Shown in pieces: positions 1-64,000 of a stretch of 64,000 bases of DNA. Each line of letters opens with the position of its first letter. The first letter of the stretch is position 1. The DNA is from Myxococcaceae bacterium JPH2 (GTDB lineage: Bacteria > Myxococcota > Myxococcia > Myxococcales > Myxococcaceae). The translations under genes and the position numbers were made by a program. The DNA lies in contig JAEMGR010000036.1 of assembly GCA_016458225.1 (NCBI GenBank), positions 62,001 through 126,000 of the forward strand. The letters are read 5' to 3'. The notes under the pieces were generated by a model. It saw only the letters and a list, made by a program, of their open reading frames with translations. It was not told the DNA's origin and searched no databases.

Positions 1-1
1 C

Positions 2-1927
2 GCGGGGCTCGCTTCCGTGGACCGCTTCCGCTCCGGCTATTACCAGTCACAGGACGGCAAGCGGCTGGTGCTGCTGGTGCGACCGCCTCAAGTCACCACC
101 GGCTATGCGTTCAACCACACGATGCTGGAGGAGGTGCGGCGGCAGGTGCAGGCGCTGCATCCCGAGCACTTCGACCCTTCGATGCGCGTGGGCTACGACG
201 GCGAGGTCGCGACCATGATGGAGGAGCAGGCCGCGCTCCAGTCGGACCTGCTGACGTCGGGCGTGGTGGTGCTCGCGGGCGTCACGGGCGTGCTGTGGCT
301 CTACTTCCGTCGCTGGCGGGCGCTCGCGGCCATCATCGGCTCGCTCATGGTGGGGTGCTCCGTCACCTTCGGGTTGGCGGACGTGCTCATTGGCCACCTC
401 AACGCGAACACCGCGTTCCTGGGCTCCATCGTGGTGGGCAACGGCATCAACGCCGCCATCATCTACCTGGGCCGCTACCTGGAAGAACGGCACGCGGCGG
501 TGCCCGTCCCCGAGGCCATTCGCATCGCCTGGGCGGGCACGGTGGCGCCCACCTTCGTGGCCTCCTTCGCGGCGGGGCTGGCGTACCTGTCGCTGGCGGT
601 GACGCGCTTTCGCGGCTTCAACCAGTTCGGCGTCATGGGCGGCATGGGCATGGCGCTGTGCTGGTTGTCCGCCTACCTGGTCCTCCCTCCGCTGTTGTAC
701 GTGCTCGAGTCGCCGCGGCCCATGGAGCTTGCCCACGTGGTGGGGGCTCGGCCGCTCACGTCCCGGCTCGCGCGCTGGGTGGTGTCCCGGCGCGGGCTCA
801 TCCAGGTCGTGTCGCTGGTGCTGCTCGCCACGAGCGTGGCGGCCGTCACGTCCTATCAAGGCCCGCTGGTGGAGGCGGACTTCAACAAGCTGCGCGCGCG
901 CGACAGCCAGAAGCACGGCTCCATCTACTGGGGCCATCGCGTGGACGAGGTGTTCCAGTCGTACCTCACGCCGGTGGTCATCGTGGGCGACAGCGCGGAG
1001 GATCTCCAGCGCGTGGTCGACCTGCTCAACGCACGCCAGCGCGCGCTGGGAGACCAGGCGATCCTCGGCGAGGTGCGGACCGCGCGCACGCTGGTGCCCA
1101 TGGACGCCGAAGCCAAGCTCCCGCTGATGCATGAGTTGCGCGCGTTGTTGCCGGACTCGCGGCTGTCCATGCTGCCTCCGGCGCTCCGACACGAGGCTCG
1201 GATGTACCGCCCTCCCGCGAATGCGCGCCCCCCGCGATGGGACGAGGTGCCGCTCACCCTCCGTGAGCCGCTCACCGAGCGCGACGGCACCGTGGGGCGC
1301 GTCGCGTTCGCCTACCCCAAGCGGGTGGGCTCCATCGACGCGCGCTACGGCTTGCAGCTCACCGACACCATCCGCGCCGCCATCCACGATGCCGGGGGCC
1401 GGGCGTTGTCCATGGGAAGGCCCCTGCTCATCGCGGACATCACCCATGCCATCCTGCGAGATGGCCCGCGCGCCACGCTGCTGGCGCTGGCCGCGGTGTC
1501 CGCGCTGGTGTTCGGGGTGACGCGCCACGCGCGGTTGGCGCTGACGGTGCTGGCCGGCCTGCTCCTGGGCGTGGCGTGGTTGGTGGGGTTGGCCGCGCTG
1601 CTGCGGCTGCGGCTCAACTTCCTCAACTTCGTGGTGCTGCCCATCACCTTTGGCATCGGGGTGGACTACGCGGCCAACCTCATCCTGCGCTACCGCGAGG
1701 AGGGACCCGGCTCGCTGTCGCGGGTCATCGAGGGGACGGGCGGAGCGGTGGCGCTGTGCTCGTCCACCACCATCATCGGCTACGCGTCCCTCCTGATGTC
1801 GCGCAACCAGGCGCTCGCGAACTTCGGCCTGCTGGCGGCGATGGGCGAGGTGGCGTGCCTGTCCGCGGCGCTGCTGGCGCTGCCCGCGCTCCTCCTGCCC
1901 AAGCAGGCGTCGACCCCGGAGCCGTAG
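2..1927 (+). CDS. RND/MMPL-family exporter, 5' end outside window
   Basis: The frame is already open at base 2 and runs to TAG at 1927, so only about 640 C-terminal residues are present. Hydrophobic segments occur in two clusters. One covers residues about 75-235 of the visible part and the other about 485-635, with a roughly 230-residue soluble loop between them, which is the second half-porter layout of RND proteins. The final cluster has the small-residue motif FGIGVDYAAN, typical of the MMPL/SSD transmembrane segment 4 or 10 with its proton-relay Asp. The protein probably exports a lipid or other hydrophobic molecule from the inner membrane. The substrate cannot be read from the sequence. 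The GTG at 17 is not accepted as the start because homologous sequence continues upstream. Confidence 0.85.
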   Translation, partial: AGLASVDRFRSGYYQSQDGKRLVLLVRPPQVTTGYAFNHTMLEEVRRQVQALHPEHFDPSMRVGYDGEVATMMEEQAALQSDLLTSGVVVLAGVTGVLWLYFRRWRALAAIIGSLMVGCSVTFGLADVLIGHLNANTAFLGSIVVGNGINAAIIYLGRYLEERHAAVPVPEAIRIAWAGTVAPTFVASFAAGLAYLSLAVTRFRGFNQFGVMGGMGMALCWLSAYLVLPPLLYVLESPRPMELAHVVGARPLTSRLARWVVSRRGLIQVVSLVLLATSVAAVTSYQGPLVEADFNKLRARDSQKHGSIYWGHRVDEVFQSYLTPVVIVGDSAEDLQRVVDLLNARQRALGDQAILGEVRTARTLVPMDAEAKLPLMHELRALLPDSRLSMLPPALRHEARMYRPPANARPPRWDEVPLTLREPLTERDGTVGRVAFAYPKRVGSIDARYGLQLTDTIRAAIHDAGGRALSMGRPLLIADITHAILRDGPRATLLALAAVSALVFGVTRHARLALTVLAGLLLGVAWLVGLAALLRLRLNFLNFVVLPITFGIGVDYAANLILRYREEGPGSLSRVIEGTGGAVALCSSTTIIGYASLLMSRNQALANFGLLAAMGEVACLSAALLALPALLLPKQASTPEP

Positions 1928-2046
1928 GGCGGGAACCGTCGCACGACGAACGGCGCGTGGGACCGCGGGGCAGTGGTGTGGCGCTGCCTGCCAGCCCAGG
2001 TTGCCGCACGCCCCGGGGAGGGGTTGGCGGAGGGAAAGGGCGGGGC

Positions 2047-3336
2047 ATGGACACCCTAGACGAACAGCAGGCCCAGGAGCCGGTGACGCAAGCCACCCCG
2101 TCCGGTTCCGTCCCCGCGGTGGAGCCCCCCGTTCCGCGCGAGGTGCCGCTGGCGCCTCCGTCCAACGAGGTGCGGCCGTCCCACAGTCGCTCCGAGTTCT
2201 TCGACACGACGCCCGGCGCGCGCACCGTCCCCGCGAGCCTGTCGGTGACGGAGGCGCGCACGTACTCGGCCTTCGCGGGCCTGCGCGCGGAGTGGACGGC
2301 GCTGCTGACGCGCACGGATGATCAGCTCTTCTACCGGCACGAGTTCATCGACGCGTGGTTGACCCACTTCGCCTCGGACGCGCGCTTCCGCGTGCTGACG
2401 GCGCGCGACTCCGGGGGCCGGCTGCGCGCGGTGCTTCCGCTGTTGGAGCGGCGCACGTGGTGCGCGGGCGCTCCGGTGCGTCAGCTCATCAGCCCCACCA
2501 ACGCGCACTCCTGCCGCTTCGACATGTTGGCGGAGGACGCGCCGGCGGCGGGCGCCGCCTTCTTGCGGCACCTGGAGTCGGACCCGGAATGGGACCTGCT
2601 GCAGCTCCAGGACGTGCCCCACGGAGGACGCGCGTGGAGCCTGTACCGGGCGGCCGAGGAGCGGGGCCTGCCGGTGGGGACGTGGAAGTCCATGGACTCG
2701 CCCTACCTGTTGCTGCCCGCGTCGCTGCCGGAGCTGCACGCGCGCTGGAGCAAGAACCTGCGCTCGGGGCTGCGGCGCCGTCGCAAGCGATTGGACGAAC
2801 TGGGGCCGGTCACGGTGGAGCGGGTGTGCGGCGGTGAGCAGCTCGACGCGCGCTTGTCCGAGGGCTTCGCCATCGAGCGCGGCGGCTGGAAGGGCGAGCG
2901 CGGTACGGCCATCTCGCAGGACCCGGCGACGCTGGGGTTCTACACGCGGCTGGCGCGCGACGCGGCGGACTCGGGCCACCTGTCGCTCTACATGCTGCGC
3001 TCGGCGGGGCGGGCCATCGCCTTCGACTTCGCGTTCGCCTACCAGGGGCGCTACCTCACCCTGAAGCCCGCCTACGACGAGGCATTTCAGCAGTACAGCC
3101 CGGGCCAGCTGCTCACCGCGGCGGCGCTGGAGGACGGCGTGTCGTCCGGGCTCACCGAGTGCGACCTGCTGGGCGAGAACATGCCGTGCAAAGCGGTGTG
3201 GGCGGATCGCCTGCGGCCTCACAGTTGGCTCTTTGTCTTTCGCGACACGCGCTTCGGCCGCGCGCTGTGCTCGGCCAAGTTTCGCTGGTTGCCTGCTGCC
3301 CGACGGATGGTGACTCGATGGGTCCCGACGCGCTGA
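2047..3336 (+). CDS. GNAT-fold acyltransferase, FemAB/CelD-like (BioF2-like domain)
   Basis: 429 residues from ATG 2047, preceded by the purine-rich GGGAAAGGGCGGGGC. The first 75 residues are Pro-rich and probably disordered. Residues about 80-420 look like the acetyltransferase_6 (BioF2-like/CelD) fold, with FYRHEFIDAWLTHF early on, a basic stretch around RSGLRRRRKRL, and a late segment AFDFAFAYQGRYLTLKPAYD resembling the acyl-CoA or aminoacyl-binding core of FemAB-like GNATs. Such proteins acylate cell-surface or polysaccharide substrates. It opens a forward run of surface-polysaccharide genes and overlaps the next gene by 19 bases, so the two are probably translated together. The substrate is unknown. 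Confidence 0.8.
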   Translation: MDTLDEQQAQEPVTQATPSGSVPAVEPPVPREVPLAPPSNEVRPSHSRSEFFDTTPGARTVPASLSVTEARTYSAFAGLRAEWTALLTRTDDQLFYRHEFIDAWLTHFASDARFRVLTARDSGGRLRAVLPLLERRTWCAGAPVRQLISPTNAHSCRFDMLAEDAPAAGAAFLRHLESDPEWDLLQLQDVPHGGRAWSLYRAAEERGLPVGTWKSMDSPYLLLPASLPELHARWSKNLRSGLRRRRKRLDELGPVTVERVCGGEQLDARLSEGFAIERGGWKGERGTAISQDPATLGFYTRLARDAADSGHLSLYMLRSAGRAIAFDFAFAYQGRYLTLKPAYDEAFQQYSPGQLLTAAALEDGVSSGLTECDLLGENMPCKAVWADRLRPHSWLFVFRDTRFGRALCSAKFRWLPAARRMVTRWVPTR

Positions 3337-3830
3337 CCTTTCACCGCACCGCGCGCTGGCTTCATGCGCGCCGCGTGCCGGTAATCCCTCAACTGCTTGG
3401 CATGCTCACGCATGTGCTGTTTCGCGCCCAGCTCCCGCCGGACGCGGACCTGGGCGAGCACTGTGCATTGGGCTACGGCGGCCTGGGCGTGGTGGTGGCC
3501 CCTGGCGTGCGCGTGGGGCCCTACGGCTTCCTGTCGCACCAGGTGACGCTCTGTGAGCGGCCTGGCGCCCAGGGGGTGCCGCAGCTGGGCGCCTACGTCT
3601 ACGTGGGCGCGGGCGCGCAGATTCGCGGGCCGGTGCGGGTGGCGGACTTCGCCGTCATCGGCGCCAACGCCGTGGTGGAGACGGATGTGGCGCGCGGGGC
3701 CATCGTCACCGGCATCCCCGCGCGAGAGGTGCGGCGCGAGCCCGACCCGCCCGCCGCCTACAAGCGGGATACCGGGCAGTGCGTGGACCCCGCGGTCCTG
3801 GTGCCCGCGCCGCGCTCGCGTCGCGGTTGA
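3318..3830 (+). CDS. Serine-acetyltransferase-like hexapeptide acetyltransferase
   Basis: 170 residues. ATG 3318 lies inside the end of the preceding gene. The N-terminus is a short helical region followed by left-handed beta-helix hexapeptide repeats (LGYGGLGVVVAPGVRVG, then VYVGAGAQIRGPVRVADFAVIGANAVVETDV) and the terminal GIPAREV turn typical of the CysE/LbH family. It lacks the longer N-terminal domain of housekeeping CysE, so it is more likely a tailoring enzyme that O- or N-acetylates a sugar during polysaccharide assembly. The flanking acyltransferase and flippase support that role. A stem-loop terminator follows at 3905. Confidence 0.85.
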   Translation: MGPDALTFHRTARWLHARRVPVIPQLLGMLTHVLFRAQLPPDADLGEHCALGYGGLGVVVAPGVRVGPYGFLSHQVTLCERPGAQGVPQLGAYVYVGAGAQIRGPVRVADFAVIGANAVVETDVARGAIVTGIPAREVRREPDPPAAYKRDTGQCVDPAVLVPAPRSRRG

Positions 3831-3904
3831 GGGGTGGACGCGGCGCTGCCCGGCAGGGGCGCTGGCCACCTCGCGAGGGGCTCCCCACCCTCCGCGCGCC
3901 ACTG

Positions 3905-3939
3905 ACCGGACCTCCCAGGTCCGGTCCTTCCTTCTTCTT
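3905..3939 (+). terminator. Intrinsic terminator between acetyltransferase and flippase
   Basis: A perfect 9-bp inverted repeat, ACCGGACCT / AGGTCCGGT (3905-3913 and 3917-3925), has a 3-base CCC loop and is followed by a pyrimidine-rich, T-containing run (TTCCTTCTTCTT, 3928-3939). It sits only 10 bases before the GTG of the flippase, so it may attenuate rather than fully stop transcription into the downstream genes. Confidence 0.6.
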
Positions 3940-3948
3940 GGAGCGGAC

Positions 3949-5472
3949 GTGGACGCGTTGGCACAGCCGGTGCCCGAGAGGGCGCCGCGGCGCTCGCTGC
4001 TCGCCAGCGCGCGACCGCTCATCCTCGCGCGGCTGCTCACCGCGGGGCTCACCTTCTGCATCCCGCTGGCGCTCGCGCGCATCCTCGACCTGGGCGGCTA
4101 CGGCACCTACAAGCAGGCGCTGCTCATCGCCCAGACCCTCTACTACGTGCTGCCCTTCGGGGTGGCCCAGGGGCTCTACTTCTTCCTGCCGCGCACGGAG
4201 CGACCTCGCCCCTACCTGGGCCAGACGCTCCTCTACCTCGCCTGCGCCGGAGGCGTGGCGGCGCTCTTGCTCGCGCTCTTCCTGGCGCCGCTCGCCTCGG
4301 CGTTCTCCAACCCGGGCCTGCTCGCGCACCGCGTTCCCTTGAGCCTGTACGTGCTCGGCGTGCTCGGTGCGTTTCCGCTGGAGGCCTCCCTCACGGCGCG
4401 GGGGCGCACGGGCTCCGCGGCCATCGCGTATCTGGCCTCGGACGCGGTGCGCACGGCGGCCATGCTGGTGCCCATCGCGCTGGGGCTGGGGCTGGGGGGA
4501 CTGGTGTGGGGCCTGGCGGGGTTCGCGCTCGCGCGCATGGCGGTGGCCTGGGCGTTGTTCGTGGTGCTGGGCGGTGACGGGCCGCTCTTGGACGGCGCCG
4601 CGTTCCGCGCGCAGTTGCGCTACGCGCTGCCCTTCGGGCTGTCGGTGCTGCTGACGATGGTGGCGCAGTATGGCCACCAGTTCGCAGTGAGCGCGGCGGT
4701 GACGCCCGAGGCCTTCGCCTTCTACGCGGTGGCGTGCTTCCAGCTCCCGCTGGTGGACCTGCTCTACACGCCCGTGAGCGAGGTGCTCATGGTGCGGCTG
4801 GGCGAGCTGGAGCGCACCGGCCACGTGGACGAAGCGGCGGCGGCCTTCCGAGACACCGTGGCGCGGCTGGCCACCTGGTTCTTCCCGCTGGCGATGCTCC
4901 TGTTCGCGTGCGCGCCCGAGTTCATCACCGTGCTATTCGGCGCGCGCTTCCTGCCCGCGGTGCCGCTCTTCCGCCTCACGGTGCTGGGCACCGGCCTGTC
5001 CTGCCTGCCGGTGGACGCGGTGCTGCGCGGGCTCAACCACAACCCGGCGCTCCTGCGCGCCGCGCTGCTCAAGGCGCTGGTGGCGTTGGGCCTGCTCATC
5101 CCCGGGTTGTGGGCGCTGGGCGTGACGGGCGCGCTCGCGTCGGTGGCGCTCACCGAGGTGTTCGGCGCGTCGTGGCTCCTGTGGCAGGTGCGCCGCGCGC
5201 TGCGGGTCTCCGAGTGGGGCGCGCTCTTGCCCGGGGACGCGCTGCTGCGTCGCGCGGTGGCGAGCGTGGGCGCGGCGCTGCCCTGCCTGGGCGCGCACGT
5301 GGCGCTGGGGCCCCGCTTGGCCGCGCTGCCCTCGGGCTGGCTCTGGCGCGTGCTCCCGCTGGGCGCGGGCGGCCTGCTCTTCACGGCCGCGTATCTCGCG
5401 CTGCTCGGCCGGCTGGGCGTCACGGTGCGCGAGGTGTTGGGCGGGGCAAGTCCCGCGGGAGGTGGAACATGA
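3949..5472 (+). CDS. Polysaccharide flippase (Wzx/MATE-like membrane protein)
   Basis: 507 residues from GTG 3949, chosen because GGAG lies 4-9 bases upstream and the membrane domain begins soon afterwards. About 12-14 hydrophobic segments are spread along the whole length. The first pair, with ARILDLGGYGTYKQALLI, matches the start of polysaccharide-export (polysacc_synt) proteins. Wzx-type proteins move undecaprenyl-linked oligosaccharide across the inner membrane, and the neighbouring acyl- and glycosyltransferases fit that role. The stop codon overlaps the next start as ATGA, so the gene is translationally coupled to the GNAT protein. Confidence 0.87.
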   Translation: MDALAQPVPERAPRRSLLASARPLILARLLTAGLTFCIPLALARILDLGGYGTYKQALLIAQTLYYVLPFGVAQGLYFFLPRTERPRPYLGQTLLYLACAGGVAALLLALFLAPLASAFSNPGLLAHRVPLSLYVLGVLGAFPLEASLTARGRTGSAAIAYLASDAVRTAAMLVPIALGLGLGGLVWGLAGFALARMAVAWALFVVLGGDGPLLDGAAFRAQLRYALPFGLSVLLTMVAQYGHQFAVSAAVTPEAFAFYAVACFQLPLVDLLYTPVSEVLMVRLGELERTGHVDEAAAAFRDTVARLATWFFPLAMLLFACAPEFITVLFGARFLPAVPLFRLTVLGTGLSCLPVDAVLRGLNHNPALLRAALLKALVALGLLIPGLWALGVTGALASVALTEVFGASWLLWQVRRALRVSEWGALLPGDALLRRAVASVGAALPCLGAHVALGPRLAALPSGWLWRVLPLGAGGLLFTAAYLALLGRLGVTVREVLGGASPAGGGT

Positions 5473-6464
5473 CGATGCAGGGACAGACGCAAGCGCTCCA
5501 GGACGCGGTGACGGGTGAGACGGTGTGGCTGGAGGGCCTGGGCTATCCCATGGCGCCGCTCTCGCAGCTCGCGCGCGACGCGCAGGTGGAGCGGTGCGAG
5601 CCCACGGCGCTGCGCGCGGGAGACTTCGCGGTGGTGCAGCACGCCAACGGCACCCTCGCCGCGTACCTGGTGCTGGCCGCGGGCGTGAAGCCTCAGACGG
5701 CGCCCTTCTGGGGTGAGCCCGGAGAGGAGATTCCCAAGCTCCTGGGACGCGTGACGGCGCTGCGCGTGGGCGCGGGGCGCCGGGAGTTCAAGCTGGGGAC
5801 GTTGTCCCGGTTGGGCGCGCGAGCGGCGCGCGAGGCGCTGCGGTTGATGCGGCGCTCGGGGGCGCCTCGGCTGCTGGGCTCGGCGCGCGCGATGTGGGAG
5901 GGCCTGCCGCCGGTGCTCGCGATGAAGCGCCACCGCATGTTGCCGCTCACCGCGAGGCCCTTGGTGCCCTCGGACCGGGAGGCGCTGGCCGCGTTCGCGC
6001 GCGCCGAGGTGCCCGCGCGCGTGGAGCACCTGGACGCGCAGCTCCTGGGGCGCTGGCAGGAGGGCGGCATCGCGGTGGGCGCGTTCGATCGGCACGGGAA
6101 GCTGTGCGGGCTCATCTACCTGGACGAGTACCGGCGCGAGGGGTTGGACGTGGACGGCGTGTGGGTCCGCTCGCTGGTGGTCTCCAGTCGTGCGCGGCGG
6201 GTGGGGGTGGCGCGGGAGATGAGCCTGGTGGCCGAGGCGCGGGCGCGGGAGATGGGCATCACGCTCTTGTGCGCGGACCTCCGGCCGGACAACACCCCCG
6301 TGCTCAAGCTGCTGGCCTACTGGGGGTTCCGTCCGGCGTCGGCCGCGGACGCGGACGCGTTCAACGCCACCTGCAAGCGCGCGGGCCTGGAGGAAGGCTG
6401 GGCGGTGTGGCACTACGACGTGCCGGCCACCCCGCGCGCGCGGACCCGGGGCTCTCGCCGATGA
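5469..6464 (+). CDS. GNAT acetyltransferase with N-terminal signal-peptidase-like domain
   Basis: 331 residues. ATG 5469 overlaps the flippase stop. Residues about 15-110 read like an S24/S26 peptidase fold (WLEGLGYPMAPL, then LRAGDFAVVQ and LGRVTALR), but the position of the catalytic Ser before Met-Ala-Pro is Tyr-Pro and no Lys general base is evident, so the domain is probably non-catalytic. Residues about 150-310 are a GNAT domain ending in the acyl-CoA region (VGVAREMSLVAEARAREMG) and an N-P/W-G-F motif (LKLLAYWGFRPA). The gene overlaps the next start by ATGA. It may acylate a glycan precursor; this is inference from context. Confidence 0.75.
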   Translation: MTMQGQTQALQDAVTGETVWLEGLGYPMAPLSQLARDAQVERCEPTALRAGDFAVVQHANGTLAAYLVLAAGVKPQTAPFWGEPGEEIPKLLGRVTALRVGAGRREFKLGTLSRLGARAAREALRLMRRSGAPRLLGSARAMWEGLPPVLAMKRHRMLPLTARPLVPSDREALAAFARAEVPARVEHLDAQLLGRWQEGGIAVGAFDRHGKLCGLIYLDEYRREGLDVDGVWVRSLVVSSRARRVGVAREMSLVAEARAREMGITLLCADLRPDNTPVLKLLAYWGFRPASAADADAFNATCKRAGLEEGWAVWHYDVPATPRARTRGSRR

Positions 6465-7624
6465 GCGCCTCCGGAAGCCCTCCCACCGAGCGGCTCGCGG
6501 GCCTGGACGCGCTGCGGGGCGCGCTGTCGCTGTGCGTCGTCTACGTGCACGCGGTGGTGCCCTTCACGCTGGGCGCCACGGGCTTCTATTACGCCGAGGC
6601 GGTGAAGCACCCGCTCGCGGACCTCACCTTCGACGTCGTGCACTACTGCTCGATGGAGGTGTTCTTCTTCATCTCCGGCTTCATCGCCGCGAGGCAGCTC
6701 GCGCGCGGCGGGGTGCCGGGGTTGGTGCGTCAGCGCCTGCGCCGCATCGGCGTGCCGCTGCTCATCGCGGGCGCGCTCCTGGTGCCCATCGACCAGGGCT
6801 TGTTGGCGCTGGGCGAGGCGCTGGGCTTCCCGCGCGCCCAGGAGTTCCCCACGGGCGTGAGGCCCCTGCACCTGTGGTTCCTCTACTACCTCGTGATGCT
6901 CACGGCGGGGACGGTGGCCGCGGCATGGATGGCTCGCCAGCTGCCGTCGCGGCTGCTCGCCCGAGTGGAGCGGATGGGGCTCACGCTCCTCACGCGGCCT
7001 GGGGGCGTGCTCGTGCTGGGGCTGCCGGCCCTGGCGGTGCGGGTGGTGGGCCCTCGCGCGCAATACTTCGACTATCGCCCCTCGGTGGGCTGGCTCCTGT
7101 ACTTCGGCCTCTTCTTCACGTGCGGCGTGGTGCTCGCGCGTCGCCCCGAGGGCTTCTCCGCGTGGCGCTCGGGCTGGCGCGGTTACCTGATGGCCGCGGC
7201 GGGCATCTATGCGCTGTGGCACCTGGCGCTGCCCGCGGCGGACCTGTCCTACCGCGCGGCGCGAGCCGTGGAGTCCGGGCTGATGTGTGGCTACGGCGGG
7301 TGCATGGTGCGCGGGCTGGTGGGGCTGTGCCTCGCCCGGCTCGCGTCGCCTCCCGCGTGGCTGCGCGCGGTGACGCTCGCGTCCTATTGGACCTATCTGG
7401 TGCACTGGCCCGTGGTGTGCGCGACGCAGGTGGTGCTCGCGTGGGCCCATGCGCCCGCGCTCGCTCGGCTCAGCCTGGCCGCCGTGCTGGGCGTGATGGT
7501 GCCGGTGCTCACCTATCACCGCTTCATTCACCGCGGCCGACTCGGCCCGTGGCTCGCCGGCGGGCGAGAGCCCCCTCCCGCCTCGTTGCTCCCCCGCGCC
7601 GCAGGCCTCGCCCGCGGCGGGTGA
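6461..7624 (+). CDS. Integral-membrane acyltransferase (acyltransferase_3 family)
   Basis: 387 residues from ATG 6461, overlapping the preceding stop. About ten transmembrane segments are present. The N-terminus has RLAGLDALRGALSLCVVYVHA, matching the family signature (R..xxDxLRgxa...V...H), and EVFFFISGFIA gives the F-F-x-S-G-F motif of OafA/acyltransferase-3 proteins. These enzymes transfer acetyl or other acyl groups to surface carbohydrates across the inner membrane. With the two upstream acyltransferases this makes at least three candidate acylation enzymes in one locus. Confidence 0.85.
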   Translation: MSASGSPPTERLAGLDALRGALSLCVVYVHAVVPFTLGATGFYYAEAVKHPLADLTFDVVHYCSMEVFFFISGFIAARQLARGGVPGLVRQRLRRIGVPLLIAGALLVPIDQGLLALGEALGFPRAQEFPTGVRPLHLWFLYYLVMLTAGTVAAAWMARQLPSRLLARVERMGLTLLTRPGGVLVLGLPALAVRVVGPRAQYFDYRPSVGWLLYFGLFFTCGVVLARRPEGFSAWRSGWRGYLMAAAGIYALWHLALPAADLSYRAARAVESGLMCGYGGCMVRGLVGLCLARLASPPAWLRAVTLASYWTYLVHWPVVCATQVVLAWAHAPALARLSLAAVLGVMVPVLTYHRFIHRGRLGPWLAGGREPPPASLLPRAAGLARGG

Positions 7625-7659
7625 GCCACGTCCATCCCTCACCCCTACTGGAGCCCCCC

Positions 7660-8847
7660 GTGCGTCACCCCGCATCCATGCCCGACCCCCGCCCCATCCG
7701 GCTCGTGCAGTTCACCAAGTCCTTCTGGCTCGGCGGCACCGAGGTCCAGGTGGTGGAGCTGCTGCGAGGGCTGCCCCGCCATTACCCCGTGCAGGTGGCG
7801 GTGTTGGAGAAGGATGGTCCGCTGCTGGATGGCGTGCGCGCGCTGGGCATCGAGCCCGTGGCCTTCCCGCTGGGCTCGAGCGCGCGCCATCCCATCACCC
7901 TCCGCCGGGTGATGGCCGCCGCGAGCTGGCTGCGCCGGCTCAAGGTGGAGTTGGTGCACGCGCAGGACCTCTACTCGGCGCTCATCGCGGTGCCCGCCGC
8001 GCGGCTGGCGGGGTGCAAGGTGGTGGTGAGCCGGTTGGACCTGGGGCACTGGCACACGTCGCTCCAGGCGCGCGTGCTGCGCTTCCTCACGGCCCGGGCG
8101 CACCACGTGGTGGCCAACGCCGAGGCCATCCGCGCCCAGCTGCTCTCCAAGGAAGCGCTGCCGCCAGAGCGGGTGAGCGTCATCCGCAACGGCCTGGACG
8201 TGGCGGCCTTCGACGCGCGCGTGCGCGAGGGGTTGTTCCTGGACGTTCCGGACATCGGGGATGCGCCGCTGGTGGTGCACGTGGCGAACATGAGCCATCC
8301 GGTGAAGCGCCAGGAGGACCTCATCGCGGCGGTGGCTCGGGCGCGGCGGCGCGTGCCCACCCTTCAGGCCTTCCTGGTGGGAGACGGCGTGCGGAGGCCG
8401 GAGCTGGAGTCGCTCGCCTCGTCGCTGGGCGTGACGGACGCGGTGCACTTCCTGAGCTGGCGGGCGGATGTGCCGGCCCTCTACGCGCGCGCCACCGTGG
8501 GCGTGAACTGCTCGGTGGCGGAGGGCTTGTCCAACGCGGTGATGGAGGGCATGGCCGCGGGGCTCCCCATGGTGGTGACCGACGTGGGCGGCAATCCCGA
8601 GCTGGTCGCGGACCGACGCCGGGGGCGCGTGGTCCCCGCGCGCGCGCCGGATGCGTTGGCCGCGGCGTTGGTGGAGTTGGTGGGGGCGCCGGACATCGCG
8701 CGGTCGATGGGGCGCGCGGCGCGCTCCTTCGTGGTGTCCGAGCTGGGCCTGGGGCGCATGGTGGCGGAGCATGACGCGCTCTACCGTCGACTCGTGCACG
8801 GGCCGCTCACCCCCGCGCGCGATGCCGTACCCGTGCCGCATCCCTAG
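7660..8847 (+). CDS. Glycosyltransferase family 4-like
   Basis: 395 residues from GTG 7660, chosen for the GGAG six bases upstream. An internal ATG at 7678 is the alternative. The N-terminal GT4 Rossmann domain begins RLVQFTKSFWLGGTEVQVVELL, and the C-terminal half carries VSVIRNGLD, the VGDG turn and the nucleotide-sugar site SVAEGLSNAVMEGMAAGLPMV with the E-x7-E pattern. It should add a sugar to a lipid-linked or surface glycan on the cytoplasmic face. It is the last gene of the polysaccharide run and is followed by a stem-loop. Confidence 0.88.
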   Translation: MRHPASMPDPRPIRLVQFTKSFWLGGTEVQVVELLRGLPRHYPVQVAVLEKDGPLLDGVRALGIEPVAFPLGSSARHPITLRRVMAAASWLRRLKVELVHAQDLYSALIAVPAARLAGCKVVVSRLDLGHWHTSLQARVLRFLTARAHHVVANAEAIRAQLLSKEALPPERVSVIRNGLDVAAFDARVREGLFLDVPDIGDAPLVVHVANMSHPVKRQEDLIAAVARARRRVPTLQAFLVGDGVRRPELESLASSLGVTDAVHFLSWRADVPALYARATVGVNCSVAEGLSNAVMEGMAAGLPMVVTDVGGNPELVADRRRGRVVPARAPDALAAALVELVGAPDIARSMGRAARSFVVSELGLGRMVAEHDALYRRLVHGPLTPARDAVPVPHP

Positions 8848-8857
8848 CCTCTGCGAG

Positions 8858-8876
8858 CGCTCGGCGCACCCGAGCG
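8858..8876 (+). terminator. Stem-loop after the glycosyltransferase
   Basis: A 7-bp perfect inverted repeat, CGCTCGG / CCGAGCG, with a 5-base loop lies 11 bases past the stop of the glycosyltransferase. There is no T run, so it is a weak or factor-assisted terminator candidate closing the polysaccharide operon. Confidence 0.35.
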
Positions 8877-8891
8877 GTAGAGGAGGGCGGC

Positions 8892-10094
8892 ATGCAACTG
8901 GAGGCGAGCCTCGACGGAGCGCAAGGAGTCCAGCCCGCGGAGGCCGAGGTCGCCACCGCGTTGGCGGTGGCCGTGGTGCCGCTGTGTGCGCTCGCCGTCA
9001 CGTCCACCGCGGTGGGCATGCACTGGGACATCTGCTGGCACCAGTCGATTGGCCGGGACACGTTCTGGTCTCCACCTCACCTGGCCATCCAGTTCGGCGC
9101 GGTGCTCACCGGGCTGTGCTGCCTGCACGTGCTGTGGCGAGCCACGTTCGGCGCCGCGCACGTGCGAGTGGCCGCGCGCGGTGCCTCGGTGCGCGTGTGG
9201 GGGCTGCGCGGGCCATTGGGCGTGTTCGTCGCGGGCTGGGGCGGGGTGGCGATGCTCACCTCCGCGCCGTTCGATGACTGGTGGCACAACACCTACGGGC
9301 TCGACGTCAAGGTGCTGAGCCCGCCGCACGCGGTGCTCGTGGGCGGCATCCTGGTGATGCAGCTGGGCGTGCTCCTGCTCGTGTTGGGCGAGCGCAACCG
9401 CACCGCGCCGGACACGCTCGCGCACTCGCGCCATGACTCCCTGCTCCTGCACGTGTGCGGCATGGCGCTCACCTGCTACCTGGTGCTCACGCTGGAGCTG
9501 CTCTTGCCCAGCTACATGCACTCCGGGCTGTTCTTCCGGACGGTGGCAATGGGCGTGCCGTTGCTGCTCGCCGTCACGCATCGGGCGAGTGGTCAGCGCT
9601 GGGCCTGCACCCAGTCGGTGGGGACCTATACCGCGCTGATGTTGCTGCTCGTCTGGGTCTTCCCGCTGTTCCCCGCCACGCCGCGCCTGGGTCCGGTGTA
9701 CCTGCCGGTGACGCACCTGGTGCCGCCGCCGTTCCCGCTGTTGCTCATCGTGCCCGCGGTCGTGCTCGATGTGCTGCTGGCCCGCGTGCCTGGGTGGAGC
9801 GACGGGCGGCGCGCGTTCTGGGGCGGCACGCTGTTCCTCGCGAGCTTCGCGCTGGCGCAGTGGCCGTTCGCGGACTTCCTCATGTCTCCGTGGGCGCGCA
9901 ACCCCATCTTCGCCGCGGACATGTTTGGCTACAGCACGCAGCCTGGCTCGTATGCCTATCGCCACCTCTTCCACGACGTGGAAGGCACGAGCACGCGCTT
10001 CTTCCTGAACCTCGCGCTCGCCTGGGGGCTCAGCGTGGGGATGTTCCGACTGGGGCTCGCGTCAGGCACGTGGCTGCTGCGGCTGCGGCGCTGA
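8892..10094 (+). CDS. Polytopic membrane protein with duplicated WH...SPPH motif, function unknown
   Basis: 400 residues from ATG 8892, with GAGGAGGG 5-12 bases upstream as a strong ribosome site. About ten hydrophobic segments are visible. Two segments carry the same pattern: WHQSIGRDTFWSPPH at about residues 48-62 and WHNTYGLDVKVLSPPH at about 133-148, meaning W-H-x3-G-x-D-x3/4-S-P-P-H. Conserved His/Asp/Trp at membrane edges suggest metal or haem binding or a quinol-type site, but I do not recognise the family. It is followed after 37 bases by a YtkA-like exported protein, suggesting a shared role, possibly copper or oxidase related (inference). Confidence 0.75.
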   Translation: MQLEASLDGAQGVQPAEAEVATALAVAVVPLCALAVTSTAVGMHWDICWHQSIGRDTFWSPPHLAIQFGAVLTGLCCLHVLWRATFGAAHVRVAARGASVRVWGLRGPLGVFVAGWGGVAMLTSAPFDDWWHNTYGLDVKVLSPPHAVLVGGILVMQLGVLLLVLGERNRTAPDTLAHSRHDSLLLHVCGMALTCYLVLTLELLLPSYMHSGLFFRTVAMGVPLLLAVTHRASGQRWACTQSVGTYTALMLLLVWVFPLFPATPRLGPVYLPVTHLVPPPFPLLLIVPAVVLDVLLARVPGWSDGRRAFWGGTLFLASFALAQWPFADFLMSPWARNPIFAADMFGYSTQPGSYAYRHLFHDVEGTSTRFFLNLALAWGLSVGMFRLGLASGTWLLRLRR

Positions 10095-10131
10095 CGTGAT
10101 GCCTCCCTTCCCGCTCACTAGGAGTCCTCTC

Positions 10132-11679
10132 ATGCGCGTGTGGTGTTCGTCGGGCAGCGCGCTGCTGTCCCTGCTCTTGATGGGTCTGTCCGGCGTCGCG
10201 CTCGCGCACTCCGAGGTCCAGGACCTCTTCCACGAAGGGCTGGCCGGGCCGTATCGGCTGTTCGTCACGGTGCGTCCGCCGGCCGTCATTCCCGGCATCG
10301 CCGAGGTGCGCGTGCGCACCGAGCACGACGACGTGGACATGGTGGAGGTCGTGCCGCTGCCACTCGAGGGCGCGGGCAGTCACCTCACACCCGCGGCCGA
10401 CGTGGCGACGCGCTCGGAGAGGGATTCGCAGTCCTTCCAGGCGAGCCTGTGGCTGATGACGCCCGGGGCCTGGCAGGTGCGTGTCACGGCGCACGGCAAG
10501 CGGGGCTCGCACACCCTGGCGGTGCCCGTGCGCGCGCTGCCCACGCGCACCGAGGCCATGAGCACGCCGTTCTCGGCGCTGCTGCTGGGGCTGCTGGTGT
10601 TGCTGTGGATGGGCGCCGCGAGCGTGGCGCGGGCCGCGGCGCGCGAGGCGCGACTGGCACCCGGTGAGAAGCTCAGCCTGCGCGACCGCCGCCGAGGCAA
10701 CTGGGCGTTCGCGGCCACCGCGCTCTGCATGGGGCTGCTCGTCTGGGTGGGCGGGCGGTGGTGGCGCGAGGAGGCCAAGGGCTACGAGGCCATCCTGTAT
10801 CAGCCGCTGAAGCTCGCCGCGGACTACCTGCCGAAGGTGGGGGAGGGGACGCTCGCGCTCCGACTGGAGGACCCAGGCTGGCTGCCCTCGCGGCGCCTGG
10901 ACGACCTGGTCCCCGACCACGAGCACCTGATGCATGTCTTCATCGTCCGCGTGCCGGAGATGGACCGCGTCTATCACCTGCACCCGGAGAAGGTGGGCCC
11001 CGCGCGCTTCGAGCGCCCGCTGCCGCCGATGCCCGCGGGCCGCTATCAGGTCTGGGCGGAGGTGGTGCACGCCACGGGCATGACGGAGACCCTGCGCACC
11101 GAGCTGCTGCTGCCCGACGTCCCGGGTGAGCCCGCGCGGGGGGATGACGCGCTGGGCACCGCCGCGCCGCTGTCCCAGTCCTCGACGGACAGCCGCACCT
11201 TCACCCTGGAGGACGGCGCGCGCATGGTGTGGCTGCGCGATGAGGGCCCGCTGTCGCTGGACGCTCCCGGCCACCTGCGCTTCCGGGTGGAGAACGCGGA
11301 GGGGCATCCCGCTGGAGACCTGGAGCCTTACATGGGGATGCTCGGCCACGCGGCCATCGTGCGCACCGACCGCGAGGTCTTCGCGCACGTGCACCCCTCG
11401 GGGTCGGTATCCATGGCGGCGCTGGACATCGCGCGGGCCGCGCTGGAGCCCCGCCCCGCTGACGGCGCGCCCGAGGGCGAGATGAAGCACGCGGGCTGTC
11501 ATGGCGCGGTGACCGGCCCCATGCCCTCCGATGTGTCCTTTCCCTTTGGCTTCTCGCTCCCCGGGCGCTACCGCCTCTTCATCCAGGTGAAGCGCCACGG
11601 CACGGTGCAGACCGCCGTCTTCGATGCGCGCGCGGGTGGACGCAGCCTCACGCCGGTGTCGGAAGGGAAGGTGCCGTAG
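10132..11679 (+). CDS. Exported membrane protein with YtkA/FixH-like beta domains
   Basis: 515 residues. ATG 10132 was chosen because AGGAG lies 7-11 bases upstream and a signal peptide follows directly (cleavage probably after ALA-HSE). Two further hydrophobic helices lie at about residues 145-165 and 195-215. The N-terminal extracytoplasmic domain begins HSEVQDLFHEGLAGPYRLFV. After the helices there are two domains with a repeated ...HLMHVFIVRV...VYHLHPE / ...HAAIVRT...VFAHVHPSG signature, the HLHP-type motif seen in YtkA-like and heavy-metal-associated proteins. His clusters suggest metal handling in the periplasm. It is probably an operon partner of the preceding membrane protein. Confidence 0.72.
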   Translation: MRVWCSSGSALLSLLLMGLSGVALAHSEVQDLFHEGLAGPYRLFVTVRPPAVIPGIAEVRVRTEHDDVDMVEVVPLPLEGAGSHLTPAADVATRSERDSQSFQASLWLMTPGAWQVRVTAHGKRGSHTLAVPVRALPTRTEAMSTPFSALLLGLLVLLWMGAASVARAAAREARLAPGEKLSLRDRRRGNWAFAATALCMGLLVWVGGRWWREEAKGYEAILYQPLKLAADYLPKVGEGTLALRLEDPGWLPSRRLDDLVPDHEHLMHVFIVRVPEMDRVYHLHPEKVGPARFERPLPPMPAGRYQVWAEVVHATGMTETLRTELLLPDVPGEPARGDDALGTAAPLSQSSTDSRTFTLEDGARMVWLRDEGPLSLDAPGHLRFRVENAEGHPAGDLEPYMGMLGHAAIVRTDREVFAHVHPSGSVSMAALDIARAALEPRPADGAPEGEMKHAGCHGAVTGPMPSDVSFPFGFSLPGRYRLFIQVKRHGTVQTAVFDARAGGRSLTPVSEGKVP

Positions 11680-11772
11680 CGCGGTAATGCATGGCTCATC
11701 CTGGAATAAATGACGAAAATTGATATTCAAGTTTAATCTGACATGCGCGACACCTCACCCAAGAGGCCGTTC
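11680..11772 (+). promoter_or_regulatory. AT-rich promoter region of lipoprotein esterase
   Basis: The 93 bases between two forward genes contain the lowest-GC patch of the neighbourhood (11703-11750, with GAATAAATGACG, TTGATATTCAA and GTTTAATC). TTGATATTCAA has TTGA/TCAA arms. No hexamer pair reads as a convincing -35/-10, so I only mark the region. AAGAGG at 11761-11766 is the ribosome site for the ATG at 11773. Confidence 0.3.
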
Positions 11773-12684
11773 ATGTCCATGCGTGTTGCCGTGCTGTCGT
11801 TGTGTCTGGCTGTCGTCGTCGGTTGTGGAGGGGCGGAGGCAGTGGACGAAGCTCCGCTGGGGACGAGCACGTCCCGGCTGGTGGTGCCCACGGTGGAGAA
11901 TCAGGTGGTGGCGCGCCTGGCTTCGAGCACGGGGGCTGGATACGGGTATGCCGAATACCTGCCGCCCGGCTACCTCACGTCGGCGTCGAGCTATCCCGTC
12001 GTCATCCACCTGAACGGCATTGACGAGTTCGGCACGTCCACGACGGAAGCGGACCTCTTGAGCGTGCTGACGCGGCACGGGGCGCTGAAGCTCATCCAGA
12101 CCTCGTCGACGTGGAAGACGTACTTCGGCACGCATCAGGTGATGGTGTTCTCTCCGCGCGCGCCTACGGACTGGACGCCCTCGGTGCTGGATGCCTTCGT
12201 CAGCTTCCTCGTGGCGAACTATCGCGTGGACACCACGCGCATCTACCTCACGGGCCTGAGCATTGGTGGCTATGGCGCCTGGAAGTATGCGTTTGACCAT
12301 GGCAGCCGGCTGGCGGCGCTGGCGCCCATGGCCACCAACATCGGTGGGCCGGGCCCGAGCATCACGCAGCTGCAGAACGTGCCGGTCTGGGCCGTGCATT
12401 CGTATGCGGATGGCGGCTCGCTGTCGGCCGAGGTGTCGTGGCTGCTGGGCCTGACCAAGGTCTATGGCCAGTACTCGCCGCTGAGCGTGGCGTCGCCGTC
12501 CTCCACGGTGACGTATCCGTTCGATGGCGCGACGCACACGTGGGGCGCTCCGGTGCCGGGCCGCGTGGGCACGGGCTCCTCCGTCGCGCGGCTCACCGTG
12601 TACTCCGGCGGCGCGCATGACTGCTGGTCGAACACGTACAACGACACCGTGTTCTGGGACTGGATGCTCGCGCAGCACCGCTGA
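11773..12684 (+). CDS. Lipoprotein alpha/beta-hydrolase esterase (PHB depolymerase/phospholipase-like)
   Basis: 303 residues from ATG 11773, with AAGAGG six bases upstream. An upstream ATG at 11743 lacks a ribosome site. The N-terminus is a lipoprotein signal with lipobox VVGC. The mature part has the alpha/beta-hydrolase order: an oxyanion strand (YPVVIHLNGIDEFG), nucleophile elbow GLSIGGYGAW with Ser, a likely acid in the AVHSYADGG region, and a late His (GGAHDCW). The family includes predicted peptidases/phospholipases and feruloyl or PHB-type esterases. The substrate is unknown. It would be anchored to a membrane facing the periplasm or cell surface. Confidence 0.82.
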   Translation: MSMRVAVLSLCLAVVVGCGGAEAVDEAPLGTSTSRLVVPTVENQVVARLASSTGAGYGYAEYLPPGYLTSASSYPVVIHLNGIDEFGTSTTEADLLSVLTRHGALKLIQTSSTWKTYFGTHQVMVFSPRAPTDWTPSVLDAFVSFLVANYRVDTTRIYLTGLSIGGYGAWKYAFDHGSRLAALAPMATNIGGPGPSITQLQNVPVWAVHSYADGGSLSAEVSWLLGLTKVYGQYSPLSVASPSSTVTYPFDGATHTWGAPVPGRVGTGSSVARLTVYSGGAHDCWSNTYNDTVFWDWMLAQHR

Positions 12685-12701
12685 CGCCCGCCTGGCTGTT
12701 C

Positions 12702-12730
12702 CCGCCTCGGGCCCACCGCGCCCGAGGCGG
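12702..12730 (+). terminator. Stem-loop terminator after the esterase
   Basis: A perfect 11-bp GC-rich inverted repeat, CCGCCTCGGGC / GCCCGAGGCGG, with a 7-base loop starts 17 bases after the esterase stop. No T run follows, which is common in this genome style. Confidence 0.5.
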
Positions 12731-12849
12731 CCTGCCTGCCCAGCGTGCGCGGGGTGGAGCACGAGATAAATCCCGAGGGAAAAGAGCGCGGCTGGGTCGT
12801 GTTGCGCTCAGAAGGCCTGGACGCAATGCGCCATGGCCGCCCATCTCCT

Positions 12850-14163
12850 ATGACCCTCGCACACACCACGAATGCGCCCCTGCATGAGCGCCGGGGCATC
12901 TTGCGCCGCAGCCTTCGCCTCTCCACGCTGGAGGGGGTGCTGGCCGAGCTTGTGACGGCCTTCGCGGGAAGCGGTGTGCTCACTGCCTGGGCCCTGCACT
13001 TGCGCTGCAGCCCCATCCTCGTCGCGCTGCTCGCCGCGCTGCCGGCGCTGCTCCAGCTGGTGCACCTGCCGTCGGCGTGGCTGACGCAGGCGCGGGGCAG
13101 CCGTCCCGTGGCCATCCTCGCGGTGGGCGCGTCCCGCCTGGCCCTGCTCCCCCTGCTCGTGTTCCCGTTCCTGGGGCTGTCCCTGGAGGGCAAGCGGCTG
13201 CTCTTCCTGGGCATCACCGTGCTGTACGCGCTGCTGGGAATCATCGCGAACAACGCCTGGACCGCGTGGATGGGGGACCTGGTCCCCGCGCCCGTGCGGG
13301 GCCGCTACTTCGGGCAGCGCACCTCGCTGGGGATGTTGGCGGGCGGCATCGCCGGGCTGGCGGTGGGGCTGGCGCTCGACTCCGCTCGCAAGCATGGGCA
13401 GGAGCCGCAGGTGCTCGCGCTGCTCGCGCTCCTGGGCACCCTCGTCGGCGTGGCCTCGCTCGTGCTGATGGCGCGTCAGGCGCCGCCCACCGGCGTGTCG
13501 CGCCGAGCGGTGTGCGCGGTGTGCGCGGTGTCTCCGTTCCGGGATCGCCGGCTGCGTCCGCTGCTCACGTACCAGGTGGTGTGGGGCGCGGCGGTGGGGG
13601 TCTCCGCGAGCTTCGGCGTCGTCTACATGCTGCAGGACCTGCGCATGGGCTTCGGCCTCATCGCGGGCTACGGCTCGGCCGTGGCGCTGGTCCGCGTGCT
13701 GGCCATCCGTCACTGGGGCAAGGTCATCCAGCGCGTGGGCGCGCGGCCGGTGCTGGTCGTCTGCTCGTTCGGCCTCATCTTCCTGCCGCTGCTGTGGCTG
13801 GTGCCGCCCAGTGACTTCACGCTGTGGCTGCTGGGCGTCGACGTGCTGATGGCCGGCATCCTGTGGGGCGGCCACGGTCTCGCGTCGTTCGAGCTGCCGC
13901 TGTCGCTCGCACCCGCGAAGCGCCGTCCGTTCTACGTCGCGGCGTTCCACAAGGCGGGCGGTCTGGCGTTCGCCCTCGCGTCGCTCGCGGGGGGCTGGCT
14001 GGCGACGCAGGTGCCCTCGCGCCTGTTCATCCACGGCGAGGCGTTCCACGGCCTCCAGATCCTCTTCCTCCTGTCCGCGCTGGGGCGACTGTTCGCGGCC
14101 CCGCTGGCCCTCCGGGGTCGGCGCCGTCAGGAAGGCGCTGTGCCCGCCGCGTGCTTCGCGTGA
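12850..14163 (+). CDS. MFS transporter
   Basis: 437 residues from ATG 12850. An in-frame ATG at 12826 is equally possible and no ribosome site decides between them. Twelve hydrophobic segments are visible. The loop after segment 4 has PAPVRGRYFGQRTSLGM, the R-G-R-(Y/F)-F-G-x-R signature of one MFS_1 branch. The central linker (MARQAPPTGVSRRAVC...FRDRRLRPLL) separates the two six-helix halves. Substrate unknown. It is a stand-alone forward gene, and the next genes run in reverse. Confidence 0.82.
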   Translation: MTLAHTTNAPLHERRGILRRSLRLSTLEGVLAELVTAFAGSGVLTAWALHLRCSPILVALLAALPALLQLVHLPSAWLTQARGSRPVAILAVGASRLALLPLLVFPFLGLSLEGKRLLFLGITVLYALLGIIANNAWTAWMGDLVPAPVRGRYFGQRTSLGMLAGGIAGLAVGLALDSARKHGQEPQVLALLALLGTLVGVASLVLMARQAPPTGVSRRAVCAVCAVSPFRDRRLRPLLTYQVVWGAAVGVSASFGVVYMLQDLRMGFGLIAGYGSAVALVRVLAIRHWGKVIQRVGARPVLVVCSFGLIFLPLLWLVPPSDFTLWLLGVDVLMAGILWGGHGLASFELPLSLAPAKRRPFYVAAFHKAGGLAFALASLAGGWLATQVPSRLFIHGEAFHGLQILFLLSALGRLFAAPLALRGRRRQEGAVPAACFA

Positions 14164-14179
14164 GCGCGAGCGTCCGGAC

Positions 14180-15079
14180 TCAGCGTCGCCAGTAGCGCCA
14201 CACCCAGCGGTCCGCGCGCTCGACCTCCTCGAAGCGGGCGAGCAGCGGCGGCACGAGGTTCTCGGGAAGCCGGAGCTGGGCGAGCAGCGCGCGCACCTCC
14301 AGCTTGCGCGTCAGCGCGAGCAGCGCCTCTCGCTCCGGCTCCGTCAGGTCCGGGTGCCAGCAGTCGGCGATGAGCACCACGCGTCGCTCATTGCTCGGGT
14401 TCGTCGTCTCGTGCTCGAACGAGTCATGGAAGGCGAGCACGCGGTCGGTGCGCCAGGCGCGCGCTTCGGTGCCCACCCGGATGGCGGAGCCCTCGGGGGC
14501 GCGCAGGCCCAGGTGCAGGCGCATGCGGAACCCATCCCAGCCGAAGCTCGGCACCGCGCGCGTGGCCGGCGCGTGCGCGGAGAACATCACGTCACCCAGA
14601 GGCAGGTCGGTGCACTCGCCCGTGAGCGAGCGCACCACGCGCGCGGTGGAGTCCATGGCCAGCTCGGGCCAGAAGAGGCGATCCACGCGCTCGCCCGCGA
14701 AGTAGATGGGATGCACCGTCCAGCGGCCCGTCCCCACGATGTCGGTGCGGTAGTGGAGCAGCGGCGAACTCTCGAGCCGCGCCAGGTCATTGCGCACGGC
14801 ATCCACGTGCTGCTCCAGCGCGCTCGCCGCCGCCGGGGGCGGGTCTCTCCAGGGACGCTCCTCCAGGCCGGGGAAGGGCGGGAACACCACGGGCGCTTGT
14901 CCCGTGGGCGCGGGCGGCGGCGCGACGTCTCCCAGCAGGATGCGCAGGTAGTGCTTCACGCGCTCCAGTTCGGAGCCCGCGGCCAGGACCGAGTCCACGA
15001 AGCCACCCGCCACGGCCAGTCGGAGGATCTCCTCGCGCACCTGGATGGGGAGGTCCTCCTGCTCGGGGGCTTCGTTCAT
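14180..15079 (-). CDS. Aspartyl/asparaginyl beta-hydroxylase family oxygenase
   Basis: 299 residues. ATG 15079 overlaps the stop of the upstream gene as ATGA. The C-terminal half carries the Fe(II)/2-oxoglutarate cupin of the Asp_Arg_Hydrox family: GWDGFRMRLHLGLR, then VLAFHDSFEHETTN supplying a facial-triad His, and RRVVLIADCWHPDL supplying a second His. The first 100 residues are a small helical domain with a Pro-rich linker. Family members hydroxylate Asp/Asn or other small substrates. Co-translation with the upstream exported protein suggests a functional link that I cannot specify. Confidence 0.85.
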   Translation of the reverse strand: MNEAPEQEDLPIQVREEILRLAVAGGFVDSVLAAGSELERVKHYLRILLGDVAPPPAPTGQAPVVFPPFPGLEERPWRDPPPAAASALEQHVDAVRNDLARLESSPLLHYRTDIVGTGRWTVHPIYFAGERVDRLFWPELAMDSTARVVRSLTGECTDLPLGDVMFSAHAPATRAVPSFGWDGFRMRLHLGLRAPEGSAIRVGTEARAWRTDRVLAFHDSFEHETTNPSNERRVVLIADCWHPDLTEPEREALLALTRKLEVRALLAQLRLPENLVPPLLARFEEVERADRWVWRYWRR

Positions 15080-16776
15080 GGTGTGCCTCGGGCCTCGGCT
15101 GCTGGCTGCGCCAAGGCGCCCAGCTCCGTGCGCTGGCCGGCCTTGACGGTGAAGGCGCGGGAGACGTCCTTCACGTACAGCGTGTGCTCGCCTGGAGTGA
15201 GCCCCGCCACCAGGAAGCTCCCGTCGGCTTGGGTGAACTGCCAGGCGCCATGCCACCGGTCATCGATGACGATGCTCGGCGGCCCCTCCATGCGAGACTC
15301 GGGGCCCAGCGTGATGGAGCCCGCCACCGCGCCGGTCTCCTCCAGCCGGATGGTCGCGGTCAGGTGCTCGCCGGGCTTCCCCGTGAGCGTGACGCTGCCC
15401 GCGCGACCATCGGGGAGCCACGCGTAGACGGTTTGTGGGCTCCCGGAGAGTGGATGCACCACGAAGCCACCGCCCTCGAAGCGGTGCGCGGTGTATCGCC
15501 GGGGGACATCGCCACAGCGCCCGGAGATGGGCTGCTCCACCGCCACGGTGACTCCGTGCGCGAGGGTGCCGCCCGGAAGGACGACGTATCCCGCCAGGTC
15601 GAACCGCTCGCGAGTCGACGGCTCGGGGGGAATGTACATTCCTCGATACGTCGGATCCGGGGTGACGGCGATGCGGGTGGAGAACGGCACGCCGGGCTTG
15701 AGCGTGACCTCTTGCCAGCTTCCCAGGACGCCTCCCCCGCTGTGGCCCCGGAACCAGAGCTGTCGCTTGCCCGACTCGACGGAGCCCCGCCACGTCCCAT
15801 CGGGCTGGAGGCTCAAGGCCACGTCGCCGACGCCGACGGATTCGATGGTGTCCTTCAAGCCGACCTTGCCCGCGCGCCGCGCGAGCCGCACCGTGACAGG
15901 CGTGAAGCCCGCGAGCTGGAGATCCGCGTGGCCCTCCGTGCCCACGGCGACCGCGTCGAGGTAGTGCTCCATGCCCTGGCCCTGCGCGGCAATGGGCGAG
16001 ACGTGGAGCTTGCCGGGCGTGAGCCCATCGATGCGGAACGCGCCCTGCGCATCCGAGACCGCCTCCATGGGCAGGCGCCACGTGAACAGCTCGTCGCCCC
16101 AGGCGACGACGCGAACATCGGCCGCGGGTGCGCCGTCCGGGCCCGTGACGCGCCCCGAGAGCGAGGCCCCGGGCGGCAGCCGCAGCTCGACAGAGAGCGT
16201 CCCGTTCGCCACCACGCCCACGTCGCTCTCGCAGGACTCGGCATGGCCGGGGCCGCGCGCGCATACGTCGAACAAGCCCGCGTGCGTCGAGGAGAACAGC
16301 GCCTGCCCGTGCTCATCCGTCTGCACGGACTCGAAGACCGAGGCCGGCGTCACCGGTCCCCGCAGGATCGCCACCTTCGCGTTCGCGACGGGCGTCCCGT
16401 GTTGAGCGGACAACACACGCACGCGCACGGTGGCGGTGCCCTCCAGCGTCGGAGGCTCCGAGGGAACTGGAAGCGGCGCGGAGTCGCCCGAGCCCTGCGT
16501 CGTCGGCACCGCGGCGGAAGCGCTCGAGCCCGCCGCGGAGGGGGCCGCATCGGGGGCGGGCGCTGTCCCCGGAGCCGTCGAGCCAGGTGCCGCGGCTGAC
16601 GGGACGGGCGCACCCGCCACGGGAGCGGAGGTCATCGCGCCGCGCACGACGGGCGCTGCCTGAGGGGGAGCGGGCTCCGCCGGTGACGGCGCCGCGGTGA
16701 CGCGCAGAACCGCAACCGTTCCGAGCACCAGCGCGGCTCCCGCCGAGATGCCCGCCCATGTCAGCGTGTTCTTCAT
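15076..16776 (-). CDS. Membrane-anchored protein with carboxypeptidase regulatory-like domains
   Basis: 566 residues from ATG 16776. An N-terminal hydrophobic segment (residues about 8-28) is followed by an Ala/Pro/Ser-rich linker of about 85 residues, then several beta-sandwich repeats of the carboxypeptidase-regulatory (CarboxypepD_reg/transthyretin-like) type. The repeats are seen as VRVLSAQHGTPVANAKVAI, LSGRVTGPDGAPAADVRVVAWG and a terminal GSFLVAGLTPGEHTLYV. Such proteins are abundant in myxobacteria and are thought to be surface or adhesive. No catalytic motif is visible. The gene is coupled to the hydroxylase, so hydroxylation of this or a related exported protein is possible (inference). 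Confidence 0.75.
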   Translation of the reverse strand: MKNTLTWAGISAGAALVLGTVAVLRVTAAPSPAEPAPPQAAPVVRGAMTSAPVAGAPVPSAAAPGSTAPGTAPAPDAAPSAAGSSASAAVPTTQGSGDSAPLPVPSEPPTLEGTATVRVRVLSAQHGTPVANAKVAILRGPVTPASVFESVQTDEHGQALFSSTHAGLFDVCARGPGHAESCESDVGVVANGTLSVELRLPPGASLSGRVTGPDGAPAADVRVVAWGDELFTWRLPMEAVSDAQGAFRIDGLTPGKLHVSPIAAQGQGMEHYLDAVAVGTEGHADLQLAGFTPVTVRLARRAGKVGLKDTIESVGVGDVALSLQPDGTWRGSVESGKRQLWFRGHSGGGVLGSWQEVTLKPGVPFSTRIAVTPDPTYRGMYIPPEPSTRERFDLAGYVVLPGGTLAHGVTVAVEQPISGRCGDVPRRYTAHRFEGGGFVVHPLSGSPQTVYAWLPDGRAGSVTLTGKPGEHLTATIRLEETGAVAGSITLGPESRMEGPPSIVIDDRWHGAWQFTQADGSFLVAGLTPGEHTLYVKDVSRAFTVKAGQRTELGALAQPAAEARGTP

Positions 16777-16962
16777 CGCGTGCTCCCGCTTGCGAGTGCC
16801 CGGGGACCAGCCACCCGGAAGATCGCGCGTGCATCAGGACTCCGTGGGCCGCGCGGAATGCCTGTGGGGGACACCGAGGCGTGTGCTTCAAGCGGCGCGC
16901 CCCCCGCCACCGCCCTTGCCCGGGGACGCAGCATGTCATCTCCACCCGTGCCCGCGCCACGA

Positions 16963-17607
16963 TCAGCTCGTCGCGGGAGCGCCCAACATTCGCAGCGCCA
17001 GCTCCGCGTGGACATCCGCCAGCGTCTCCTCGTCGAGCCCCTCTGACGGCTCGTACCAGTACGGCAGGCGCAGGCCGATGGTGGCGATCGCCGCGCCCGT
17101 CACGAGCGGATGCGAGGCGGAGAAGACCCCCTGGGTCCTGCCTTGCTCGATGACCTCGCGCAGCAACGCCGATGAACGCTCACGCAGCACGAGCGCCGGC
17201 GCCGCCAGCTCGGGGGGCAGCGCGTGGATCTCCTCGTTCACCACCACCGCGAGCTGCGGATGATGTGCATGCAGCAGCGTGTGCGCGCGCACGAGCGCCC
17301 GGAGACGCGCGACCGGAGAGTCCCCCGCGCCCGCCAGCGCCGCGCGAAGGCCCTCGTGATGGACCTCGTGCCCCAAGCGCACCAGCTCCGCGAGCACGTG
17401 CTCCTTGGAGGGGAAGTGCGCGTAGAGCGCGCTGGGCCGCAGCGCCAGGGCCTTGGCCAGGTCCCGGATGGAGGCGTCATGAAAGCCCCGGCACGCGAAG
17501 AGCTGGAGCGCCACCTCCAGGATGCGGCGCCGCGTCCCCTCGGGCGCCGCCGAGCTGGGAAGGACCGCCGGGCGCGCGCGCAGCCGGGAACGGGGAGGCG
17601 TGGACAT
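16963..17607 (-). CDS. TetR/AcrR-family transcriptional regulator
   Basis: 214 residues from ATG 17607. Residues about 20-70 form the TetR helix-turn-helix (RRRILEVALQLFACRGFHDASIRDLAKALALRPSALYAHFPSKEHVLAEL, seen in parts), followed by a helical ligand-binding domain of about 135 residues. It is divergent from the alpha/beta hydrolase at 17713, and the 105-base gap holds two palindromic sites sharing a TGAACG half. It probably represses itself and the hydrolase until a ligand binds, which is the usual TetR mode. Confidence 0.9.
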   Translation of the reverse strand: MSTPPRSRLRARPAVLPSSAAPEGTRRRILEVALQLFACRGFHDASIRDLAKALALRPSALYAHFPSKEHVLAELVRLGHEVHHEGLRAALAGAGDSPVARLRALVRAHTLLHAHHPQLAVVVNEEIHALPPELAAPALVLRERSSALLREVIEQGRTQGVFSASHPLVTGAAIATIGLRLPYWYEPSEGLDEETLADVHAELALRMLGAPATS

Positions 17608-17624
17608 GGGTGAAATCCTTGAAA

Positions 17625-17638
17625 AACGAACGTTCGTT
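17625..17638. promoter_or_regulatory. Palindromic TetR operator 1
   Basis: A perfect 14-bp palindrome (AACGAACGTTCGTT) lies 18 bases from the TetR start codon. A weak -35-like TTGAAA on the plus strand (17619-17624) directly precedes it, so a bound dimer would cover the spacer of a hydrolase promoter. Assignment to the adjacent TetR gene is inference from position. Confidence 0.65.
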
Positions 17639-17690
17639 CAGATAGGCTGAGAACCCAGAAAACACCGGCGCCTCACTCTAACCCGACATC

Positions 17691-17704
17691 TGAACGGTCG
17701 TTCA
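17691..17704. promoter_or_regulatory. Palindromic TetR operator 2
   Basis: TGAACGGTCGTTCA has perfect TGAAC/GTTCA arms around a 4-base centre. It repeats the TGAACG half-site of operator 1, whose outer flank also reads TGAACG on the opposite strand. It ends 8 bases before the hydrolase ATG, where bound repressor would block initiation or ribosome loading. Confidence 0.6.
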
Positions 17705-17712
17705 TTCCAACG

Positions 17713-18507
17713 ATGGCCTCGTTCCAGCTCCAGGACGGCGTGTCGCTGCAGGTCGAGGACTCGGGCGCGGGCGAGGCGGTGCTGTTGCTGCACGGGCTGG
17801 GGTCTTCGGGTGGGGATTGGGAGTTCGTGGCGCCCCGGCTGGCCGCGCATCACCGGGTGGTCATCCCGGACGCTCGGGGCCATGGCCGCAGCGACAAGCC
17901 TCCGGGCGCCTATGGGGTGGCGTTGTTCGCGCGGGACATCGCCGCGCTGTGTGACGGCCTGGGGCTGACCCGCGTGCACGTGGTGGGGCTGTCCATGGGC
18001 GGGATGATGGGGTTCCAGCTCGCGGTGGACCGTCCCGAACTGGTGCGCAGCCTGGTGGTCATCAACAGCGGGCCAGACATGGTGCCGCGCACGGTGCGTC
18101 AGCGCCTCGCCATCATGGTGCGCCTGGGCGTGCTGCGGTGGCTCGGGCCCCGAGGGCTGGCGAAGCGGATTGCGCCCAGGTTGTTCCCCAAGCCGGAGCA
18201 GGAGGCGCTGCGCGAGCGGGTGCGCGAGACGCTGGGCGCCAATACCCCCGATGTCTACCTGCGCGCGACCCGGGGCCTCGTGGGCTGGAGCGTGCTCGCG
18301 CGGCTGGCCGAGGTGACGTGCCCGGTGCTCGTGCTGCATTCCGAGCGCGATTACACGTCGCTGGCCACGAAGCAGGCCTACGTCGCTCGACTCGCCAAGG
18401 CGCGGCTCCAGGTGCTGACGGACTCCGGTCACGCGGCGCCCGTGGATCAACCTGGGCAGGTCGTCGAGGCGGTGGAGGCCTTCCTCCGCGAGGTCGAGGC
18501 GCCGTGA
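17713..18507 (+). CDS. Alpha/beta-fold hydrolase
   Basis: 264 residues from ATG 17713. Typical small alpha/beta hydrolase: oxyanion motif LLHGLGSSG at about residues 25-33, nucleophile elbow GLSMGG (Ser about 95), an acid in LVLHSERDY (about 216), and terminal His in DSGHAAPVDQP (about 242). It is similar to 3-oxoadipate enol-lactonase/haloperoxidase-like esterases in layout, but the substrate cannot be told. Its expression is probably controlled by the divergent TetR protein. Confidence 0.85.
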   Translation: MASFQLQDGVSLQVEDSGAGEAVLLLHGLGSSGGDWEFVAPRLAAHHRVVIPDARGHGRSDKPPGAYGVALFARDIAALCDGLGLTRVHVVGLSMGGMMGFQLAVDRPELVRSLVVINSGPDMVPRTVRQRLAIMVRLGVLRWLGPRGLAKRIAPRLFPKPEQEALRERVRETLGANTPDVYLRATRGLVGWSVLARLAEVTCPVLVLHSERDYTSLATKQAYVARLAKARLQVLTDSGHAAPVDQPGQVVEAVEAFLREVEAP

Positions 18508-18555
18508 CTTCCCGTGGGCGCATCCCGCGCCCCGGCTGAAGCAGGAGGCAGTCCG

Positions 18556-19557
18556 ATGTCGATGACTCGGAGTGGGCGCGCGCTCGTTCGCGTGGCCCTG
18601 GGTGCGCTCGTGCTGTTCGGTGCCATGGGGGCGTCCCCGGCCCAGGCAGGTGTCTGGGTTCACGGCAGTTATTCCAACCTCTGGGGGACGCGAGGTTTCC
18701 AGCTGTGGGTTCCCAATGGCTATCAGCCCACGGAGGCCCTGCCGCTCGTCGTCGGGCTGCACGGCTGTCTGGAGAACCCGGACCAGTTCGCGGGCCTCTC
18801 GCGCCTCAATGAAAAGGCAGACGCGGAGCGGTTCCTGGTGCTGTATCCCAACCAGTCCACGGTGGCCAATCCCACGCAGTGCTGGAACTTCATGCTGGCG
18901 ATCAACCAGGAGCGGGGCCTGGGCGAGCCGTCCCTGATTGTGGGCATGGTGAAGTGGGTGCAGGCGCACTACGCGGTGGACTCGCGGCGCGTCTACGTGG
19001 GCGGCGTGTCCGCGGGCGCGGTGATGACGAGCATCCTGATGGCCTGCTACTCGGATGTGTTCACCGCCGGGATGGTGGGCGCGGGCGCGATGTACAAGGC
19101 CGCGACCACCGCCTCGGGCAGCGCGTACGCGATGGCGTTCGGCAGCATCTACTCGCCGGATGACCGGGGCGATGACGCGTGGGCCTGCTCGGGGCGGTCG
19201 CGTCGTCGGGTGCCGGTGCTCGTCGTGCATGGGACGGAGGACGCGGTGGTCAATCCCATCAACGGCGAGCAGACGGTGCGCCAGTTCCTCCAGACGAATG
19301 ACGACGCGGATGACGGCGTGGACAACGACAGCGTGGCGAACGTGCCCGCGCGGGTCTGGTCCGCCACGTCGCCTGGCGGACGGAGCTACACCGTGCGCGA
19401 GTACGTGTCCGGTGGCGCGCTGCTCGTCGAGCAGGTCGTCATCGACGGGATGGGACATGCCTGGCCGGGAGGTGACCCCGCCTTCCCCTTCGCGGACCCC
19501 GAGGGGCCGGACGGCACCGCCATCATGTGGGACTTCTTCCAGCGGCAGGTGCGCTGA
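18556..19557 (+). CDS. Secreted PHB-depolymerase-family esterase
   Basis: 333 residues. ATG 18556 was chosen for AGGAGG 7 bases upstream and the Sec signal peptide that follows (cleavage near AQA-GV). The mature enzyme has LVVGLHGCLENPDQFA, the LHGC oxyanion motif of esterase_phb proteins, the nucleophile motif GGVSAGAVMTS, an acid in VVHGTEDAVV, and a His in MGHAWPGG, all in order. The family includes PHB depolymerases, feruloyl and acetylxylan esterases, so it probably degrades extracellular polyester or plant-type esters. A strong hairpin follows at 19652. Confidence 0.86.
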   Translation: MSMTRSGRALVRVALGALVLFGAMGASPAQAGVWVHGSYSNLWGTRGFQLWVPNGYQPTEALPLVVGLHGCLENPDQFAGLSRLNEKADAERFLVLYPNQSTVANPTQCWNFMLAINQERGLGEPSLIVGMVKWVQAHYAVDSRRVYVGGVSAGAVMTSILMACYSDVFTAGMVGAGAMYKAATTASGSAYAMAFGSIYSPDDRGDDAWACSGRSRRRVPVLVVHGTEDAVVNPINGEQTVRQFLQTNDDADDGVDNDSVANVPARVWSATSPGGRSYTVREYVSGGALLVEQVVIDGMGHAWPGGDPAFPFADPEGPDGTAIMWDFFQRQVR

Positions 19558-19651
19558 CGCGCGGGCCTCGTTCCTTCTCCAGAGTCGGACGCCGGGTCTG
19601 GCGCGTGGACGGTCGTGCCCGCGCACCCAGGCGCAACACGTGGGAATCCCT

Positions 19652-19679
19652 GGGGCTGCCCGTGCGCACGGGCGGCCCC
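19652..19679 (+). terminator. Strong hairpin between esterase and Gly-rich gene
   Basis: The sequence folds back on itself with arms 19652-19665 and 19666-19679. The centre CCCGTGCGCACGGG is a perfect 14-base palindrome, flanked by GGGGC/GCCCC with a single G-T wobble. No T run follows. It could act as a terminator for the esterase or as a leader structure of the next gene, which starts 74 bases later. Confidence 0.4.
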
Positions 19680-19753
19680 GGGGCTGCAAGTCGGCCGCCC
19701 CGCGTCGCGGCGTCACGCGCAGCCCAACCCAACGCCGCTGTGGAGAAGCGAAG

Positions 19754-20323
19754 ATGATCGACAAGCTCCTGGGGGGCCTGACCGCCTCCTTCTCGGGCGG
19801 CAGCCCGCTCGACCTCATTGGCACCGGCAGCGTGGGCCACGCGCTGGGGTTGGATCCGGTGGGCAGCGCGCTCAAGGGCATGGGCGGCGGCCACAACTCG
19901 GTCGAAGCGGCTCCGGCCCACGCGGCGACCCACCACGCCTCGGCGGCCCACACGGAGCTGGCGGACGCGCCGGAGGGCCCCGAGGGCTACGCGAAGCCCT
20001 CGGCGGACAGCGCGCAGGGCGGAGCAGCGGCGGGAGGCGTGGGCGGCTTGATGGGCTTCCTCTCCAAGCTCGCGGATCCGCTGGGCCTCTTCGGCGGCAT
20101 CAACATGGCGGATCCGCTGGGGCTCCTGGGCGGAGGCGGGGGCGGCGGCCTTCTGGGCGGGCTGCTCGGTGGTGGAGGCGGGGGCCTGTCTGGACTCGTC
20201 GGCGCCGAGGATGGCCAGAAGGCCGAGTCGATGCTGGGCGCCCAGTCGCAGATGGGCGGACTGCTCTCCATGCTGGGTTCGAGCGGGGGCGGCGCGTCGT
20301 CGCTGCTGGGGTTCCTCAAGTGA
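19754..20323 (+). CDS. Gly-rich repetitive protein, function unknown
   Basis: 189 residues from ATG 19754, with GAGAAG 5-10 bases upstream. There is no signal peptide. The first 90 residues are polar with His/Ala runs. The second half is built of hydrophobic-glycine blocks: two copies of (A)DPLGL(F/L)GG, then GGGGGGGLLGGLLGGGGGG, and a Gly/Ser/Leu tail ending SSLLGFLK. It resembles secreted or membrane-inserting low-complexity proteins. Its stop overlaps the GTG of a TPR protein (GTGA), so the two are co-translated and may be cargo and chaperone. I do not recognise a family. Confidence 0.65.
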   Translation: MIDKLLGGLTASFSGGSPLDLIGTGSVGHALGLDPVGSALKGMGGGHNSVEAAPAHAATHHASAAHTELADAPEGPEGYAKPSADSAQGGAAAGGVGGLMGFLSKLADPLGLFGGINMADPLGLLGGGGGGGLLGGLLGGGGGGLSGLVGAEDGQKAESMLGAQSQMGGLLSMLGSSGGGASSLLGFLK

Positions 20324-20781
20324 GCGGGGGACCGGTGGCGACGGAGGAACTCCAGGCCCGCGTCCGGGCCGTCGCGCGAGGCGAAGTGACGCTCGCGCAG
20401 CTCCAGGGCATCACCGCGGAACAAGCGCGGGCCGTGGCGCGCGTGGGCTGTGAGCTGTCCGAGGCCGGCAGACTGGAAGAGGCGCGCATCGTCTTCCAGG
20501 GCCTGGTGGCCACGAACCCGAGGGACGCTTCGGCCCACGCCGCGCTGGGCACGGTCCTTCAGCGGATGGGGCGGGGTGATGATGCGCTCGCGGCCTACAA
20601 CGCGGCCCTGCGACTGCGGCTCGAAGACCCCGTGGCGCTCGCGAACCGGGGTGAGCTGCGGCTGCGCTCGGGGGATACGGGGGGACGGGCGGACCTCGAA
20701 CACGCGGTGGTGGTGGACCCGCGTGGCGCGACTCGGGCGGGACGCCGCGCGCGGGAGCTGCTGGAGGCGCTCGCACGCTGA
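20320..20781 (+). CDS. TPR protein, secretion-chaperone-like
   Basis: 153 residues from GTG 20320 overlapping the Gly-rich gene's stop. GTG 20335 is an alternative with GGGGGA just upstream. Residues about 45-150 contain about three TPR-like helical pairs, including VGCELSEAGRLEEARIVFQGL and AALGTVLQRMGRGDDALAAYNAAL. Length and arrangement recall LcrH/SycD class II chaperones of type III secretion, which pair with a co-transcribed hydrophobic partner. No other secretion gene is in the window, so this is only an analogy. Confidence 0.65.
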   Translation: MSGGPVATEELQARVRAVARGEVTLAQLQGITAEQARAVARVGCELSEAGRLEEARIVFQGLVATNPRDASAHAALGTVLQRMGRGDDALAAYNAALRLRLEDPVALANRGELRLRSGDTGGRADLEHAVVVDPRGATRAGRRARELLEALAR

Positions 20782-20811
20782 AGCGCCGCTCGCCAGCTCG
20801 GGAGGAGGGCG

Positions 20812-20820
20812 TTACAAGCG
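20812..20820 (+). promoter_or_regulatory. Shared TTACAAGCG element, copy 1 (before AraC gene)
   Basis: TTACAAGCG lies 5 bases before the GTG of the AraC-family gene, and the same nonamer recurs 800 bases away upstream of the DUF3703 gene. It could be a binding site of the AraC protein. Chance recurrence is not excluded. Confidence 0.3.
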
Positions 20821-20824
20821 CTTC

Positions 20825-21604
20825 GTGGACGCGACGGACCGGTGGCATGGACGGCTCTTCTTCGGCCCTGGCCGGCTGCAATACGCCGGGGCCGTGGCGG
20901 CGACGTCCCTTCATTCGCACCACACCTTCCAACTCGTGCTCGCGTCAGGTGAACCCCTTCGCCTGCGCGACGCACGGGGCGGCGAGTCCTCTGGGCACGT
21001 CGCCCTCATCCCTCCCGGCGCGGAGCACGCCGTCGTGGGGAGTGCTCCCTCGGTCGTCCTGATGCACGTGGCCGCCGAGGTGGCCGCGGGGCGTCGCCTG
21101 CGGACTCTGGACATCGCTTCGGACTCGGCGCGGGCGTGGACGCGTGCCGGGGCGCGGCTGATGCCCTGGGTGCCGGAGCGGCTCCCGCGGCGCTGGTTCG
21201 AGGCCGAGGCCCTGGCTCGCACCGTGTTGGGCGCGCTCGAGGCGGACATCCCGTTGCCACCGCCCACGCATCCGGCGATTCAGCGATTGTTGCGCGTGCT
21301 GCCCGAGTCGCTGGAGGAGGACGTGCGGCTCGCCACGTTGGCGCGCCGCGTGGGCCTGTCTCCGGGGCGGCTGTCTCATCTGTTCGCCGCGCAGGTGGGC
21401 ACGCCCCTGCGGCCCTATGTGCTGTGGTTGCGAATGGGGCGCGTGGCCGAGCACCTCAGTCGTGGCGTCTCGCTCACCGAGGCCGCGCACGCGGCGGGCT
21501 TCAGCGACAGCGCGCACCTGAGTCACGTGTTCCGACGCATGTTCGGGATGGCGCCGTCATCGCTCGCGGGCCTCGTCGAGTGGGTCGTGCCCGCACGTCC
21601 GTAG
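20825..21604 (+). CDS. AraC-family transcriptional regulator
   Basis: 259 residues. GTG 20825 is the only usable in-frame start near the domain edge, and GGAGGAGGG lies unusually far (about 16 bases) upstream. Residues about 5-115 form a cupin-like sensing domain with SLHSHHTFQLVLASG, and residues about 155-255 carry two helix-turn-helices (LARRVGLSPGRLSHLFAAQVG and LTEAAHAAGFSDSAHLSHVF). It is followed at once by a DUF3703 gene in the same direction, its likely target. The ligand is unknown. Confidence 0.85.
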   Translation: MDATDRWHGRLFFGPGRLQYAGAVAATSLHSHHTFQLVLASGEPLRLRDARGGESSGHVALIPPGAEHAVVGSAPSVVLMHVAAEVAAGRRLRTLDIASDSARAWTRAGARLMPWVPERLPRRWFEAEALARTVLGALEADIPLPPPTHPAIQRLLRVLPESLEEDVRLATLARRVGLSPGRLSHLFAAQVGTPLRPYVLWLRMGRVAEHLSRGVSLTEAAHAAGFSDSAHLSHVFRRMFGMAPSSLAGLVEWVVPARP

Positions 21605-21611
21605 CGCGTTC

Positions 21612-21620
21612 TTACAAGCG
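21612..21620 (+). promoter_or_regulatory. Shared TTACAAGCG element, copy 2 (before DUF3703 gene)
   Basis: Second exact copy of TTACAAGCG, 8 bases past the AraC stop and 48 bases before the DUF3703 ATG, a plausible activator position. See the copy at 20812. Confidence 0.3.
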
Positions 21621-21667
21621 TGGGGCGCCGCGTGAGCGCGAAGGTGTCTCCCCAAGGGAGCCACACC

Positions 21668-22015
21668 ATGGCGATGACGCCGAAGCTGCGAGGACATTTC
21701 GAGGCGGAGCTGCGCGAGGGAGACCAAGCGGAGCGGGCGGGAGACCTGCCGCGAGCGTGGCGTCACCTGGAGCGAGCCCATGTGCTGAGCCAGGCCCACG
21801 CGGGGCCGCATGTGCGGGTGCACGTGCGGATGTTTGCCTTTGGGTGGCGACGCCGCGATTTGAGAGAGATGGTGGGCCAGTGGGCCCGCATCCTGGTGGC
21901 CGCACCGGGCTCCTGGCTGGGGCGCGCGCCGCTGGGGAACACCGGCGGCGCGAACGTGGGCATCCTCACGCCCATGCCCATCCCCGAGGACCTGCGGGCG
22001 ATACTGGATGCGTGA
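21668..22015 (+). CDS. DUF3703 family protein
   Basis: 115 residues from ATG 21668. The whole protein fits the small DUF3703 family: a charged helical N-terminus, the core RAWRHLERAHVLSQAHAGPHVRVHVRMFAFGWRRRD (seen in parts), and the closing GNTGGANVGILTPMPIPEDL. The function of the family is unknown. The conserved His/Arg-rich middle suggests a binding site. No signal or membrane segment is present. It is likely regulated by the AraC gene just upstream. Confidence 0.8.
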   Translation: MAMTPKLRGHFEAELREGDQAERAGDLPRAWRHLERAHVLSQAHAGPHVRVHVRMFAFGWRRRDLREMVGQWARILVAAPGSWLGRAPLGNTGGANVGILTPMPIPEDLRAILDA

Positions 22016-22028
22016 GTCTTCAGCCCGA

Positions 22029-22059
22029 GGCGCGCGTCAGGGATTGCCTGACGCGCGCC
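22029..22059. terminator. Bidirectional terminator hairpin between convergent genes
   Basis: A perfect 13-bp inverted repeat, GGCGCGCGTCAGG / CCTGACGCGCGCC, with a 5-base loop lies exactly in the 57-base gap between the forward DUF3703 gene and the reverse lipoprotein. It can serve both directions. There is no T run. Confidence 0.65.
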
Positions 22060-22072
22060 CCGGTCCGGTGCT

Positions 22073-24835
22073 TCAGTACAGCATCAGCCGCTGGTCTCGG
22101 AAGAAGCAGGCGCGTGTCTCGTCATTGCTGTCCACGCCCGCGCCAATGCGCGACGCATCCACCGCGCCCAGGTACGCCCGCTCCCAGTAGTTCCCCGCTC
22201 CGGGGCGCGCCACCTCCAACTGGCCGTCGTGCGAGAACGCCAACCGCGGCGCACCCGAGGCGTCCGCCGCCACGGCATACGTCGTGAGGGTGTAGTCCTC
22301 GATGGACGAGGTGCTCACGGTGCTGGTCGGGTACGGCGAGGCCACGGTGACGGCCTGGACTCCCGAGTGCGAGAGCACCAGGAGCCCCGAGGCCCGCGAG
22401 GCGAGCGAGGCCCAGCCACTGGTGGACCAGGAGGCCACGGTGAGGGTCTCCACCGTGGTGCCCTTCCACCGGCCGAGGGTGTTGTCCGCGAGGGGCAGAT
22501 AGAGCCGCCCCGAGGAGTCGAACACCGCGTCGCCGCGCAGGAGCTGGTTCGTGCTGGTGACACTGAAGTTCTGCACCGCGGTGCTCCACACGCCCGCGCT
22601 GCCGCGGGTGGCGATGGCGACGCGGGCCACGCTTCCACTGCTCCCCGTCTGCGCGGCGGTCCACACGAGGGTGGGCCGATCGCTCTGGGCCGGGTCGAGC
22701 GCGAGCGAAACCTCGTTGTCCCAGGAGGCCGTGGTGGCCGTGTCCACGCGCTCATGGAGCCAGCCGCTCGCGGTCTTCGTGGCGTACCAGACTCCCTGGC
22801 CCACGCGCGTGTAGGCCAGATGCGGCGTGCCATCGCTGGCGACGGCGAGGGCGATGTGGTCCCCGGGGATTCCGCCGGTGCCCAGGCCGAGCCCCTCGAC
22901 CAGCTCCGCCGCGAAGACACCGTTGGTGACGGTGGCGTACCAGAGCGCGTTGTGAAGCGTGCTCAAGTAGGCGAGGTGCGCCACCGCGCCGCGCATGGCG
23001 AGCCGGCACGAGATGCCATAGCGCTCCCGGCCCTCCGCGAGGACGACGGGCCGATGCATGTAGGCGGACACGGTGAGCGTGAGCGGGGTGCTCGCCGTCA
23101 TGCCGTCGTTGTCCGTCACGGTGAGCGTGACGGTGTACGTGCCCGCGCTCGCAAAGGTGTGGGACGCCTGCGCGGCCGTTCCGTCCATGACGGGCTGGCC
23201 ATCGCCGAAGTCGAAGCGATAGCGCGCCACGGTCCCATCGGGGTCGCTGGAGGTGGCACCGTCGAAAGTGAGGACCTGTCGAGCCTCGCCCTGGGTGGGG
23301 CCCGTGAGGCGCGCCACGGGCGGCACCTTCGCGGAAGCGGGGTCGATGGTGATGGCGATGGAGGTGGCAGCGGTGCGGCCTCCAGAGTCCGTGGCCACCA
23401 GCGTGAGGGTGTGGAGGCCCACGCTCAGCGACGCGATGTCGAGCGATGCGCCTCGGCCCAGCACGCCCGACACGTTGGACTGCCAGGTGAGGCTGTTGCC
23501 GGAGAGGGGGCCGTCCTCTGGATCCGATGCGGCGCCCCGCAAGGCCACGGTCGCACCCAACCCGAAGTGCGACCCACCCGCGGGCGAGTCGATGCGCACG
23601 GTGGGCGGCTCGTTCGCGGGGAGCACGACGACGCGCAGCCGGGCGTTGACCGAGGTCGCCTGAGAGTCCGTGGCGGTGAGCCGGATGTCATGCGTGCCGG
23701 CCACGAGTTTCGACACCGTGAGCGAGTTGCCCGTCCCGAGCACGCCGTTGAGGTTGGAGAGCCACGTGAGCGCGGCGCCCGGCAGGGTGCCGTCCTCCGC
23801 GTCAATGGCCTTGCCGGTGAACGTGATGGACGTGCCGGCGAAGACGGTGGTGCCGTCCGGGGGCGCGGTGATGCTCACCGTGGGCGCGGTGTTGGTGGGG
23901 CTGGTGACGGTGACGAACACGGAGGCGCTGGCCGTGGTGCCGTGCGAGTCCGTGGCCGTGAGCGTCACCGTGTGCGTGCCCAACGCGAGCTGCACGTTGG
24001 TGAGACGTGGCCCGGTGCCGAGCTTCCCCGCGATGCTCGACGTCCACACGAGCGAGTCGCCCATCAGCGCGCCATCCTCGGGGTCCGCCGCGCTGCCTTC
24101 CAGCGTGAGCGCGGTGCCCACGCGAACCTGCGTGCCATCCGCGGGTTGGCTGAGCGTGACGGTGGGCGGCAGGTTGGCGCCGGGGAGCAGCACGTTGAGG
24201 GTGGTGCTCGCTTGCGCGGTCAGTCCTTGAGAGTCCGTGGCGGTGAGCACGATGCGGTGCTCCCCGACGACGGTGGCATGAAACGAGACCGCCGTGCCGG
24301 TTCCCAGGACTCCGCCCTTGTCCGAGGTCCAGGTCAGTGAGGCCCCGGAGAGGTTGCCCTGCTCGGGGTCGGTGGCGTGGCCCTGGAGGACGAGCGTGTC
24401 GCCCTCATGGAGGGACGTCCCGTTCGGGCCCGGCGTGTCGATGACCGCCACGGGCGCGAGGTTCACGGGCGCCAGCACGGTGATGGAGAGCTGCGCGTTG
24501 GCGGTCTTTCCACCCGAGTCGGTGGCCACCAGCGTGAGCCGGTGATTGCCCGGCGTCAGGGTGACTTCCAGGGGGCTGCCCGTGCCCAGCGCGCCGTCCA
24601 CGCTGGAGGTCCACTTGAGCGCGGCGCCGGTGAGCGCGCCGTCCTCGGGATCGCTGGCTTGGGCCTGGAGGGTGATGGTGCGAGACGACAGCGTCGCCCC
24701 GTCTTGAGGCGAGGTGATGCTCGCGGACGGGGCGCGATTCTGCTGCGGCGCGGGCGGCTCGGGTTCGGGGGGCTTCTTGCCACCACAACCCACGAGCAAC
24801 GCGAGCGCGAGCGGTAGGAGCAGGCGCGTGGACAT
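22073..24835 (-). CDS. Large lipoprotein with five Ig-like repeats, a PKD domain and a propeller-like C-terminus
   Basis: 920 residues from ATG 24835 (a GTG two codons upstream is possible), with lipobox LVGC at residue about 17. Residues about 34-500 hold five repeats of roughly 93 residues, each with an N-x-x-P-x-V-x-I start, a DPEDG(A/P)L turn and a LTATDS strand, as in cadherin/Big-like folds. A PKD domain follows (YRFDFGDG...SHTFASAGTYTVTLTVTD). The last 330 residues (LAYLSTLHNALWYAT, ALAVASDGTPHLAYTRV, and so on) form short beta repeats resembling a propeller and are paralogous to the upstream gene. Probably a surface-displayed adhesive or sensing protein. Confidence 0.82.
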   Translation of the reverse strand: MSTRLLLPLALALLVGCGGKKPPEPEPPAPQQNRAPSASITSPQDGATLSSRTITLQAQASDPEDGALTGAALKWTSSVDGALGTGSPLEVTLTPGNHRLTLVATDSGGKTANAQLSITVLAPVNLAPVAVIDTPGPNGTSLHEGDTLVLQGHATDPEQGNLSGASLTWTSDKGGVLGTGTAVSFHATVVGEHRIVLTATDSQGLTAQASTTLNVLLPGANLPPTVTLSQPADGTQVRVGTALTLEGSAADPEDGALMGDSLVWTSSIAGKLGTGPRLTNVQLALGTHTVTLTATDSHGTTASASVFVTVTSPTNTAPTVSITAPPDGTTVFAGTSITFTGKAIDAEDGTLPGAALTWLSNLNGVLGTGNSLTVSKLVAGTHDIRLTATDSQATSVNARLRVVVLPANEPPTVRIDSPAGGSHFGLGATVALRGAASDPEDGPLSGNSLTWQSNVSGVLGRGASLDIASLSVGLHTLTLVATDSGGRTAATSIAITIDPASAKVPPVARLTGPTQGEARQVLTFDGATSSDPDGTVARYRFDFGDGQPVMDGTAAQASHTFASAGTYTVTLTVTDNDGMTASTPLTLTVSAYMHRPVVLAEGRERYGISCRLAMRGAVAHLAYLSTLHNALWYATVTNGVFAAELVEGLGLGTGGIPGDHIALAVASDGTPHLAYTRVGQGVWYATKTASGWLHERVDTATTASWDNEVSLALDPAQSDRPTLVWTAAQTGSSGSVARVAIATRGSAGVWSTAVQNFSVTSTNQLLRGDAVFDSSGRLYLPLADNTLGRWKGTTVETLTVASWSTSGWASLASRASGLLVLSHSGVQAVTVASPYPTSTVSTSSIEDYTLTTYAVAADASGAPRLAFSHDGQLEVARPGAGNYWERAYLGAVDASRIGAGVDSNDETRACFFRDQRLMLY
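23335..24736 (-). repeat. Five tandem ~280-bp coding repeats (Ig-like domains)
   Basis: Five consecutive segments of about 93 codons encode the same domain pattern (DPEDG turn, then LGTG..., then LTATDS). They are diverged at the DNA level but recognisable, and are the likely product of internal domain duplication in the lipoprotein gene. Confidence 0.65.
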
Positions 24836-24844
24836 GCTCACCGC

Positions 24845-26386
24845 CTACTGGAACATGATGTTGTCGTTGTTCGGGTAGCAGACATGCCGCTGACCCGTGG
24901 TGGGGCGCACGGCGAGGCTGACGGGGGGACGATTCACGACCTGTGTGGAGAGGAGGGACGTGTAACTCGACGTTCCGATCGCGGTGTAGGTCCAGTAGTT
25001 GTTCGCGTCGGGTGTGATGAGCTCCACGCTGGTCCCGTGCGCGTAAGCGATGAAGGGTTTGCCATCCGCCCAGACGAGGTCGCCGTGGGGAAAGTTCGTG
25101 GAGCTGGAGTCCTCGAAGTCCCACTCCTGCCAGGTGGAGCCAGACAGCGAGATTCCGATGGCGACGTCGATGACGGAGTAGCCCGAGCGGATCAGCAGCC
25201 GCTTGGTGCCCGCCCAGGCCAGTGAGACACGGATATCTTTGGTGGAGAATCGGGTGATCGCGGGAGTCTTGGCCGAGAAGTCGAGGGTCCGGACAGTCGT
25301 TCCCTTGACGGTGACGAGCCCCACCTTCGTGTCCGTATACGTTTGATCTGGATTCACCTTGCGAAGCCACGGGATGTAGAGGGTGCCTCCATCGTCGAAC
25401 AGGGCTTCTCCCGCGAGTTCTTCGCCGCCACTGCTGGGGGCGAGATCGATCTGATTCACGGTCCAGGTGTTCGCGGCGGTGCGCGTCGCAGTGAAGAGTC
25501 GGTGGGCAGAAGAGTAGGTCTGGCCGGTGACCGGAGTGGAAATGTCGCCCACCACCGTCGGTCGGTTCGCGTTCGTTGGATCGAGCGCCACCATCCAGTT
25601 CGAGAAAGTCGAAGAAACAGGGATGACCTCACGCACCCAGTTCCCATTGACGCGCGTGGCGTAGAACGACTTCGTGGTCCCTGCGGCGGAATCAACCGCT
25701 TGGTAGACGAGGTGCGGCGTGCCATCGCCCGCGACCGCCAGGGCGAAGCCCCAGAGCTGAACTCGTCGGCCCGTACCGAAGCCCGGCCCATCGACGAGCT
25801 GCGGCGTCCAGGTGGTGCCATTCCAGGTGCTGAGCCAGAGCGAGTCGTGTTTGGAATTGTAATAGGCGAGGTAGCCAGTGCCCGCGGTATCGAAGGCCAG
25901 CTCGCAGTAAGGGTCGATGGTATCTCCGCTCGTATCCACCGCCACGGCGGTTGCGGCGGCTGCGGCGGGCGCGGGGGCCAGCGGCGCGTTCTCCGCCAGC
26001 GCGGGGAGCGTCACCTGGAAGTTCCAGGTGCCCTTCACCTCCGCGCCGTCGGTCGTCACCACGGTGGCCGTCAGCGAGGCGACTCCTGCCGAGGGCAGTG
26101 TCCACGCCACGCGCTCACCCGAGGTCTCCAGCTTTCCGCCCGAGGCGCTCCAGCGCACGGACGTGATGTCCGCTGCGGGCCAGCCCGCCCGGAAGTTCTC
26201 AACCACGCCCGTGACATACGGCCCGCTCGCCTCGCGCTCCAGGGTGAGCGCCGACGCGTTCTCGCCATGCTGGGCGAGAGAAGCGGAGTCAGCAGGGGGC
26301 TCGGACTGGCAGGCCGACAAGCCCAACCCCATCACGAGTCCCAACGACAGCATGCGGAACGACCAACGGAAGTACTTCTGTGCCAA
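24845..26386 (-). CDS. Lipoprotein paralogous to downstream propeller-like protein
   Basis: 513 residues. I prefer TTG 26386: GAGGGGG lies 6-12 bases upstream, and the promoter at 26418-26446 predicts a transcript start near 26411, leaving no room for a ribosome site at the ATG 26401. The lipobox LSAC is at residue about 26. A beta domain of about 100 residues (WPAADITSVRWSASGGKLE, WNFQVTLP) is followed by a 340-residue C-terminus matching the last domain of the neighbouring lipoprotein in order: YLAYYNSKHDSLWLST, ALAVAGDGTPHLVYQ, VALDPTNANRPTVV. Gene duplication is likely. Function unknown; probably surface exposed. Confidence 0.78.
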   Translation of the reverse strand: MAQKYFRWSFRMLSLGLVMGLGLSACQSEPPADSASLAQHGENASALTLEREASGPYVTGVVENFRAGWPAADITSVRWSASGGKLETSGERVAWTLPSAGVASLTATVVTTDGAEVKGTWNFQVTLPALAENAPLAPAPAAAAATAVAVDTSGDTIDPYCELAFDTAGTGYLAYYNSKHDSLWLSTWNGTTWTPQLVDGPGFGTGRRVQLWGFALAVAGDGTPHLVYQAVDSAAGTTKSFYATRVNGNWVREVIPVSSTFSNWMVALDPTNANRPTVVGDISTPVTGQTYSSAHRLFTATRTAANTWTVNQIDLAPSSGGEELAGEALFDDGGTLYIPWLRKVNPDQTYTDTKVGLVTVKGTTVRTLDFSAKTPAITRFSTKDIRVSLAWAGTKRLLIRSGYSVIDVAIGISLSGSTWQEWDFEDSSSTNFPHGDLVWADGKPFIAYAHGTSVELITPDANNYWTYTAIGTSSYTSLLSTQVVNRPPVSLAVRPTTGQRHVCYPNNDNIMFQ

Positions 26387-26417
26387 CGAAAACCCCCTCA
26401 TCGAGCTGAAGGGGCGG

Positions 26418-26446
26418 ATTAGTCACATGCTGCTTGAACCTGTCAA
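26418..26446 (-). promoter_or_regulatory. Sigma-70-like promoter of the lipoprotein pair
   Basis: On the reverse strand TTGACA (26446-26441, consensus -35) is followed after exactly 17 bases by ACTAAT (26423-26418, 4 of 6 matches to TATAAT). This is one of the few consensus-like promoters in the window and predicts a start near 26411. Confidence 0.6.
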
Positions 26447-26453
26447 GACAGGT
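26438..26453. promoter_or_regulatory. Inverted repeat overlapping the -35 box (operator)
   Basis: ACCTGTC-AA-GACAGGT, 7-bp perfect arms with a 2-base centre, contains the whole -35 hexamer. A dimeric regulator bound here would occlude RNA polymerase. The regulator is not identifiable from the window. Confidence 0.5.
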
Positions 26454-26496
26454 ACGGGGCTTCGCCGTGAAACACAGACCAAGCCAATAAAAGATA

Positions 26497-27426
26497 TCAC
26501 CCGAAATGGTACGCCGAGAGGCGCAGCCCAAGGATGGATCCGTTGTAGGCGACGGTGCCTCGGTCCTGGCCCGCGGCGCCCGCGATGACCATCAGCGGCA
26601 GGAGGTGTTCCTCGCGCGGGTGCGCCAGTCGCGCGGCGGGGGCGTTGGCCCACTGTTTCAGGTGCTCATCCCGAGCGGCGGGTTCACGCGTCGCGGCGTC
26701 TCGCAGCCACGCATCGAAGGACTCCGCCACGGGACTGGCTTGCGGACCGAAGGCGCGCAGGTTGTGGAAGGTCATCCCGCTGCCCACGATGAAGACGCCT
26801 TCGTCTCGCAGCGGCGCGAGCGCGCGTCCCATGGCGAGGTGCTCGGCGGGGTCCAGGCCGCGCTTCAATGACAACTGCACGGTGGGCATCGCGGCGTCTG
26901 GGTAGGCGAGCTTGAGCGGCACGAACGTCCCGTGGTCGAAGCCTCGCTCCGCGTTCGCCGCGGTCTGGAATCCAGCCTTGCCGAGCAGCTCCTGCACGCG
27001 CGTCGCGAGCGCCGGGTCGCCGGGCGCGGGCCAGGTAATCTCATACGACTCGGGCGGGAAGCCGTAATAGTCATACAGCATGGGCGGGCGCGCGCCCGAC
27101 ATCACCGTGGGCACGGACTCCTCCCAGTGCGCGGAGATGATGAGCACCGCGCGCGGTGGCGTCTTCGGCAGCGTGCGAATGGAGCGCAGGTATCCGGCCA
27201 GCGCGGACAGCTCCGCCGGGTCTCCGAAGCCCAGGTCCACGAAGGGCCACGGGCCACCTCCGTGCGGAAGGAAGGCGACGGGCAGTCGCTCGCGGCGGTT
27301 CAGGGTAGGGCCGTCTCCGGAGGGGGCGTGTCCCTCGGTGGGAAGGGCCGCGAGCGTCGCGGCGCCAGCGAGGCCGGCGACCAGGGTGGTACGGCGGGTG
27401 AGGCGGTCATCGTGCTCGGTGCTCAT
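26497..27426 (-). CDS. LigB-type extradiol dioxygenase (DODA-like) with Tat-like leader
   Basis: 309 residues. ATG 27426 was chosen for AGGAAGAGG upstream. Class III extradiol ring-cleavage fold of the YgiD/4,5-DOPA dioxygenase group: metal and catalytic His in LPHGGGPWPF, ISAHWEE, FDHGTFVPL and GSGMTFHNL, in family order. Unusually, about 38 residues precede the domain and contain RRTTLVAGLAGAATLAALP, a twin-arginine-like leader, so this copy may act in the periplasm. The substrate is an unknown catechol. Confidence 0.85.
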   Translation of the reverse strand: MSTEHDDRLTRRTTLVAGLAGAATLAALPTEGHAPSGDGPTLNRRERLPVAFLPHGGGPWPFVDLGFGDPAELSALAGYLRSIRTLPKTPPRAVLIISAHWEESVPTVMSGARPPMLYDYYGFPPESYEITWPAPGDPALATRVQELLGKAGFQTAANAERGFDHGTFVPLKLAYPDAAMPTVQLSLKRGLDPAEHLAMGRALAPLRDEGVFIVGSGMTFHNLRAFGPQASPVAESFDAWLRDAATREPAARDEHLKQWANAPAARLAHPREEHLLPLMVIAGAAGQDRGTVAYNGSILGLRLSAYHFG

Positions 27427-27634
27427 GGGGTCCTCTTCCTGGGCGACGGGCGCCCCGGCTCGTGCGCCTCGGATGCCGGAGCGCGGGGCCCGTTGCGGCG
27501 GGCCTCGCGGGAGGACTCGTAGCAGGGCGCGGTCCTCGCGTCGCCGGCCTGGCGAGCGGGCAGGCGCCACGGCCGGTCAGGGGCAGGGATTCTCCCAGCC
27601 GTCAGCGCGGAGGGGCACGCCACCTTCCGCGGGC

Positions 27635-28102
27635 TCACCCCACGGCGAGGAGCGAGCGCAGTCCCACCAGGAACACAGCTCCCGTCGCGGTGATGAAGCC
27701 GAGTTGCAACAGCAACCGAGGCCACAATGACATCACCGGGACTCCCGCGATGCTCAGGTGCTCGCGCGCGGCCCGGGCATTCGCGGGGAACATGGCGACC
27801 AGCAGGAGCGACAACCCGAGCGCGGCCCACGCGGCCAGCGGTTGGAGTACCAAGCCCAGCGCTCCGGCCAGCTCGAGGATACCCGTGAGCGTCACCCACA
27901 GCTCGGGGCGGGGCAGGGCGTTCGGCACCATGCGGACCAGGTCCGGGCGACGCCGGCCCCAGTGCGCGGACGCGGTGAGGAGGAACATTCCGGCCAGGGC
28001 GAAGCGCAGCGGCGCGTACCACCCCGCGAGCGACGAGACACCGAGGAGCCCCAGGCCGGAGAGCAGGGCGAACAGCGAGACGAGGACGATGAGTGGAGCC
28101 AT
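27635..28102 (-). CDS. DoxX-like membrane protein
   Basis: 155 residues from ATG 28102. The nearby upstream TTG falls in the terminator tail of the previous gene and is rejected. Four transmembrane helices are seen, with SAHWGRRRPDLVRMVPNALPRPELWVTL (in parts) between helices 2 and 3, and GILELAGALGLVL, typical of DoxX/DUF4267-like small membrane proteins. Function in this family is poorly defined (quinone- or redox-linked in some members). Confidence 0.75.
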   Translation of the reverse strand: MAPLIVLVSLFALLSGLGLLGVSSLAGWYAPLRFALAGMFLLTASAHWGRRRPDLVRMVPNALPRPELWVTLTGILELAGALGLVLQPLAAWAALGLSLLLVAMFPANARAAREHLSIAGVPVMSLWPRLLLQLGFITATGAVFLVGLRSLLAVG

Positions 28103-28118
28103 GCCCTCAAAGTACAAA

Positions 28119-28134
28119 CCCGCCGAAGGGCGGG
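28119..28134 (-). terminator. Intrinsic terminator with UUCG-type loop
   Basis: Read on the reverse strand, CCCGCC-CTTC-GGCGGG is a stable 6-bp stem with a C(UUCG)G-type loop, followed by TTTGTACTTT. It lies 31 bases past the amidase stop and just before the DoxX start. Confidence 0.65.
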
Positions 28135-28165
28135 CTTGAACGAACTGGCTGGCTCGGGCGTGGGC

Positions 28166-29002
28166 TCAGGCCGGCTTGGTGATGCCGCTGCGCACGCGCT
28201 TCCAATCGAAGTTGGAGGCGGGGTCGTCCTTGCGGCCCTTGGGGACGGCGACGTCCTTGTGGCCCAGGATGTTCTCCATGGGCACCTTGTACTCCTGCTT
28301 CAGGAAGCCCACGAGCTGGGTGATGGACTTGTACTGCGCCTCGGTGAAGGCCGTCTTGCCGCTGCCGTCGTTGACGATCTCGATGCCGATGGAGCGCGCG
28401 TTCATGTCCGTGGGGACGCCGCGCAGCTCGGAGACGCCCGCGTGCCACGCGCGCTTCTCGTCTGCGACGAGCTGGTACACCTTCCCGTCACGGTCGATCA
28501 TGTAGTTCGCCGAGACCTTGCTCTTCGGATTGCGCATCCAGGAGAGGTCGGCCTTGCCGTCGTTGGACGCCGTGTGGTGCAGGATGATGGCGTCAATGGC
28601 CGTGCCGTTGCGCTCGTCGTAGTTGGGCGAGGGCGCGCTGATGACCGGCGGCTTGGTGAACTTGGTGGGCGGCGTGGTGGTGGTGCCGGAGAGCGCCTTG
28701 GTCAGCGCCGCCTGCGTCTTGGTTCCGTACGAGCCATCCACCGACAGCTTCTTGTCCGTCTGGAACTTCTTCACGGCGGCTTCGGTCTTCACGCCGTACG
28801 TGCCCGGACCCGAGGCGGCCGCTTCCTTCGTCAGGTAGCCCAGCTTCACCAGGGCGTCCTGGAGCTGCTTCACCTTGGGGCCCGAGTCCCCCTTCTTCAG
28901 GGGGGCAGCGGGCGCCGTCACGGGGGGGCTCGCCGCCGCGGCGGTGCGGGTCAGCGCAGCCGTTGTGACGCGAGGAGTCGAAGCCGAGGAGCGAACGGTC
29001 AT
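28166..29002 (-). CDS. N-acetylmuramoyl-L-alanine amidase with peptidoglycan-binding domain
   Basis: 278 residues from ATG 29002. Residues about 37-105 are a PG_binding_1 domain (LKKGDSGPKVKQLQDALVKLGYL, in parts, then a second half-repeat VKKFQTDKKLSVDGSYGTKT). Residues about 135-275 are an Amidase_2 (AmpD/PGRP) catalytic domain with zinc ligands in IILHHTAS and ILGHKDV and the late DDPASNFDW. It cleaves the sugar-peptide bond of murein, or acts against other bacteria. There is no clear signal peptide, only a Ser/Thr/Ala-rich leader of about 35 residues, so the export route is uncertain. Confidence 0.88.
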   Translation of the reverse strand: MTVRSSASTPRVTTAALTRTAAAASPPVTAPAAPLKKGDSGPKVKQLQDALVKLGYLTKEAAASGPGTYGVKTEAAVKKFQTDKKLSVDGSYGTKTQAALTKALSGTTTTPPTKFTKPPVISAPSPNYDERNGTAIDAIILHHTASNDGKADLSWMRNPKSKVSANYMIDRDGKVYQLVADEKRAWHAGVSELRGVPTDMNARSIGIEIVNDGSGKTAFTEAQYKSITQLVGFLKQEYKVPMENILGHKDVAVPKGRKDDPASNFDWKRVRSGITKPA

Positions 29003-29095
29003 GGCGGGTCCCGAGGAAAACGAAGTGATTCCAGCCCGATTGTCGTTCGTAGGGCTCCCGAGTTGCGTGGGGATGATCCGATTTCTCCGGGATTG

Positions 29096-32000
29096 TCACG
29101 GAGGTGTGTCCCGATCACGACGGAAGCGCTCCTGGAGGCCGTGGACGAAGGCATAGAACGTGGGCAGCGCCAGGAGGGTGAAGAGGGTGGATGTCAGGAG
29201 GCCGCCCACCATCACCACCGCGAGGGGCCGCTCAATCTCGGTGCCGTGCAGGGGCAGGACGAGCAGGGGCAGCAGGCCGAGGATGGCCGTTCCGGCGGTG
29301 AGGAGCTTGGGGCGGACGCGGCTGAGGCTGGCCTCGCGGATGGCCTCGGGGAACGAGCGTCCTCGGGCCAGGAGGTCCTTGGTCTGCGCGACGAGCACCA
29401 GGCCGTTCTGCACGGCGATGCCGAACAGACCGATGAGGCCCACGAGGCTGGAGACGTTCCACGTCTCGCCGGCGATGAGCAGCGCGAGGATGCCGCCCAC
29501 GAAGGCGTCCGGCAGCGTGGCGAGGATGACGAGCGCCTCGGCGAGCGAGTCGAGCGCGAGGTACAGCAGCACGAAGACGGCGAGCAGCGCGACGGCGATG
29601 GCCAGGGTGAGGGATTGCGCGGCGCGCTGCTGGCTCTCCACGCGTCCGCCCACGTCGAGGAAGTAGCCGGTGGGCAGGCTCAGCCCGGTGGCCAGCTTCT
29701 GGCGCACCTCGGCGGCGGTGCTCCCGAGGTCACGCCCGGCCACGCTGGCTTCGACCGCGATGCGGCGGCTCCCTGCCTCGCGCCGGATGCTACCCGCGCC
29801 GAAGGTCTCCTCGATCTGGGCGAGCTGGTTGAGCGGGATGCGCGTGCCGTCATGCCCATCCACGAGCAGGTTGCTCAAGGCGTTGAGGTCCCCCCGGCGG
29901 TGATCCGCCAGCCGCAGCACCAGGTCGTAGCGGCGCTGGCCCTTCCACACCTGGGAGAACTCCTCGCCCACCAGCCCCGTCTGCACGGCGCGGATGACGT
30001 CGCCGGGGGTGAGGCCCACGCGCGCCACGGCGGCGCGGTTCACGGTGACGCGAAGCTGCGGCAGGCCGCTGAGCTTCTCCACGCGCAGGTCCTCCACGCC
30101 CTCCACCGAGGCCATGAGCGCGCGCGCCTTCGCGGCCAGCGAGGAGAGCGTCTCCAGGTCCGGCCCGAAGATGCGCACCGAGAGGTCCGCGGGGCTGCCA
30201 CCCAGTCCCTCGTCGATGCGCATGCCCAGCGGCGTGGTGAACAGCGTGGTGACGCCTGGCACGCGGCTCACCGCGTCGCGCAGCGCGTCCTCCAGCTCAT
30301 CGAGGCTGCGCGTCCGGTCCTTCTTCAGGACGACGAGCACGTCCGAGAGCGTGTGCGGCATGGGGTCCTCGGTGCGCTCGGCGCGGCCGGTGCGGCGCAC
30401 CACGTCCTCCACCTCGGGGAAGCCGCGCAGCACGTCCTCCACGTGGTGGTTGAGGCGATCCACCTCTTCCAGTGACGCCTCGGGAGGCAGCACCGTCTGG
30501 AGCAGGAAGGCGCCCTCGTCCAGGCGGGGCATGAAGTCGCTGCCCACCGCGAAGGCCAGCCCCAAGGCGGGCACGGTGATGGCGAGCGCCACCAGCCGCA
30601 CGAGCCCCGCGCGACGCAGGCACGCCTCCAGGAGCGGCGCGTACACGGCCTTCACCTTGCGGATGAACCACACGTCCTCGGGCTTCTCGGGACGCGGCGC
30701 GCGCAGGAACAGTCCTGACGCCACCGGCACCAGCGTGAGCGCCAGGCCCAGCGAGGCCGCGAGGCAGGCCACCACCGCCGCCGCCAGCGGGCGGTACATG
30801 CGGCCCTCGATGCCCGCCATGGCGAACAGCGGGATGAAGACCGACACGACGATGAGGGTCGCGAAGGCGATGGGGCGTCCCACCTCCAGCGAGGCCGCGA
30901 GCGCCTCGTCGCGCACGGAGCGGCGTCCTGCGCCTTCGCGGAGGTCGTGGAGGATGTTCTCCGTCACGATGATGGCCGCGTCCACCAGCAGGCCCACGGC
31001 GATGGCCAGACCTCCCAGCGTCATGGTGTTCAGCCCGATGCCCGCCAGCTTCAGCAGCACGCCCGCGAGCGCCAGCGACAGCGGCAGGGTGAGCGTGACG
31101 ATGAGCGCCGCGCGCCAGTCTCCCAGCAGCGCGAAGAGCACGAGCACCACCAGGAAGGCGCCCAACAGGATGGCTCGGCCCACGCCGCCCAGCGCCGAGT
31201 CCACCAGCTCGGATTGGTCATACACGACGCGCAGCTGCACTCCGGGCGGCAGGCCCTGCTGGAGTTCATCGAGCGCGGCGCGCACGCCTTGGGCCACGCG
31301 CTGCGTGTCCGCGCCGAACTGCTTGATGACCCGGCAGCTCACCACCTCGCCCTTCAGTCGGTGCGCGATGCCGCGGCGCACGGCCGGCGCCTCGCGGACG
31401 TCCGCCACGTCCCCGAGCAACACCGGGGTGCCATCGCGGAGCGCCACCACGGTGCTGTGCAGGTCTTCGACGCTCTGGGCGCGGCCCACCGCGCGCACGG
31501 TCCACTCCATGGGGCCCTGCACGATGAAGCCACCGGAGGCGTTGAGGTTGGCGCCCTCCAGCGCGTGGCGCACCTCGCCCAGCGAGACGCCGCGCGCGAC
31601 CATCTGGTCGGGATCCATCCGCACCTGGAACTGACGCAGGTATCCACCCAGTCGCTCCACGCCCGCGACGCCGGGCACGGCGAGGAGGCGGTTCTTCACC
31701 TCGAACTCGGCCAGGTCCCGGAGCGTCATCAGGTCCGCGGCGCCGGGCTCGGCTTCGAGGGTGAACTCGAACACCTCGTTGAGTCGCCCGGTGAGGCTGG
31801 AGACGAGGGGCGCGTCCGTGCCGGCGGGCAGCTCGGCCTGGGCCTGGGCCACGCGCTCGGCCACGTACTGTCGGCTGCGGAAGTAGTCCGCGTCGGGCTC
31901 GAACTCCACGGTGACCTGCGACACACCGAGCTGTGACGTGGAGCGGATGCGGCGCACGTCCGGCAGGCCCGCGAGCGCCACCTCCATGGGGATGGCCACC

Positions 32001-32218
32001 GCGGTCTCCAGCTCCTCGGCGCCCATGGCCGCGTTCTGGACGATGACGTTGAAGATGGGCGCGGACAGGTCGGGGAACACGTCGCGGCGCAGCCCCTGGA
32101 GCGACACCGCGCCGAGCGCCGACAATGCGAGCGCCAGCACCACGGTGAGGCCAGGCCGCGAGAACGAGGCGCGCAGCACGCGCGCCACCCACGAGGACGG
32201 TGCGTGCTCAGTGCCCAT
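29096..32218 (-). CDS. Heavy-metal efflux RND pump (CusA/CzcA family)
   Basis: 1040 residues from ATG 32218, the full length of HME-RND pumps. It starts with a helix then QNAAMGAEELETAVAIPMEVAL, typical of the family. Transmembrane segment 4 reads GGLAIAVGLLVDAAIIVTEN, with Asp and Glu of the proton relay but Ala where CzcA-type pumps have the first Asp, as in CusA. The later TTPLGMRIDEGLGGSPADLSV is more CzcA-like, so metal specificity is not assigned. It forms a tripartite pump with the adaptor (11-bp overlap) and the TolC protein encoded upstream. Confidence 0.92.
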   Translation of the reverse strand: MGTEHAPSSWVARVLRASFSRPGLTVVLALALSALGAVSLQGLRRDVFPDLSAPIFNVIVQNAAMGAEELETAVAIPMEVALAGLPDVRRIRSTSQLGVSQVTVEFEPDADYFRSRQYVAERVAQAQAELPAGTDAPLVSSLTGRLNEVFEFTLEAEPGAADLMTLRDLAEFEVKNRLLAVPGVAGVERLGGYLRQFQVRMDPDQMVARGVSLGEVRHALEGANLNASGGFIVQGPMEWTVRAVGRAQSVEDLHSTVVALRDGTPVLLGDVADVREAPAVRRGIAHRLKGEVVSCRVIKQFGADTQRVAQGVRAALDELQQGLPPGVQLRVVYDQSELVDSALGGVGRAILLGAFLVVLVLFALLGDWRAALIVTLTLPLSLALAGVLLKLAGIGLNTMTLGGLAIAVGLLVDAAIIVTENILHDLREGAGRRSVRDEALAASLEVGRPIAFATLIVVSVFIPLFAMAGIEGRMYRPLAAAVVACLAASLGLALTLVPVASGLFLRAPRPEKPEDVWFIRKVKAVYAPLLEACLRRAGLVRLVALAITVPALGLAFAVGSDFMPRLDEGAFLLQTVLPPEASLEEVDRLNHHVEDVLRGFPEVEDVVRRTGRAERTEDPMPHTLSDVLVVLKKDRTRSLDELEDALRDAVSRVPGVTTLFTTPLGMRIDEGLGGSPADLSVRIFGPDLETLSSLAAKARALMASVEGVEDLRVEKLSGLPQLRVTVNRAAVARVGLTPGDVIRAVQTGLVGEEFSQVWKGQRRYDLVLRLADHRRGDLNALSNLLVDGHDGTRIPLNQLAQIEETFGAGSIRREAGSRRIAVEASVAGRDLGSTAAEVRQKLATGLSLPTGYFLDVGGRVESQQRAAQSLTLAIAVALLAVFVLLYLALDSLAEALVILATLPDAFVGGILALLIAGETWNVSSLVGLIGLFGIAVQNGLVLVAQTKDLLARGRSFPEAIREASLSRVRPKLLTAGTAILGLLPLLVLPLHGTEIERPLAVVMVGGLLTSTLFTLLALPTFYAFVHGLQERFRRDRDTPP

Positions 32219-33398
32219 GTTCGTCGCCTCCGCCGCTCGACTTCTCCACCTCGGCCTTGAGGAGGAAGGCGCCCTCCACCACCACGCGCTCGCCGGCCTT
32301 CAGCCCGGAGAGCACCTCCACCGAGTCCCCCAGCGTGCGGCCTCGCCCCACCTCGCGCCGCTCGAACATTCCCTTCTCCTCGGTGGGGAGGAACACCACC
32401 CAGCCGTCCTCGAGGCGCTGGAGCGCCGCCGCGGGCACCGTGGTGATGGTGCTGCCGGGACCGCCCAGGGGAATGGAGGCGGAGGCGGACATGCCGGGGC
32501 GCAGCAGGCCCTCGGGGTTCGCCAGCTCCAGTCTCACCGAGAGCGTGCGCGATGCGGCGTCCACGCGCTGCCCCACGTGACGCACGCGCGCGCTGAACTC
32601 CTTGCCGGGAAACGCGGCGAAGGTGACGCGCGCCTCGGTGCCGGGCTGGAGGCGCACCGCGTCCCGCTCGAAGGCGTGCACGATGAGCCACAGCGAGCCC
32701 AGGTCGCCGATGCGGAAGAGCGGGCGCGTGGGCTCGGCCATCTGTCCGAGCCGCGCGTCGCGCTCGATGACCGTGCCGTCGATGGGCGCGCGCAGGAGGA
32801 CGCCGGGGGATGCGGCGTCGGCGGTGTCGTCTCCCTTCGCGCCCAGGGCCACCAGCGCGGCGCGGGCGGCGGACACTTCGGCGTCCGCGGCGGTGGCGTC
32901 GGCCTCGGCGGCCTGGGCGTCCTTCTCCGCGACGATGTGCTCGGTGGCCAGCGTGCGCTTGCGCTCGGCGGCCTGTCTCGCGACGGTGGCGCGGGCCTGC
33001 GCGGCGCGCAGGTTGGCGCGCTCGCGGCCCAGCTCGGGGCTGCGCACGTCCGCGAGCGGCTCACCTGCTCGAACGTGTTGGCCGGTGGTGACGAAGACCG
33101 CGTGCACCCGGGCGGGGACGGGCGGGGCCACCTCGGCGTACGCGTCTTCTCCGAAGGTCAACTCTCCCAGGACGGTGACGCTCTCTCCACCCGGGCGCAC
33201 TTCCACTGGGGAGGTGGTGACGCGCAGGTCGCGCAGCATCTCGGGCGCGATGTGGACGTGGGATTCGTCGTGCTTGCCTTCGGGGTTCGCGGCGCTCGCG
33301 CCTTCGTCATGCGCGGGGGCGTCCTCGTGCGCGGGCGCGTCGCGCTTGCATGCGGTGAGGGGGAGCAGGGCGGCGAGCAGCAGTGCGTAGGACTTCAT
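32208..33398 (-). CDS. RND efflux periplasmic adaptor lipoprotein (CusB/CzcB-like)
   Basis: 396 residues from ATG 33398, overlapping the TolC stop as ATGA. Lipobox LTAC at about residue 17. A His/Asp/Glu-rich stretch follows the Cys (HEDAPAHDEGASAANPEGKHDESHVH) and is a likely metal-binding tail. The lipoyl half (VHAVFVTTGQHVRAGEPLADVRSPELG, in parts), a long helical hairpin, and the beta-barrel/MP domains make up a standard membrane-fusion protein. It ends in another His/Asp tail (GGGDEHGH). It links pump and outer-membrane channel. Confidence 0.9.
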   Translation of the reverse strand: MKSYALLLAALLPLTACKRDAPAHEDAPAHDEGASAANPEGKHDESHVHIAPEMLRDLRVTTSPVEVRPGGESVTVLGELTFGEDAYAEVAPPVPARVHAVFVTTGQHVRAGEPLADVRSPELGRERANLRAAQARATVARQAAERKRTLATEHIVAEKDAQAAEADATAADAEVSAARAALVALGAKGDDTADAASPGVLLRAPIDGTVIERDARLGQMAEPTRPLFRIGDLGSLWLIVHAFERDAVRLQPGTEARVTFAAFPGKEFSARVRHVGQRVDAASRTLSVRLELANPEGLLRPGMSASASIPLGGPGSTITTVPAAALQRLEDGWVVFLPTEEKGMFERREVGRGRTLGDSVEVLSGLKAGERVVVEGAFLLKAEVEKSSGGGDEHGH

Positions 33399-34630
33399 GG
33401 AAGGACTCCCATCTCGACGGCGAGCTGGACGCGGGCGAGGGCGGCGAGGAGCAGCGCGTCCAGCCACGCGGCCCGGGTGTCACGTGTGTCGCGACGGACG
33501 AGGAGGAACTCGGCGAGCCCCATCTCTCCGACCTCGTAGGCGCGGCGCGCGAGGGCGGCGTTCTCGTCCAACAGGGGAAGGGCTTCTTGCTCCAGCAGCA
33601 CCACGGCTTCTTGTCGCTTGCGGTCCAAGGCCCGCGCGGACGCGAGGCTCACCTCGCGCGAACGCCGCGCCGCCTCCAGTGCGCTGCTCATGCGCTGCAC
33701 GCGCGCCTCGGCCGTGACGCGGGTCTCCTGCCCGCGGGCGAAGAGCGGCAGCGGCACGCTCAGGGTCCCGAGCACGGCCGTCTCGTCGGCCTCTCTCTGA
33801 TAGCGCACGCCCACGCCCAGGTCGGGCCAGGCCTCGCCACGTCCCAAGCGCAGCTCTGCTTCGGCGCGAGTGACCTCCGCCTCCAAGGCCGCCAGGTCCG
33901 GGCGCGCGCGCGCCTCGCTGGGCGCATTCACGGGACGAGAGGCCAGGGCGCGCAGCTCTCCCTTGGGCTCCAGGGGGACCTCGGGGCCCAGCCCCAGCAC
34001 GAGGCGCAGCGCGCCCAGCGTCGCCTCGGCGTCGCCCTCCGCGTCCGCCACGTCCGCGCGAGCCCTCGCCAGGGCCACGCGCGCCACGTTCACGTCCACG
34101 CGGGGCACGTCGCCCGCGTCGAGTCGTCGCTGCGTGGAGGAGGCCGTCTCCCGAGCGGCCTCCTCCGCCTGCCGCGCGAGCCCCAGCCGCTCCTGGGCAT
34201 GGAGCGCGCGCAGGAACGCCTCCGCGGCCTCTCCCACGACGCGCCGCTCGGTGTCTCGCTGTCGCTGCTGCTCCGCGGACAGCCCCGCGCGCGCCGCGTC
34301 CCGCCGAGCCCCTTGCTGGCCCGCGAGCTCGAGCGGCTGCGTGAGCCCCACCGCCACGTCGATTCCGCGCGCGCCATCCACCCGGGTTCGAGGGCCGACC
34401 TCGGCTTCGAGGACGGGGTTGGCGCGCAAGAAGGGCGCGGCGCCCGCGACGGGGCCTTGGGCCTCGGCCACGCGGCCTTGGGCCTCGACCACCGCGGGCG
34501 CGCGCTGACGGGCGCGGGCCAGGGCCTCTTCGAAAGTGAGCGCTGGGAGCTGGGCCGCGCCGAGACGTGGCCAGAGGAGCGCGGCGGCGAGCCCGAGGGC
34601 GGCCGACGCGAGTCGACGATGCGACGACAT
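33395..34630 (-). CDS. TolC-family outer-membrane efflux protein (CusC/CzcC-like)
   Basis: 411 residues from ATG 34630, with a Sec signal peptide cleaved near GAA-QL. Two internally similar halves of long helices (LTFEEALARARQRAPAVVEAQGRVAEA and the later RPDLAALEAEVTRAEAELRLGRGEAWPDLGVG, seen in parts) are the OEP repeats of trimeric outer-membrane channels. It is coupled to the adaptor gene by ATGA. Confidence 0.9.
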   Translation of the reverse strand: MSSHRRLASAALGLAAALLWPRLGAAQLPALTFEEALARARQRAPAVVEAQGRVAEAQGPVAGAAPFLRANPVLEAEVGPRTRVDGARGIDVAVGLTQPLELAGQQGARRDAARAGLSAEQQRQRDTERRVVGEAAEAFLRALHAQERLGLARQAEEAARETASSTQRRLDAGDVPRVDVNVARVALARARADVADAEGDAEATLGALRLVLGLGPEVPLEPKGELRALASRPVNAPSEARARPDLAALEAEVTRAEAELRLGRGEAWPDLGVGVRYQREADETAVLGTLSVPLPLFARGQETRVTAEARVQRMSSALEAARRSREVSLASARALDRKRQEAVVLLEQEALPLLDENAALARRAYEVGEMGLAEFLLVRRDTRDTRAAWLDALLLAALARVQLAVEMGVLP

Positions 34631-34689
34631 GGAATGAACCTCGCGAGACGATGGCGGTCGCCGGGCGCGGGCGCGCACGGAACCTGGTT

Positions 34690-34717
34690 CACGGGCACGC
34701 CGCGCGCGGGGCCCGTG
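34690..34717 (-). other. Stem-loop in the leader of the TolC gene
   Basis: 7-bp arms CACGGGC / GCCCGTG enclose a GC palindrome (CGCGCGCG-type) in the 101-base gap between the Cys-rich gene and the TolC gene. Possible attenuator or mRNA-processing structure; no further support. Confidence 0.25.
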
Positions 34718-34731
34718 GACACGAACTCGGC

Positions 34732-35064
34732 CTACGCGCGAGCCGTCCTGGGGACGTGTCGGATGTCGCCCACGTCCGCGGAGGTGGGCGGGAGGTCGTC
34801 GGTGGGCAGGAGACGCGGAGGCGACAGCCTCACGAGCCCCACGCCGAGGCTGACGGGGAGCGCGGCGGTCCGCACATGCGAGCAGCAGGCGCAGTCCAAG
34901 CAAGTGGGCGCGCACTGACCCGGGTCGTCATCGTCCGAGCAACGCTGATGGCACACGTCGCTCGACTCGGCGGCGAGCAAGGGGACCAGGCCCCCGCCGC
35001 TCGGCGCGCAGAACCACAAGACGAGGCAGAGCCAGAGTCGAAGCAAGCGCGGGCCTTCTAGCAT
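34732..35064 (-). CDS. Small exported Cys-rich protein at head of metal efflux operon
   Basis: 110 residues from ATG 35064. A signal peptide (LLRLWLCLVLWFCAPSGGG) is followed by a dense acidic/Cys region, DVCHQRCSDDDDPGQCAPTC then LDCACCSH: eight Cys with two His in about 30 residues. The tail is Pro-rich and low in Cys. Cys/His/Asp clusters of this kind bind soft metals, and the position directly before the TolC, adaptor and pump genes supports a periplasmic metal-binding or metallochaperone role. I know no family name for it. Confidence 0.7.
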   Translation of the reverse strand: MLEGPRLLRLWLCLVLWFCAPSGGGLVPLLAAESSDVCHQRCSDDDDPGQCAPTCLDCACCSHVRTAALPVSLGVGLVRLSPPRLLPTDDLPPTSADVGDIRHVPRTARA

Positions 35065-35234
35065 GAAGGCGGGCAAGCATGGAGGGCGGCAAAGGCCCAC
35101 GTGTCCACATGCGCCGGCGCGTCGCGTTGACTCGCGAACCCTTGGCGCGACGAACCCCACCGCGGCCCCTGCCCAACCCCGCGCGCCGTCACCAGTTCCC
35201 AGGTGCGTCACGGACCCAGCGATGGGGGACATGT

Positions 35235-36578
35235 ATGTCGGAAGTGTTGGACGATGGATTGCCGGAGTCCTCTCCGGACACTCCGTCCTCTCGTCTGCCG
35301 GGCTTCCATCGCCGCGGCGTGGACGAGCGATGGCGGGAGCTGGCGCGGCGGGGACATGTCTCACTGGAAGAGCTGCGCGTCTTGCGCGGGTGGGAGGCTT
35401 CTTCCTTCGATGTCGTGAACCAGATGATCGAAAACGCGGTGGGGGTGTTCTCCCTACCGCTGGGGTTGGGGCTGAACCTCACCGTCAACGGGCGCGACCA
35501 TGTGGTGCCCATGGCGGTGGAGGAGCCCTCGGTGGTCGCGGCGGTGTCGTTCGCGGCCAAGGTGGTGCGCCAGGCGGGTGGCTTCACCGCCGAGGCGGAT
35601 GACTCCACCATGATTGCCCAGGTGCAGCTCACCCGGTACGGCTCGGCCGAGGTGGCGCGCTCGCGGGTGCTGGCGGCGCGCGAGCCCTTGCTCGCCCTGG
35701 CCAACAGCTTCCATCCCTCGTTGCAGCGACGGGGCGGCGGCGCGCGCGACGTGCAGGTGCGCATCCTGCCCGCTCCCGAGGGGCCGCAGGGCGAGCCGCT
35801 CTTCATCGTGCACCTGCTGGTGGACACCCAGGAGGCCATGGGCGCCAACCTCATCAACACCATGGCCGAGGGCGTGGCGCCGCTCATCGAGCAGCTCACC
35901 GGCGGGCGCGTCTTCGTGCGCATCCTGTCGAACCTCGCGGATCAACGGCTGGCGCGCGCCTCGTGCCGGATTCCCTTGGAGGCGCTGGCGGACTTCGACC
36001 TGCCCGGCGAGGCCATCGCCGAGGGCATCCTCCAAGCGAGCCGCTTCGCCGAGGCAGACCCCTACCGCGCGGCCACGCACAACAAGGGCGTGATGAACGG
36101 CATCGACGCGGTGGCCATCGCCACGGGGCAGGACTGGCGGGCCATCGAGGCGGGCGCGCATGCGTATGCCTGCCGGATGGGGCGCTACGGGCCGCTGTCT
36201 CGCTGGACGCTGGAGCAAGGCCACCTGGTGGGGCGCATCGAGCTGCCGCTGGCGCTGGGCCTGGTGGGCGGTCCCATCCGCATCCACCCCGGCGCGCAGC
36301 TCGGGCTCAAGTTGCTGCGTGTGTCGTCGGTGCGCGAGCTGGCCATGGTGTTCGCGTCGGTGGGGCTGGCGCAGAACTTCGCGGCGGTGCGCGCGCTGGG
36401 CTCGGTGGGAATCCAGAAGGGCCACATGGCGCTGCACGCGCGCTGCGTCGCCGTCACGGCGGGCGCTCGAGGTCCGGACGTGGAGAAGGTGGCGCGGCTG
36501 CTCGTGGAGCGCGGCAGCGTGAAGGTGGACACCGCGCGCGAGATCCTCGCCTCGTTCCCGGAACTCGCCGCGCCATGA
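35235..36578 (+). CDS. mvaA: Hydroxymethylglutaryl-CoA reductase, class II-like
   Basis: 447 residues from ATG 35235, with GGGGG six bases upstream. The family motif MIENAVGVFSLPLGLGLN at about residues 67-84 carries the catalytic ENxxG Glu, and later FIVHLLVDTQEAMGANLINTM binds the cofactor/substrate region. THNKGVMNGIDAVAIATGQDWRAIEAG holds the catalytic Lys and Asp region of class II (bacterial) enzymes. Length and N-terminus match Pseudomonas MvaA rather than the eukaryotic class I. In myxobacteria the mevalonate route supplies isoprenoids, and its place at the head of an operon beside squalene and sterol genes suggests it feeds them. The stop overlaps the next ATG. Confidence 0.9.
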   Translation: MSEVLDDGLPESSPDTPSSRLPGFHRRGVDERWRELARRGHVSLEELRVLRGWEASSFDVVNQMIENAVGVFSLPLGLGLNLTVNGRDHVVPMAVEEPSVVAAVSFAAKVVRQAGGFTAEADDSTMIAQVQLTRYGSAEVARSRVLAAREPLLALANSFHPSLQRRGGGARDVQVRILPAPEGPQGEPLFIVHLLVDTQEAMGANLINTMAEGVAPLIEQLTGGRVFVRILSNLADQRLARASCRIPLEALADFDLPGEAIAEGILQASRFAEADPYRAATHNKGVMNGIDAVAIATGQDWRAIEAGAHAYACRMGRYGPLSRWTLEQGHLVGRIELPLALGLVGGPIRIHPGAQLGLKLLRVSSVRELAMVFASVGLAQNFAAVRALGSVGIQKGHMALHARCVAVTAGARGPDVEKVARLLVERGSVKVDTAREILASFPELAAP

Positions 36579-38827
36579 TGGAGCCGGCGGGAGACGCGCC
36601 GTCTGCATTCACCTGGCTGGCCGACGCCGTTCATCGGCACGGCCGCTGGGTGCTCGTGGGCAGCGGCGTGCTCCTCGCCCTGGCGGTCTGGGTGCTGGCT
36701 CTGGGGGGGCATCTCACCACCGGCACCATCGACGGCGTCGAGTCCGCGCGGGCCGAGGCGCTCGCTCGGGGCGCCGCCGCGGGCTCGAATGATCAGACGC
36801 TGGCGGTCATCTTCCACCGCGACGACTGGCGCGCGGACGCAGCGCCGTTCCAGGGCGCGGTGTCCCAGGTGCTCGCGCGCGTGGAGAAGCTGCCGGAGGT
36901 GGAGTCGGTGGTGTCTCCCGTGGGTGCGCCCGAGGCCTATCGCGCGCGCTTCGTGGCAGGCACCGGTCACGACGTGCTCGCGCTGGTGCGATTGAAGGGC
37001 GGTGAGCGCGAGGCCACCGCCGCGTTCCCCACGGTGAGCGCCGCGCTCCAGGACCCACGCCTGAGGACCACTATCACCGGCAAGGTGGCTTTCCTCGATG
37101 CGCTCAATGCGCTGCTGGCCCACGACCTCCTGCGCGCCGAACTCATCTCCTTCCCGCTGGCGCTGGTGGTGCTGCTCTGGGTCTTCCGCTCCGTCGTGGC
37201 CGCCGCGCTGCCGCTGGTGGTGGGCGGACTGGCGGTGCTCTGCGGCGTGGCGGGCGTGCTGCTCCTGTCGCGCGTCACGAACATGGCGCAGTACACGCTC
37301 AACGTCGTGTCGCTCATCGGCCTGGGCGTGGCCATCGACTACTCGCTGTTCATCGTCAGCCGCTTCCGCGCGGAGCTGGGCGCGGGGCGCTCGACGGAGC
37401 AGGCCCTGGCGCGCACGCTGGACACGGCGGGCCGAGCGGTCGCGTTCTCCGGACTGGCCGTCACGGTGGGGCTGGGCGGGCTCTTGTTCTTCCGAGGCTC
37501 GTACCTGAGCGCCATGGGGCTGGGCGGCGCGCTGGTGGTGGCCTTCGCGGTGTTGTTCGCGCTCACCGCGCTGCCCGCGCTGCTGTCGTGGCTGGGGCCT
37601 CGGGTGGACCTGGGCCGACTGCCCTTCGTGAACCGCGTGGGGCGGGGCGGAGGCTGGCACGCGCTGGCCACCTGGGTGATGCGTCATCCGTGGTGGGTGC
37701 TCCTGCCCACGCTCGTGCTGCTGCTGGCCATGGGGCTGCCGTTCCGGCGCTTGCAGCTGGCGGCCACGGACATCACCGCGCTGCCCGAGGACACGCCCGC
37801 GCGCCAGGGCGCGGCGACGCTGGCCCGGCTGTTTCCTCGCGAGGCCGCGACCCGCGTGCTGGTGGTGGTGGAGTTCCCGTCGGGGAACCCCTTCACGCCC
37901 GCGCGGGCCAGCGCGCTGTACGACGCGAGCCGACGCATCGCCGCGTTGCCAGGGGTGTTGGGCGTGGAGAGCGCGGTGGACCTCGCGCCGGGGATGGATC
38001 GCTCACGGCTGGAGCAGATGGCCGCCGCGCCGCCGGAGGCCCTGCCGCCAGCGCTGCGCGCCGCGCGCAACGCCTACTTGAGTGGCCACGCGGCGGTGAT
38101 GCAGGTGCTGACGTCCGCTGCGCCCACCAGCCCCGAGGCGCGGGCGTTGGTGCGCACGCTGCGCGAGGAGCGCACGGTGGGCGACGGGCACTTGCTGGTG
38201 GGAGGCCAGACGGCCATGGACGTGGACGCGACGGCCTTCGTGCGTCACCACACGCCCGCGGCCGTGGCCTTCGTGATGGGGATGACGTGCGTGGTCCTCT
38301 TCATCCTCCTGCGCTCGGTGGTGCTGCCCTTGAAGGCGCTCTTGATGAACCTGCTGTCGTTGTGCGGCTCGTTCGGCGCGCTGGTGTGGATATTCCAGGA
38401 GGGACACCTCCAGCACCTGCTGCGCTTCGAGCCCGGACCCATCGAGCCCTCGTTGCCCATCCTGTTGTTCTGCGCGCTGTTCGGCTTGTCGATGGACTAC
38501 GAGGTGTTGCTGCTCAGCCGCATCCGCGAGGAGTGGCTGCGCACGGGCGACAACACCCACGCGGTGGCCGAGGGCCTGGAGCGCACGGGTGGGCTCATCA
38601 CCAGCGCGGCGGCCATCATGGTCGCGGTGTTCGCGGCCTTCTCGCTGGCGACGGTGGTGGTGGTGAAGGCGATGGGCGTGGGCATGGCCATCGCGGTGGC
38701 GCTGGATGCCACGCTGGTGCGGGTGCTCATCGTCCCGTCGATGATGCGGCTGATGGGCGACTTCAACTGGTGGGGGCCCGGCCATTCAGGGCGGCCGGGG
38801 GCGCGGGACTCGGGGACCAGGGGGTGA
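36575..38827 (+). CDS. MMPL/RND-family lipid exporter
   Basis: 750 residues from ATG 36575, overlapping the reductase stop as ATGA. Twelve transmembrane segments occur in two sets of six (one helix then five, twice), each after a periplasmic domain. The two proton-relay helices read GLGVAIDYSLFIVSRFRAEL and FGLSMDYEVLLLSRIREEW, the GxxxDY(S/E) signature of MMPL proteins. Such pumps move mycolates, hopanoids (HpnN) and, in Methylococcus, sterols (BstA). Co-translation with HMG-CoA reductase and closeness to the sterol genes make it a candidate sterol or sterol-glycoside exporter. That assignment is inference. Confidence 0.88.
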   Translation: MMEPAGDAPSAFTWLADAVHRHGRWVLVGSGVLLALAVWVLALGGHLTTGTIDGVESARAEALARGAAAGSNDQTLAVIFHRDDWRADAAPFQGAVSQVLARVEKLPEVESVVSPVGAPEAYRARFVAGTGHDVLALVRLKGGEREATAAFPTVSAALQDPRLRTTITGKVAFLDALNALLAHDLLRAELISFPLALVVLLWVFRSVVAAALPLVVGGLAVLCGVAGVLLLSRVTNMAQYTLNVVSLIGLGVAIDYSLFIVSRFRAELGAGRSTEQALARTLDTAGRAVAFSGLAVTVGLGGLLFFRGSYLSAMGLGGALVVAFAVLFALTALPALLSWLGPRVDLGRLPFVNRVGRGGGWHALATWVMRHPWWVLLPTLVLLLAMGLPFRRLQLAATDITALPEDTPARQGAATLARLFPREAATRVLVVVEFPSGNPFTPARASALYDASRRIAALPGVLGVESAVDLAPGMDRSRLEQMAAAPPEALPPALRAARNAYLSGHAAVMQVLTSAAPTSPEARALVRTLREERTVGDGHLLVGGQTAMDVDATAFVRHHTPAAVAFVMGMTCVVLFILLRSVVLPLKALLMNLLSLCGSFGALVWIFQEGHLQHLLRFEPGPIEPSLPILLFCALFGLSMDYEVLLLSRIREEWLRTGDNTHAVAEGLERTGGLITSAAAIMVAVFAAFSLATVVVVKAMGVGMAIAVALDATLVRVLIVPSMMRLMGDFNWWGPGHSGRPGARDSGTRG

Positions 38828-38828
38828 G

Positions 38829-40031
38829 GTGGTGAGAGCGCGCGACATCGTGTGGGGGCTGGCGGGAGCGGCGGCGCTGGGCGTGCTGCTGCACGGGCAT
38901 CGGGGATTGATGGCGGGCCTGCGCAGGCGCCCGGCCCTCTCCGCGAAGCCGTTCGAGCCGCCGTCGGTGACCATCATCCGCCCCATCCGAGGCCTGGATG
39001 TGGAGGCGCCCGAGAACGTGCGGGCGCTGCTCGACCTGGACTATCCCGGTGAGTGGGAGGTGCTCTTCGTCTTCGACAGCGAGGCCGACCCGGCGTTCGC
39101 GCCGACGCGCGAGGCGCTGCGCTCCCATCCCACGCGCGCGCGGCGCGTGGAAGTCATCGTCGCGGGCGAGCCACCCGAAGGACTGACGGGCAAGCTCAAC
39201 GCGATGCAGGTGGGCATGGCTCGCGCACGAGGCACGCTCGTGGCGTTCAGCGACTCGGACACCCGTCCGGCTCCCAACGTGCTCACCGCGCTGGTGGGCG
39301 CGCTGCTGGAGGACGAGCGCACGGGCGCCACGTTCGCGCCCGTGTACGCGGCATCCGAGGAGCCGCTGGCGGGAGACGTGGGCTACGGGCTGTTGGTGAA
39401 CGCGTGGTACGGCGCGTCCGTGGCGTGTGCCTCGGGACCGGACGGCGCGCTGCCCTTCATCATGGGCCAGATGATGGTGTTCCGCCGCGAGGCGCTGGAT
39501 GCCATTGGCGGCGTGGGCAGCGCCGCGGGCCAGTTCGTGGACGACATGTACCTGGGGCGCCGCCTGCATGAGGCGGGTTGGAAGAACCGCGTCGTGCATG
39601 CGCCGCTGCGCATCGTCACGGGGCGACTGGGGCTGCGCGCGTTCCTGCGCATCTTCCGTCGGTGGATCCTCTTCTCGCAGAGCGGCCTGCCCTGGTCCTT
39701 CGCCCGGCCCAACTGGGCGCGGGGGGTCTCGGTGTGGCTCGCATGGGGGAGCCTGGCCGTGGCGATGTCGCGGCGCGCCTGGAGCATGGCGGCGCTGGCG
39801 ACGCTGCCCATCGGCTTCTCCGTGTGGAGCCAGGTGCGGTTGCAGCGCGCGTGTCATGGGCCGCCGGTGGCGCCTCGCCACCTGTGGGTGCCCGCGGTGC
39901 TGCCGCTCCTGGGCGCGGGCGTGGCGCTGTCCGCGCGGCTGTCGCGCGAGGTGGACTGGCGCGGACGCGGTTATCGGTTGGACGCGAACGCGCGGCTGGG
40001 CACCACGCGCCCCGCCTTGGCCAGCCAATAG
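38829..40031 (+). CDS. Membrane GT2/GT21 glycosyltransferase, ceramide-glucosyltransferase/HpnI-like
   Basis: 400 residues from GTG 38829 (adjacent GTG 38832 is an alternative), one base after the exporter stop. An N-terminal membrane anchor is followed by VTIIRPIRGLDVEAPENVRALL, LTGKLNAM, the metal site SDSDTRP, a later FVDDMYLGRRL and RIFRRWILFSQ. This is the D1-D2-D3-(Q/R)xxRW layout of GT21, followed by two C-terminal helices. Relatives glycosylate ceramide, or a hopanoid in HpnI. Here the acceptor could be a sterol or sphingolipid. The last 61 bases are shared with the end of the convergent squalene epoxidase gene. Confidence 0.85.
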   Translation: MVRARDIVWGLAGAAALGVLLHGHRGLMAGLRRRPALSAKPFEPPSVTIIRPIRGLDVEAPENVRALLDLDYPGEWEVLFVFDSEADPAFAPTREALRSHPTRARRVEVIVAGEPPEGLTGKLNAMQVGMARARGTLVAFSDSDTRPAPNVLTALVGALLEDERTGATFAPVYAASEEPLAGDVGYGLLVNAWYGASVACASGPDGALPFIMGQMMVFRREALDAIGGVGSAAGQFVDDMYLGRRLHEAGWKNRVVHAPLRIVTGRLGLRAFLRIFRRWILFSQSGLPWSFARPNWARGVSVWLAWGSLAVAMSRRAWSMAALATLPIGFSVWSQVRLQRACHGPPVAPRHLWVPAVLPLLGAGVALSARLSREVDWRGRGYRLDANARLGTTRPALASQ

Positions 40032-41380
40032 ACAGGACGTTGGACGCAGCGATGCCACCACGCTTCCATCTGCTCCACCGCGCTCTCCATGGCGGTCTTC
40101 AACGGCGGACCGGCCGAGCGCAACAGCGGCGCGGCCGAGCGCAGCGGCACGGTCCGCTGCCGGGGCGAGGCCAGGCTCGTGAGCGCATGGCCCACCACGC
40201 AGAGGTACTCGCGGGCCATGACATGCATGCGGGGCTCCTCGGCGGCGAGCAGCGACATGGAGGTTCGTGCGCCGCTGGGGCTGTGCTCCCAATAGCGCAC
40301 GAGCCCGCGACGCAGGGCGCGCATGCCCTCATCCTGGCCGGCGAAGGCGTCATAGAGCGCGGACGCGAGCGCCACGCGGGTGCGCTGCGCGGGGCGTCGC
40401 GCGCGGGCGTACTCCTCCAGCGCGAGCGGGATGTCCGTCCGATGCCGCCGCAGGGCGTCCTGGAGCGCGCGGGCATCGCGGAAGCACGAGGCCATGCCGC
40501 TGGCGGTGAGGGGATGACAGCATGCGGCGGCGTCTCCGACGAGCACGGCGCTGCCCACCCTCACGGTGCCGGAGAGCCGAGCATCATTCGAGGCCAGCCG
40601 GGGCGCGGGGGGGGTCTCCAAGGCACGCAGGACCTCGGCGCGCAGCTCCAAGGGGAGGGCGCCGAGCAGCTCGGGCCGAGCCTGGAGGGTGCTCGCGTTG
40701 CTGCCCAGGGGCAGGTCCACCATCACGCGCGCCACGCCGGGCTGGATGGCGTAGGCCAGCGCGTGCATCGGGCCCCCTACGAAGATGTGCCCGTAGCCAG
40801 GGTGGGGCAGGCTGTCGCTGTCCACGGTGACGCCGAGCATGGTGGAGATGCGGTGCAGGCGCTCGGGGATGCCGAGCATGCGCCGCACGGGCGAGGCTCG
40901 GCCGTCCGCGGCCACCAGGAGCCGGGCGCGGACCGTGTGCTCGGTGCCGTCTTGGATGAAGCGCACGTGGACGCCCTTCGCGTCATTGCGCTCCACCGCC
41001 GTGACGCGCGCCTTGGGAATCAATGTGACGCCGGGGCGCGAGGCCACCGACTCCAGCAGCGGCACGGTGAGCGAGGCATGCTCGAGCGACACGCCCGTGA
41101 CGCCGCGTCCGTAGGGCAGCAGGACGGTATGCCGCGGTGCGTGGAAGCGCACGGCGAAGCCTCGCACGGGCTGGGACGTCCAGCGATCCACCACCGCGTC
41201 GAAGTGCAACGCGCGCAGATCCGCCACGCCGGAGGGGTGCAGCAGCTCTCCCGCAAGTTGTTTGTGGCGGTCCACGCCCGCGTCCACCAACATGACGGAC
41301 ATCCCCAGCCCCGCCATTGCCGCAGCCGCCGCGCAGCCCGCGGGTCCGCCACCGGCAATCACCGCATCGACGTCCCGCAT
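39971..41380 (-). CDS. sqmo: Squalene epoxidase (squalene monooxygenase)
   Basis: 469 residues from ATG 41380, with GGTGGGGG upstream. FAD-binding AVIAGGGPAGCAAA at residues 6-19; GELLHPSG at 44-51, the counterpart of GEFLQPGG in eukaryotic SQLE; the ADG motif at about 157; and LVGDAAACCHPLTASGM at about 278-294, matching the SQLE GDAxNMRHPLTGGGM segment including the HPLT core. The C-terminal helices (SALYDAFAGQDEGMRALRRG, then LSLLAAEEPR) also follow SQLE. It converts squalene to 2,3-oxidosqualene using O2 and a flavin reductant. It is divergent from squalene synthase and the cyclase. Confidence 0.88.
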   Translation of the reverse strand: MRDVDAVIAGGGPAGCAAAAAMAGLGMSVMLVDAGVDRHKQLAGELLHPSGVADLRALHFDAVVDRWTSQPVRGFAVRFHAPRHTVLLPYGRGVTGVSLEHASLTVPLLESVASRPGVTLIPKARVTAVERNDAKGVHVRFIQDGTEHTVRARLLVAADGRASPVRRMLGIPERLHRISTMLGVTVDSDSLPHPGYGHIFVGGPMHALAYAIQPGVARVMVDLPLGSNASTLQARPELLGALPLELRAEVLRALETPPAPRLASNDARLSGTVRVGSAVLVGDAAACCHPLTASGMASCFRDARALQDALRRHRTDIPLALEEYARARRPAQRTRVALASALYDAFAGQDEGMRALRRGLVRYWEHSPSGARTSMSLLAAEEPRMHVMAREYLCVVGHALTSLASPRQRTVPLRSAAPLLRSAGPPLKTAMESAVEQMEAWWHRCVQRPVYWLAKAGRVVPSRAFASNR

Positions 41381-41451
41381 GAAGCCCCCACCTTTTTGTC
41401 CACACAACACTTAGTCACTGACGCGGAGCGCCGCACGGCGTGGAGGAAGCC
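41381..41451. promoter_or_regulatory. Divergent promoter region of sterol genes
   Basis: Only 71 bases separate the epoxidase and squalene-synthase starts. The middle (41393-41418) is AT-richer and holds TTGT-CCAC-ACAA and GTCA-C-TGAC inverted arms. No standard -35/-10 pair is clear. Both ribosome sites (GGTGGGGG reverse, GGAGGA at 41442-41447 forward) are strong. Co-regulation of the three sterol genes from here is likely. Confidence 0.5.
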
Positions 41452-42501
41452 ATGACTGTTCCCGGAGAGTCGTTTTGCCGCACGCAACTGCCCCGGGTGT
41501 CCCGCACCTTCGCGCTCAACATCCCCTTGCTCCCCGAGCCGCTCGACCTGGCCGTGACGGTGGCCTACTTGCTGTGCCGCATCGCGGACACGCTGGAGGA
41601 CGAGGCCCCTGGGGCGCTGCAGGGTGAGCTGCTCACGGCGTTGGCGGAGCTGGTGACCCTGCGGCCGGGCTGGGAAGGCCGTGCCCGCTCCTTCGTCCAG
41701 CGAGCGGGGCCCTCCTTGAGGGGCGAGACGCCGAGCGCGGAGGCGGAGCTGGTCGCCGGCACGCCCACGGTGCTGGAGGCCCTGGCCTCGCTTCCCACGT
41801 GGGTCCAACCGCATATCGCGCGGTGCGTGCGCACCATGACCGACGGCATGGTGCAGATGCAGCGCGAGCACGGCAGCGCGGGGCGCATCCGCGGGCTGCC
41901 AGACCTCGAGGCGACGTTCAGGTACTGCTACTACGTGGCGGGCGTGGTGGGGGAGATGTTGACGGAGCTCTTCATCGACTACTCGCCCCGCGTCGCGCCG
42001 CACGCGTCCACGCTCATCCCGCGCGCTCCCGCGTTCGGTCGCGCGCTGCAGCTCACCAACATCCTCAAGGACGTGCGCGAGGACCTGGACCGGGGCTACT
42101 GCTGGTTGCCGCGGGACCGGATGGCCGCGCACGGCCTGGAGCCCACCACGCTCACGCAGCCTGGCAACCGCGCGCGGGCGGTGGCGATGATGGAGGAGCT
42201 GGTGGCGGTGGCGCGGCGCGAGCTGGACGCCGCGATGGAGTACTCGCTGGCGCTGCCGGTGGAGGAGCCGGGCCTGCGGCTGTTCTGCCTCTATCCGCTC
42301 TTCTTCGCGGCGCTGACGCTCAACGCGCTGGATGGCAACCCCGCGGTGTTCGACCCGGCGCCGGTGAAGATCAGCCGGGACGCGGTGCGCGCGGTGATGC
42401 TGCTCACGCAGGAGCGCGTGGGCTCGGACGGCGCGCTGCGGGCGCTGTACGGGGACTGCTCGCGGACGTCGCATGGGGAGGGGGAGGAGGCAGTGCGGTG
42501 A
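41452..42501 (+). CDS. sqs: Squalene synthase (farnesyl-diphosphate farnesyltransferase)
   Basis: 349 residues from ATG 41452, with GGAGGA 5 bases upstream. The first aspartate-rich motif DTLED is at residues 46-50 and the second, DVREDLDRGYCWLP, begins at 207. The central YCYYVAGVVGEMLTELF is the YCxYVAGxVG signature of squalene synthases rather than phytoene synthases. It condenses two farnesyl diphosphates to presqualene diphosphate and then, with NADPH, squalene. A single gene is used here instead of the HpnCDE route. The stop overlaps the cyclase start (GTGA). Confidence 0.9.
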   Translation: MTVPGESFCRTQLPRVSRTFALNIPLLPEPLDLAVTVAYLLCRIADTLEDEAPGALQGELLTALAELVTLRPGWEGRARSFVQRAGPSLRGETPSAEAELVAGTPTVLEALASLPTWVQPHIARCVRTMTDGMVQMQREHGSAGRIRGLPDLEATFRYCYYVAGVVGEMLTELFIDYSPRVAPHASTLIPRAPAFGRALQLTNILKDVREDLDRGYCWLPRDRMAAHGLEPTTLTQPGNRARAVAMMEELVAVARRELDAAMEYSLALPVEEPGLRLFCLYPLFFAALTLNALDGNPAVFDPAPVKISRDAVRAVMLLTQERVGSDGALRALYGDCSRTSHGEGEEAVR

Positions 42502-44417
42502 CGCGGCGGGCGCGCGACGTGCTCGCCCGGACCCAGGAGGCGGATGGCTCCTGGAAGGGCGACTACGGCGGCCCGCTGTTCCTGGGGCCGGTGTACGTGG
42601 CGGCGCTGTACCTGATGGGCCGCGCGCCGGAGCCGGACATCCGTGAGGGGATGCTCACGCATGGGCGGATCCACCAGAACGCGGATGGCGGCTGGGGCCT
42701 GGATGTGGAGTCGCCCAGCCTCGTCTTCACCACGGCGCTCAACTACGTGGCGGCGCGGCTGTTGGGTGTGCCCGCGGAGGACCCGGCGCTCGTGCGCGCG
42801 CGGGCGTGGCTGCATGCCCAAGGGGGGCCGCTGGGCAGCGGGTCGTGGGGAAAGTTCATCCTCGCGCTGCTGGGGCTCTACGACTACGAGGGCCTGGCGC
42901 CCGTCCCGCCCGAGCTGTGGCTCCTGCCGCGCGTGCTCCCGTTCCATCCCTCGCGGCTGTGGTGCCACTGCCGCATGGTGTACCTGCCCATGGGGTGGCT
43001 CTACGGGCATCGGGCGCGGGCGCCGGAGACGCCGCTGCTCGCCGAGCTGCGCCGCGAGCTGTACCCCGAGCCCTACGAGACCGTGGATTGGAAGGCGGCG
43101 CGAGAGCGGGTGGCGCCTTCGGACGCGTACACGCCTCGCACCTTCTGGCTGCGCGCGGTGAACCGCGCGCTGGGCGTCTATGAGCGCGTGCACTCGAAGC
43201 GGCTGCGCGCGCGGGCGTTGGAGGAGTCGCTCGCGCAGATGCGCGGCGAGGACGAGGCCACGCACTACATCTGCATCGGGCCCATCAACAAGGTGCTCCA
43301 CGCGGCGGTGTGGCACCTGGCGCGGCCCGGGGGACCGGAGGTCCAAGCCCACCTGGAGCGCCTGCCGGACTACCTCCAGCGCTCCGAGGATGGCGTGAAG
43401 GTCAACGGCTACAACTCCTCGCAGCTCTGGGACACCGCCTTCGCAGTGCAGGGGCTGGTGGCGTCAGGGCAAGCAGCGTCCGCGCGCGAGACGCTGGCGC
43501 GCGCGGCGGACTTCCTGGAGTCGCAGCAAGTCCTCGAGGACTCGCCTCAGGCGGCGCGCTTCCACCGCCACCCCAGTCGAGGCGGCTGGCCCTTCAGCAC
43601 GCGCGCGCACGGCTGGCCCATCAGCGACTGCACGGCGGAGGGCGTGAAGGCGTGCCTCCTGCTGGAGCCGCTGGGGCTCAACCGCGTGTCGCGCGAGCGG
43701 CTGGGGCACGCGGTGGAGTTCATCCTCTCGCTGCAGAACCGGGACGGCGGCTGGGCCACGTATGAGCCACAGCGCGGGCCGCGTTGGTTGGAGCGCCTCA
43801 ATCCCTCGGACGTGTTCGCCGGCATCATGGTGGACACCAGCTATGTCGAGTGCACCTCGGCCTGTGTGCAGGCGTTGGTGGCGTGGCGACGGGTGACGCC
43901 CGGCGCTCCGGTGGAGCGGGCCATCGCGCGAGGCGTGGACTTCTTGCGCCGGAGCCAGCGTGCGGATGGGAGCTGGGAGGGCTCGTGGGGCGTGTGCTTC
44001 AGCTACGGCACGTGGTTCGGAGTCACGGGGCTGGTGGCCGCGGGAGTTCCCCAGGAGGATCCCGCGCTGCGGCGCGCCTCGGCCTTCTTGCGTGCGCGTC
44101 AGCGGACCGACGGCGCATGGAGCGAGACCATCCAAAGCTGCCGTGAGCGGCGCTGGGTGGAGGGGGCCGCGGGCCACGCGGTGACGACGTCGTGGGCGCT
44201 GCTGTCGCTCGTGGCCACCGGGGACGGCGCCTCCGAGTCCGTGCGGCGCGGCGTGGCGTGGCTGCGAGGCTGGCAGGGCGCCGACGGTCGCTGGCCGCGC
44301 GAGCCGCTCGCGGGCGTGTTCAACCGCACGTGTGCCATCCACTACGACGCGTATCTGCGCATCTTCCCGTTGTGGGCGCTGGCGCTCGCGGACCCTCAGG
44401 GGGGCGCGGCTTCCTGA
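42498..44417 (+). CDS. osc: Oxidosqualene cyclase, cycloartenol-synthase type
   Basis: 639 residues from GTG 42498, overlapping the squalene-synthase stop. It has the catalytic DCTAE motif (Asp377 in WPISDCTAEG) of oxidosqualene cyclases, not the DxDD of squalene-hopene cyclases. Landmarks match eukaryotic enzymes in order: CHCRMVYLPMGWLYG, IGPINKVL, NGYNSSQLWDTAF, VDTSYVECTSA, DGSWEGSWGVCFSYGTWFG, GVFNRTCAI, and several QW repeats. Product-determining sites read Tyr305, His371 and Ile375, equivalent to Tyr410, His477 and Ile481 of Arabidopsis cycloartenol synthase (lanosterol synthases have Thr, Cys/Gln, Val). It is about 100 residues shorter at the N-terminus than plant enzymes. The predicted product is cycloartenol. 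Membrane-associated. Confidence 0.93.
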   Translation: MTRRARDVLARTQEADGSWKGDYGGPLFLGPVYVAALYLMGRAPEPDIREGMLTHGRIHQNADGGWGLDVESPSLVFTTALNYVAARLLGVPAEDPALVRARAWLHAQGGPLGSGSWGKFILALLGLYDYEGLAPVPPELWLLPRVLPFHPSRLWCHCRMVYLPMGWLYGHRARAPETPLLAELRRELYPEPYETVDWKAARERVAPSDAYTPRTFWLRAVNRALGVYERVHSKRLRARALEESLAQMRGEDEATHYICIGPINKVLHAAVWHLARPGGPEVQAHLERLPDYLQRSEDGVKVNGYNSSQLWDTAFAVQGLVASGQAASARETLARAADFLESQQVLEDSPQAARFHRHPSRGGWPFSTRAHGWPISDCTAEGVKACLLLEPLGLNRVSRERLGHAVEFILSLQNRDGGWATYEPQRGPRWLERLNPSDVFAGIMVDTSYVECTSACVQALVAWRRVTPGAPVERAIARGVDFLRRSQRADGSWEGSWGVCFSYGTWFGVTGLVAAGVPQEDPALRRASAFLRARQRTDGAWSETIQSCRERRWVEGAAGHAVTTSWALLSLVATGDGASESVRRGVAWLRGWQGADGRWPREPLAGVFNRTCAIHYDAYLRIFPLWALALADPQGGAAS

Positions 44418-47200
44418 GTCGCGGACGCGGCGCTGTCCACCGCGCGCGCCGCATCGGGCCGACGCGGCAGGCAGACCGTGAAGCGCGACCCCTCGCCGGG
44501 GCGACTCGAGACGTGGATGGTGCCGCCGTGGGCCTGCACGATGCTCTGGGTGATGAAGAGCCCCAGTCCCAGGCCGCCATAGTGCCGAGGCGAGACGGCG
44601 CGCTCGAAGCGGCTGAAGATGCGGGTCGCGTCCGCCTCCGAGATGCCGATGCCCTGGTCCTCGACGGTGAGCAAGGCGAGGTCACCGGGGGCCGAATGCA
44701 CGGTCACCTGCACGGGCTTGCCGCGCGCGTACTTGAAGGCGTTCGACAGGAGGTTGGCCAGGACCTGCTCCAATCTCAGCCGGTCATACAGGCCCGTCAC
44801 GGGCGCGTCGGCGTGGAGCCGCAGCTCGCAGCCGGCGCGGTGGGCCTCCACCTGGAACTGCTCCACCACCTCGGCCGCGAGTTCGGAGAGGTCCAGCAGC
44901 TCCAGGTCGAAGTGGAGCTTGCCCGCGGTGATGCGGGACACGTCGAGCAGCCCGTCAATCAGCTTGTCGAGCCGGTGCATCTGCTTCACCGCCACGTCCA
45001 CCCGGCGCGTCAGCTCCAGGTCCTGCCGCGCGCGGCCCATGCGCTGAATCGTCTGGAGCTGGAGGTGCAGCGTGGTGACGGGCGTGCGCAGCTCGTGCGA
45101 GGCGATGGAGAGGAACTCATCGCGCGAGTCGATGGCGACGCGGGCGCGTTGATACAGCCGCGCGTTGTCGATGGCCATCGACGTGCGGTGGGCGAGCTGC
45201 TCCGCGAGCTGGAGGTCCGCGGGCCCATAGGTACGCCCCGCGCCCGAGGCGAAGGTGATGGCGCCGAGAATGCGGCCCCGTGCGCGCAGCGGCACGGCGA
45301 TGGCGGTGCGGGTGCCCAGCTCACGGAGGAGGTCAGCGTGGTGGGCATCCGCCGCGACGGCCGTCAGCCGCTCATCGGTGATGGCGGGGAAGAGTTCCGA
45401 GACGCCCGTGCGGAGCACGCGGGCCGCGGGAGGATGGGAGTCTCGCCGCGCGGGATAGCGGTCCTGGAGCTCCTGGAGCAGCGCCTGCTTCGATGGGTCC
45501 GCGTGCGCGAGCGCGATGCGCCTCGGCGTGCCGGACTCCTCCAACACATCCACCACGCACCAGTCCGCCATCTGCGGGATGCCCAGGTGCGCGACGCGCG
45601 ACAGCGTCGTCTCATAGTCGAGCGACTCCGCCAGCGTCTTGCTCGCCTCATCGAGGAGTCGCTGCGACTGCTCGGCGCGGCGCAGCTCCTCGTACAGCCT
45701 TCCGTTGTCCACGGCGTAGGCGGAGCGCCGCGCCAGCTCCTCGGCCAGCAGCAGCTCCGCGCGCGAGTACGGATACGCGGGCGCGTTCCGCAGCAAGGTG
45801 AGCGTCCCCAGCACGCGACCGCGGGCGAGCAAGGGCGCCATCATCACCGAGAACGGAGCGAGGGACTCCCGCTGGGCCGCGGGCACGGCGGCGCGCGGCC
45901 CGAGTCGGCGCAGGAGCCGGCCCAGGTGTCGGATGCGTCGGGCCTTGCCGGTCCGCAGCACCTGGAGCAGCGCGAGCGGTGGAGCGAGTTCCGGAGTGGG
46001 GCCGCTCAGGGAACGGCACAAGTCGAAGTCCACCGCGCCGCGCGCCTGCTCGCACGCGGCGAGCCGCAATCCGCCCTCGTGTTCCAGGTGGAGGATGCAG
46101 GCATCCGCGAGGAGTGGCACCACGCGATGCGCGACCGCCGCGAGCGCCGCGGAGACATCGAGCGAGGACACGAGCGCGGAACTCACCTCGGACAGCAGAC
46201 GCTGGCGTTGCTCGGAGGCGCTCGCCTCCACGAGCAGGCCGCGCTGATGCTCGGCCCACTTCTGCTCGGTCAGGTCGCGGCTCACTTCGGCGAAGCCGCG
46301 CAGGCGGCCGTCAGGGGAGCGCAGTGAGGTGAGCACGACGTTCGCCCAGAAGCGCGAGCCGTCCTTGCGAACGCGCCAGCCCTCGATCTCCACGCGGCCC
46401 GCCTCGGATGCGCCCAGGAGCTGCAGCTGCGGCCAGCCGCGCTCCACGCTCTCCTTCGTCTGGAAGTCGGTGAAGTGCTTGGTCAGCGCCTCCGAGGCTC
46501 CGTAGCCGGTGATGCGCTCGGCGCCCGCGTTCCAGCTCACCACCCGCCCATCCGGATCCAACATCACGAGCGCGTAGTCCTTCACGCCATCGACGAGCAG
46601 GCGGAAGCGCTCCTCGCTCTGTCGCAGGGAGTCCTCGGCTCGGTGCCGCTCGGTGGACTCCAGCGCCATGGACACCACGTGGCCGATGGAGCGGGCCAGG
46701 GCCTGCTCCTCCAAGGTCCAGAGGCGGTGCGTTCCTCGGTGCTCGTGACAGACGACGCCGCCCAGGCGGCCCTGGACCCAGACCGGGACGTCCATCATCG
46801 ACGAGATGCCGAGCGGCTGGAGGTAGCTGTCGGTGAACTCCCGCGTGCGCGGATCCGCCTGGGCGTCCGAGGTCGCGATGAACGGGGTCCGCGCGAGCGC
46901 CTCGAAGTAGTGGGGGTATTCGCTCGCCAGCAAGCGGATGCCGGGCTCGGATGCGCCCTGTCCGCGCGCGTACAGGAGGCGGCAGAGGAGCGCGCGGGAG
47001 TCCTGCTCGAAGGTCCAGTAGCTCACCCGGTCGACGCTCAGCAGCTCCGCGTCGCTCTGGAGAATCTGGCGGAGGCTGGCCTCGAAGTCCGAGGTCCGCG
47101 CGGCGGCCAGCTCGAGCAGGACGGACTGCTCCAAGAGGACGGCCTGGCGGTGGAGCATTCGCTCCCGCTCGTCCGGGAGGGCCTGGCTTTCCTCGTCCAT
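44396..47200 (-). CDS. Hybrid-sensor histidine kinase: GAF-PAS-GAF-GAF-HisKA-HATPase
   Basis: 934 residues from ATG 47200 and no transmembrane segment, so cytoplasmic. In order: a GAF domain (residues about 25-190), PAS/PAC (about 200-320, with GRVVSWNAGAERITGYGASE and the closing GFAEVSRDLTEQK), two more GAF domains (about 340-505 and 520-680), HisKA with SHELRTPVTTL (phospho-acceptor His about 701), and an ATPase domain with NLLSNAFKYA (N box), DQGIGI, and GGLGLGL. It has no receiver domain and no response regulator is adjacent, so it is an orphan kinase. Its 3' end overlaps the convergent cyclase gene by 22 bases. The signal is unknown. Confidence 0.92.
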   Translation of the reverse strand: MDEESQALPDERERMLHRQAVLLEQSVLLELAAARTSDFEASLRQILQSDAELLSVDRVSYWTFEQDSRALLCRLLYARGQGASEPGIRLLASEYPHYFEALARTPFIATSDAQADPRTREFTDSYLQPLGISSMMDVPVWVQGRLGGVVCHEHRGTHRLWTLEEQALARSIGHVVSMALESTERHRAEDSLRQSEERFRLLVDGVKDYALVMLDPDGRVVSWNAGAERITGYGASEALTKHFTDFQTKESVERGWPQLQLLGASEAGRVEIEGWRVRKDGSRFWANVVLTSLRSPDGRLRGFAEVSRDLTEQKWAEHQRGLLVEASASEQRQRLLSEVSSALVSSLDVSAALAAVAHRVVPLLADACILHLEHEGGLRLAACEQARGAVDFDLCRSLSGPTPELAPPLALLQVLRTGKARRIRHLGRLLRRLGPRAAVPAAQRESLAPFSVMMAPLLARGRVLGTLTLLRNAPAYPYSRAELLLAEELARRSAYAVDNGRLYEELRRAEQSQRLLDEASKTLAESLDYETTLSRVAHLGIPQMADWCVVDVLEESGTPRRIALAHADPSKQALLQELQDRYPARRDSHPPAARVLRTGVSELFPAITDERLTAVAADAHHADLLRELGTRTAIAVPLRARGRILGAITFASGAGRTYGPADLQLAEQLAHRTSMAIDNARLYQRARVAIDSRDEFLSIASHELRTPVTTLHLQLQTIQRMGRARQDLELTRRVDVAVKQMHRLDKLIDGLLDVSRITAGKLHFDLELLDLSELAAEVVEQFQVEAHRAGCELRLHADAPVTGLYDRLRLEQVLANLLSNAFKYARGKPVQVTVHSAPGDLALLTVEDQGIGISEADATRIFSRFERAVSPRHYGGLGLGLFITQSIVQAHGGTIHVSSRPGEGSRFTVCLPRRPDAARAVDSAASATQEAAPP

Positions 47201-47323
47201 TCCGCCTCCGCGCGGGCCCTCACCGGAGACTGCCGAGGGCTCCTTCCCACAATGTAGGGGCTGTGCGCGGCGGCGTGCCCCGGGGCAGGCGGGGCCTCGG
47301 GCAGGGGAAACGGCGCGGGGCCC

Positions 47324-47360
47324 GCTCGCTCGCGCGTCTGGGCGCGAAGTCCGAGCGAGC
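47324..47360 (-). terminator. Stem-loop after the Arg/Glu-rich gene
   Basis: 9-bp inverted repeat GCTCGCTCG / CGAGCGAGC with a 19-base loop, 28 bases beyond the reverse-strand stop of the Arg/Glu-rich gene and before the kinase start. Weak terminator candidate without a T run. Confidence 0.35.
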
Positions 47361-47387
47361 CCCGTGGCTCACGACTTCGTCAATGTC

Positions 47388-47837
47388 TCAGTGGTGGCCG
47401 TGGTGATTGCGCTCCCACCGCTCCCGCTCCAGCTGGGCCAGGCGCTCTCGCTCCCGACGGTCCCGCTCGGCCCTCTCGCGGCGCTCCTGCTCGCGGCGCT
47501 CGTATTCGCGACGCTCGCGCTCCCGGCGCTCGTACTCGCGGCGGGCGAGGCGCTCGCGCTCCTGCTCGGCCCGCTCTCGCTCCATCCGCTCGCGGCGCTC
47601 GCGGTCGGCCCGCTCTCGCTCCATCCGCTCGCGGCGGTCGCGATCGGCGCGCTCCCGGGCGAGGCGCTCGCGCTCGGCCCGCTCGTGGTCCCCCCGGGCG
47701 ATGCGCTCGCGCTCCAGGCGGGCGTTCGTGTCGCGGGTGCCGATGGCGGAGGCATCATGAACGCCCGGCTGCGCGAAGACCGGAGTGCTGGCTGCGAGGG
47801 CGAAGACCACCGAGACCCGCTTCATCCATCCGTTCAT
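47388..47837 (-). CDS. Exported Arg/Glu-rich single-helix protein
   Basis: 149 residues from ATG 47837, with AGGAGG five bases upstream. A signal peptide (VSVVFALAASTPVFA, cleavage after AQ) is followed by about 105 residues made almost only of Arg, Glu, Asp, Leu and Tyr, with recurring RERMERER and YERRERERR units, and a terminal HHGHH. Alternating Glu and Arg at i/i+4 spacing predicts a rigid single alpha-helix or coiled coil. The His tail may bind metal. It resembles poorly characterised periplasmic low-complexity proteins; the function is unknown. The skewed composition makes other frames look open too, but only this one has a ribosome site and signal peptide. Confidence 0.72.
   Translation of the reverse strand: MNGWMKRVSVVFALAASTPVFAQPGVHDASAIGTRDTNARLERERIARGDHERAERERLARERADRDRRERMERERADRERRERMERERAEQERERLARREYERRERERREYERREQERRERAERDRRERERLAQLERERWERNHHGHH
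47420..47710 (-). repeat. Degenerate short tandem coding repeats (Arg/Glu codons)
   Basis: Imperfect repeats of about 15-33 bases built on CGCTC/GCGGC units encode the Arg/Glu helix. Two nearly identical 36-base units cover about 47577-47647. Such DNA is prone to slippage, so length variation between strains is likely. Confidence 0.55.
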
Positions 47838-48076
47838 GACTGCCTCCTGCTGAACCGCGTCGTGTTGCGTCTTGGGCATTCTGACGCGGCAGGGCGGAGG
47901 AGATTCAACTCCCTCGGGTGGGGGGGCCGATTCCGGGTTTCCGGGGGACTGGCCCGGGTGCCTGCCTGGGCCGCCTGCGACGGCGCGGGCGCCGCTCGAC
48001 GGGACGCCCGACGGTTGTCCCCGAGGCGGCCGGCTCTCCACCTTGATGGGAAGAAAACACTTCAGGAGCCGCACTC

Positions 48077-48622
48077 ATGAAGCCTTCCCTGCTCCCCGCG
48101 CTCGCAGTCCTCGCCTTGTCCGCCTGTGCTCACCAAACCCCCTCGGAGCGGGCAAGAGGCCATGCGAACGCCGAGGCGGAAGCCAAGGCCGGCCAGGGCA
48201 CTCCTCCCCCGGACACCGCGTCCGCGCAGGGCGTGGCGAACGGAGAGGGCTCCAGCGAGGAGACGTCCTGGGACCCCGTGGAGGAGCCGCGCACGCAGTC
48301 CATGCTGCGCGCCCACGGCCTCAACTTCTACGAGGGCTACGGCGAGTACTACGACACGGGCGGAGCCACGCAGCGTGAGGGCAACGCGCGCCTGAGTTCG
48401 CGCGGCGCGGTGATTCAAGAGGGCTGCATGGAGGTCGGTACCGGCGGCGCCGGAGCCGTGCAGGGCGCCGCGAGCGGGCTGCCCTCGCCTCGCAACTATG
48501 GCGCCCGCTTCGACCCGTCGCCCCAGGTGTGGAAGGCGAACAAGGGCATCGGGACCAGCCCCGCGGTGCCGAGCACCGGCACGCCGCCCGAGGAGGGCAG
48601 CGGTGGTGCTTCCGGCCGCTAG
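48077..48622 (+). CDS. Small lipoprotein, function unknown
   Basis: 181 residues from ATG 48077, with AGGAG 9-13 bases upstream. Lipobox LSAC at residue about 17, then an Ala/Gly/Glu-rich low-complexity linker, a short ordered stretch (SMLRAHGLNFYEGYGEYYDTGG), and a Gly/Pro/Ser tail. No family recognised. It lies alone between reverse genes, with a 239-base upstream gap (47838-48076) in which I see no clear promoter hexamers. Confidence 0.72.
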   Translation: MKPSLLPALAVLALSACAHQTPSERARGHANAEAEAKAGQGTPPPDTASAQGVANGEGSSEETSWDPVEEPRTQSMLRAHGLNFYEGYGEYYDTGGATQREGNARLSSRGAVIQEGCMEVGTGGAGAVQGAASGLPSPRNYGARFDPSPQVWKANKGIGTSPAVPSTGTPPEEGSGGASGR

Positions 48623-48628
48623 TGTTCG

Positions 48629-49453
48629 TCAGGGTTCGCGACTCGCCTGGGCCGAGATGAGCGCCCGGGCGTGAGCGGCCAGCGAGGCGCTCTCTGGCAG
48701 CGCGCGGTCCATCAGTCGCGAGATGCCCACGGCCAGTGCCACGGCGTTGGTGAAGAAGGCCGCGCGCACCTCCGCGAGCCGCGCGAGTGGAACGGCATCC
48801 TCTCGCACGGGCAGCCCCGCCACGTGGCCCGCGTCGAGCAGCACGGCTCGGGCGACGCCGGGCAGGCACGGCGCGTCGAGCGGGGGCGTGATGAGCGCGC
48901 CATCCAGGTGGAAGAAGAGGTTCGCGGTGGGCAGCTCGCAGACCTGGGCTGCCTCATTGCACAGCAGCGGCAGTCGGGGCAGGTGCGCGTACTGCCGGAA
49001 GTACGCGAGGCCCTTGTGGTTCACGGACACATCCCCGCGCCGGTACGCGCCGGGCTCGACCGCATCCACCGCGCGCCCCTCACGCTGGAGTGCCGCGAAG
49101 TCCGCCGCGTGCGGGCGGAAGGTGAGCAGCGCGTGGCCATCGCTCACCGCCAGCTTGCCCACGCCATCGAATCGCGCGCTGAGCGCGGTGTCCGCGTCCA
49201 GGCAGCGCCGCACGACTTCGCGCACGGTGCTGGGTTCGAGTTGCTCGGCAGGTGGCGCGTGCACCGCGCGGGGATGGGCCGCGAGGCTCGTCTTCACGCG
49301 GTCCAGGTGGCGCGTGAGGAACAGCGGCGCACCGGCCTCGATGCGGAAGGTGGTGAAGAAGCCCGCGCCGAAGAAGTAGCCCTGAGAGAAGTCCTGGAGG
49401 CGCAGGTCCTCCCAGCGGTGGAGTTGGCCGTTGACGGCGACGGTGGAGACCAT
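48629..49453 (-). CDS. pabC: Class IV aminotransferase, 4-amino-4-deoxychorismate-lyase-like
   Basis: 274 residues from ATG 49453. PLP fold-type IV: QGYFFGAGFFTTFRIEAG in the N-terminal domain, VNHKGLAYFRQY with the likely Schiff-base Lys, CELPTANLFFHLDG, matching the E-x-x-x-x-N-(V/L)-F phosphate-binding motif, and TPPLDAPCLPGVAR. In this context (behind pabA and a pabB-like gene) it should release p-aminobenzoate and pyruvate from aminodeoxychorismate for folate. A branched-chain or D-amino acid aminotransferase role is the alternative. Confidence 0.82.
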   Translation of the reverse strand: MVSTVAVNGQLHRWEDLRLQDFSQGYFFGAGFFTTFRIEAGAPLFLTRHLDRVKTSLAAHPRAVHAPPAEQLEPSTVREVVRRCLDADTALSARFDGVGKLAVSDGHALLTFRPHAADFAALQREGRAVDAVEPGAYRRGDVSVNHKGLAYFRQYAHLPRLPLLCNEAAQVCELPTANLFFHLDGALITPPLDAPCLPGVARAVLLDAGHVAGLPVREDAVPLARLAEVRAAFFTNAVALAVGISRLMDRALPESASLAAHARALISAQASREP

Positions 49454-49461
49454 GGCGCGTG

Positions 49462-50046
49462 TCACTTCGGGCGGCGTCCGCGCCCCGGCTCCAGGAAGTT
49501 GGCCAGGAGCCGAGGGCCCTCGGGCGTGAGGAAGGACTCGGGATGGAACTGCACGCCCTCCACGCGAGGCAGCTCGCGGTGTCGCAATCCCATGATGAGG
49601 TCTCCCTGCCAGGCGGTGACCTCCAGGCAGTCGGGCAGCGAGGCTCGCTCCACCACCAGCGAGTGGTAGCGCGCGGCGCGGAAGGGGACGGGGAGTCCTT
49701 CGAAGACGCCCTGGCTCGCGTGCTCGACCGCGGCCGTCTTCCCGTGCACGGGCACGGGGGCGCGCACCACCTTCGCGCCGAACACCTGCCCCAGGCACTG
49801 GTGGCCCAGGCAGACGCCGAGCAACGGGATGCGTCCGGCGAAGGCTCGGATGAGCGCGAGCGACACCCCGGCCTCATTCGGTGTGCACGGCCCGGGCGAG
49901 AGGACGAGGTGACTGGGCCGCAGTGCCTCCACGTCCGCGACCGTGAGCGCGTCGTTGCGCTTCACCAGAACCTCCGCGCCCAGCGCGCCGAAGGCCTGCA
50001 CGAGGTTGAAGGTGAACGAGTCGAAGTTGTCGACGAGGAGAATCAC
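49462..50046 (-). CDS. pabA: Aminodeoxychorismate/anthranilate synthase glutaminase subunit
   Basis: 194 residues from GTG 50046, overlapping the upstream stop as GTGA. Class I glutamine amidotransferase: [25 protein letters not shown], nucleophile Cys in [10 protein letters not shown] (about residue 78), and catalytic His/Glu in [13 protein letters not shown]. It supplies ammonia to the chorismate-amidating subunit encoded just upstream. Eight bases separate its stop from the pabC start. Confidence 0.92.
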
Positions 50047-51497
50047 CGCGCCCCTCCACACGCCGCCAACGCGAGGAGCTGCGAGCGGGCCTTGTTGAGC
50101 GTCTCCTTGTATTCCTGGCGGGGCTCGGAGTCGTGGACGATGCCGCCGCCCACCTGCGTGTACGCGCGGCCATCCTTCACCAGCAGGGTGCGGATGACGA
50201 TGTTCAGGTCCATGCCCCCCGCGAAGCTGAAGTAGCCCAGCGAGCCCGTGTAGAGGCCGCGAGGCGTGGGCTCCAGCTCGGTGATGATCTGCATGGTGCG
50301 AATCTTCGGGACGCCCGTGATGGTGCCGCCAGGGAACAGCGCGCCCACCACGTCGAGTGGCTCCACGCCCGGCGCGAGCTGTCCCTTCACCTCGGATTCG
50401 ATGTGCAGGACGTGGGCGTACTCGATGATCTCCATCAGCCGCGTCACCGCCACCGTGCCGTGCGCGCACACGCGGCCCAGGTCATTGCGCTCCAGGTCCA
50501 CGAGCATGGCGTGCTCGGCCTGTTCCTTCTCGCTCGTGCGCAGCTCGTGGACGAAGCGCGCCTCTTCCTCGGGGGTGCCTCGGCGACGTGTGCCGGCGAT
50601 GGGGCGCGTGGTGGCCCAGCCGTCCTCCACTCGCACCAGGCGCTCGGGGGACGCGCTCACCACGTGGTAGCCGTCGAACTCGAAGTAGCTGGCGAAGTGC
50701 ACGGGACTGGTGGCGGAGAGGCAGTCGTAGAGCGCGAGCGGCTCGCCCGGGAAGTCCACCTCCAGCCGCTGCGAGAGGTTCACCTGATACGTGTCCCCCG
50801 CGAGGATGTACTCGCGCACGCGCTCCACCGCGCGCAGGTAGTCCGCTTGCGTGAAGTTGGAGCGCCACGCCACCGGCGGTGTGTTCGCGAGCGGCGGTGG
50901 TGGCGCGGAGGTGGGCTCGGCCTGTCGTGCGAGGTGCTCCAGCTCATCCAGCCGTCGCATGCAGTCGTCGTGGTCGTTGCCCGTGGCCACGGCGAGCACG
51001 GCGCCCTCGACATGGTCCACCACGAGGAACGTGTCCACGAAGTGCAGGGCGATGTCGGGGAGCCCCAGGTCGTCGCCCGGGTGTCGGGGCAGGCGCTCGA
51101 AGTAGTGGTTCGCCTCGTAGGAGAAGACGCCCACCGCGCCGCCGCAGAAGAGGGGCATGCCCGGCAGGCGCGGGGCGCTCCAGCGCCGCAGCAGCGCGCC
51201 CAGGACGTCCAACGGCGAGCCGGGTTGCTCGACGCCGTCGATGTGGCACCGCGCGCCCTTCGCGGTGAAGCGGAGGAAGGGCCGCGCGCCGAGGAACGAA
51301 TAGCGCCCCTCCTCGCTGACGCGGGTGCTCTCCAGGAGGAAGCGCCCCTCGGTGGGCAGGGCTCGCAAGAGGTCCACGGGGCGCGCGACGACCGAGTCCA
51401 ACCGGCGCACGAGGGGGACCTGCGAGTAGCCCTGACGCACGAGCGCTTCGAAGCGCTCGCGGTCCAGCGTGGGCACGGGGTGAGGCAGGGCATCCAT
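50043..51497 (-). CDS. pabB: Chorismate-amidating synthase component I (PabB or TrpE)
   Basis: 484 residues from ATG 51497. C-terminal chorismate-binding domain with [42 protein letters not shown] and [10 protein letters not shown]. The N-terminal [19 protein letters not shown] contains the LLES element that binds tryptophan in TrpE. The PIAGT motif (not PIKGT with the nucleophilic Lys of E. coli PabB) and LLES both resemble anthranilate synthase, while the coupled pabA and pabC favour p-aminobenzoate synthesis. Symbol given from context; the product is uncertain. Confidence 0.8.
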
Positions 51498-51535
51498 GCG
51501 GGGGCGTGTCCTAGCAGGAACCCACGCCCGCCGCG

Positions 51536-54500
51536 CTACTTGCCCTGTCGCTCCTGGGTCCGGCGAGCAAGCCGGAGGATTTCATCCTCGGGGAGTTGCT
51601 CGGTGCGCATGACGCTGCGGTCCGCCTTGAGGCGTCGCACCTGTCCGTCGCGCAGCAGGTGGAACTGTCCCTGCTTCTGAGGCGGGAGCGTCTGGGCCGC
51701 GTCCACCTTGGCCTCGGAGAACATGGGCCGAAGCTTCCCGATGGCGCGCTCCTCGCGCACGCAGCCCACGAACCAGGTGCGCACGTTCTCGCGGCACTTG
51801 TAGTCGAAGTCGCCGGGGCTCTGCGTCGCCAGGAGCACGCCCACGCCCGCCGAGCGAGCACGCCGCAGCAGGTTCTCCATGGGCGGCTTCGTGGCGGGGA
51901 CGCCCACGGCCGGCAGATACAGGTCCGCCTCGTCGAAGAGGAGCGTGGCCTGCAGTCGCGGCGAGGGGTGCTGGCTCGCCCAGCGGTTCGCTTCCTGGAG
52001 CAGTTGGGAGACCCAGAAGAGGACGTTGGGGGTGTCGCCCAGGTACTTGGTGCTGACGATGCTCAGTCGCGTGCGCCCCGTGCTGGCACCTGGGCCTCTG
52101 CCCAGCAGCTCCTCCAGGTCCAGCTTCTCGCCGGTGCTCGACAGGAGCGCGCGCTTGTTCATGCGCAGCGTGGCGAGGTCCTGGCTGAGCTTGGGGAACA
52201 GCTTGAGGTCCAGGCCCTTGGCCTCCTCGACGAGCGTCGAGTCCATGGACTCGACGAGGCCCTGGATCATCTCCAGCGTCAGCTCGCGCTGCGGCGCGCG
52301 CTGGGTCAGCAGGCGGATGGCCTGCGACAGGAGCGCGCGGGAGGCTCGGTCTTTGGGGCTGTTCTTGTACTCGAGCATGCTCGCGAGCGCGTCCGCGGCT
52401 TGTTGCAGGCCCTGCTCCTGTTCCTCGGGGGGGAGCTGCTCCAGGCCGCGCGGCACCAGGGGCATGGCCAGCGGACGTCCATCCGAGCGGCCCGGGGTGT
52501 AGAGCGCCACGTCCACGCGCTCACGCAGCAGTCTGCGCCGCTCCTCGAGGAAGGGGACGTCCAGCTTCTCCCGCCACGCCTCGTCCTTCGCGTAGGAGGC
52601 GAGGTCGCCCTTGCGGTCCAACAGCAGCGCGGGGATGCCTTGCAGCAGGAGCTGCTCCACCACGCTGAGCGCCAGCGTCGTCTTGCCGCTGCCCGTGCCG
52701 CCCAGGAAGGCGCAGTGCCGCGTCAGGTCCTCGACCTCCATCGTGAGGGGCTCGGACAGGAGTCCCTCCGTGGCGCCCAACTGCAGCGGGCCCGTGACGA
52801 GGTCCGGCAGCGGGAGCTTCCCGTAGGGTGGACTGACGACCGGCGTGGAGTCGGGGTGCTGCTTGCGCGGCCCGGAGGGAGGGGACGTCAGAATGTCCCC
52901 CATGACGCCGAGATCCTCCGGGAACGAGATGTCGTCCGCATCCTTCGGAGACCGGGGCGTGGGGTCCGGGCGCTTCGTGTTCGGGGTGAGGCCGGGTGGC
53001 TTGCCGAACGCGCCGCGCGGGCCGTCGAAGATCTGCACGTCCGCGCGCTTCGTGGTCGGGACCTGCGCCTTGCCGGCGCGTGCCGAAGCGTGGGCGCCGG
53101 CCTGCACCGCGAGCCTCTCCAGTCCGAGCATGTCGCTGATGGACTTCAACCCGGTGATGGGCCGCGACTGGCGGCTCCACTCCAGGTAGGCCGGTTCGGG
53201 ATGCGCTTGCCGGAAGGCTTGCAGGGCCACCAGCTCGCGCATGTCGCTGTCGGCGATGACCGCGCGCCGTCCGCCCCGGCTCAGCAGGAGCGAGGTCTGC
53301 TCCGCCACTTGGTTGCCCAGCGTCGAGGGGAAGTCCGTGGTGCGCACCAGGATGGGGACCTTGCCCACGGCGGCGCGCAGGGCTTCGGCCATCTGCTTCG
53401 ACAGGTGCCCGCCTCGTGAAGACTTGTTGCACAGCGCGACGAACAGCTCGCGGCCCACGGGCTTCTCGGAGACGTCGATCGACTCGCCATCCCGCGCGCG
53501 CACGGCGAAGCGCGGCGTGCCGCCCAGCTCATGACCGCCCATCTCGATGGCCCACGCGAGCAGCGCGGCGATGTCCGCGTTCTGATCCGGGACCTGCGCC
53601 CTGAAGTTGGCCTTGAAGTCCAACCACAGCTGCTCCAGCGGAGAGGGCGCGGTGGGGGGCGTGAGATGGGGGCTCGCGTCCACGCGAGCGGGGCGGGGCA
53701 GCGGGAAGGTCTCGGGCAGCCGGTCGTCCTGGATGGCGCGGTCCCGATAGCGGCGGCACTCGTTCAGCACGTCGCGGGCGCGCAGGCCGGCGAGCTTGTC
53801 GAAGCCCTGGGCGGGGAACGGGTACGTCGGATCCGTTGGCGCTGGCTGCACTTGCCGCTGCGCATACAGGGCGCTCAGCCGCCGCGCCGCGATGTCCCGC
53901 GCGGTGTCCGCGCTGACCAGAGGATCCAGCTCCACGGGCTCAGGGTCGTTCTCGATGCGGTCGATCATCGCCCGGTTGAGCTGGGCGCGCATCTTGGTCC
54001 AGAAGTCGGTGAGGCAGCAGACGACCACGACCGCGGTGGGCACGCGCCCGGCCAGCGCGGCCAGCGAGTTCATCGCTCGGCGGCACGAGGGCTCCATCCG
54101 AGGGCTCTGCTCGAAGTCGCTGATGTCCTCCATCTGGTCCACGCAGATGATGAGCGCCTGGCCCAGCACGCCCATCAACAGCCCCAGGTGCTCCATCATG
54201 CGGCCTGGGTCGTCGTCCGCCGTGCGGGGCACCAGCTCGCCCAGCACCTTGCGGTCCGCTGGGGACAGGTCCTCGCAGCGCAACCACTGCAGCACGCGGT
54301 GATGGAAGCGCGCGTCGCGGCGCTGCAAGTAGAGCAGGGCGCGCAGGAGGCTGACGTCCACCGCGCTGAAGTTCGGGTCGGCGTGCAGCTCATCCGCGAC
54401 GGAGTGGACCACCCCGTGCAGCTCCTCCTCGTCGAGGATCTGCTCGGCGGGGATGAGGGGCGCGAAGGCGCTGGAGCAGCGCCTCATCACCGCGTCGGAC

Positions 54501-54907
54501 AGTCGGGTGAGCCCCGAGTCCTCGCCCTGATTGCTGTCGTAGCTGTGGTCCAGGGACGCGATGAGGTTGGACAGCACGTGCCGGTCGTAGTTGGCCGCGT
54601 CCACCGTCATGGGCACGTAGCCGACATAGCCCTGCTGCTTGCCGTGCACGCTGTTGCGGAACGCCCGCACCAGGTGCGTCTTGCCGCTGCCGGACTCGCC
54701 CAGGACCAGCAGGATCTTGCCGGAGTCCGGTGGCGGGGCGCGGCGCGTGGCGCGCTGGACGAGTCGCTCGAAGGCGCGGCGGGCCTGCGCGTTCATCGAC
54801 TCGACGTCGAACGGGTCGGGCTGCCAGAGGGCCTGGCCCTGCTGGACGCCGCTGAAGACCTCGCAGCCGTCGGAGAGGAAGGCAATCAGTCGAGCATCAG
54901 TGGCCAT
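51536..54907 (-). CDS. Two-ATPase protein: N-terminal STAND/AAA-like and C-terminal HerA/DUF853-like
   Basis: 1123 residues from ATG 54907. Residues about 40-420 form a first P-loop domain: Walker A GESGSGKTHLV at about 70, Walker B ALIICVDQMED at about 252, and a winged-helix-like end. Residues about 430-630 are an uncharacterised alpha/beta region. Residues about 700-1123 are a HerA/FtsK-type ATPase: Walker A GGTGSGKTTLAL at about 733, ALLLDRKGDLASYA, Walker B LLFDEADLYLP at about 990, and a sensor GVGVLLATQSPGDFDYK. HerA-like motors translocate DNA and often pair with nucleases. It is the last gene of a three-gene reverse operon with a DUF559-like nuclease. Function unknown; defence or DNA processing is inferred. 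Confidence 0.85.
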   Translation of the reverse strand: MATDARLIAFLSDGCEVFSGVQQGQALWQPDPFDVESMNAQARRAFERLVQRATRRAPPPDSGKILLVLGESGSGKTHLVRAFRNSVHGKQQGYVGYVPMTVDAANYDRHVLSNLIASLDHSYDSNQGEDSGLTRLSDAVMRRCSSAFAPLIPAEQILDEEELHGVVHSVADELHADPNFSAVDVSLLRALLYLQRRDARFHHRVLQWLRCEDLSPADRKVLGELVPRTADDDPGRMMEHLGLLMGVLGQALIICVDQMEDISDFEQSPRMEPSCRRAMNSLAALAGRVPTAVVVVCCLTDFWTKMRAQLNRAMIDRIENDPEPVELDPLVSADTARDIAARRLSALYAQRQVQPAPTDPTYPFPAQGFDKLAGLRARDVLNECRRYRDRAIQDDRLPETFPLPRPARVDASPHLTPPTAPSPLEQLWLDFKANFRAQVPDQNADIAALLAWAIEMGGHELGGTPRFAVRARDGESIDVSEKPVGRELFVALCNKSSRGGHLSKQMAEALRAAVGKVPILVRTTDFPSTLGNQVAEQTSLLLSRGGRRAVIADSDMRELVALQAFRQAHPEPAYLEWSRQSRPITGLKSISDMLGLERLAVQAGAHASARAGKAQVPTTKRADVQIFDGPRGAFGKPPGLTPNTKRPDPTPRSPKDADDISFPEDLGVMGDILTSPPSGPRKQHPDSTPVVSPPYGKLPLPDLVTGPLQLGATEGLLSEPLTMEVEDLTRHCAFLGGTGSGKTTLALSVVEQLLLQGIPALLLDRKGDLASYAKDEAWREKLDVPFLEERRRLLRERVDVALYTPGRSDGRPLAMPLVPRGLEQLPPEEQEQGLQQAADALASMLEYKNSPKDRASRALLSQAIRLLTQRAPQRELTLEMIQGLVESMDSTLVEEAKGLDLKLFPKLSQDLATLRMNKRALLSSTGEKLDLEELLGRGPGASTGRTRLSIVSTKYLGDTPNVLFWVSQLLQEANRWASQHPSPRLQATLLFDEADLYLPAVGVPATKPPMENLLRRARSAGVGVLLATQSPGDFDYKCRENVRTWFVGCVREERAIGKLRPMFSEAKVDAAQTLPPQKQGQFHLLRDGQVRRLKADRSVMRTEQLPEDEILRLARRTQERQGK

Positions 54908-54927
54908 GGGGATTCGAGGACCTCGGG

Positions 54928-55953
54928 CTAGATGACGACGAAGTGGAAGCTGGCGCCGAGCGCGCTCACCTCGGACTCGGCCACGTCCGTGGGGTCCATC
55001 GCGGACACGAGGTCCGCGCGGCTCAGGGAGAGCTGTCGCGCGCGGTTGGCCTCCAGCAGGGCCTCATCGAAGGCCTCGCGGTTGGGCCACTCGGGCTGGA
55101 GGGCGCGCCAGACGTGGGAGATGAACACCTTGTTGTCTCCGTAGCGTCCGGTGGGCAGTGCTCGCGCGACCGTCAGCAGGTGCTCCGCGAACGAGGTCCC
55201 CATCGAAGCGGGCGCGACGGGGCCGGGCTCGGGGACCGCGGGCTCGGCCTCCTCGTCAGGCGGCGCATCGGGGCGGGGCGCGGACTCGGTTGCGTCGGCC
55301 ATCAGCCAGCCGCGCAGGAGCGCGAGGCGGAGCGCTTCGGCATCTGCTCGTGCCGCGCCGGCTGCTCGTGCCGCGAGCTGCTCCAGCGCGCGGCGGGGTT
55401 GGGCGACCTCCAGCTCCAGGAGCGAACTCAGGAGGTGGGCCTGCACCGCGGCCAGGGTGAAGGGCTTGTCGGTCTCCACGCCCAGGCTGCGCCACAGCAG
55501 TCGGTCACGCACCTGCGCGAGCGTGGGCGCGTCCGGCCCCTCCACGGCGTGCTCGCGCTTGAGGAGCGCGGCGCGCATCCCATCCGCGTTCGCCAGCCGC
55601 GTCAGCACGGCCTTGGACGCGGGCAGCGCCAGGCTCCGCGCCATCAGGTGCTGCTGCTTGAGCCGCTTCCACGTGAGGCCCCGGGGCGAGTCCACGCCGA
55701 GGAACTGGAGGGCCTTCTTGCGACCCTCCGGCGTCAAGGTGAGGCCCTGTCGCGAGCGCGGCTGCACGAGCGCGTCGGCGAGCAGCGTGTCCACGAGGGG
55801 CTCGAAGCGCCTCGCCCACTCCGCGCGACTCCAGCGGTGCTCGACGAAGGGGCGCAGCGCGTCCGCCAGCTCCTTGCGCGTGCCGGGCCGGCTGCTGCGG
55901 GTGGCGAGCCAGGCGAGGGCGAGTCCCTCCAGGCGGGTGTCAGCGGCGTCCAT
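54928..55953 (-). CDS. Unknown helical protein, middle gene of nuclease-ATPase operon
   Basis: 341 residues from ATG 55953, overlapping the nuclease stop by 14 bases; the ATPase starts 20 bases after its end. Residues about 1-75 look like a winged helix (TRKELADALRPFVEHRWSRAEWARRFEPLVDTLLADALVQ, in parts, then LTLTPEGRKKALQFL). A second, similar helical unit is around residues 85-165, then an acidic Pro-rich linker (about 215-250) and a C-terminal HTH-like region (PTGRYGDNKVFISHVWRALQP). No catalytic motif is seen. It probably acts as a DNA-binding or specificity/bridging subunit (inference). Confidence 0.72.
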   Translation of the reverse strand: MDAADTRLEGLALAWLATRSSRPGTRKELADALRPFVEHRWSRAEWARRFEPLVDTLLADALVQPRSRQGLTLTPEGRKKALQFLGVDSPRGLTWKRLKQQHLMARSLALPASKAVLTRLANADGMRAALLKREHAVEGPDAPTLAQVRDRLLWRSLGVETDKPFTLAAVQAHLLSSLLELEVAQPRRALEQLAARAAGAARADAEALRLALLRGWLMADATESAPRPDAPPDEEAEPAVPEPGPVAPASMGTSFAEHLLTVARALPTGRYGDNKVFISHVWRALQPEWPNREAFDEALLEANRARQLSLSRADLVSAMDPTDVAESEVSALGASFHFVVI

Positions 55954-57181
55954 GAGCGACCTCCTGCCCGACGGCGTCACGCTGGCGGGCGGCGATGAGG
56001 GATTCCAAGGTGTCGAGGATGTCCTCGGCGCGAGACACCACGTCCTCGGCGAGCACGCGGACCACCCAATAGCCCGCGCGTTGCAGCGCGAGGTCCTTGC
56101 GGCGATCCCGACGGAAGCGCTCCGCGTCGAGGAAGTGGAAGTAGCCGTCGATCTCCACCGCCAGCCGCCACTCGCGGCACAGCAGGTCCACCTCCCATGC
56201 GCGGTCCTCGTCCGCGAGCTGGAGGCGCTGGTTGAGCTGGAACAGCCCCGAGGTGGCGGGACGCGCACGGAGGCACTCGGCGAGGAAGCGCTCCGCCTTG
56301 CTGCGCGCGAACTCCTCGGGCGTCCCGGGGGCTCCGGTGAGGACGGCCCGCGCTGCCTCCGCGTGGAGCACTCGCTTCGCGTCGGGCGCCTGCTCGCGCG
56401 CGAGCTGACTCTGGAGCGCCATGGCGGCATCCGCCGCGGCGGTGACCGGTGCGGCCACGGGCTCTCCCAGGTCCAGCCGTCCTTCGCGCACGAGGGCGAG
56501 CACGCGGGACTCCGGCCCTCGCAGGAAGGCGTCGAGCGCGTCCGGTTCCACCGCGCACGCGAGGGGCATCATCGGCGCGGCGATGCTCAGGGCGGCGGCG
56601 GATTGCAGGCCCCAGTGAGAGGGTGCCTCTCCGGCGCGGCAGCGGAGCGCGGGCAGGTCTCTGGCGGGCACCAGGGCAATCAGGGCCTCCAGCGCGACGT
56701 GGGGCTCTCGTCGGAGTGCCTCGCGCACGGGGGGCGGCAGCGTGCCGGGGTCGAGCGTGGGGCGCTGCTCGATGAGTTGGCGACACAGCGCCCACGTGAA
56801 GCCGGGCAAGGAGGGAGGCGGGAGCGCGTCCAAGAGGACGCGGCGCTCATGCGGCGTCTTGCCCGCGAAGGAGGGCGCGTGGCGTGGGTTCGCGGCCGTG
56901 AGGGCGAAGGTTGCGAGGGCCTCGGCGTCCGCGCCCAGGTCTCGCTCCGCCGCGAGCGCTCGGGCCCAATCGATTGCGGCCGAGCGGGGATCCTCCGCGT
57001 CGGTGACGACGACGCGCCGACCTTGTCGCTCCGCCCAGCGAGACCACAGCGCCGCGCCGGACCCGAGCGGGCCCGCGAGGACGCTCAGCGTAGCGACTCC
57101 CTCCGCGCGCCGGCGAGCCTGGCGATCCAGGGCATCGAGCAGCGCGGCTTCCACCGGCGGCGACAAGCGAACTCCCCCCAC
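55940..57181 (-). CDS. DUF559/Vsr-like PD-(D/E)xK nuclease with degenerate P-loop N-terminus
   Basis: 413 residues from GTG 57181. TTG 57166 has a better ribosome site (GGGGGGAG five bases upstream) and is a serious alternative. The C-terminal 80 residues are a DUF559-type restriction-endonuclease fold: WEVDLLCREWRLAVEIDGYFHF in parts, with the active Asp (EVDLL) and E-x-D/E of VEIDGYFHF, then RRDRRKDLALQRAGYWVVRV. The N-terminus has LSVLAGPLGSGAALWSRWA, a P-loop-like turn lacking the Lys, followed by a large helical middle. It leads the operon containing the HerA-like ATPase, so it is the likely effector nuclease. Confidence 0.78.
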   Translation of the reverse strand: MGGVRLSPPVEAALLDALDRQARRRAEGVATLSVLAGPLGSGAALWSRWAERQGRRVVVTDAEDPRSAAIDWARALAAERDLGADAEALATFALTAANPRHAPSFAGKTPHERRVLLDALPPPSLPGFTWALCRQLIEQRPTLDPGTLPPPVREALRREPHVALEALIALVPARDLPALRCRAGEAPSHWGLQSAAALSIAAPMMPLACAVEPDALDAFLRGPESRVLALVREGRLDLGEPVAAPVTAAADAAMALQSQLAREQAPDAKRVLHAEAARAVLTGAPGTPEEFARSKAERFLAECLRARPATSGLFQLNQRLQLADEDRAWEVDLLCREWRLAVEIDGYFHFLDAERFRRDRRKDLALQRAGYWVVRVLAEDVVSRAEDILDTLESLIAARQRDAVGQEVAHGRR

Positions 57182-57189
57182 GGGTCGGG

Positions 57190-57205
57190 CGGCGGAAACC
57201 CGCCG
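57190..57205 (-). other. Stem-loop in leader of the nuclease operon
   Basis: 6-bp stem CGGCGG / CCGCCG with an AAAC loop, 9 bases upstream of the nuclease GTG. It could affect translation of the first gene. Confidence 0.3.
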
Positions 57206-57226
57206 AGCGATGTCGAGCCTGCTCCC

Positions 57227-57243
57227 GGGAATCCATGGGAATC
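57227..57243 (-). promoter_or_regulatory. Direct repeats one helical turn apart upstream of nuclease operon
   Basis: On the reverse strand GATTCCC occurs twice at a 10-base offset, about 48-62 bases before the nuclease start. Same-face repeats like this often bind a regulator. No clear -10/-35 is visible alongside. Confidence 0.35.
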
Positions 57244-57339
57244 AAGCGTGGGGGAGACCCAGTGGCTCGGGTCGTTTCCAGAAGTGGACCCCTGGCAGGG
57301 GGTCGTCACGAACCGGGGGCGGGTGTCCGCCGTGCCAGG

Positions 57340-58275
57340 TCAGCGCCCGGTGCGGTCCACCGGCAGGGCGTCCGCGTAGGCGCGGAGGATGCGGCCCTCG
57401 TCATACGAGTGCTGGAAGCCCGTGGCGTCCAGGAAGCGGCGGTTGTCGAGGACGATGGGGTGGCGCAGGTGGTCCACCGCGCCCACGCTCAGGCGAGGCA
57501 GCCCCGCGCGGCCCAGAATCAGCGACAGTACGGGCGCGGGCAGCGGCACTGGCGTGCGGCCCGTGCCCTTGATGATGACGGACAGCGGGATGGGCGGCGG
57601 CCCCGCGACGTTGAAGATGCCGCGCAGCTGCTTCTCCAGCGCGAGGTGCAGCGCCGTCACCACATCCTCTTCCTGGAGGACGTGGAACAGCGGGTCATAC
57701 CCCAGCACCATGGGCACGCGACGGCCGCGCAGGAACGTGGCCAGCGTGCCCGTGCCCGGCGTGCCCAGCGTGTAGACGAGCCGCAGCACCGCGGTGGTCA
57801 TCTGCGGCAGGCGCCACAGCGCCGTCGCCGCGTACAGGTCCGCGGCCACCAGGTCCGCCAGCTCGGGGATGGACTCCAGCGCGCGAGGGGGCTCGTCCTC
57901 GGAGTGGTACAGCGGCGAGTCCGCCGCCGCGCCGTAGAAGGTGTGGCGGCCCACGAAGACGACCTGCTTCACGCCGTGGGTGGCGCAGTGGTCGAACACC
58001 GCCTTGGTGCCGTCCAGGTTGATGCGCCCGCGCTCACCGCCGCGCACGGTGAAGGCCGTCACGGTGGCCATGTGCACCACGGCCTCGGGGCGACGGCGGC
58101 GGAAGACGTCCTCGGCGGCGCGCTTGCGCACGTCCACCCGGTGCACCTCGATGCCCTCGGGCGCGTCGTGCCACGGGCGCACGTCGATGCCGACCACTTC
58201 ATGTCCGGCCGAGTGCAGGCGCAGCGCCAGCTTGCGAGCGATGCCGCCCGCGATGCCCAGGATGAGCACCCTCAT
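57340..58275 (-). CDS. NAD(P)-dependent epimerase/dehydratase-like SDR
   Basis: 311 residues from ATG 58275, overlapping the upstream stop as ATGA. Extended-SDR Rossmann start [20 protein letters not shown] (GxxGxxG-like), acidic Asp after strand 2 (GIDVRPW), and [13 protein letters not shown] as in NAD-dependent epimerases. The usual YxxxK catalytic pair is not evident at the expected place ([10 protein letters not shown]), so activity may differ from sugar epimerases. It is coupled to a glycerolipid-type acyltransferase, suggesting a lipid-linked role. Confidence 0.8.
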
Positions 58276-59090
58276 GGCAACAGCTCCTGCTCGCGGCGGT
58301 GCTGACGCTCCTGGCGGCCCGTCTCGATGAGCCGGGTGATGGCCTGTTTCACCTGCTGCACATAGCCCTCGATGACATGGTCTTCCTCGTCGCCGGTGCC
58401 CTGGAAATGGAGCGGCTCGCCATAGTGGATTTCCAGCCGGACGGGGAGGGGGACGGGCAGCAGGTAGGGCGTGAGCGGCACATACGGGACGCCCAGGAGC
58501 CGACCCAGCGCGTAGGCGTTGAAGATGGTGGGGATGGCGGAGCCGCCGCCCAGGAAGGCGAAGGGGACGATGGGCGAGCGCGTCTGCAGCGCCATCCGCA
58601 TGAAGCCCGTGCCGAAGTCCACGAGCGAGTAGCGGTCGCGGAACAGCTTGGCCGTGCCGCGCGCGCCCTCGGGGAAGATCATCAGGAGCCGGTCATCCTC
58701 GAGCAGTCGCCGCGCGTGCTCGGGCAGGCCGGTGAACTGGCCGGTGCGGCTGGCCCAGAGCGAGGCCACGGGGAACTTGTGGATGAAGCGCTCGACCATG
58801 CCCTGGGAGAGCCGGGGCGGATCCATCTCCAGCAGGGTGGAGGTGAGCACCATGGCCCCGTCCACGGCGACGCCGCCGGAGTGGTTGCCCACCAGCATGG
58901 CCCGCCCGCGCGGGGGGATGTGTTGCGCGCCCACGCAGCGCACCCGGAAGTAGTGGCGGTAGAGGAAGCCGAAGGCCTCCAGCGCCAGCTTCAGGTGCTT
59001 CTTGGAGATGCCGTACGGGTCCACGCCGTACTCGTTGAACGGCAGCTCCAGCCGTTCCACGCGCGCTGCGAGAGAGTCGCTCAGGGACAC
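58272..59090 (-). CDS. Lysophospholipid/glycerol-3-phosphate acyltransferase (PlsC-like)
   Basis: 272 residues. The start at GTG 59090 is tentative, as no ribosome site is clear. Acyltransferase motifs: block I GNHSGGVAVDG (NHxxxxxD variant with Ser and Asp), block III LMIFPEGARGT, and block IV IVPFAFLGGG. It probably acylates a lysolipid at the inner membrane. It is followed by a co-translated SDR. Close relatives in actinobacteria and myxobacteria have the same NHSGG form. Confidence 0.85.
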   Translation of the reverse strand: MSLSDSLAARVERLELPFNEYGVDPYGISKKHLKLALEAFGFLYRHYFRVRCVGAQHIPPRGRAMLVGNHSGGVAVDGAMVLTSTLLEMDPPRLSQGMVERFIHKFPVASLWASRTGQFTGLPEHARRLLEDDRLLMIFPEGARGTAKLFRDRYSLVDFGTGFMRMALQTRSPIVPFAFLGGGSAIPTIFNAYALGRLLGVPYVPLTPYLLPVPLPVRLEIHYGEPLHFQGTGDEEDHVIEGYVQQVKQAITRLIETGRQERQHRREQELLP

Positions 59091-59193
59091 CCGCGCACCG
59101 TACCACTGCCCGCGCGTTTGCACGCACAGGGCGGTGGGCGCCCGTCGCGCGCTGGGCCATACTCGGGGCCTCTCCCCACCTGGTTCTCTCCCC

Positions 59194-60128
<935 letters not shown>

Positions 60129-60132
<4 letters not shown>

Positions 60133-61154
60133 GGACGAACCCGCTCGTGCAGTTGCTGCTCATGCGCCTGCGCTTGCTGTGGCGCAACCCGGGCGTGCTC
60201 TTCTGGACGTTCGTCTTCCCCGTGGTGGTGTCCATGGTGCTGGGCACCGCCTTCGAGCGCGAAGTGCTGGGGCCGGTGAAGGTCGCCATCGTGGACGGCG
60301 AGGGCGCGCAGTCGTTGGCCGAGCGACTGGCCTCGGAGCCCGAGCTGGCCGTGCTTCGCCTCACCCCCGAGGAGGCGCATCGACAGCTCACCCAGGGCAA
60401 GGTGGCCATGGTGCTCGTGCCGGGGCCCGCGCTGGAGCTGCGCGTGGACCCCAGTCGCCCAGAGGGCCGGTCGGCGCGGCTGCTGGTGGAGTCCGCGCTG
60501 GCTCCCCCGTCCGCGGACCGCAAGCGGCTGCGCGCCACGCCCGTGTCCGAGCCAGGCAGTCGCTATGTGGACTTCCTCATCCCGGGGCTCTTGGGCCTGT
60601 CGTTGATGTCCACCAGCGTGTGGACCATGGCGCTGCCGCTGGTCATCATGCGCGGCAACAAGCTGCTCAAGCGCCTGGGCGCCACGCCCATGCGGCGGGG
60701 ACATTTCTTCGCCGCCTTCGCGCTCGCTCGCGGCGTATTCGCGCTGCTGGAGATGGTCTTCTTCTGCGCCTTCGCGCGGCTCGCGTATGGCGTGCCCATG
60801 GTGGGCGGCTATCTGGCCTTCGCGGGTGTCGTGCTGCTGGGTGCCACGTGCTTCGGCGGGCTGGGGCTCCTTGCCGCCAGCCGCATCGACAGCGATGAGT
60901 CCGCCAACGGCGTCTTCAACGTCGTCACGCTCCCCATGGTGTTCCTCTCGGGTGTCTTCTTCCCGTTGGAGCGGCTGCCCGGCTGGGCTCGGCCGCTCAT
61001 CGAGGCGCTTCCGCTCACGCCCCTCAACGAGGCCCTGCGCGGCATCATGCTGGAGGGCGCGGGGATGACCGCGCTGGCAGTGCCGTTGGCCGTGCTCCTC
61101 GCGTGGTCCGTGGTCTTCTACGCTGGCGCCCTGCGCTTCTTCCGGTGGGTATGA
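60129..61154 (+). CDS. ABC-2 type exporter permease
   Basis: 341 residues from GTG 60129. Six transmembrane segments, with one before a periplasmic loop of about 130 residues, and the rest from residue about 150 on. FLIPGLLGLSLMSTSVW, NKLLKRLGATPMRR and FLSGVFFPLERLPGWARP are the ABC-2 permease signatures. It works with the preceding ATPase. The methyltransferase gene 58 bases downstream may act on the exported compound. Confidence 0.9.
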
Positions 61155-61212
61155 GTCCACCGCTGCGTCTCTCCCCTCGACGCCCTCCCCATCGCACCGA
61201 CAGGAGTCTCTC

Positions 61213-62676
61213 GTGAGCGAGCCCTCTGCCTCCGCACCTCCCCCCGACTTCGTCCGGCGCCTCAACTTCTGGGCTCGCGACGCATGCAACGAGTCCGCCG
61301 CGCTGCTCGCCGCGCCCGCGCTCGGCCTCTTCGCGCACCTGCCGGACGAGGGCTCCGCGCCCGTGCCCCTGGAGACGCTGGCGGCACTCGCGGGCTCGAA
61401 GCGTCGGGGCGTGCGCGCGGTGGTGGAGCCCTTGGTCGCGCTGGGCTTCGTTCACTTCACGCCGGGCCAGGGCTATGCGCTGGCCTCGCGGGCCGCGTTC
61501 CTGCGCACGCCGGAGTTCCTGTCGCGACTGGAGCGAGCGCGGCGCTTCTGGCACCAGGCGCCTCGCCTGGCGGACGCGCTGCGGAACGGGACGGAGCCGG
61601 AGCTGGTGGCGTGGTTTCGTGAGGCCTTCGCGTCCGTGGGGCCTGCGCCGGAGGGGAGCCCGGAGGTCTATGCGGACCGGGCGGTGCGCAACGGCTTGCG
61701 GACGCAGGCGCTGATGGCGGCGTCGCGCCTGGGGCTGCTGGGTCGACTGTCGACGGGGCCCGGGTCGCTCGATGCGCTCGCACAGGTCACGGAGGCTCGG
61801 CCCGAGTCGCTGCGTGTGTTGGTGGACGTGCTCGCGACCATGGGCATCGTGGCGTCCTCTGGACCGGAGTTCGGCTTCACGTCCGAGGCGGCGCGGATGC
61901 TGGACGCGGAGGGGCTGCCGTACTTCGAGCGCGCGCTGCCGGCCACGCAGGCCTATTGGGAGGCGCTGGGCTTCCTGGACGAGGCGGTCCGCGAGGGGCG
62001 CTTCCGCCTGGACCTTCGCGACCCCGAGGTCGCGCGGCGCATCTACCAAGAGAACGCCTCGCGCATCTCCAGCATCTTCAAGTCGCACCTGCGGCTGAGT
62101 CGGCAGGCCGCCGCGCTGGCTCGGCGCATGCGCTCGTTCGAAGGTGCGACGGTGTTGGACGTGGGCACGGGTTCGGGCGTGTGGGGCGCGGCCTTCGGGC
62201 TGGTGGAGCCGTCCACGCAGGTGACGTACCTGGACTCGCCGCACGTGCTGGACGCGGTGAAGCCGCACCTCGCGCGGCTGAAGCTGGAGGCGCGCTCGCG
62301 GCTGTGGGCGGGGGACTGCCTCACGGTGGAGCTGGAGCCGAGCTCCTACGACGTCATCCTCCTGCCGCAGATCATCCCCGCGCTCCCGGCCCCGGAGCTG
62401 CCGCACTTCTTCGCGCGGATGGCGCGCGCGCTCAAACCCCGCGGCCTGCTGCTCATCTCCGGCTACCTGCTGACGGACCGGCGCGATGGCCCGCTCGACG
62501 CGCTGTACTTCGCGCTGCGCCGGTACGTGTCCAACGAGGGCGACGTGCTGTCGCTGCCCGAGTTCCGCGCGCTCCTGGAGCCGGTGGGACTGGGGACGTG
62601 CCGCGCCTTCGACATGCCCATCCAGCAGGTCGTCATCGCGCACCGAGGCGACGTGCCCTGGCCCGACGCGGGCTGA
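61213..62676 (+). CDS. SAM-dependent O-methyltransferase with duplicated winged-helix region
   Basis: 487 residues from GTG 61213, with CAGGAG 6-11 bases upstream. The C-terminal Rossmann domain (residues about 295-480) has VLDVGTGSGVWGAAFG (SAM motif I), an acidic YLDSP end of strand 2, and LKPRGLLLISGYL. The first 290 residues contain two winged-helix-like units (about 20-100 and 165-240: LETLAALAGSKRRGVRAVVEPLVALGFV, in parts, and LDALAQVTEARPESLRVLVDVLATMGIV), where most hydroxyneurosporene/HIOMT-like enzymes have one. The substrate is unknown. A paralogue begins beyond 64000. Confidence 0.85.
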   Translation: MSEPSASAPPPDFVRRLNFWARDACNESAALLAAPALGLFAHLPDEGSAPVPLETLAALAGSKRRGVRAVVEPLVALGFVHFTPGQGYALASRAAFLRTPEFLSRLERARRFWHQAPRLADALRNGTEPELVAWFREAFASVGPAPEGSPEVYADRAVRNGLRTQALMAASRLGLLGRLSTGPGSLDALAQVTEARPESLRVLVDVLATMGIVASSGPEFGFTSEAARMLDAEGLPYFERALPATQAYWEALGFLDEAVREGRFRLDLRDPEVARRIYQENASRISSIFKSHLRLSRQAAALARRMRSFEGATVLDVGTGSGVWGAAFGLVEPSTQVTYLDSPHVLDAVKPHLARLKLEARSRLWAGDCLTVELEPSSYDVILLPQIIPALPAPELPHFFARMARALKPRGLLLISGYLLTDRRDGPLDALYFALRRYVSNEGDVLSLPEFRALLEPVGLGTCRAFDMPIQQVVIAHRGDVPWPDAG

Positions 62677-62689
62677 GGGCGAGGACGCC

Positions 62690-63667
62690 TCAAGACAGCA
62701 GCGCGGCCACCGAGTGGTCGCGCGCGGCGTAGTCCGAATCGAGCAACAGCAACTGATGCACCCGTCCCTGATGCGCGGTCGGCACCGCGGGGAAGAGGTG
62801 GTGCGTCAGGTGGTACTGGTCCTCGCGAGGGAAGAGCAGCCGGTTGAGCCAGCCCCACGCGAAGATGTGATTGCGCGCGCGGTGGAACTCATCCGCGGCG
62901 CTGATGATGCCGGCGTGGTCCATGGCATCGGACCAGTAGCGCACGATTTGGTACAGCACGCCCCACGGCAACAGGAAGAAGAGGCAGAAGGCCCTCCAGC
63001 CCACGCCCCCGTGCGCCAACGCGAGGAGGCCCGCGACGTAGGCGAGCCGCCCCACGCGCACCCAAGCGGAGTCCTGGCGGTGGAAGACGAGCGGCCGGAT
63101 GAAGGACGGGAGCTGCACGAGCAGCAGCGGCCGGAGCAGGTGGTCGCGCACGAAGGGGCGCGTGGCATCCGCGAAGCCGAAGCGCTGGCGCGGCACGAAG
63201 TCCAGGTCCTTCTCGGGGTGGCCCAGGTGCAGGTGGTGCGTGAAGTGCTCGCGCGCGTAGGTCTCCAGCGAGGTGAAGTCGAGCACCGCCAGCAGTTGGC
63301 CCAGTCGGCGGTTGTTGCGCTTGCCGCGCACGAGGATGCCGTGGGACGCCTCGTGGAGCATGTTGCCCACCGCGCGGAACCGCGTGGCGATGAAGAGGGC
63401 CACCAGCGGGTAGAGCGCCCAGCCCGCCACGGGGGCCGCGGCCATCAGCGCGTGACTCGCGAGCGCGGCGCCCACGCCCAACGCGACATGTCCTCCCAGG
63501 TCCACGAGCGCGCCGGGCACCGACTGTGCGGGCTGCGGCAGGGCGGCCACTTCTCGCGCGTACTCGGCTCTAAGGCGCGCGCTGACGGAGCCAGCGCGTG
63601 GGCTGGCCCCGGGCGTGGCGCCTGCGCCGGGCAGGCCGAGTGTGTCCACCTTCGGCACGGCGTACAT
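62690..63667 (-). CDS. Fatty-acid desaturase family membrane di-iron enzyme
   Basis: 325 residues from ATG 63667. A longer frame upstream lacks a ribosome site. Three His boxes are present: HEASH (about residue 107), HFTHHLHLGH (about 142) and HLTHH in DQYHLTHHLFPAVP (about 292), with four hydrophobic segments between them. It inserts a double bond or hydroxyl into a membrane lipid using two irons and O2. Convergent with the methyltransferase, 13 bases apart. Confidence 0.87.
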   Translation of the reverse strand: MYAVPKVDTLGLPGAGATPGASPRAGSVSARLRAEYAREVAALPQPAQSVPGALVDLGGHVALGVGAALASHALMAAAPVAGWALYPLVALFIATRFRAVGNMLHEASHGILVRGKRNNRRLGQLLAVLDFTSLETYAREHFTHHLHLGHPEKDLDFVPRQRFGFADATRPFVRDHLLRPLLLVQLPSFIRPLVFHRQDSAWVRVGRLAYVAGLLALAHGGVGWRAFCLFFLLPWGVLYQIVRYWSDAMDHAGIISAADEFHRARNHIFAWGWLNRLLFPREDQYHLTHHLFPAVPTAHQGRVHQLLLLDSDYAARDHSVAALLS

Positions 63668-63788
63668 GGGGAGACCTGGCGGAGACGGGAGAAGGCCGGG
63701 AGCAGCAGACGCTAGCGGGCGGGAGAAGCCGGGGGCAAGCCGGTGCGGCACGTTCGCGCCGACGTCACAGTCGCGGCGCGCTGCGTTG

Positions 63789-64000
63789 TCATGCGGCGGT
63801 GGGTGGAGGCGCGAGCTGGGTGGGCAACGCCACGCCGGGCCGCGCCGCGAGGATGAGTTCCTGGGTGGGCAGGGGAATGCAGACCGAGCGGGTGAGGCCC
63901 ACCTCGCAGAGCAGCGCCGCGTACTCGGAGGCGGACAGGAGGTCGCCCTCGTTGGTGAGGAAGCGGCGCAGGCCGAAGTAGAGATGGTCCAGGGGGCCGT
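63789..64000 (-). CDS. 3' end of a second methyltransferase, paralogue of the one at 61213
   Basis: Only about 70 C-terminal residues are in the window, ending at the TGA whose complement is 63789-63791. The visible part reads GPLDHLYFGLRRFLTNEGD, LLSASEYAALLCEVGLTR and a Pro/Ala tail. It aligns without gaps to GPLDALYFALRRYVSNEGD and LLEPVGLGTCR of the forward methyltransferase. The start lies beyond 64000. Confidence 0.75.
   Translation of the reverse strand, partial: GPLDHLYFGLRRFLTNEGDLLSASEYAALLCEVGLTRSVCIPLPTQELILAARPGVALPTQLAPPPTAA

Follow-up and report, generated by a model that had tools for sequence, protein, structure and literature searches.

The question raised by this locus from Myxococcaceae bacterium JPH2, a predatory soil bacterium of the same genus as Citreicoccus inhibens (Myxococcaceae), is whether genes for sterol formation and the adjoining genes for an HMG-CoA reductase, an MMPL transporter and a membrane glycosyltransferase act as one module that makes, glycosylates and exports a sterol. 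The window referred to below is the whole stretch of DNA analysed, 64,000 nucleotides (64 kb) in length.

Organization of the locus

The six genes with the families and positions given in the earlier note were all recovered by profile matches and coordinates (Table 1), and the coordinates likewise agree with its description of an epoxidase gene convergent to a reductase-MMPL-glycosyltransferase operon and of a divergent pair of squalene synthase and cyclase genes. The reductase stop and the MMPL start have ATGA in common, 1 bp separates the MMPL stop from the glycosyltransferase gene, and the latter overlaps the convergent epoxidase gene by 61 bp at the 3' ends, while the squalene synthase gene, divergent from the epoxidase gene, shares GTGA with the cyclase start. 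The MMPL and cyclase starts are taken at 36575 and 42498; the mechanical open reading frames (954 aa and 872 aa) begin too early.

Table 1. Genes of the candidate sterol module, numbered from the first letter of the window
Gene product	Position	Strand	Supporting matches
Class II HMG-CoA reductase (second copy in genome)	35235..36578	+	PF00368 356 bits; TIGR00532 389 bits, cut-off 260
MMPL transporter, MmpL3-like, candidate exporter of sterol/steryl glycoside	36575..38827	+	PF03176 262 bits
Membrane glycosyltransferase, GT21/HpnI-like, candidate sterol glycosyltransferase	38829..40031	+	PF13506 Glyco_transf_21 90 bits
Squalene monooxygenase (epoxidase)	39971..41380	-	PF08491 SE 86 bits; phmmer vs squalene monooxygenase 6c6n 5.2e-22
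Squalene synthase, SQS_PSY family	41440..42501	+	PF00494 183 bits; ATG at 41452
2,3-oxidosqualene cyclase, predicted cycloartenol synthase	42498..44417	+	TIGR03463 889 bits, cut-off 851

As the gene order is kept in the named relatives Citreicoccus, Myxococcus and Corallococcus, the arrangement is not due to chance. The dN/dS ratios, 0.04-0.15 between the window and C. inhibens, 0.17-0.38 between the window and Myxococcus eversor and 0.14-0.27 within Corallococcus, indicate that the locus genes are under purifying selection. A promoter and terminator scan of the locus gave no signal above shuffled sequences. A histidine kinase gene after the cyclase gene (44396-47200) is kept in C. inhibens; as the loci of Myxococcus and Corallococcus, several of them short, gave no match to it, it is not counted as part of the module.

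Predicted sterol pathway

The cyclase matches lanosterol synthase 1w6k (phmmer 6.4e-181) with the DCTAE motif aligned, and the same alignment shows the equivalents of Y381, H449 and I453 in human numbering, counted from the DCTAE aspartate as D455. According to the available text of PMC4919349, these three residues constitute the rule for cycloartenol formation, and the product should thus be cycloartenol, a plant-type sterol. The proposal that the epoxidase together with a DCTAE cyclase marks a sterol locus holds, with TIGR03463 and PF08491 above their cut-offs, and can be narrowed to a cycloartenol-type pathway. The squalene synthase scores 91 bits with TIGR01559, under the cut-off of 287. 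The locus reductase is 75% identical to the other HMG-CoA reductase of the genome, which is encoded on contig C7 within a group of mevalonate-type genes.

Co-occurrence within Myxococcaceae

Among 96 family genomes, 47 with and 49 without a sterol cyclase, taken as raw counts that ignore kinship, the MMPL gene is found in 35/47 cyclase-positive versus 0/49 cyclase-negative genomes, and strong matches of the glycosyltransferase (E<=1e-35) in 28/47 versus 0/49. Both genes are thereby genetically tied to the sterol genes, and an operon equally common in relatives without epoxidase and cyclase genes, by which the earlier note would have dismissed the functional link, was not encountered within these genomes. 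The locus-type second HMG-CoA reductase, which that note had placed in the linked operon, occurs in cyclase-positive genomes only (14/47 versus 0/49), but with just 14 of the 96 genomes it is the least tied part.

The association is complete for the transporter among genomes whose cyclase shares 57% identity or more with the locus cyclase (MMPL 33/33, glycosyltransferase 26/33); in the remaining 14 cyclase-positive genomes, with more distant cyclases, each of the two genes occurs in 2, on other contigs. In the genus group g19, which we take to be Myxococcus, the same 5/27 genomes carry all five of cyclase, epoxidase, MMPL, glycosyltransferase and second reductase. The linkage of MMPL and cyclase comes in two arrangements, with the MMPL-glycosyltransferase pair facing the epoxidase gene or with the MMPL gene behind the cyclase gene. 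The latter is found in seven genomes of groups g6 and g7, presumably Cystobacter and Stigmatella, on the same strand with the matches 16-36 bp apart, and these seven genomes showed no strong glycosyltransferase match.

None of the 33 close genomes has a PF13243 match at E<=1e-15 other than its sterol cyclase, and therefore no hopanoid is expected as a competing substrate. A hopanoid reading of the locus is not favoured, since no second triterpene cyclase match (PF13243, E<=1e-15) was found in the source or close genomes. Six genomes that are sterol-cyclase-negative yet have another PF13243 match (G009, G044, G079, G091, G092 and G094) gave no MMPL and no strong glycosyltransferase match, G079 having a weak relative of 29%.

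The MMPL transporter

MmpL3 is the nearest solved structure to the locus MMPL (phmmer versus 7nvh 4.3e-79; model with pLDDT 86 and VIA Z 51.1 to 6ajf, rmsd 3.1 over 695). Both Asp-Tyr pairs, D255-Y256 and D641-Y642, are present and invariant in 15/15 aligned sequences; we take them to be proton-relay residues as in MmpL3. By its fold and these two pairs the protein is of the MmpL3 type, yet identity to MmpL3 is about 30% and the score with the NCBI MmpL3 equivalog (320 bits) is under the cut-off of 1400. The next structural matches of the model include NPC1/NCR1, which transport sterols, and the hopanoid transporter HpnN, the latter absent among the best 50 matches of the first structural search and appearing in a later listing. 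In the MMPL tree the proteins of Myxococcaceae sterol loci form one clade of 29 rows (support 98/100), beyond which rows linked to a cyclase (L089, G154, G189) are intermixed with unlinked ones. It is likely that the MMPL handles the cyclase product.

Which form of the product is carried can be read in two ways. The MMPL may carry free cycloartenol, or squalene products, with the glycosyltransferase independent or accessory. This would accord with the sterol transporters and HpnN among its structural matches, and with the seven g6/g7 genomes that have the MMPL without a strong glycosyltransferase match, Cystobacter and Stigmatella making free cycloartenol according to the available text of PMC4919349. 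The position of the glycosyltransferase gene, directly after the MMPL stop and overlapping the epoxidase gene, and the confinement of its strong matches in the family to cyclase-positive genomes nevertheless make this reading quite improbable. Export of a glycolipid is favoured because the nearest solved relative, MmpL3, exports trehalose monomycolate. To our knowledge, mycolates are not known from myxobacteria.

The glycosyltransferase

The glycosyltransferase is of the GT21 (ceramide glucosyltransferase-like) type, with 89.6 bits to PF13506 versus a gathering score of 21.7, and matches ceramide glucosyltransferase 26qs (phmmer 1.1e-15). D142-S-D144, V237-D-D239 and R278-W279, which we take to be the DxD, acidic base and RW motifs of GT21, are invariant in 15/15 aligned sequences. 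A fold search with the model (pLDDT 90.7) retrieved mostly hyaluronan and cellulose synthases with Z up to 24, that is, a membrane GT-A fold; ceramide glucosyltransferase was missing from the best 50 matches. Action on a sterol is favoured because the nearest curated or solved relatives use lipid alcohols, namely HpnI (bacteriohopanetetrol) and ceramide glucosyltransferase.

Weaker matches of about 30% identity occur in many genomes, cyclase-negative ones included, but were rejected as the same gene, being far apart in the glycosyltransferase tree, in which many branches are unresolved, the placing of G151 and G103 included. The source genome's own weaker glycosyltransferase scores 249 bits to HpnI and adjoins phosphoesterase and ABC-permease genes. 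Carotenoid glycosylation is not favoured as the role of the locus enzyme, the gene being missing in 22/27 g19 genomes, all without the cyclase.

Links outside the family

Outside Myxococcaceae the link of MMPL and glycosyltransferase to sterol genes is looser. The MMPL occurs without a sterol cyclase (E<=1e-100) in 10/195 phylum genomes, with relatives at 52-58% in G122, G151, G152, G153 and G155, the last with a partial cyclase-family match (8e-25), and more distant ones (38-40%) in G107 and G183-G186. In G151 (98% complete) the genes for MMPL and glycosyltransferase stand in tandem, and G103 has the glycosyltransferase, both genomes without a PF13243 match. A Verrucomicrobiota contig (L089) encodes an MMPL of 53% identity behind its cyclase and showed no epoxidase match. 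As no sterol cyclase was found at these thresholds in G151, G103 and the MMPL-only genomes, the substrate may be an ancestral or a different one.

The glycosyltransferase and the MMPL could make and export another glycolipid, for example a glycosylated ceramide or other membrane lipid, and be co-regulated with sterol synthesis via the shared membrane while not acting on the sterol itself. Ceramide glucosyltransferase as the nearest solved relative, the tandem pair of G151 and the cyclase-free MMPL relatives in the phylum speak for this explanation. In the family, however, neither gene occurs in the 49 cyclase-negative genomes, and even genera without the glycosyltransferase retain the MMPL next to the cyclase, so that we consider it unlikely.

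Sterol chemistry of relatives

Two studies reported in the available text of PMC4919349 detected no sterol in Corallococcus. The C. coralloides extracts in which no sterol was seen had been acetylated, and that text mentions no hydrolysis; from cultures of Cystobacter fuscus in the same medium, likewise acetylated, cycloartenol was obtained. Glycosylation could be the reason for the undetected Corallococcus sterol, the alternative being lack of expression. Hidden bacterial sterols have a precedent in Calothrix, the sterols of which were initially detected only after acid hydrolysis (PMC10202945). In the more distant myxobacterium Enhygromyxa salina, conjugated sterols have a polarity similar to that of free sterols (PMC10202945), unlike what a glycoside would suggest.

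The missing sterol, together with the two additional copies of the module in G058, both incomplete, is also compatible with a silent or vestigial pathway in this branch, the linkage being no more than inherited synteny. This appears very unlikely, as the genes for cyclase, epoxidase, MMPL and glycosyltransferase are retained in 16/16 Corallococcus genomes (that for the glycosyltransferase of G020 only as a fragment where a contig ends), the motif HGWPISDCTAE is intact in every Corallococcus cyclase examined, and dN/dS within the genus is as given above.

Proposed scheme

In the proposed scheme the second HMG-CoA reductase would raise mevalonate flux, and, judging from conserved residues and from enzyme families that are well known, squalene synthase would provide squalene, the epoxidase oxidosqualene and the cyclase cycloartenol. 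From linkage and family, the glycosyltransferase would transfer a sugar from a nucleotide sugar to the 3-beta hydroxyl of the sterol at the cytoplasmic face of the inner membrane, and the MmpL3-like MMPL, proton-driven via its two Asp-Tyr pairs, would move the steryl glycoside out of the inner membrane and towards the outer one. In genera with the MMPL but without the glycosyltransferase, the same pump would carry free cycloartenol. By the same reasoning on substrates, cycloartenol would be exported, probably also as a glycoside. That the locus is one sterol module and the scheme correct as a whole, including glycosylation and export, has in our view an even chance.

Comparison with known systems

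The cycloartenol locus of Stigmatella aurantiaca/Cystobacter fuscus reportedly goes back to Bode 2003. In the available text on this locus (Wei 2016; PMC4919349), epoxidase and cycloartenol-type cyclase have adjacent locus tags as here, but MMPL and glycosyltransferase are unmentioned in the available portions of PMC4919349 and PMC12004948; the g6/g7 loci differ in having no strong glycosyltransferase. The known sterol glucosyltransferases are GT1 enzymes in plants and fungi and the GT4 cholesterol glucosyltransferase of Helicobacter; the reaction proposed here is alike, but the family is not, the locus enzyme being GT21/GT2-like.

HpnI and HpnN are likewise a membrane glycosyltransferase and an RND transporter, with a polycyclic triterpenoid as their substrate, as described in the available text of PMC12583986. 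The locus glycosyltransferase, however, reaches 118 bits with TIGR03472 versus a cut-off of 310, and the MMPL was rejected as HpnN with scores far under the curated cut-offs (TIGR03480 67 bits versus 752; NF052374 44 versus 1100).

In Methylococcus, BstA, a member of the same superfamily as MMPL, participates with BstB and BstC in sterol transport (PMC10942540). Like the locus MMPL, BstA is an RND/MMPL-superfamily membrane protein encoded beside a bacterial sterol cyclase, but the two are no orthologues (best blastp piece 60 aa, E 2e-4), and the assignment as BstA was rejected, since MMPL-type frames reach 640-1263 with the MMPL profile, as against <=50 with that of BstA. For BstB and BstC the best match in the 64-kb window was no better than E 0.047, with strong matches in five methanotroph loci as control. 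The statement that such an export module is not described can thus hold for the present composition only, since BstA, BstB and BstC are known (PMC10942540).

Implications

The locus offers a candidate enzyme and a candidate exporter for a bacterial sterol conjugate, and makes testable the puzzle of Corallococcus coralloides, with sterol genes intact and sterols undetected. It is possible, if somewhat doubtful, that the GT21 enzyme and the MmpL3-like exporter constitute the first dedicated bacterial system for synthesis and export of steryl glycosides from de novo sterols and that Corallococcus is a cryptic producer, its sterol masked by glycosylation. If true, a further branch of the RND superfamily would serve polycyclic triterpenoids besides HpnN and BstA, and bacterial steryl glycosides would be relevant to lipid biomarkers and to outer-membrane tuning by predatory bacteria.

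Locus organization

The six genes which the earlier note had placed at 35235-44417, with two forward groups flanking one reverse gene, are all present, located on contig C36 of a 9.0-Mb genome. The stop codon of the reductase gene overlaps the start of the MMPL gene as ATGA and that of the synthase gene the start of the cyclase gene as GTGA, only 1 bp separates the MMPL from the glycosyltransferase gene, and the latter overlaps the epoxidase gene tail to tail by 61 bp. Citreicoccus inhibens, the closest named relative among the loci found, shows the same gene order with a 94% identical cyclase, and its locus coordinates agree with a genome classed in the 'same genus' as the window genome. At the left edge of the window (17-1927, forward strand), a further and perhaps cut MMPL-family gene (PF03176, 96 bits) displays weak similarity to BstA of Methylococcus sterol transport.

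Features of the sterol locus and joint frames in genus g6
Feature	Location	Strand	Remark
HMG-CoA reductase, MMPL transporter, glycosyltransferase	within 35235-44417	+	first same-strand group, in this order
Squalene epoxidase	within 35235-44417	-	single opposite gene between the two + groups
Squalene synthase, oxidosqualene cyclase	within 35235-44417	+	second same-strand group
Joint epoxidase-synthase frame	L146:6057-9650	+	genus g6
Joint epoxidase-synthase frame	L157:10008-13778	-	genus g6

Co-occurrence with the sterol cyclase

Upon search of 96 family genomes with each locus protein, a sterol cyclase (E<=1e-30) was found in 47 and the epoxidase in 48, the latter being all cyclase-positive genomes and G086 (94% complete, 230 contigs), the sole family genome with an epoxidase but without a sterol cyclase match. 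The MMPL transporter (E<=1e-50) occurs in 35 and a strong glycosyltransferase match (E<=1e-35) in 28 of the 96 genomes, every one cyclase-positive; neither was found in a family genome outside these 47, in line with the functional link drawn in the earlier note. Restricted to genomes with a completeness of 90% or more and a contamination of 5% or less, the counts are 41/83 for the cyclase and 34/83 for the MMPL protein. Some reductase is encoded by 94/96 genomes, the locus-type copy (identity of 78% or more) by 14, again all among the 47. With inclusion of a weaker relative of about 30% identity (E<=1e-20), some glycosyltransferase match is present in 65/96 genomes; this relative is a different gene and was rejected as the locus enzyme. 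In the Myxococcus genomes G055, G057, G058, G060, G069, G071 and G072, this weaker HpnI-like glycosyltransferase and a further HMG-CoA reductase are separated by about 7-8 kb (for example L153:5163-15356 and L154:5852-15495).

Fisher tests, which ignore the relatedness of the genomes, gave 3e-16 for MMPL and 5e-12 for the glycosyltransferase; more telling is the pattern within genera. All parts occur together in the identical 5 of 27 Myxococcus genomes (g19), and in Corallococcus (g5) cyclase, epoxidase, MMPL and glycosyltransferase are present in 16/16 genomes (in G020 as a glycosyltransferase piece at a contig end), with the second, locus-type reductase in 7/16. Where cyclase identity reaches 57% or more (n=33), MMPL is encoded in 33/33 genomes and the glycosyltransferase in 26/33; among the other 14 positives with a more distant cyclase, MMPL is restricted to G011 and G088 and the glycosyltransferase to G047 and G087.

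A hopanoid is not expected as competitor: in all 33 genomes with such a cyclase, a search for the triterpene cyclase family PF13243 at E<=1e-15 matched nothing but the sterol cyclase. Neither MMPL nor a strong glycosyltransferase match was found in six sterol-cyclase-negative genomes with a PF13243 match (G009, G044, G079, G091, G092, G094). It is thus the sterol cyclase that the module accompanies, rather than triterpene cyclases in general.

Some matches contain a stop codon (cyclase in G035, G037 and G082; epoxidase in G035 and G057; MMPL in G057), and the cyclase frame of G037 extends over 636 aa up to its stop, i.e. full length. G058 harbours two extra incomplete module copies (L159:8296-11172, L160:8028-11091) that retain matches to epoxidase and synthase but have the reductase and glycosyltransferase only as fragments; MMPL and cyclase were not found there.

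Gene arrangement

In 26 of 35 genomes, MMPL and cyclase share a contig at a distance of no more than 12 kb, and in the remaining nine they are on separate contigs; in G018, G023 and G025 the contig end cuts the glycosyltransferase gene itself, and in G011 and G088 MMPL and cyclase are unlinked or their linkage is unresolved. A distance of no more than 12 kb also separates epoxidase and cyclase in 37/47 genomes with one row per genome (38 counting a second row of G049). In G031-G033 and G035-G038, where no strong glycosyltransferase match was found, MMPL lies directly behind the cyclase in the same orientation, with the matches 16-36 bp apart. The synthase gene is relocated in Corallococcus terminator (L029), where the genes are nonetheless still clustered. 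On a Verrucomicrobiota contig (L089), the cyclase is followed by a 53% identical MMPL; this stretch yielded no epoxidase match. The occurrence of two arrangements in the family, and of a further one in another phylum, speaks for a functional link of MMPL with the cyclase product.

In the cyclase-positive genomes G031-G033 of genus g6, a single open frame of about 1200-1290 aa covering epoxidase and synthase immediately precedes cyclase and MMPL. On L146, residues 42-423 correspond to the epoxidase and 863-1157 to squalene synthase, with a weak cyclase-C match in between (679-753); if translated as one, the frame would constitute a natural epoxidase-synthase fusion. Second epoxidase and cyclase pieces within the locus at L033:5725-8159 look like the remnant of a tandem duplication.

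The link outside the family

Among 195 phylum genomes, the 96 family genomes included, 47 possess MMPL (E<=1e-40), 56 the sterol cyclase (E<=1e-100) and 30 the glycosyltransferase (E<=1e-40). MMPL occurs without a sterol cyclase in G122, G151, G152, G153 and G155 (52-58% identical) and in G107, G183, G184, G185 and G186 (38-40%), the glycosyltransferase in G151 and G103, with both genes adjoining in G151. No PF13243 match was found in G151, G122, G153, G103, G107, G185 and G186; the match is partial in G155 (8e-25) and weak in G152, G183 and G184. MMPL and glycosyltransferase can thus occur together without sterols, and their sterol link may be a later specialization. In the MMPL tree, the proteins of Myxococcaceae sterol loci form a single clade, and the mixture of cyclase-linked and unlinked genes among outside relatives fits a non-exclusive tie to sterols.

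Transporter and glycosyltransferase

By sequence (4.3e-79) as well as by predicted structure (pLDDT 86; 6ajf, Z 51.1, rmsd 3.1, 695 residues), the MMPL protein most resembles MmpL3, with Foldseek ranking MmpL proteins first, followed by NPC1-type sterol transporters, Dispatched, HpnN and Patched. The Asp-Tyr pairs, which form the proton relay in MmpL3, are invariant in 15/15 aligned sequences. Identity with BstA was rejected on sequence and profile comparison. BstA-like RND proteins were observed within about 4 kb of a cyclase on Polyangiaceae, Methylothermaceae and Verrucomicrobiales contigs (L041, L060, L061, L074), and some RND/MMPL frame (E<=1e-8) at 22/80 named cyclase loci, many of these loci being short.

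The glycosyltransferase, a membrane enzyme of GT21/HpnI-like type, has four long helices, one of them N-terminal and three C-terminal. All 15 aligned sequences keep its D-S-D, V-D-D and R-W motifs unchanged, and ceramide glucosyltransferase (1.1e-15) is the closest relative with a solved structure. As HpnI has bacteriohopanetetrol as acceptor and HpnN carries hopanoids to the outer membrane (PMC12583986), the sterol module resembles the hopanoid module in logic, but uses other branches of the same superfamilies.

Cyclase product and the Corallococcus puzzle

The cyclase passes the curated cut-off for 2,3-oxidosqualene cyclases (889 versus 851) and, aligned to lanosterol synthase 1w6k, possesses DCTAE, tyrosine 381, histidine 449 and isoleucine 453, thereby matching all three cycloartenol-type residues at 381/449/453 (PMC4919349). 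Cycloartenol is the predicted product of Myxococcaceae cyclases in PMC12004948, according to which later sterol-modifying enzymes are absent from the family except for a C-24 reductase in Cystobacter. A second reductase elsewhere in the window genome, 75% identical to the locus reductase, adjoins an FMN-dependent dehydrogenase-family gene, GHMP kinases and diphosphomevalonate decarboxylase; the locus reductase is therefore an extra copy.

The glycosyltransferase is present in G017, and a strong match is absent from G037 and G033. The latter (12,349,744 bp) we take to be a Cystobacter. G017 (10,080,619 bp) is presumably C. coralloides and G037 (10,260,756 bp) presumably S. aurantiaca, which fits the locus-tag order in PMC4919349. 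Corallococcus coralloides gave squalene but no sterol despite conserved key residues, for which the authors propose lack of expression; Cystobacter fuscus, cultured in the identical medium and likewise acetylated, yielded cycloartenol, and Stigmatella is entered as cycloartenol producer from the earlier study by Bode in 2003; the lipid methods describe no hydrolysis step (PMC4919349). As the glycosyltransferase distinguishes these genomes, glycosylation could, as a hypothesis, hide the Corallococcus sterol, a contrast resting on few groups. A dead pathway is argued against by purifying selection within Corallococcus (dN/dS 0.14-0.27). The Bode 2003 study reportedly likewise detected no sterol in C. 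coralloides. Calothrix sterols, at first visible only after acid hydrolysis, provide a precedent for a hidden sterol; however, conjugates of Enhygromyxa salina had a polarity like free sterols, which counts against a glycoside precedent (PMC10202945), and a glycoside could in principle have been visible to high-temperature GC-MS of acetates.

Among the titles and abstract openings listed from mostly open-access literature, no description of an MMPL-glycosyltransferase sterol module was found; the words 'Glycosyl', 'transporter', 'RND' and 'MMPL' are absent from the main text of PMC12004948, and 'glycos' from PMC4919349 and PMC10942540. The sterol-linked exporter and glycosyltransferase suggested by the earlier note hold for Myxococcaceae by co-occurrence, but not as an exclusive link beyond the family, where G151 carries the pair without the cyclase. 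Cumulatively, a sterol-linked transporter and glycosyltransferase module in Myxococcaceae, with putative substrates, is genetically well supported.

Follow-up and report, generated by a model that had tools for sequence, protein, structure and literature searches.

Which lipid do a transporter and a glycosyltransferase handle when their genes lie beside a plant-type sterol pathway in a soil myxobacterium? The question is raised by a locus of Myxococcaceae bacterium JPH2, in which genes for a HMG-CoA reductase (HMGR), a transporter of the MMPL family and a membrane-bound glycosyltransferase (GT) stand in front of those for squalene epoxidase (SQE), squalene synthase (SQS) and oxidosqualene cyclase (OSC). 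Here we used gene layout, family placement, structure prediction and distribution across genomes to address it.

Gene layout and junctions

The window, that is, the whole stretch of 64,000 nucleotides that was analysed, has a GC content of 72% and contains the following features (window coordinates):

35235..36578, plus strand: class II HMGR, cluster copy; 75% identical to its paralog in the mevalonate operon at another genomic site
36575..36578, plus strand: ATGA start/stop overlap of HMGR and MMPL, kept in relatives
36575..38827, plus strand: MMPL/RND transporter, MmpL3-like (HAE-2 type); proton-relay pairs D254-Y255 and D640-Y641 invariant
38829..40031, plus strand: membrane-bound GT-A glycosyltransferase (GT2/GT21-like); DSD 142-144, VDD 237-239 and FRRW 276-279 invariant
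39971..41380, minus strand: SQE (PF08491), convergent with the GT gene and overlapping its 3' end
41452..42501, plus strand: SQS (PF00494; TIGR01559 below cut-off)
42498..44417, plus strand: OSC (TIGR03463 over cut-off; I453), with a GTGA overlap with the SQS stop

The HMGR stop codon (TGA, 36576-36578) shares its overlap with the ATG of the MMPL gene (36575-36577), a second ATG being present at 36578, and the MMPL stop codon (38825-38827) is separated by one base from the GTG start of the GT gene at 38829. All three genes run in the same direction, and the coordinates confirm the sequence-only reading of the locus, in which an ATGA overlap at one junction and a gap of a single base at the other bind them together. 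Four-base overlaps recur in the relatives: the HMGR/MMPL junction is ATGA in every relative with all three genes, and nearly all of them show an xTGA overlap between MMPL and GT, among them metagenome-assembled genomes (MAGs) with 55-68% identity. Only Citreicoccus has the 1-base gap. The window itself belongs to a Citreicoccus-like myxobacterium; the GT of Citreicoccus inhibens M34, the only other genome of the genus in our search, is 98% identical. Because the overlaps are conserved among relatives, the coupling of HMGR, MMPL and GT goes beyond chance, and the junctions suggest that the three genes share one transcript. A scan of the locus for promoters and intrinsic terminators gave nothing above shuffled sequence.

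Convergent overlaps are found at two further places, where the SQE frame overlaps the 3' end of the GT gene by 61 bases (39971-40031) and the gene for a large sensor histidine kinase overlaps the 3' end of the OSC gene by 22 bases (44396-44417). Just upstream of the sterol cluster, and divergent from it, lies a heavy-metal-type RND efflux set on the minus strand (29096-34630; outer membrane factor, membrane fusion protein and pump, named by eye). A further MMPL-type gene stands at the start of the window (29-1996), and the genome holds 26 MMPL-domain matches.

The sterol core genes and the second HMGR

The cyclase encoded 2.5 kb downstream of the triad scores 892 bits against TIGR03463 (cut-off 851) and carries the DCTAE motif. 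A genome-wide PF13243 search returned no other cyclase of the squalene/oxidosqualene type, so the earlier remark that the neighbourhood lacks a hopanoid cyclase was correct. Isoleucine at position 453, which marks cycloartenol producers in Wei et al. (2016; PMC4919349), is present in the OSC of all MMPL-GT-clustered copies read, as well as in the OSCs of genomes of the g6 and g7 type, two genera that we compared with the Corallococcus group; the Methylococcus and Sandaracinaceae controls have V453. By model score, motif and residue, the OSC of the window is thus classified as an oxidosqualene cyclase of the cycloartenol type. The core of SE, SQS and OSC has the same SE-x-OSC spacing as COCOR_01775/01777 in that work, whose account of the sterol core genes, in the sections available, makes no mention of neighbouring MMPL, GT or HMGR genes. 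Two variants of the core were seen in relatives: in Corallococcus terminator (L163:37-6110), the order of SQS and SQE between GT and OSC is swapped, and in the MAG PMG_225 (L167:11197-13577), a second squalene epoxidase and OSC, both in fragments, adjoin the intact copies, which may reflect a tandem duplication in decay or an artefact of assembly.

The HMGR is assigned to class II by TIGR00532 (389 bits, cut-off 260). The second genomic copy lies in a mevalonate operon, whose other genes, read by eye, encode isopentenyl-diphosphate isomerase (idi), mevalonate kinase, decarboxylase and phosphomevalonate kinase. The cluster copy occurs only in Citreicoccus, in part of Corallococcus and in the five OSC-bearing genomes of the Myxococcus group, and would most simply be a duplicate that raises flux through the committed step.

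Family placement of the transporter

The MMPL protein (749 amino acids, PF03176) had been compared with the hopanoid transporter HpnN and the sterol transporter BstA, a kinship that our data do not bear out. Among solved structures, MmpL3 is the best match at 270 bits, compared to 24.5 bits for HpnN, and the HpnN model reaches only 68 bits (cut-off 752). The predicted structure, a middling model (pLDDT 70, 13 sequences), aligns to MmpL3 with a Z score of 45 over ~650 residues at 29% identity, and both Asp-Tyr proton-relay pairs, in TM4 and TM10, are invariant. In a quick tree with long branches, which included Methylococcales RND proteins as BstA proxies (one of them encoded beside OSC and SQE), six true HpnN and five MMPL paralogs from the same genome, the protein groups with mycobacterial MmpL3 and apart from BstA and HpnN (branch value 100). 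The five paralogs fall on the BstA/HpnN side, away from the cluster MMPL, so a placement of the latter among drug exporters was rejected.

By sequence, fold and tree, the transporter is of the MmpL3-like (HAE-2) type. It differs from MmpL3, the mycobacterial exporter of trehalose monomycolate (PDB 6AJF, 7NVH), in its ~30% identity, in the absence of the long C-terminal tail and in its linkage to OSC rather than to mycolate genes, and it scores 321 bits against the mycolate-exporter equivalog model NF052608, below the cut-off of 1400. With BstA and HpnN it shares the RND superfamily and PF03176, and BstA genes also lie by OSC; no bstB- or bstC-like genes were seen in the triad. Despite the separate kinship, the role may be similar to that of HpnN and BstA, namely, the export of an isoprenoid-derived lipid.

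Family placement of the glycosyltransferase

The resemblance of the GT to HpnI and to ceramide glucosyltransferases, also suggested from the sequence, likewise does not appear to extend to close kinship. The protein matches PF13506 (GT21), and its best NCBIfam model is that of HpnI (TIGR03472), at 118 bits with a cut-off of 310. In a profile comparison, human UGCG matches it over nearly its whole length (E value of 4e-23). Yet in the tree the cluster GT forms part of a separate GT-A clade (100/99), outside both the HpnI clade, represented by rows from Acidobacteriota since no Methylococcales member scored over the HpnI cut-off, and the UGCG-like GT21 clade. UGCG (PDB 26QF), a long branch with which the cluster GT has the GT21 Pfam domain in common, groups instead with another glycosyltransferase of the same genome (L134) and with L279-L281. 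HpnI, the bacteriohopanetetrol glycosyltransferase, has the same layout of a GT-A domain plus membrane helices, whereas the only cyclase of this genome is an OSC.

The predicted structure (pLDDT 91) has a GT-A fold of the processive type with C-terminal membrane helices, and its closest fold matches include hyaluronan synthase (Z 24), PcManGT (Z 23) and cellulose synthase. This fold and the invariant DSD, VDD and FRRW motifs mark it as an inverting GT-A enzyme with membrane helices. Enzymes that glycosylate sterols, i.e., UGT80/UGT51 (GT1) and the Helicobacter cholesterol glucosyltransferase (GT4), are GT-B enzymes; they would share the proposed reaction with the cluster GT, which is GT-A and GT2-like.

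The cluster GTs sit within a larger clade with members from Acidobacteriota, Gemmatimonadota, Methylococcus and others, mostly in OSC-free genomes; at 37-48% identity, OSC is absent in 8 of 10 genomes. The clade seems to consist of lipid glycosyltransferases whose acceptors vary. Partners change across it, from RND proteins (L182, L184) to START-like and GH38 proteins. The latter combination, a START/polyketide-cyclase-type lipid-binding protein with a GH38 alpha-mannosidase-like protein, recurs in sterol-free bacteria (L180:9243-13668, L185, L191). In a Sandaracinaceae MAG with OSC, a GT relative lies ~6 kb from a Rieske-KshA_C-SCP2 fusion and a FA_hydroxylase protein (L192:7832-11024), the fusion being a putative sterol-acting oxygenase because of its SCP2 part. 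Sterol-producing Methylococcales have GT relatives (L189, G157), none of them near OSC in the stretches read.

Co-occurrence with OSC across genomes

We searched one set of 145 genomes of the order with four queries, with ortholog calls at ~48-98% identity and a clear drop to ~30% for paralogs. Within the family f1 (96 genomes), OSC is present in 47, the MMPL ortholog in 35 and the GT ortholog in 28; all 35 MMPL genomes and all 28 GT genomes contain OSC, and neither ortholog occurs in any of the 49 OSC-free genomes, counts that are not phylogenetically independent but in which several separate gains or losses agree. OSC and MMPL are polymorphic yet always concordant within genera (5 genomes with and 22 without in g19, 4 and 3 in g7, 3 and 1 in g6). 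The gene order MMPL-GT-(SQE)-SQS-OSC is found in g1, g5, g19, g21 and g11, with HMGR in front in only part of them; in g6 and g7, which have neither GT nor HMGR in the cluster, MMPL follows OSC directly, and in G041, a genome from a different family, it lies 2.7 kb behind OSC. Since these placements differ from the MMPL-GT clusters, the link between OSC and MMPL exists in more than one arrangement, and it is MMPL that accompanies OSC most constantly, with GT and HMGR as optional additions. This supports the view that the sterol pathway is the natural partner of the transporter and the glycosyltransferase, for which co-occurrence with osc had been proposed as a check.

Discussion

Our preferred reading, to which we give nearly an even chance, is that the triad is an accessory operon of the cycloartenol-type sterol pathway in which the GT adds a sugar to the sterol and the resulting conjugate is exported by the MMPL protein. 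The second HMGR would raise the mevalonate supply for SQS, SQE and OSC; the GT, an inner-membrane protein with a cytosolic active site, would transfer a sugar residue from a nucleotide donor to the 3-OH of OSC's sterol product; and the MMPL protein, driven by the proton gradient, would carry the steryl glycoside from the inner membrane in the direction of the cell envelope. Where a species lacks the GT, the same transporter would move free sterol. Gene order, coupling, co-occurrence with OSC, family placement and the conserved catalytic and proton-relay residues are observed; the substrate, the sugar, which way the transporter works and what HMGR contributes are what we infer, and the export of a sterol glycoside, in particular, is suggested by the resemblance to MmpL3, which is a glycolipid exporter.

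MmpL3 exports a non-sterol glycolipid, and the pair could instead be a general module for glycolipid synthesis and export, acting on ceramide, a hydroxylated carotenoid or another lipid and lying beside OSC since both serve envelope lipids. We consider this unlikely, though with a substantial claim to attention. The wider GT and MMPL families are not tied to sterols, GT relatives pair with unrelated RND proteins or with START/GH38 proteins, and MMPL and GT are coupled in the MAG DBS2-1.bin68 (G038, completeness 98%), in which a search found no OSC, squalene-hopene cyclase or SQE; these observations argue against sterol specificity. In that MAG, either the pair served another lipid before meeting OSC or the lineage switched its use. 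Against a general module stand the absence of the pair from all OSC-free genomes of family f1, the tracking of OSC by MMPL even where the GT is missing, and L134, a GT21-type enzyme of the same genome that groups with ceramide glucosyltransferase. The sequence-only reading had named two placements as evidence against a sterol role, and only part of this was found: distant GT and MMPL relatives, including the one coupled pair, do occur in sterol-free species, but the MMPL protein did not group with drug exporters.

The reading of the triad as a sterol glycosylation and export operon also bears on a published anomaly. According to PMC4919349, the key residues are intact in both SE and OSC of Corallococcus coralloides, but only squalene was found in it, in agreement with an earlier study, whereas Cystobacter fuscus and Stigmatella aurantiaca produce cycloartenol. 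As described there, the lipid extracts were acetylated, without hydrolysis, and the authors propose non-expression for the lack of detected sterols in Corallococcus. In our data, the GT is present in 16 of 16 Corallococcus-group genomes, whereas g6 and g7 carry OSC and MMPL but lack it. We take g6 and g7 to be Cystobacter and Stigmatella, which the locus-tag spacing fits, and three of the genomes (G058, G078 and G074) to be C. coralloides DSM 2259, S. aurantiaca DW4/3-1 and C. fuscus, respectively. If these names are right, the presence of the GT coincides with the missing free sterol, and glycosylation by the GT would therefore account both for the lack of free sterol in C. coralloides and for the free cycloartenol of the apparently GT-less Cystobacter and Stigmatella. 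We thus speculate, as a doubtful but not far-fetched possibility, that Corallococcus-type myxobacteria turn all the cycloartenol that they make de novo into steryl glycosides by a GT-A enzyme and export them by a MmpL3-type pump. Lack of expression could equally explain why no sterols were detected in Corallococcus.

That latter explanation is part of another alternative, in which the MMPL protein exports free sterol as the myxobacterial counterpart of BstA, the GT acts on another molecule or only on a minor sterol pool, and the Corallococcus cluster is silent in culture. The position of MMPL behind OSC without a GT in g6 and g7, taken as producers of free cycloartenol, speaks for it, as does the reason offered in PMC4919349; the coupling of GT to MMPL in all Corallococcus-type clusters and the restriction of f1 GT orthologs to OSC genomes make it improbable. 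A chance neighbourhood of three unrelated genes in a compact genome, compatible with the high gene density and with the commonness of the wider families, is already disfavoured and very improbable indeed, given that order and overlaps are kept down to 55-68% identity and that the genes are jointly present or absent across genera.

If Corallococcus-type myxobacteria do convert and export all their cycloartenol in this way, the GT-A enzyme would differ from every sterol glycosyltransferase known, and the operon would represent an independent solution to bacterial sterol transport. Glycosylated sterols would escape routine GC-MS, which would resolve the Corallococcus puzzle. The locus offers specific candidate genes for both steps in culturable bacteria, and with them a specific, cheap prediction for the anomaly of sterol core genes without sterol, set against genera with free cycloartenol that apparently lack the GT.
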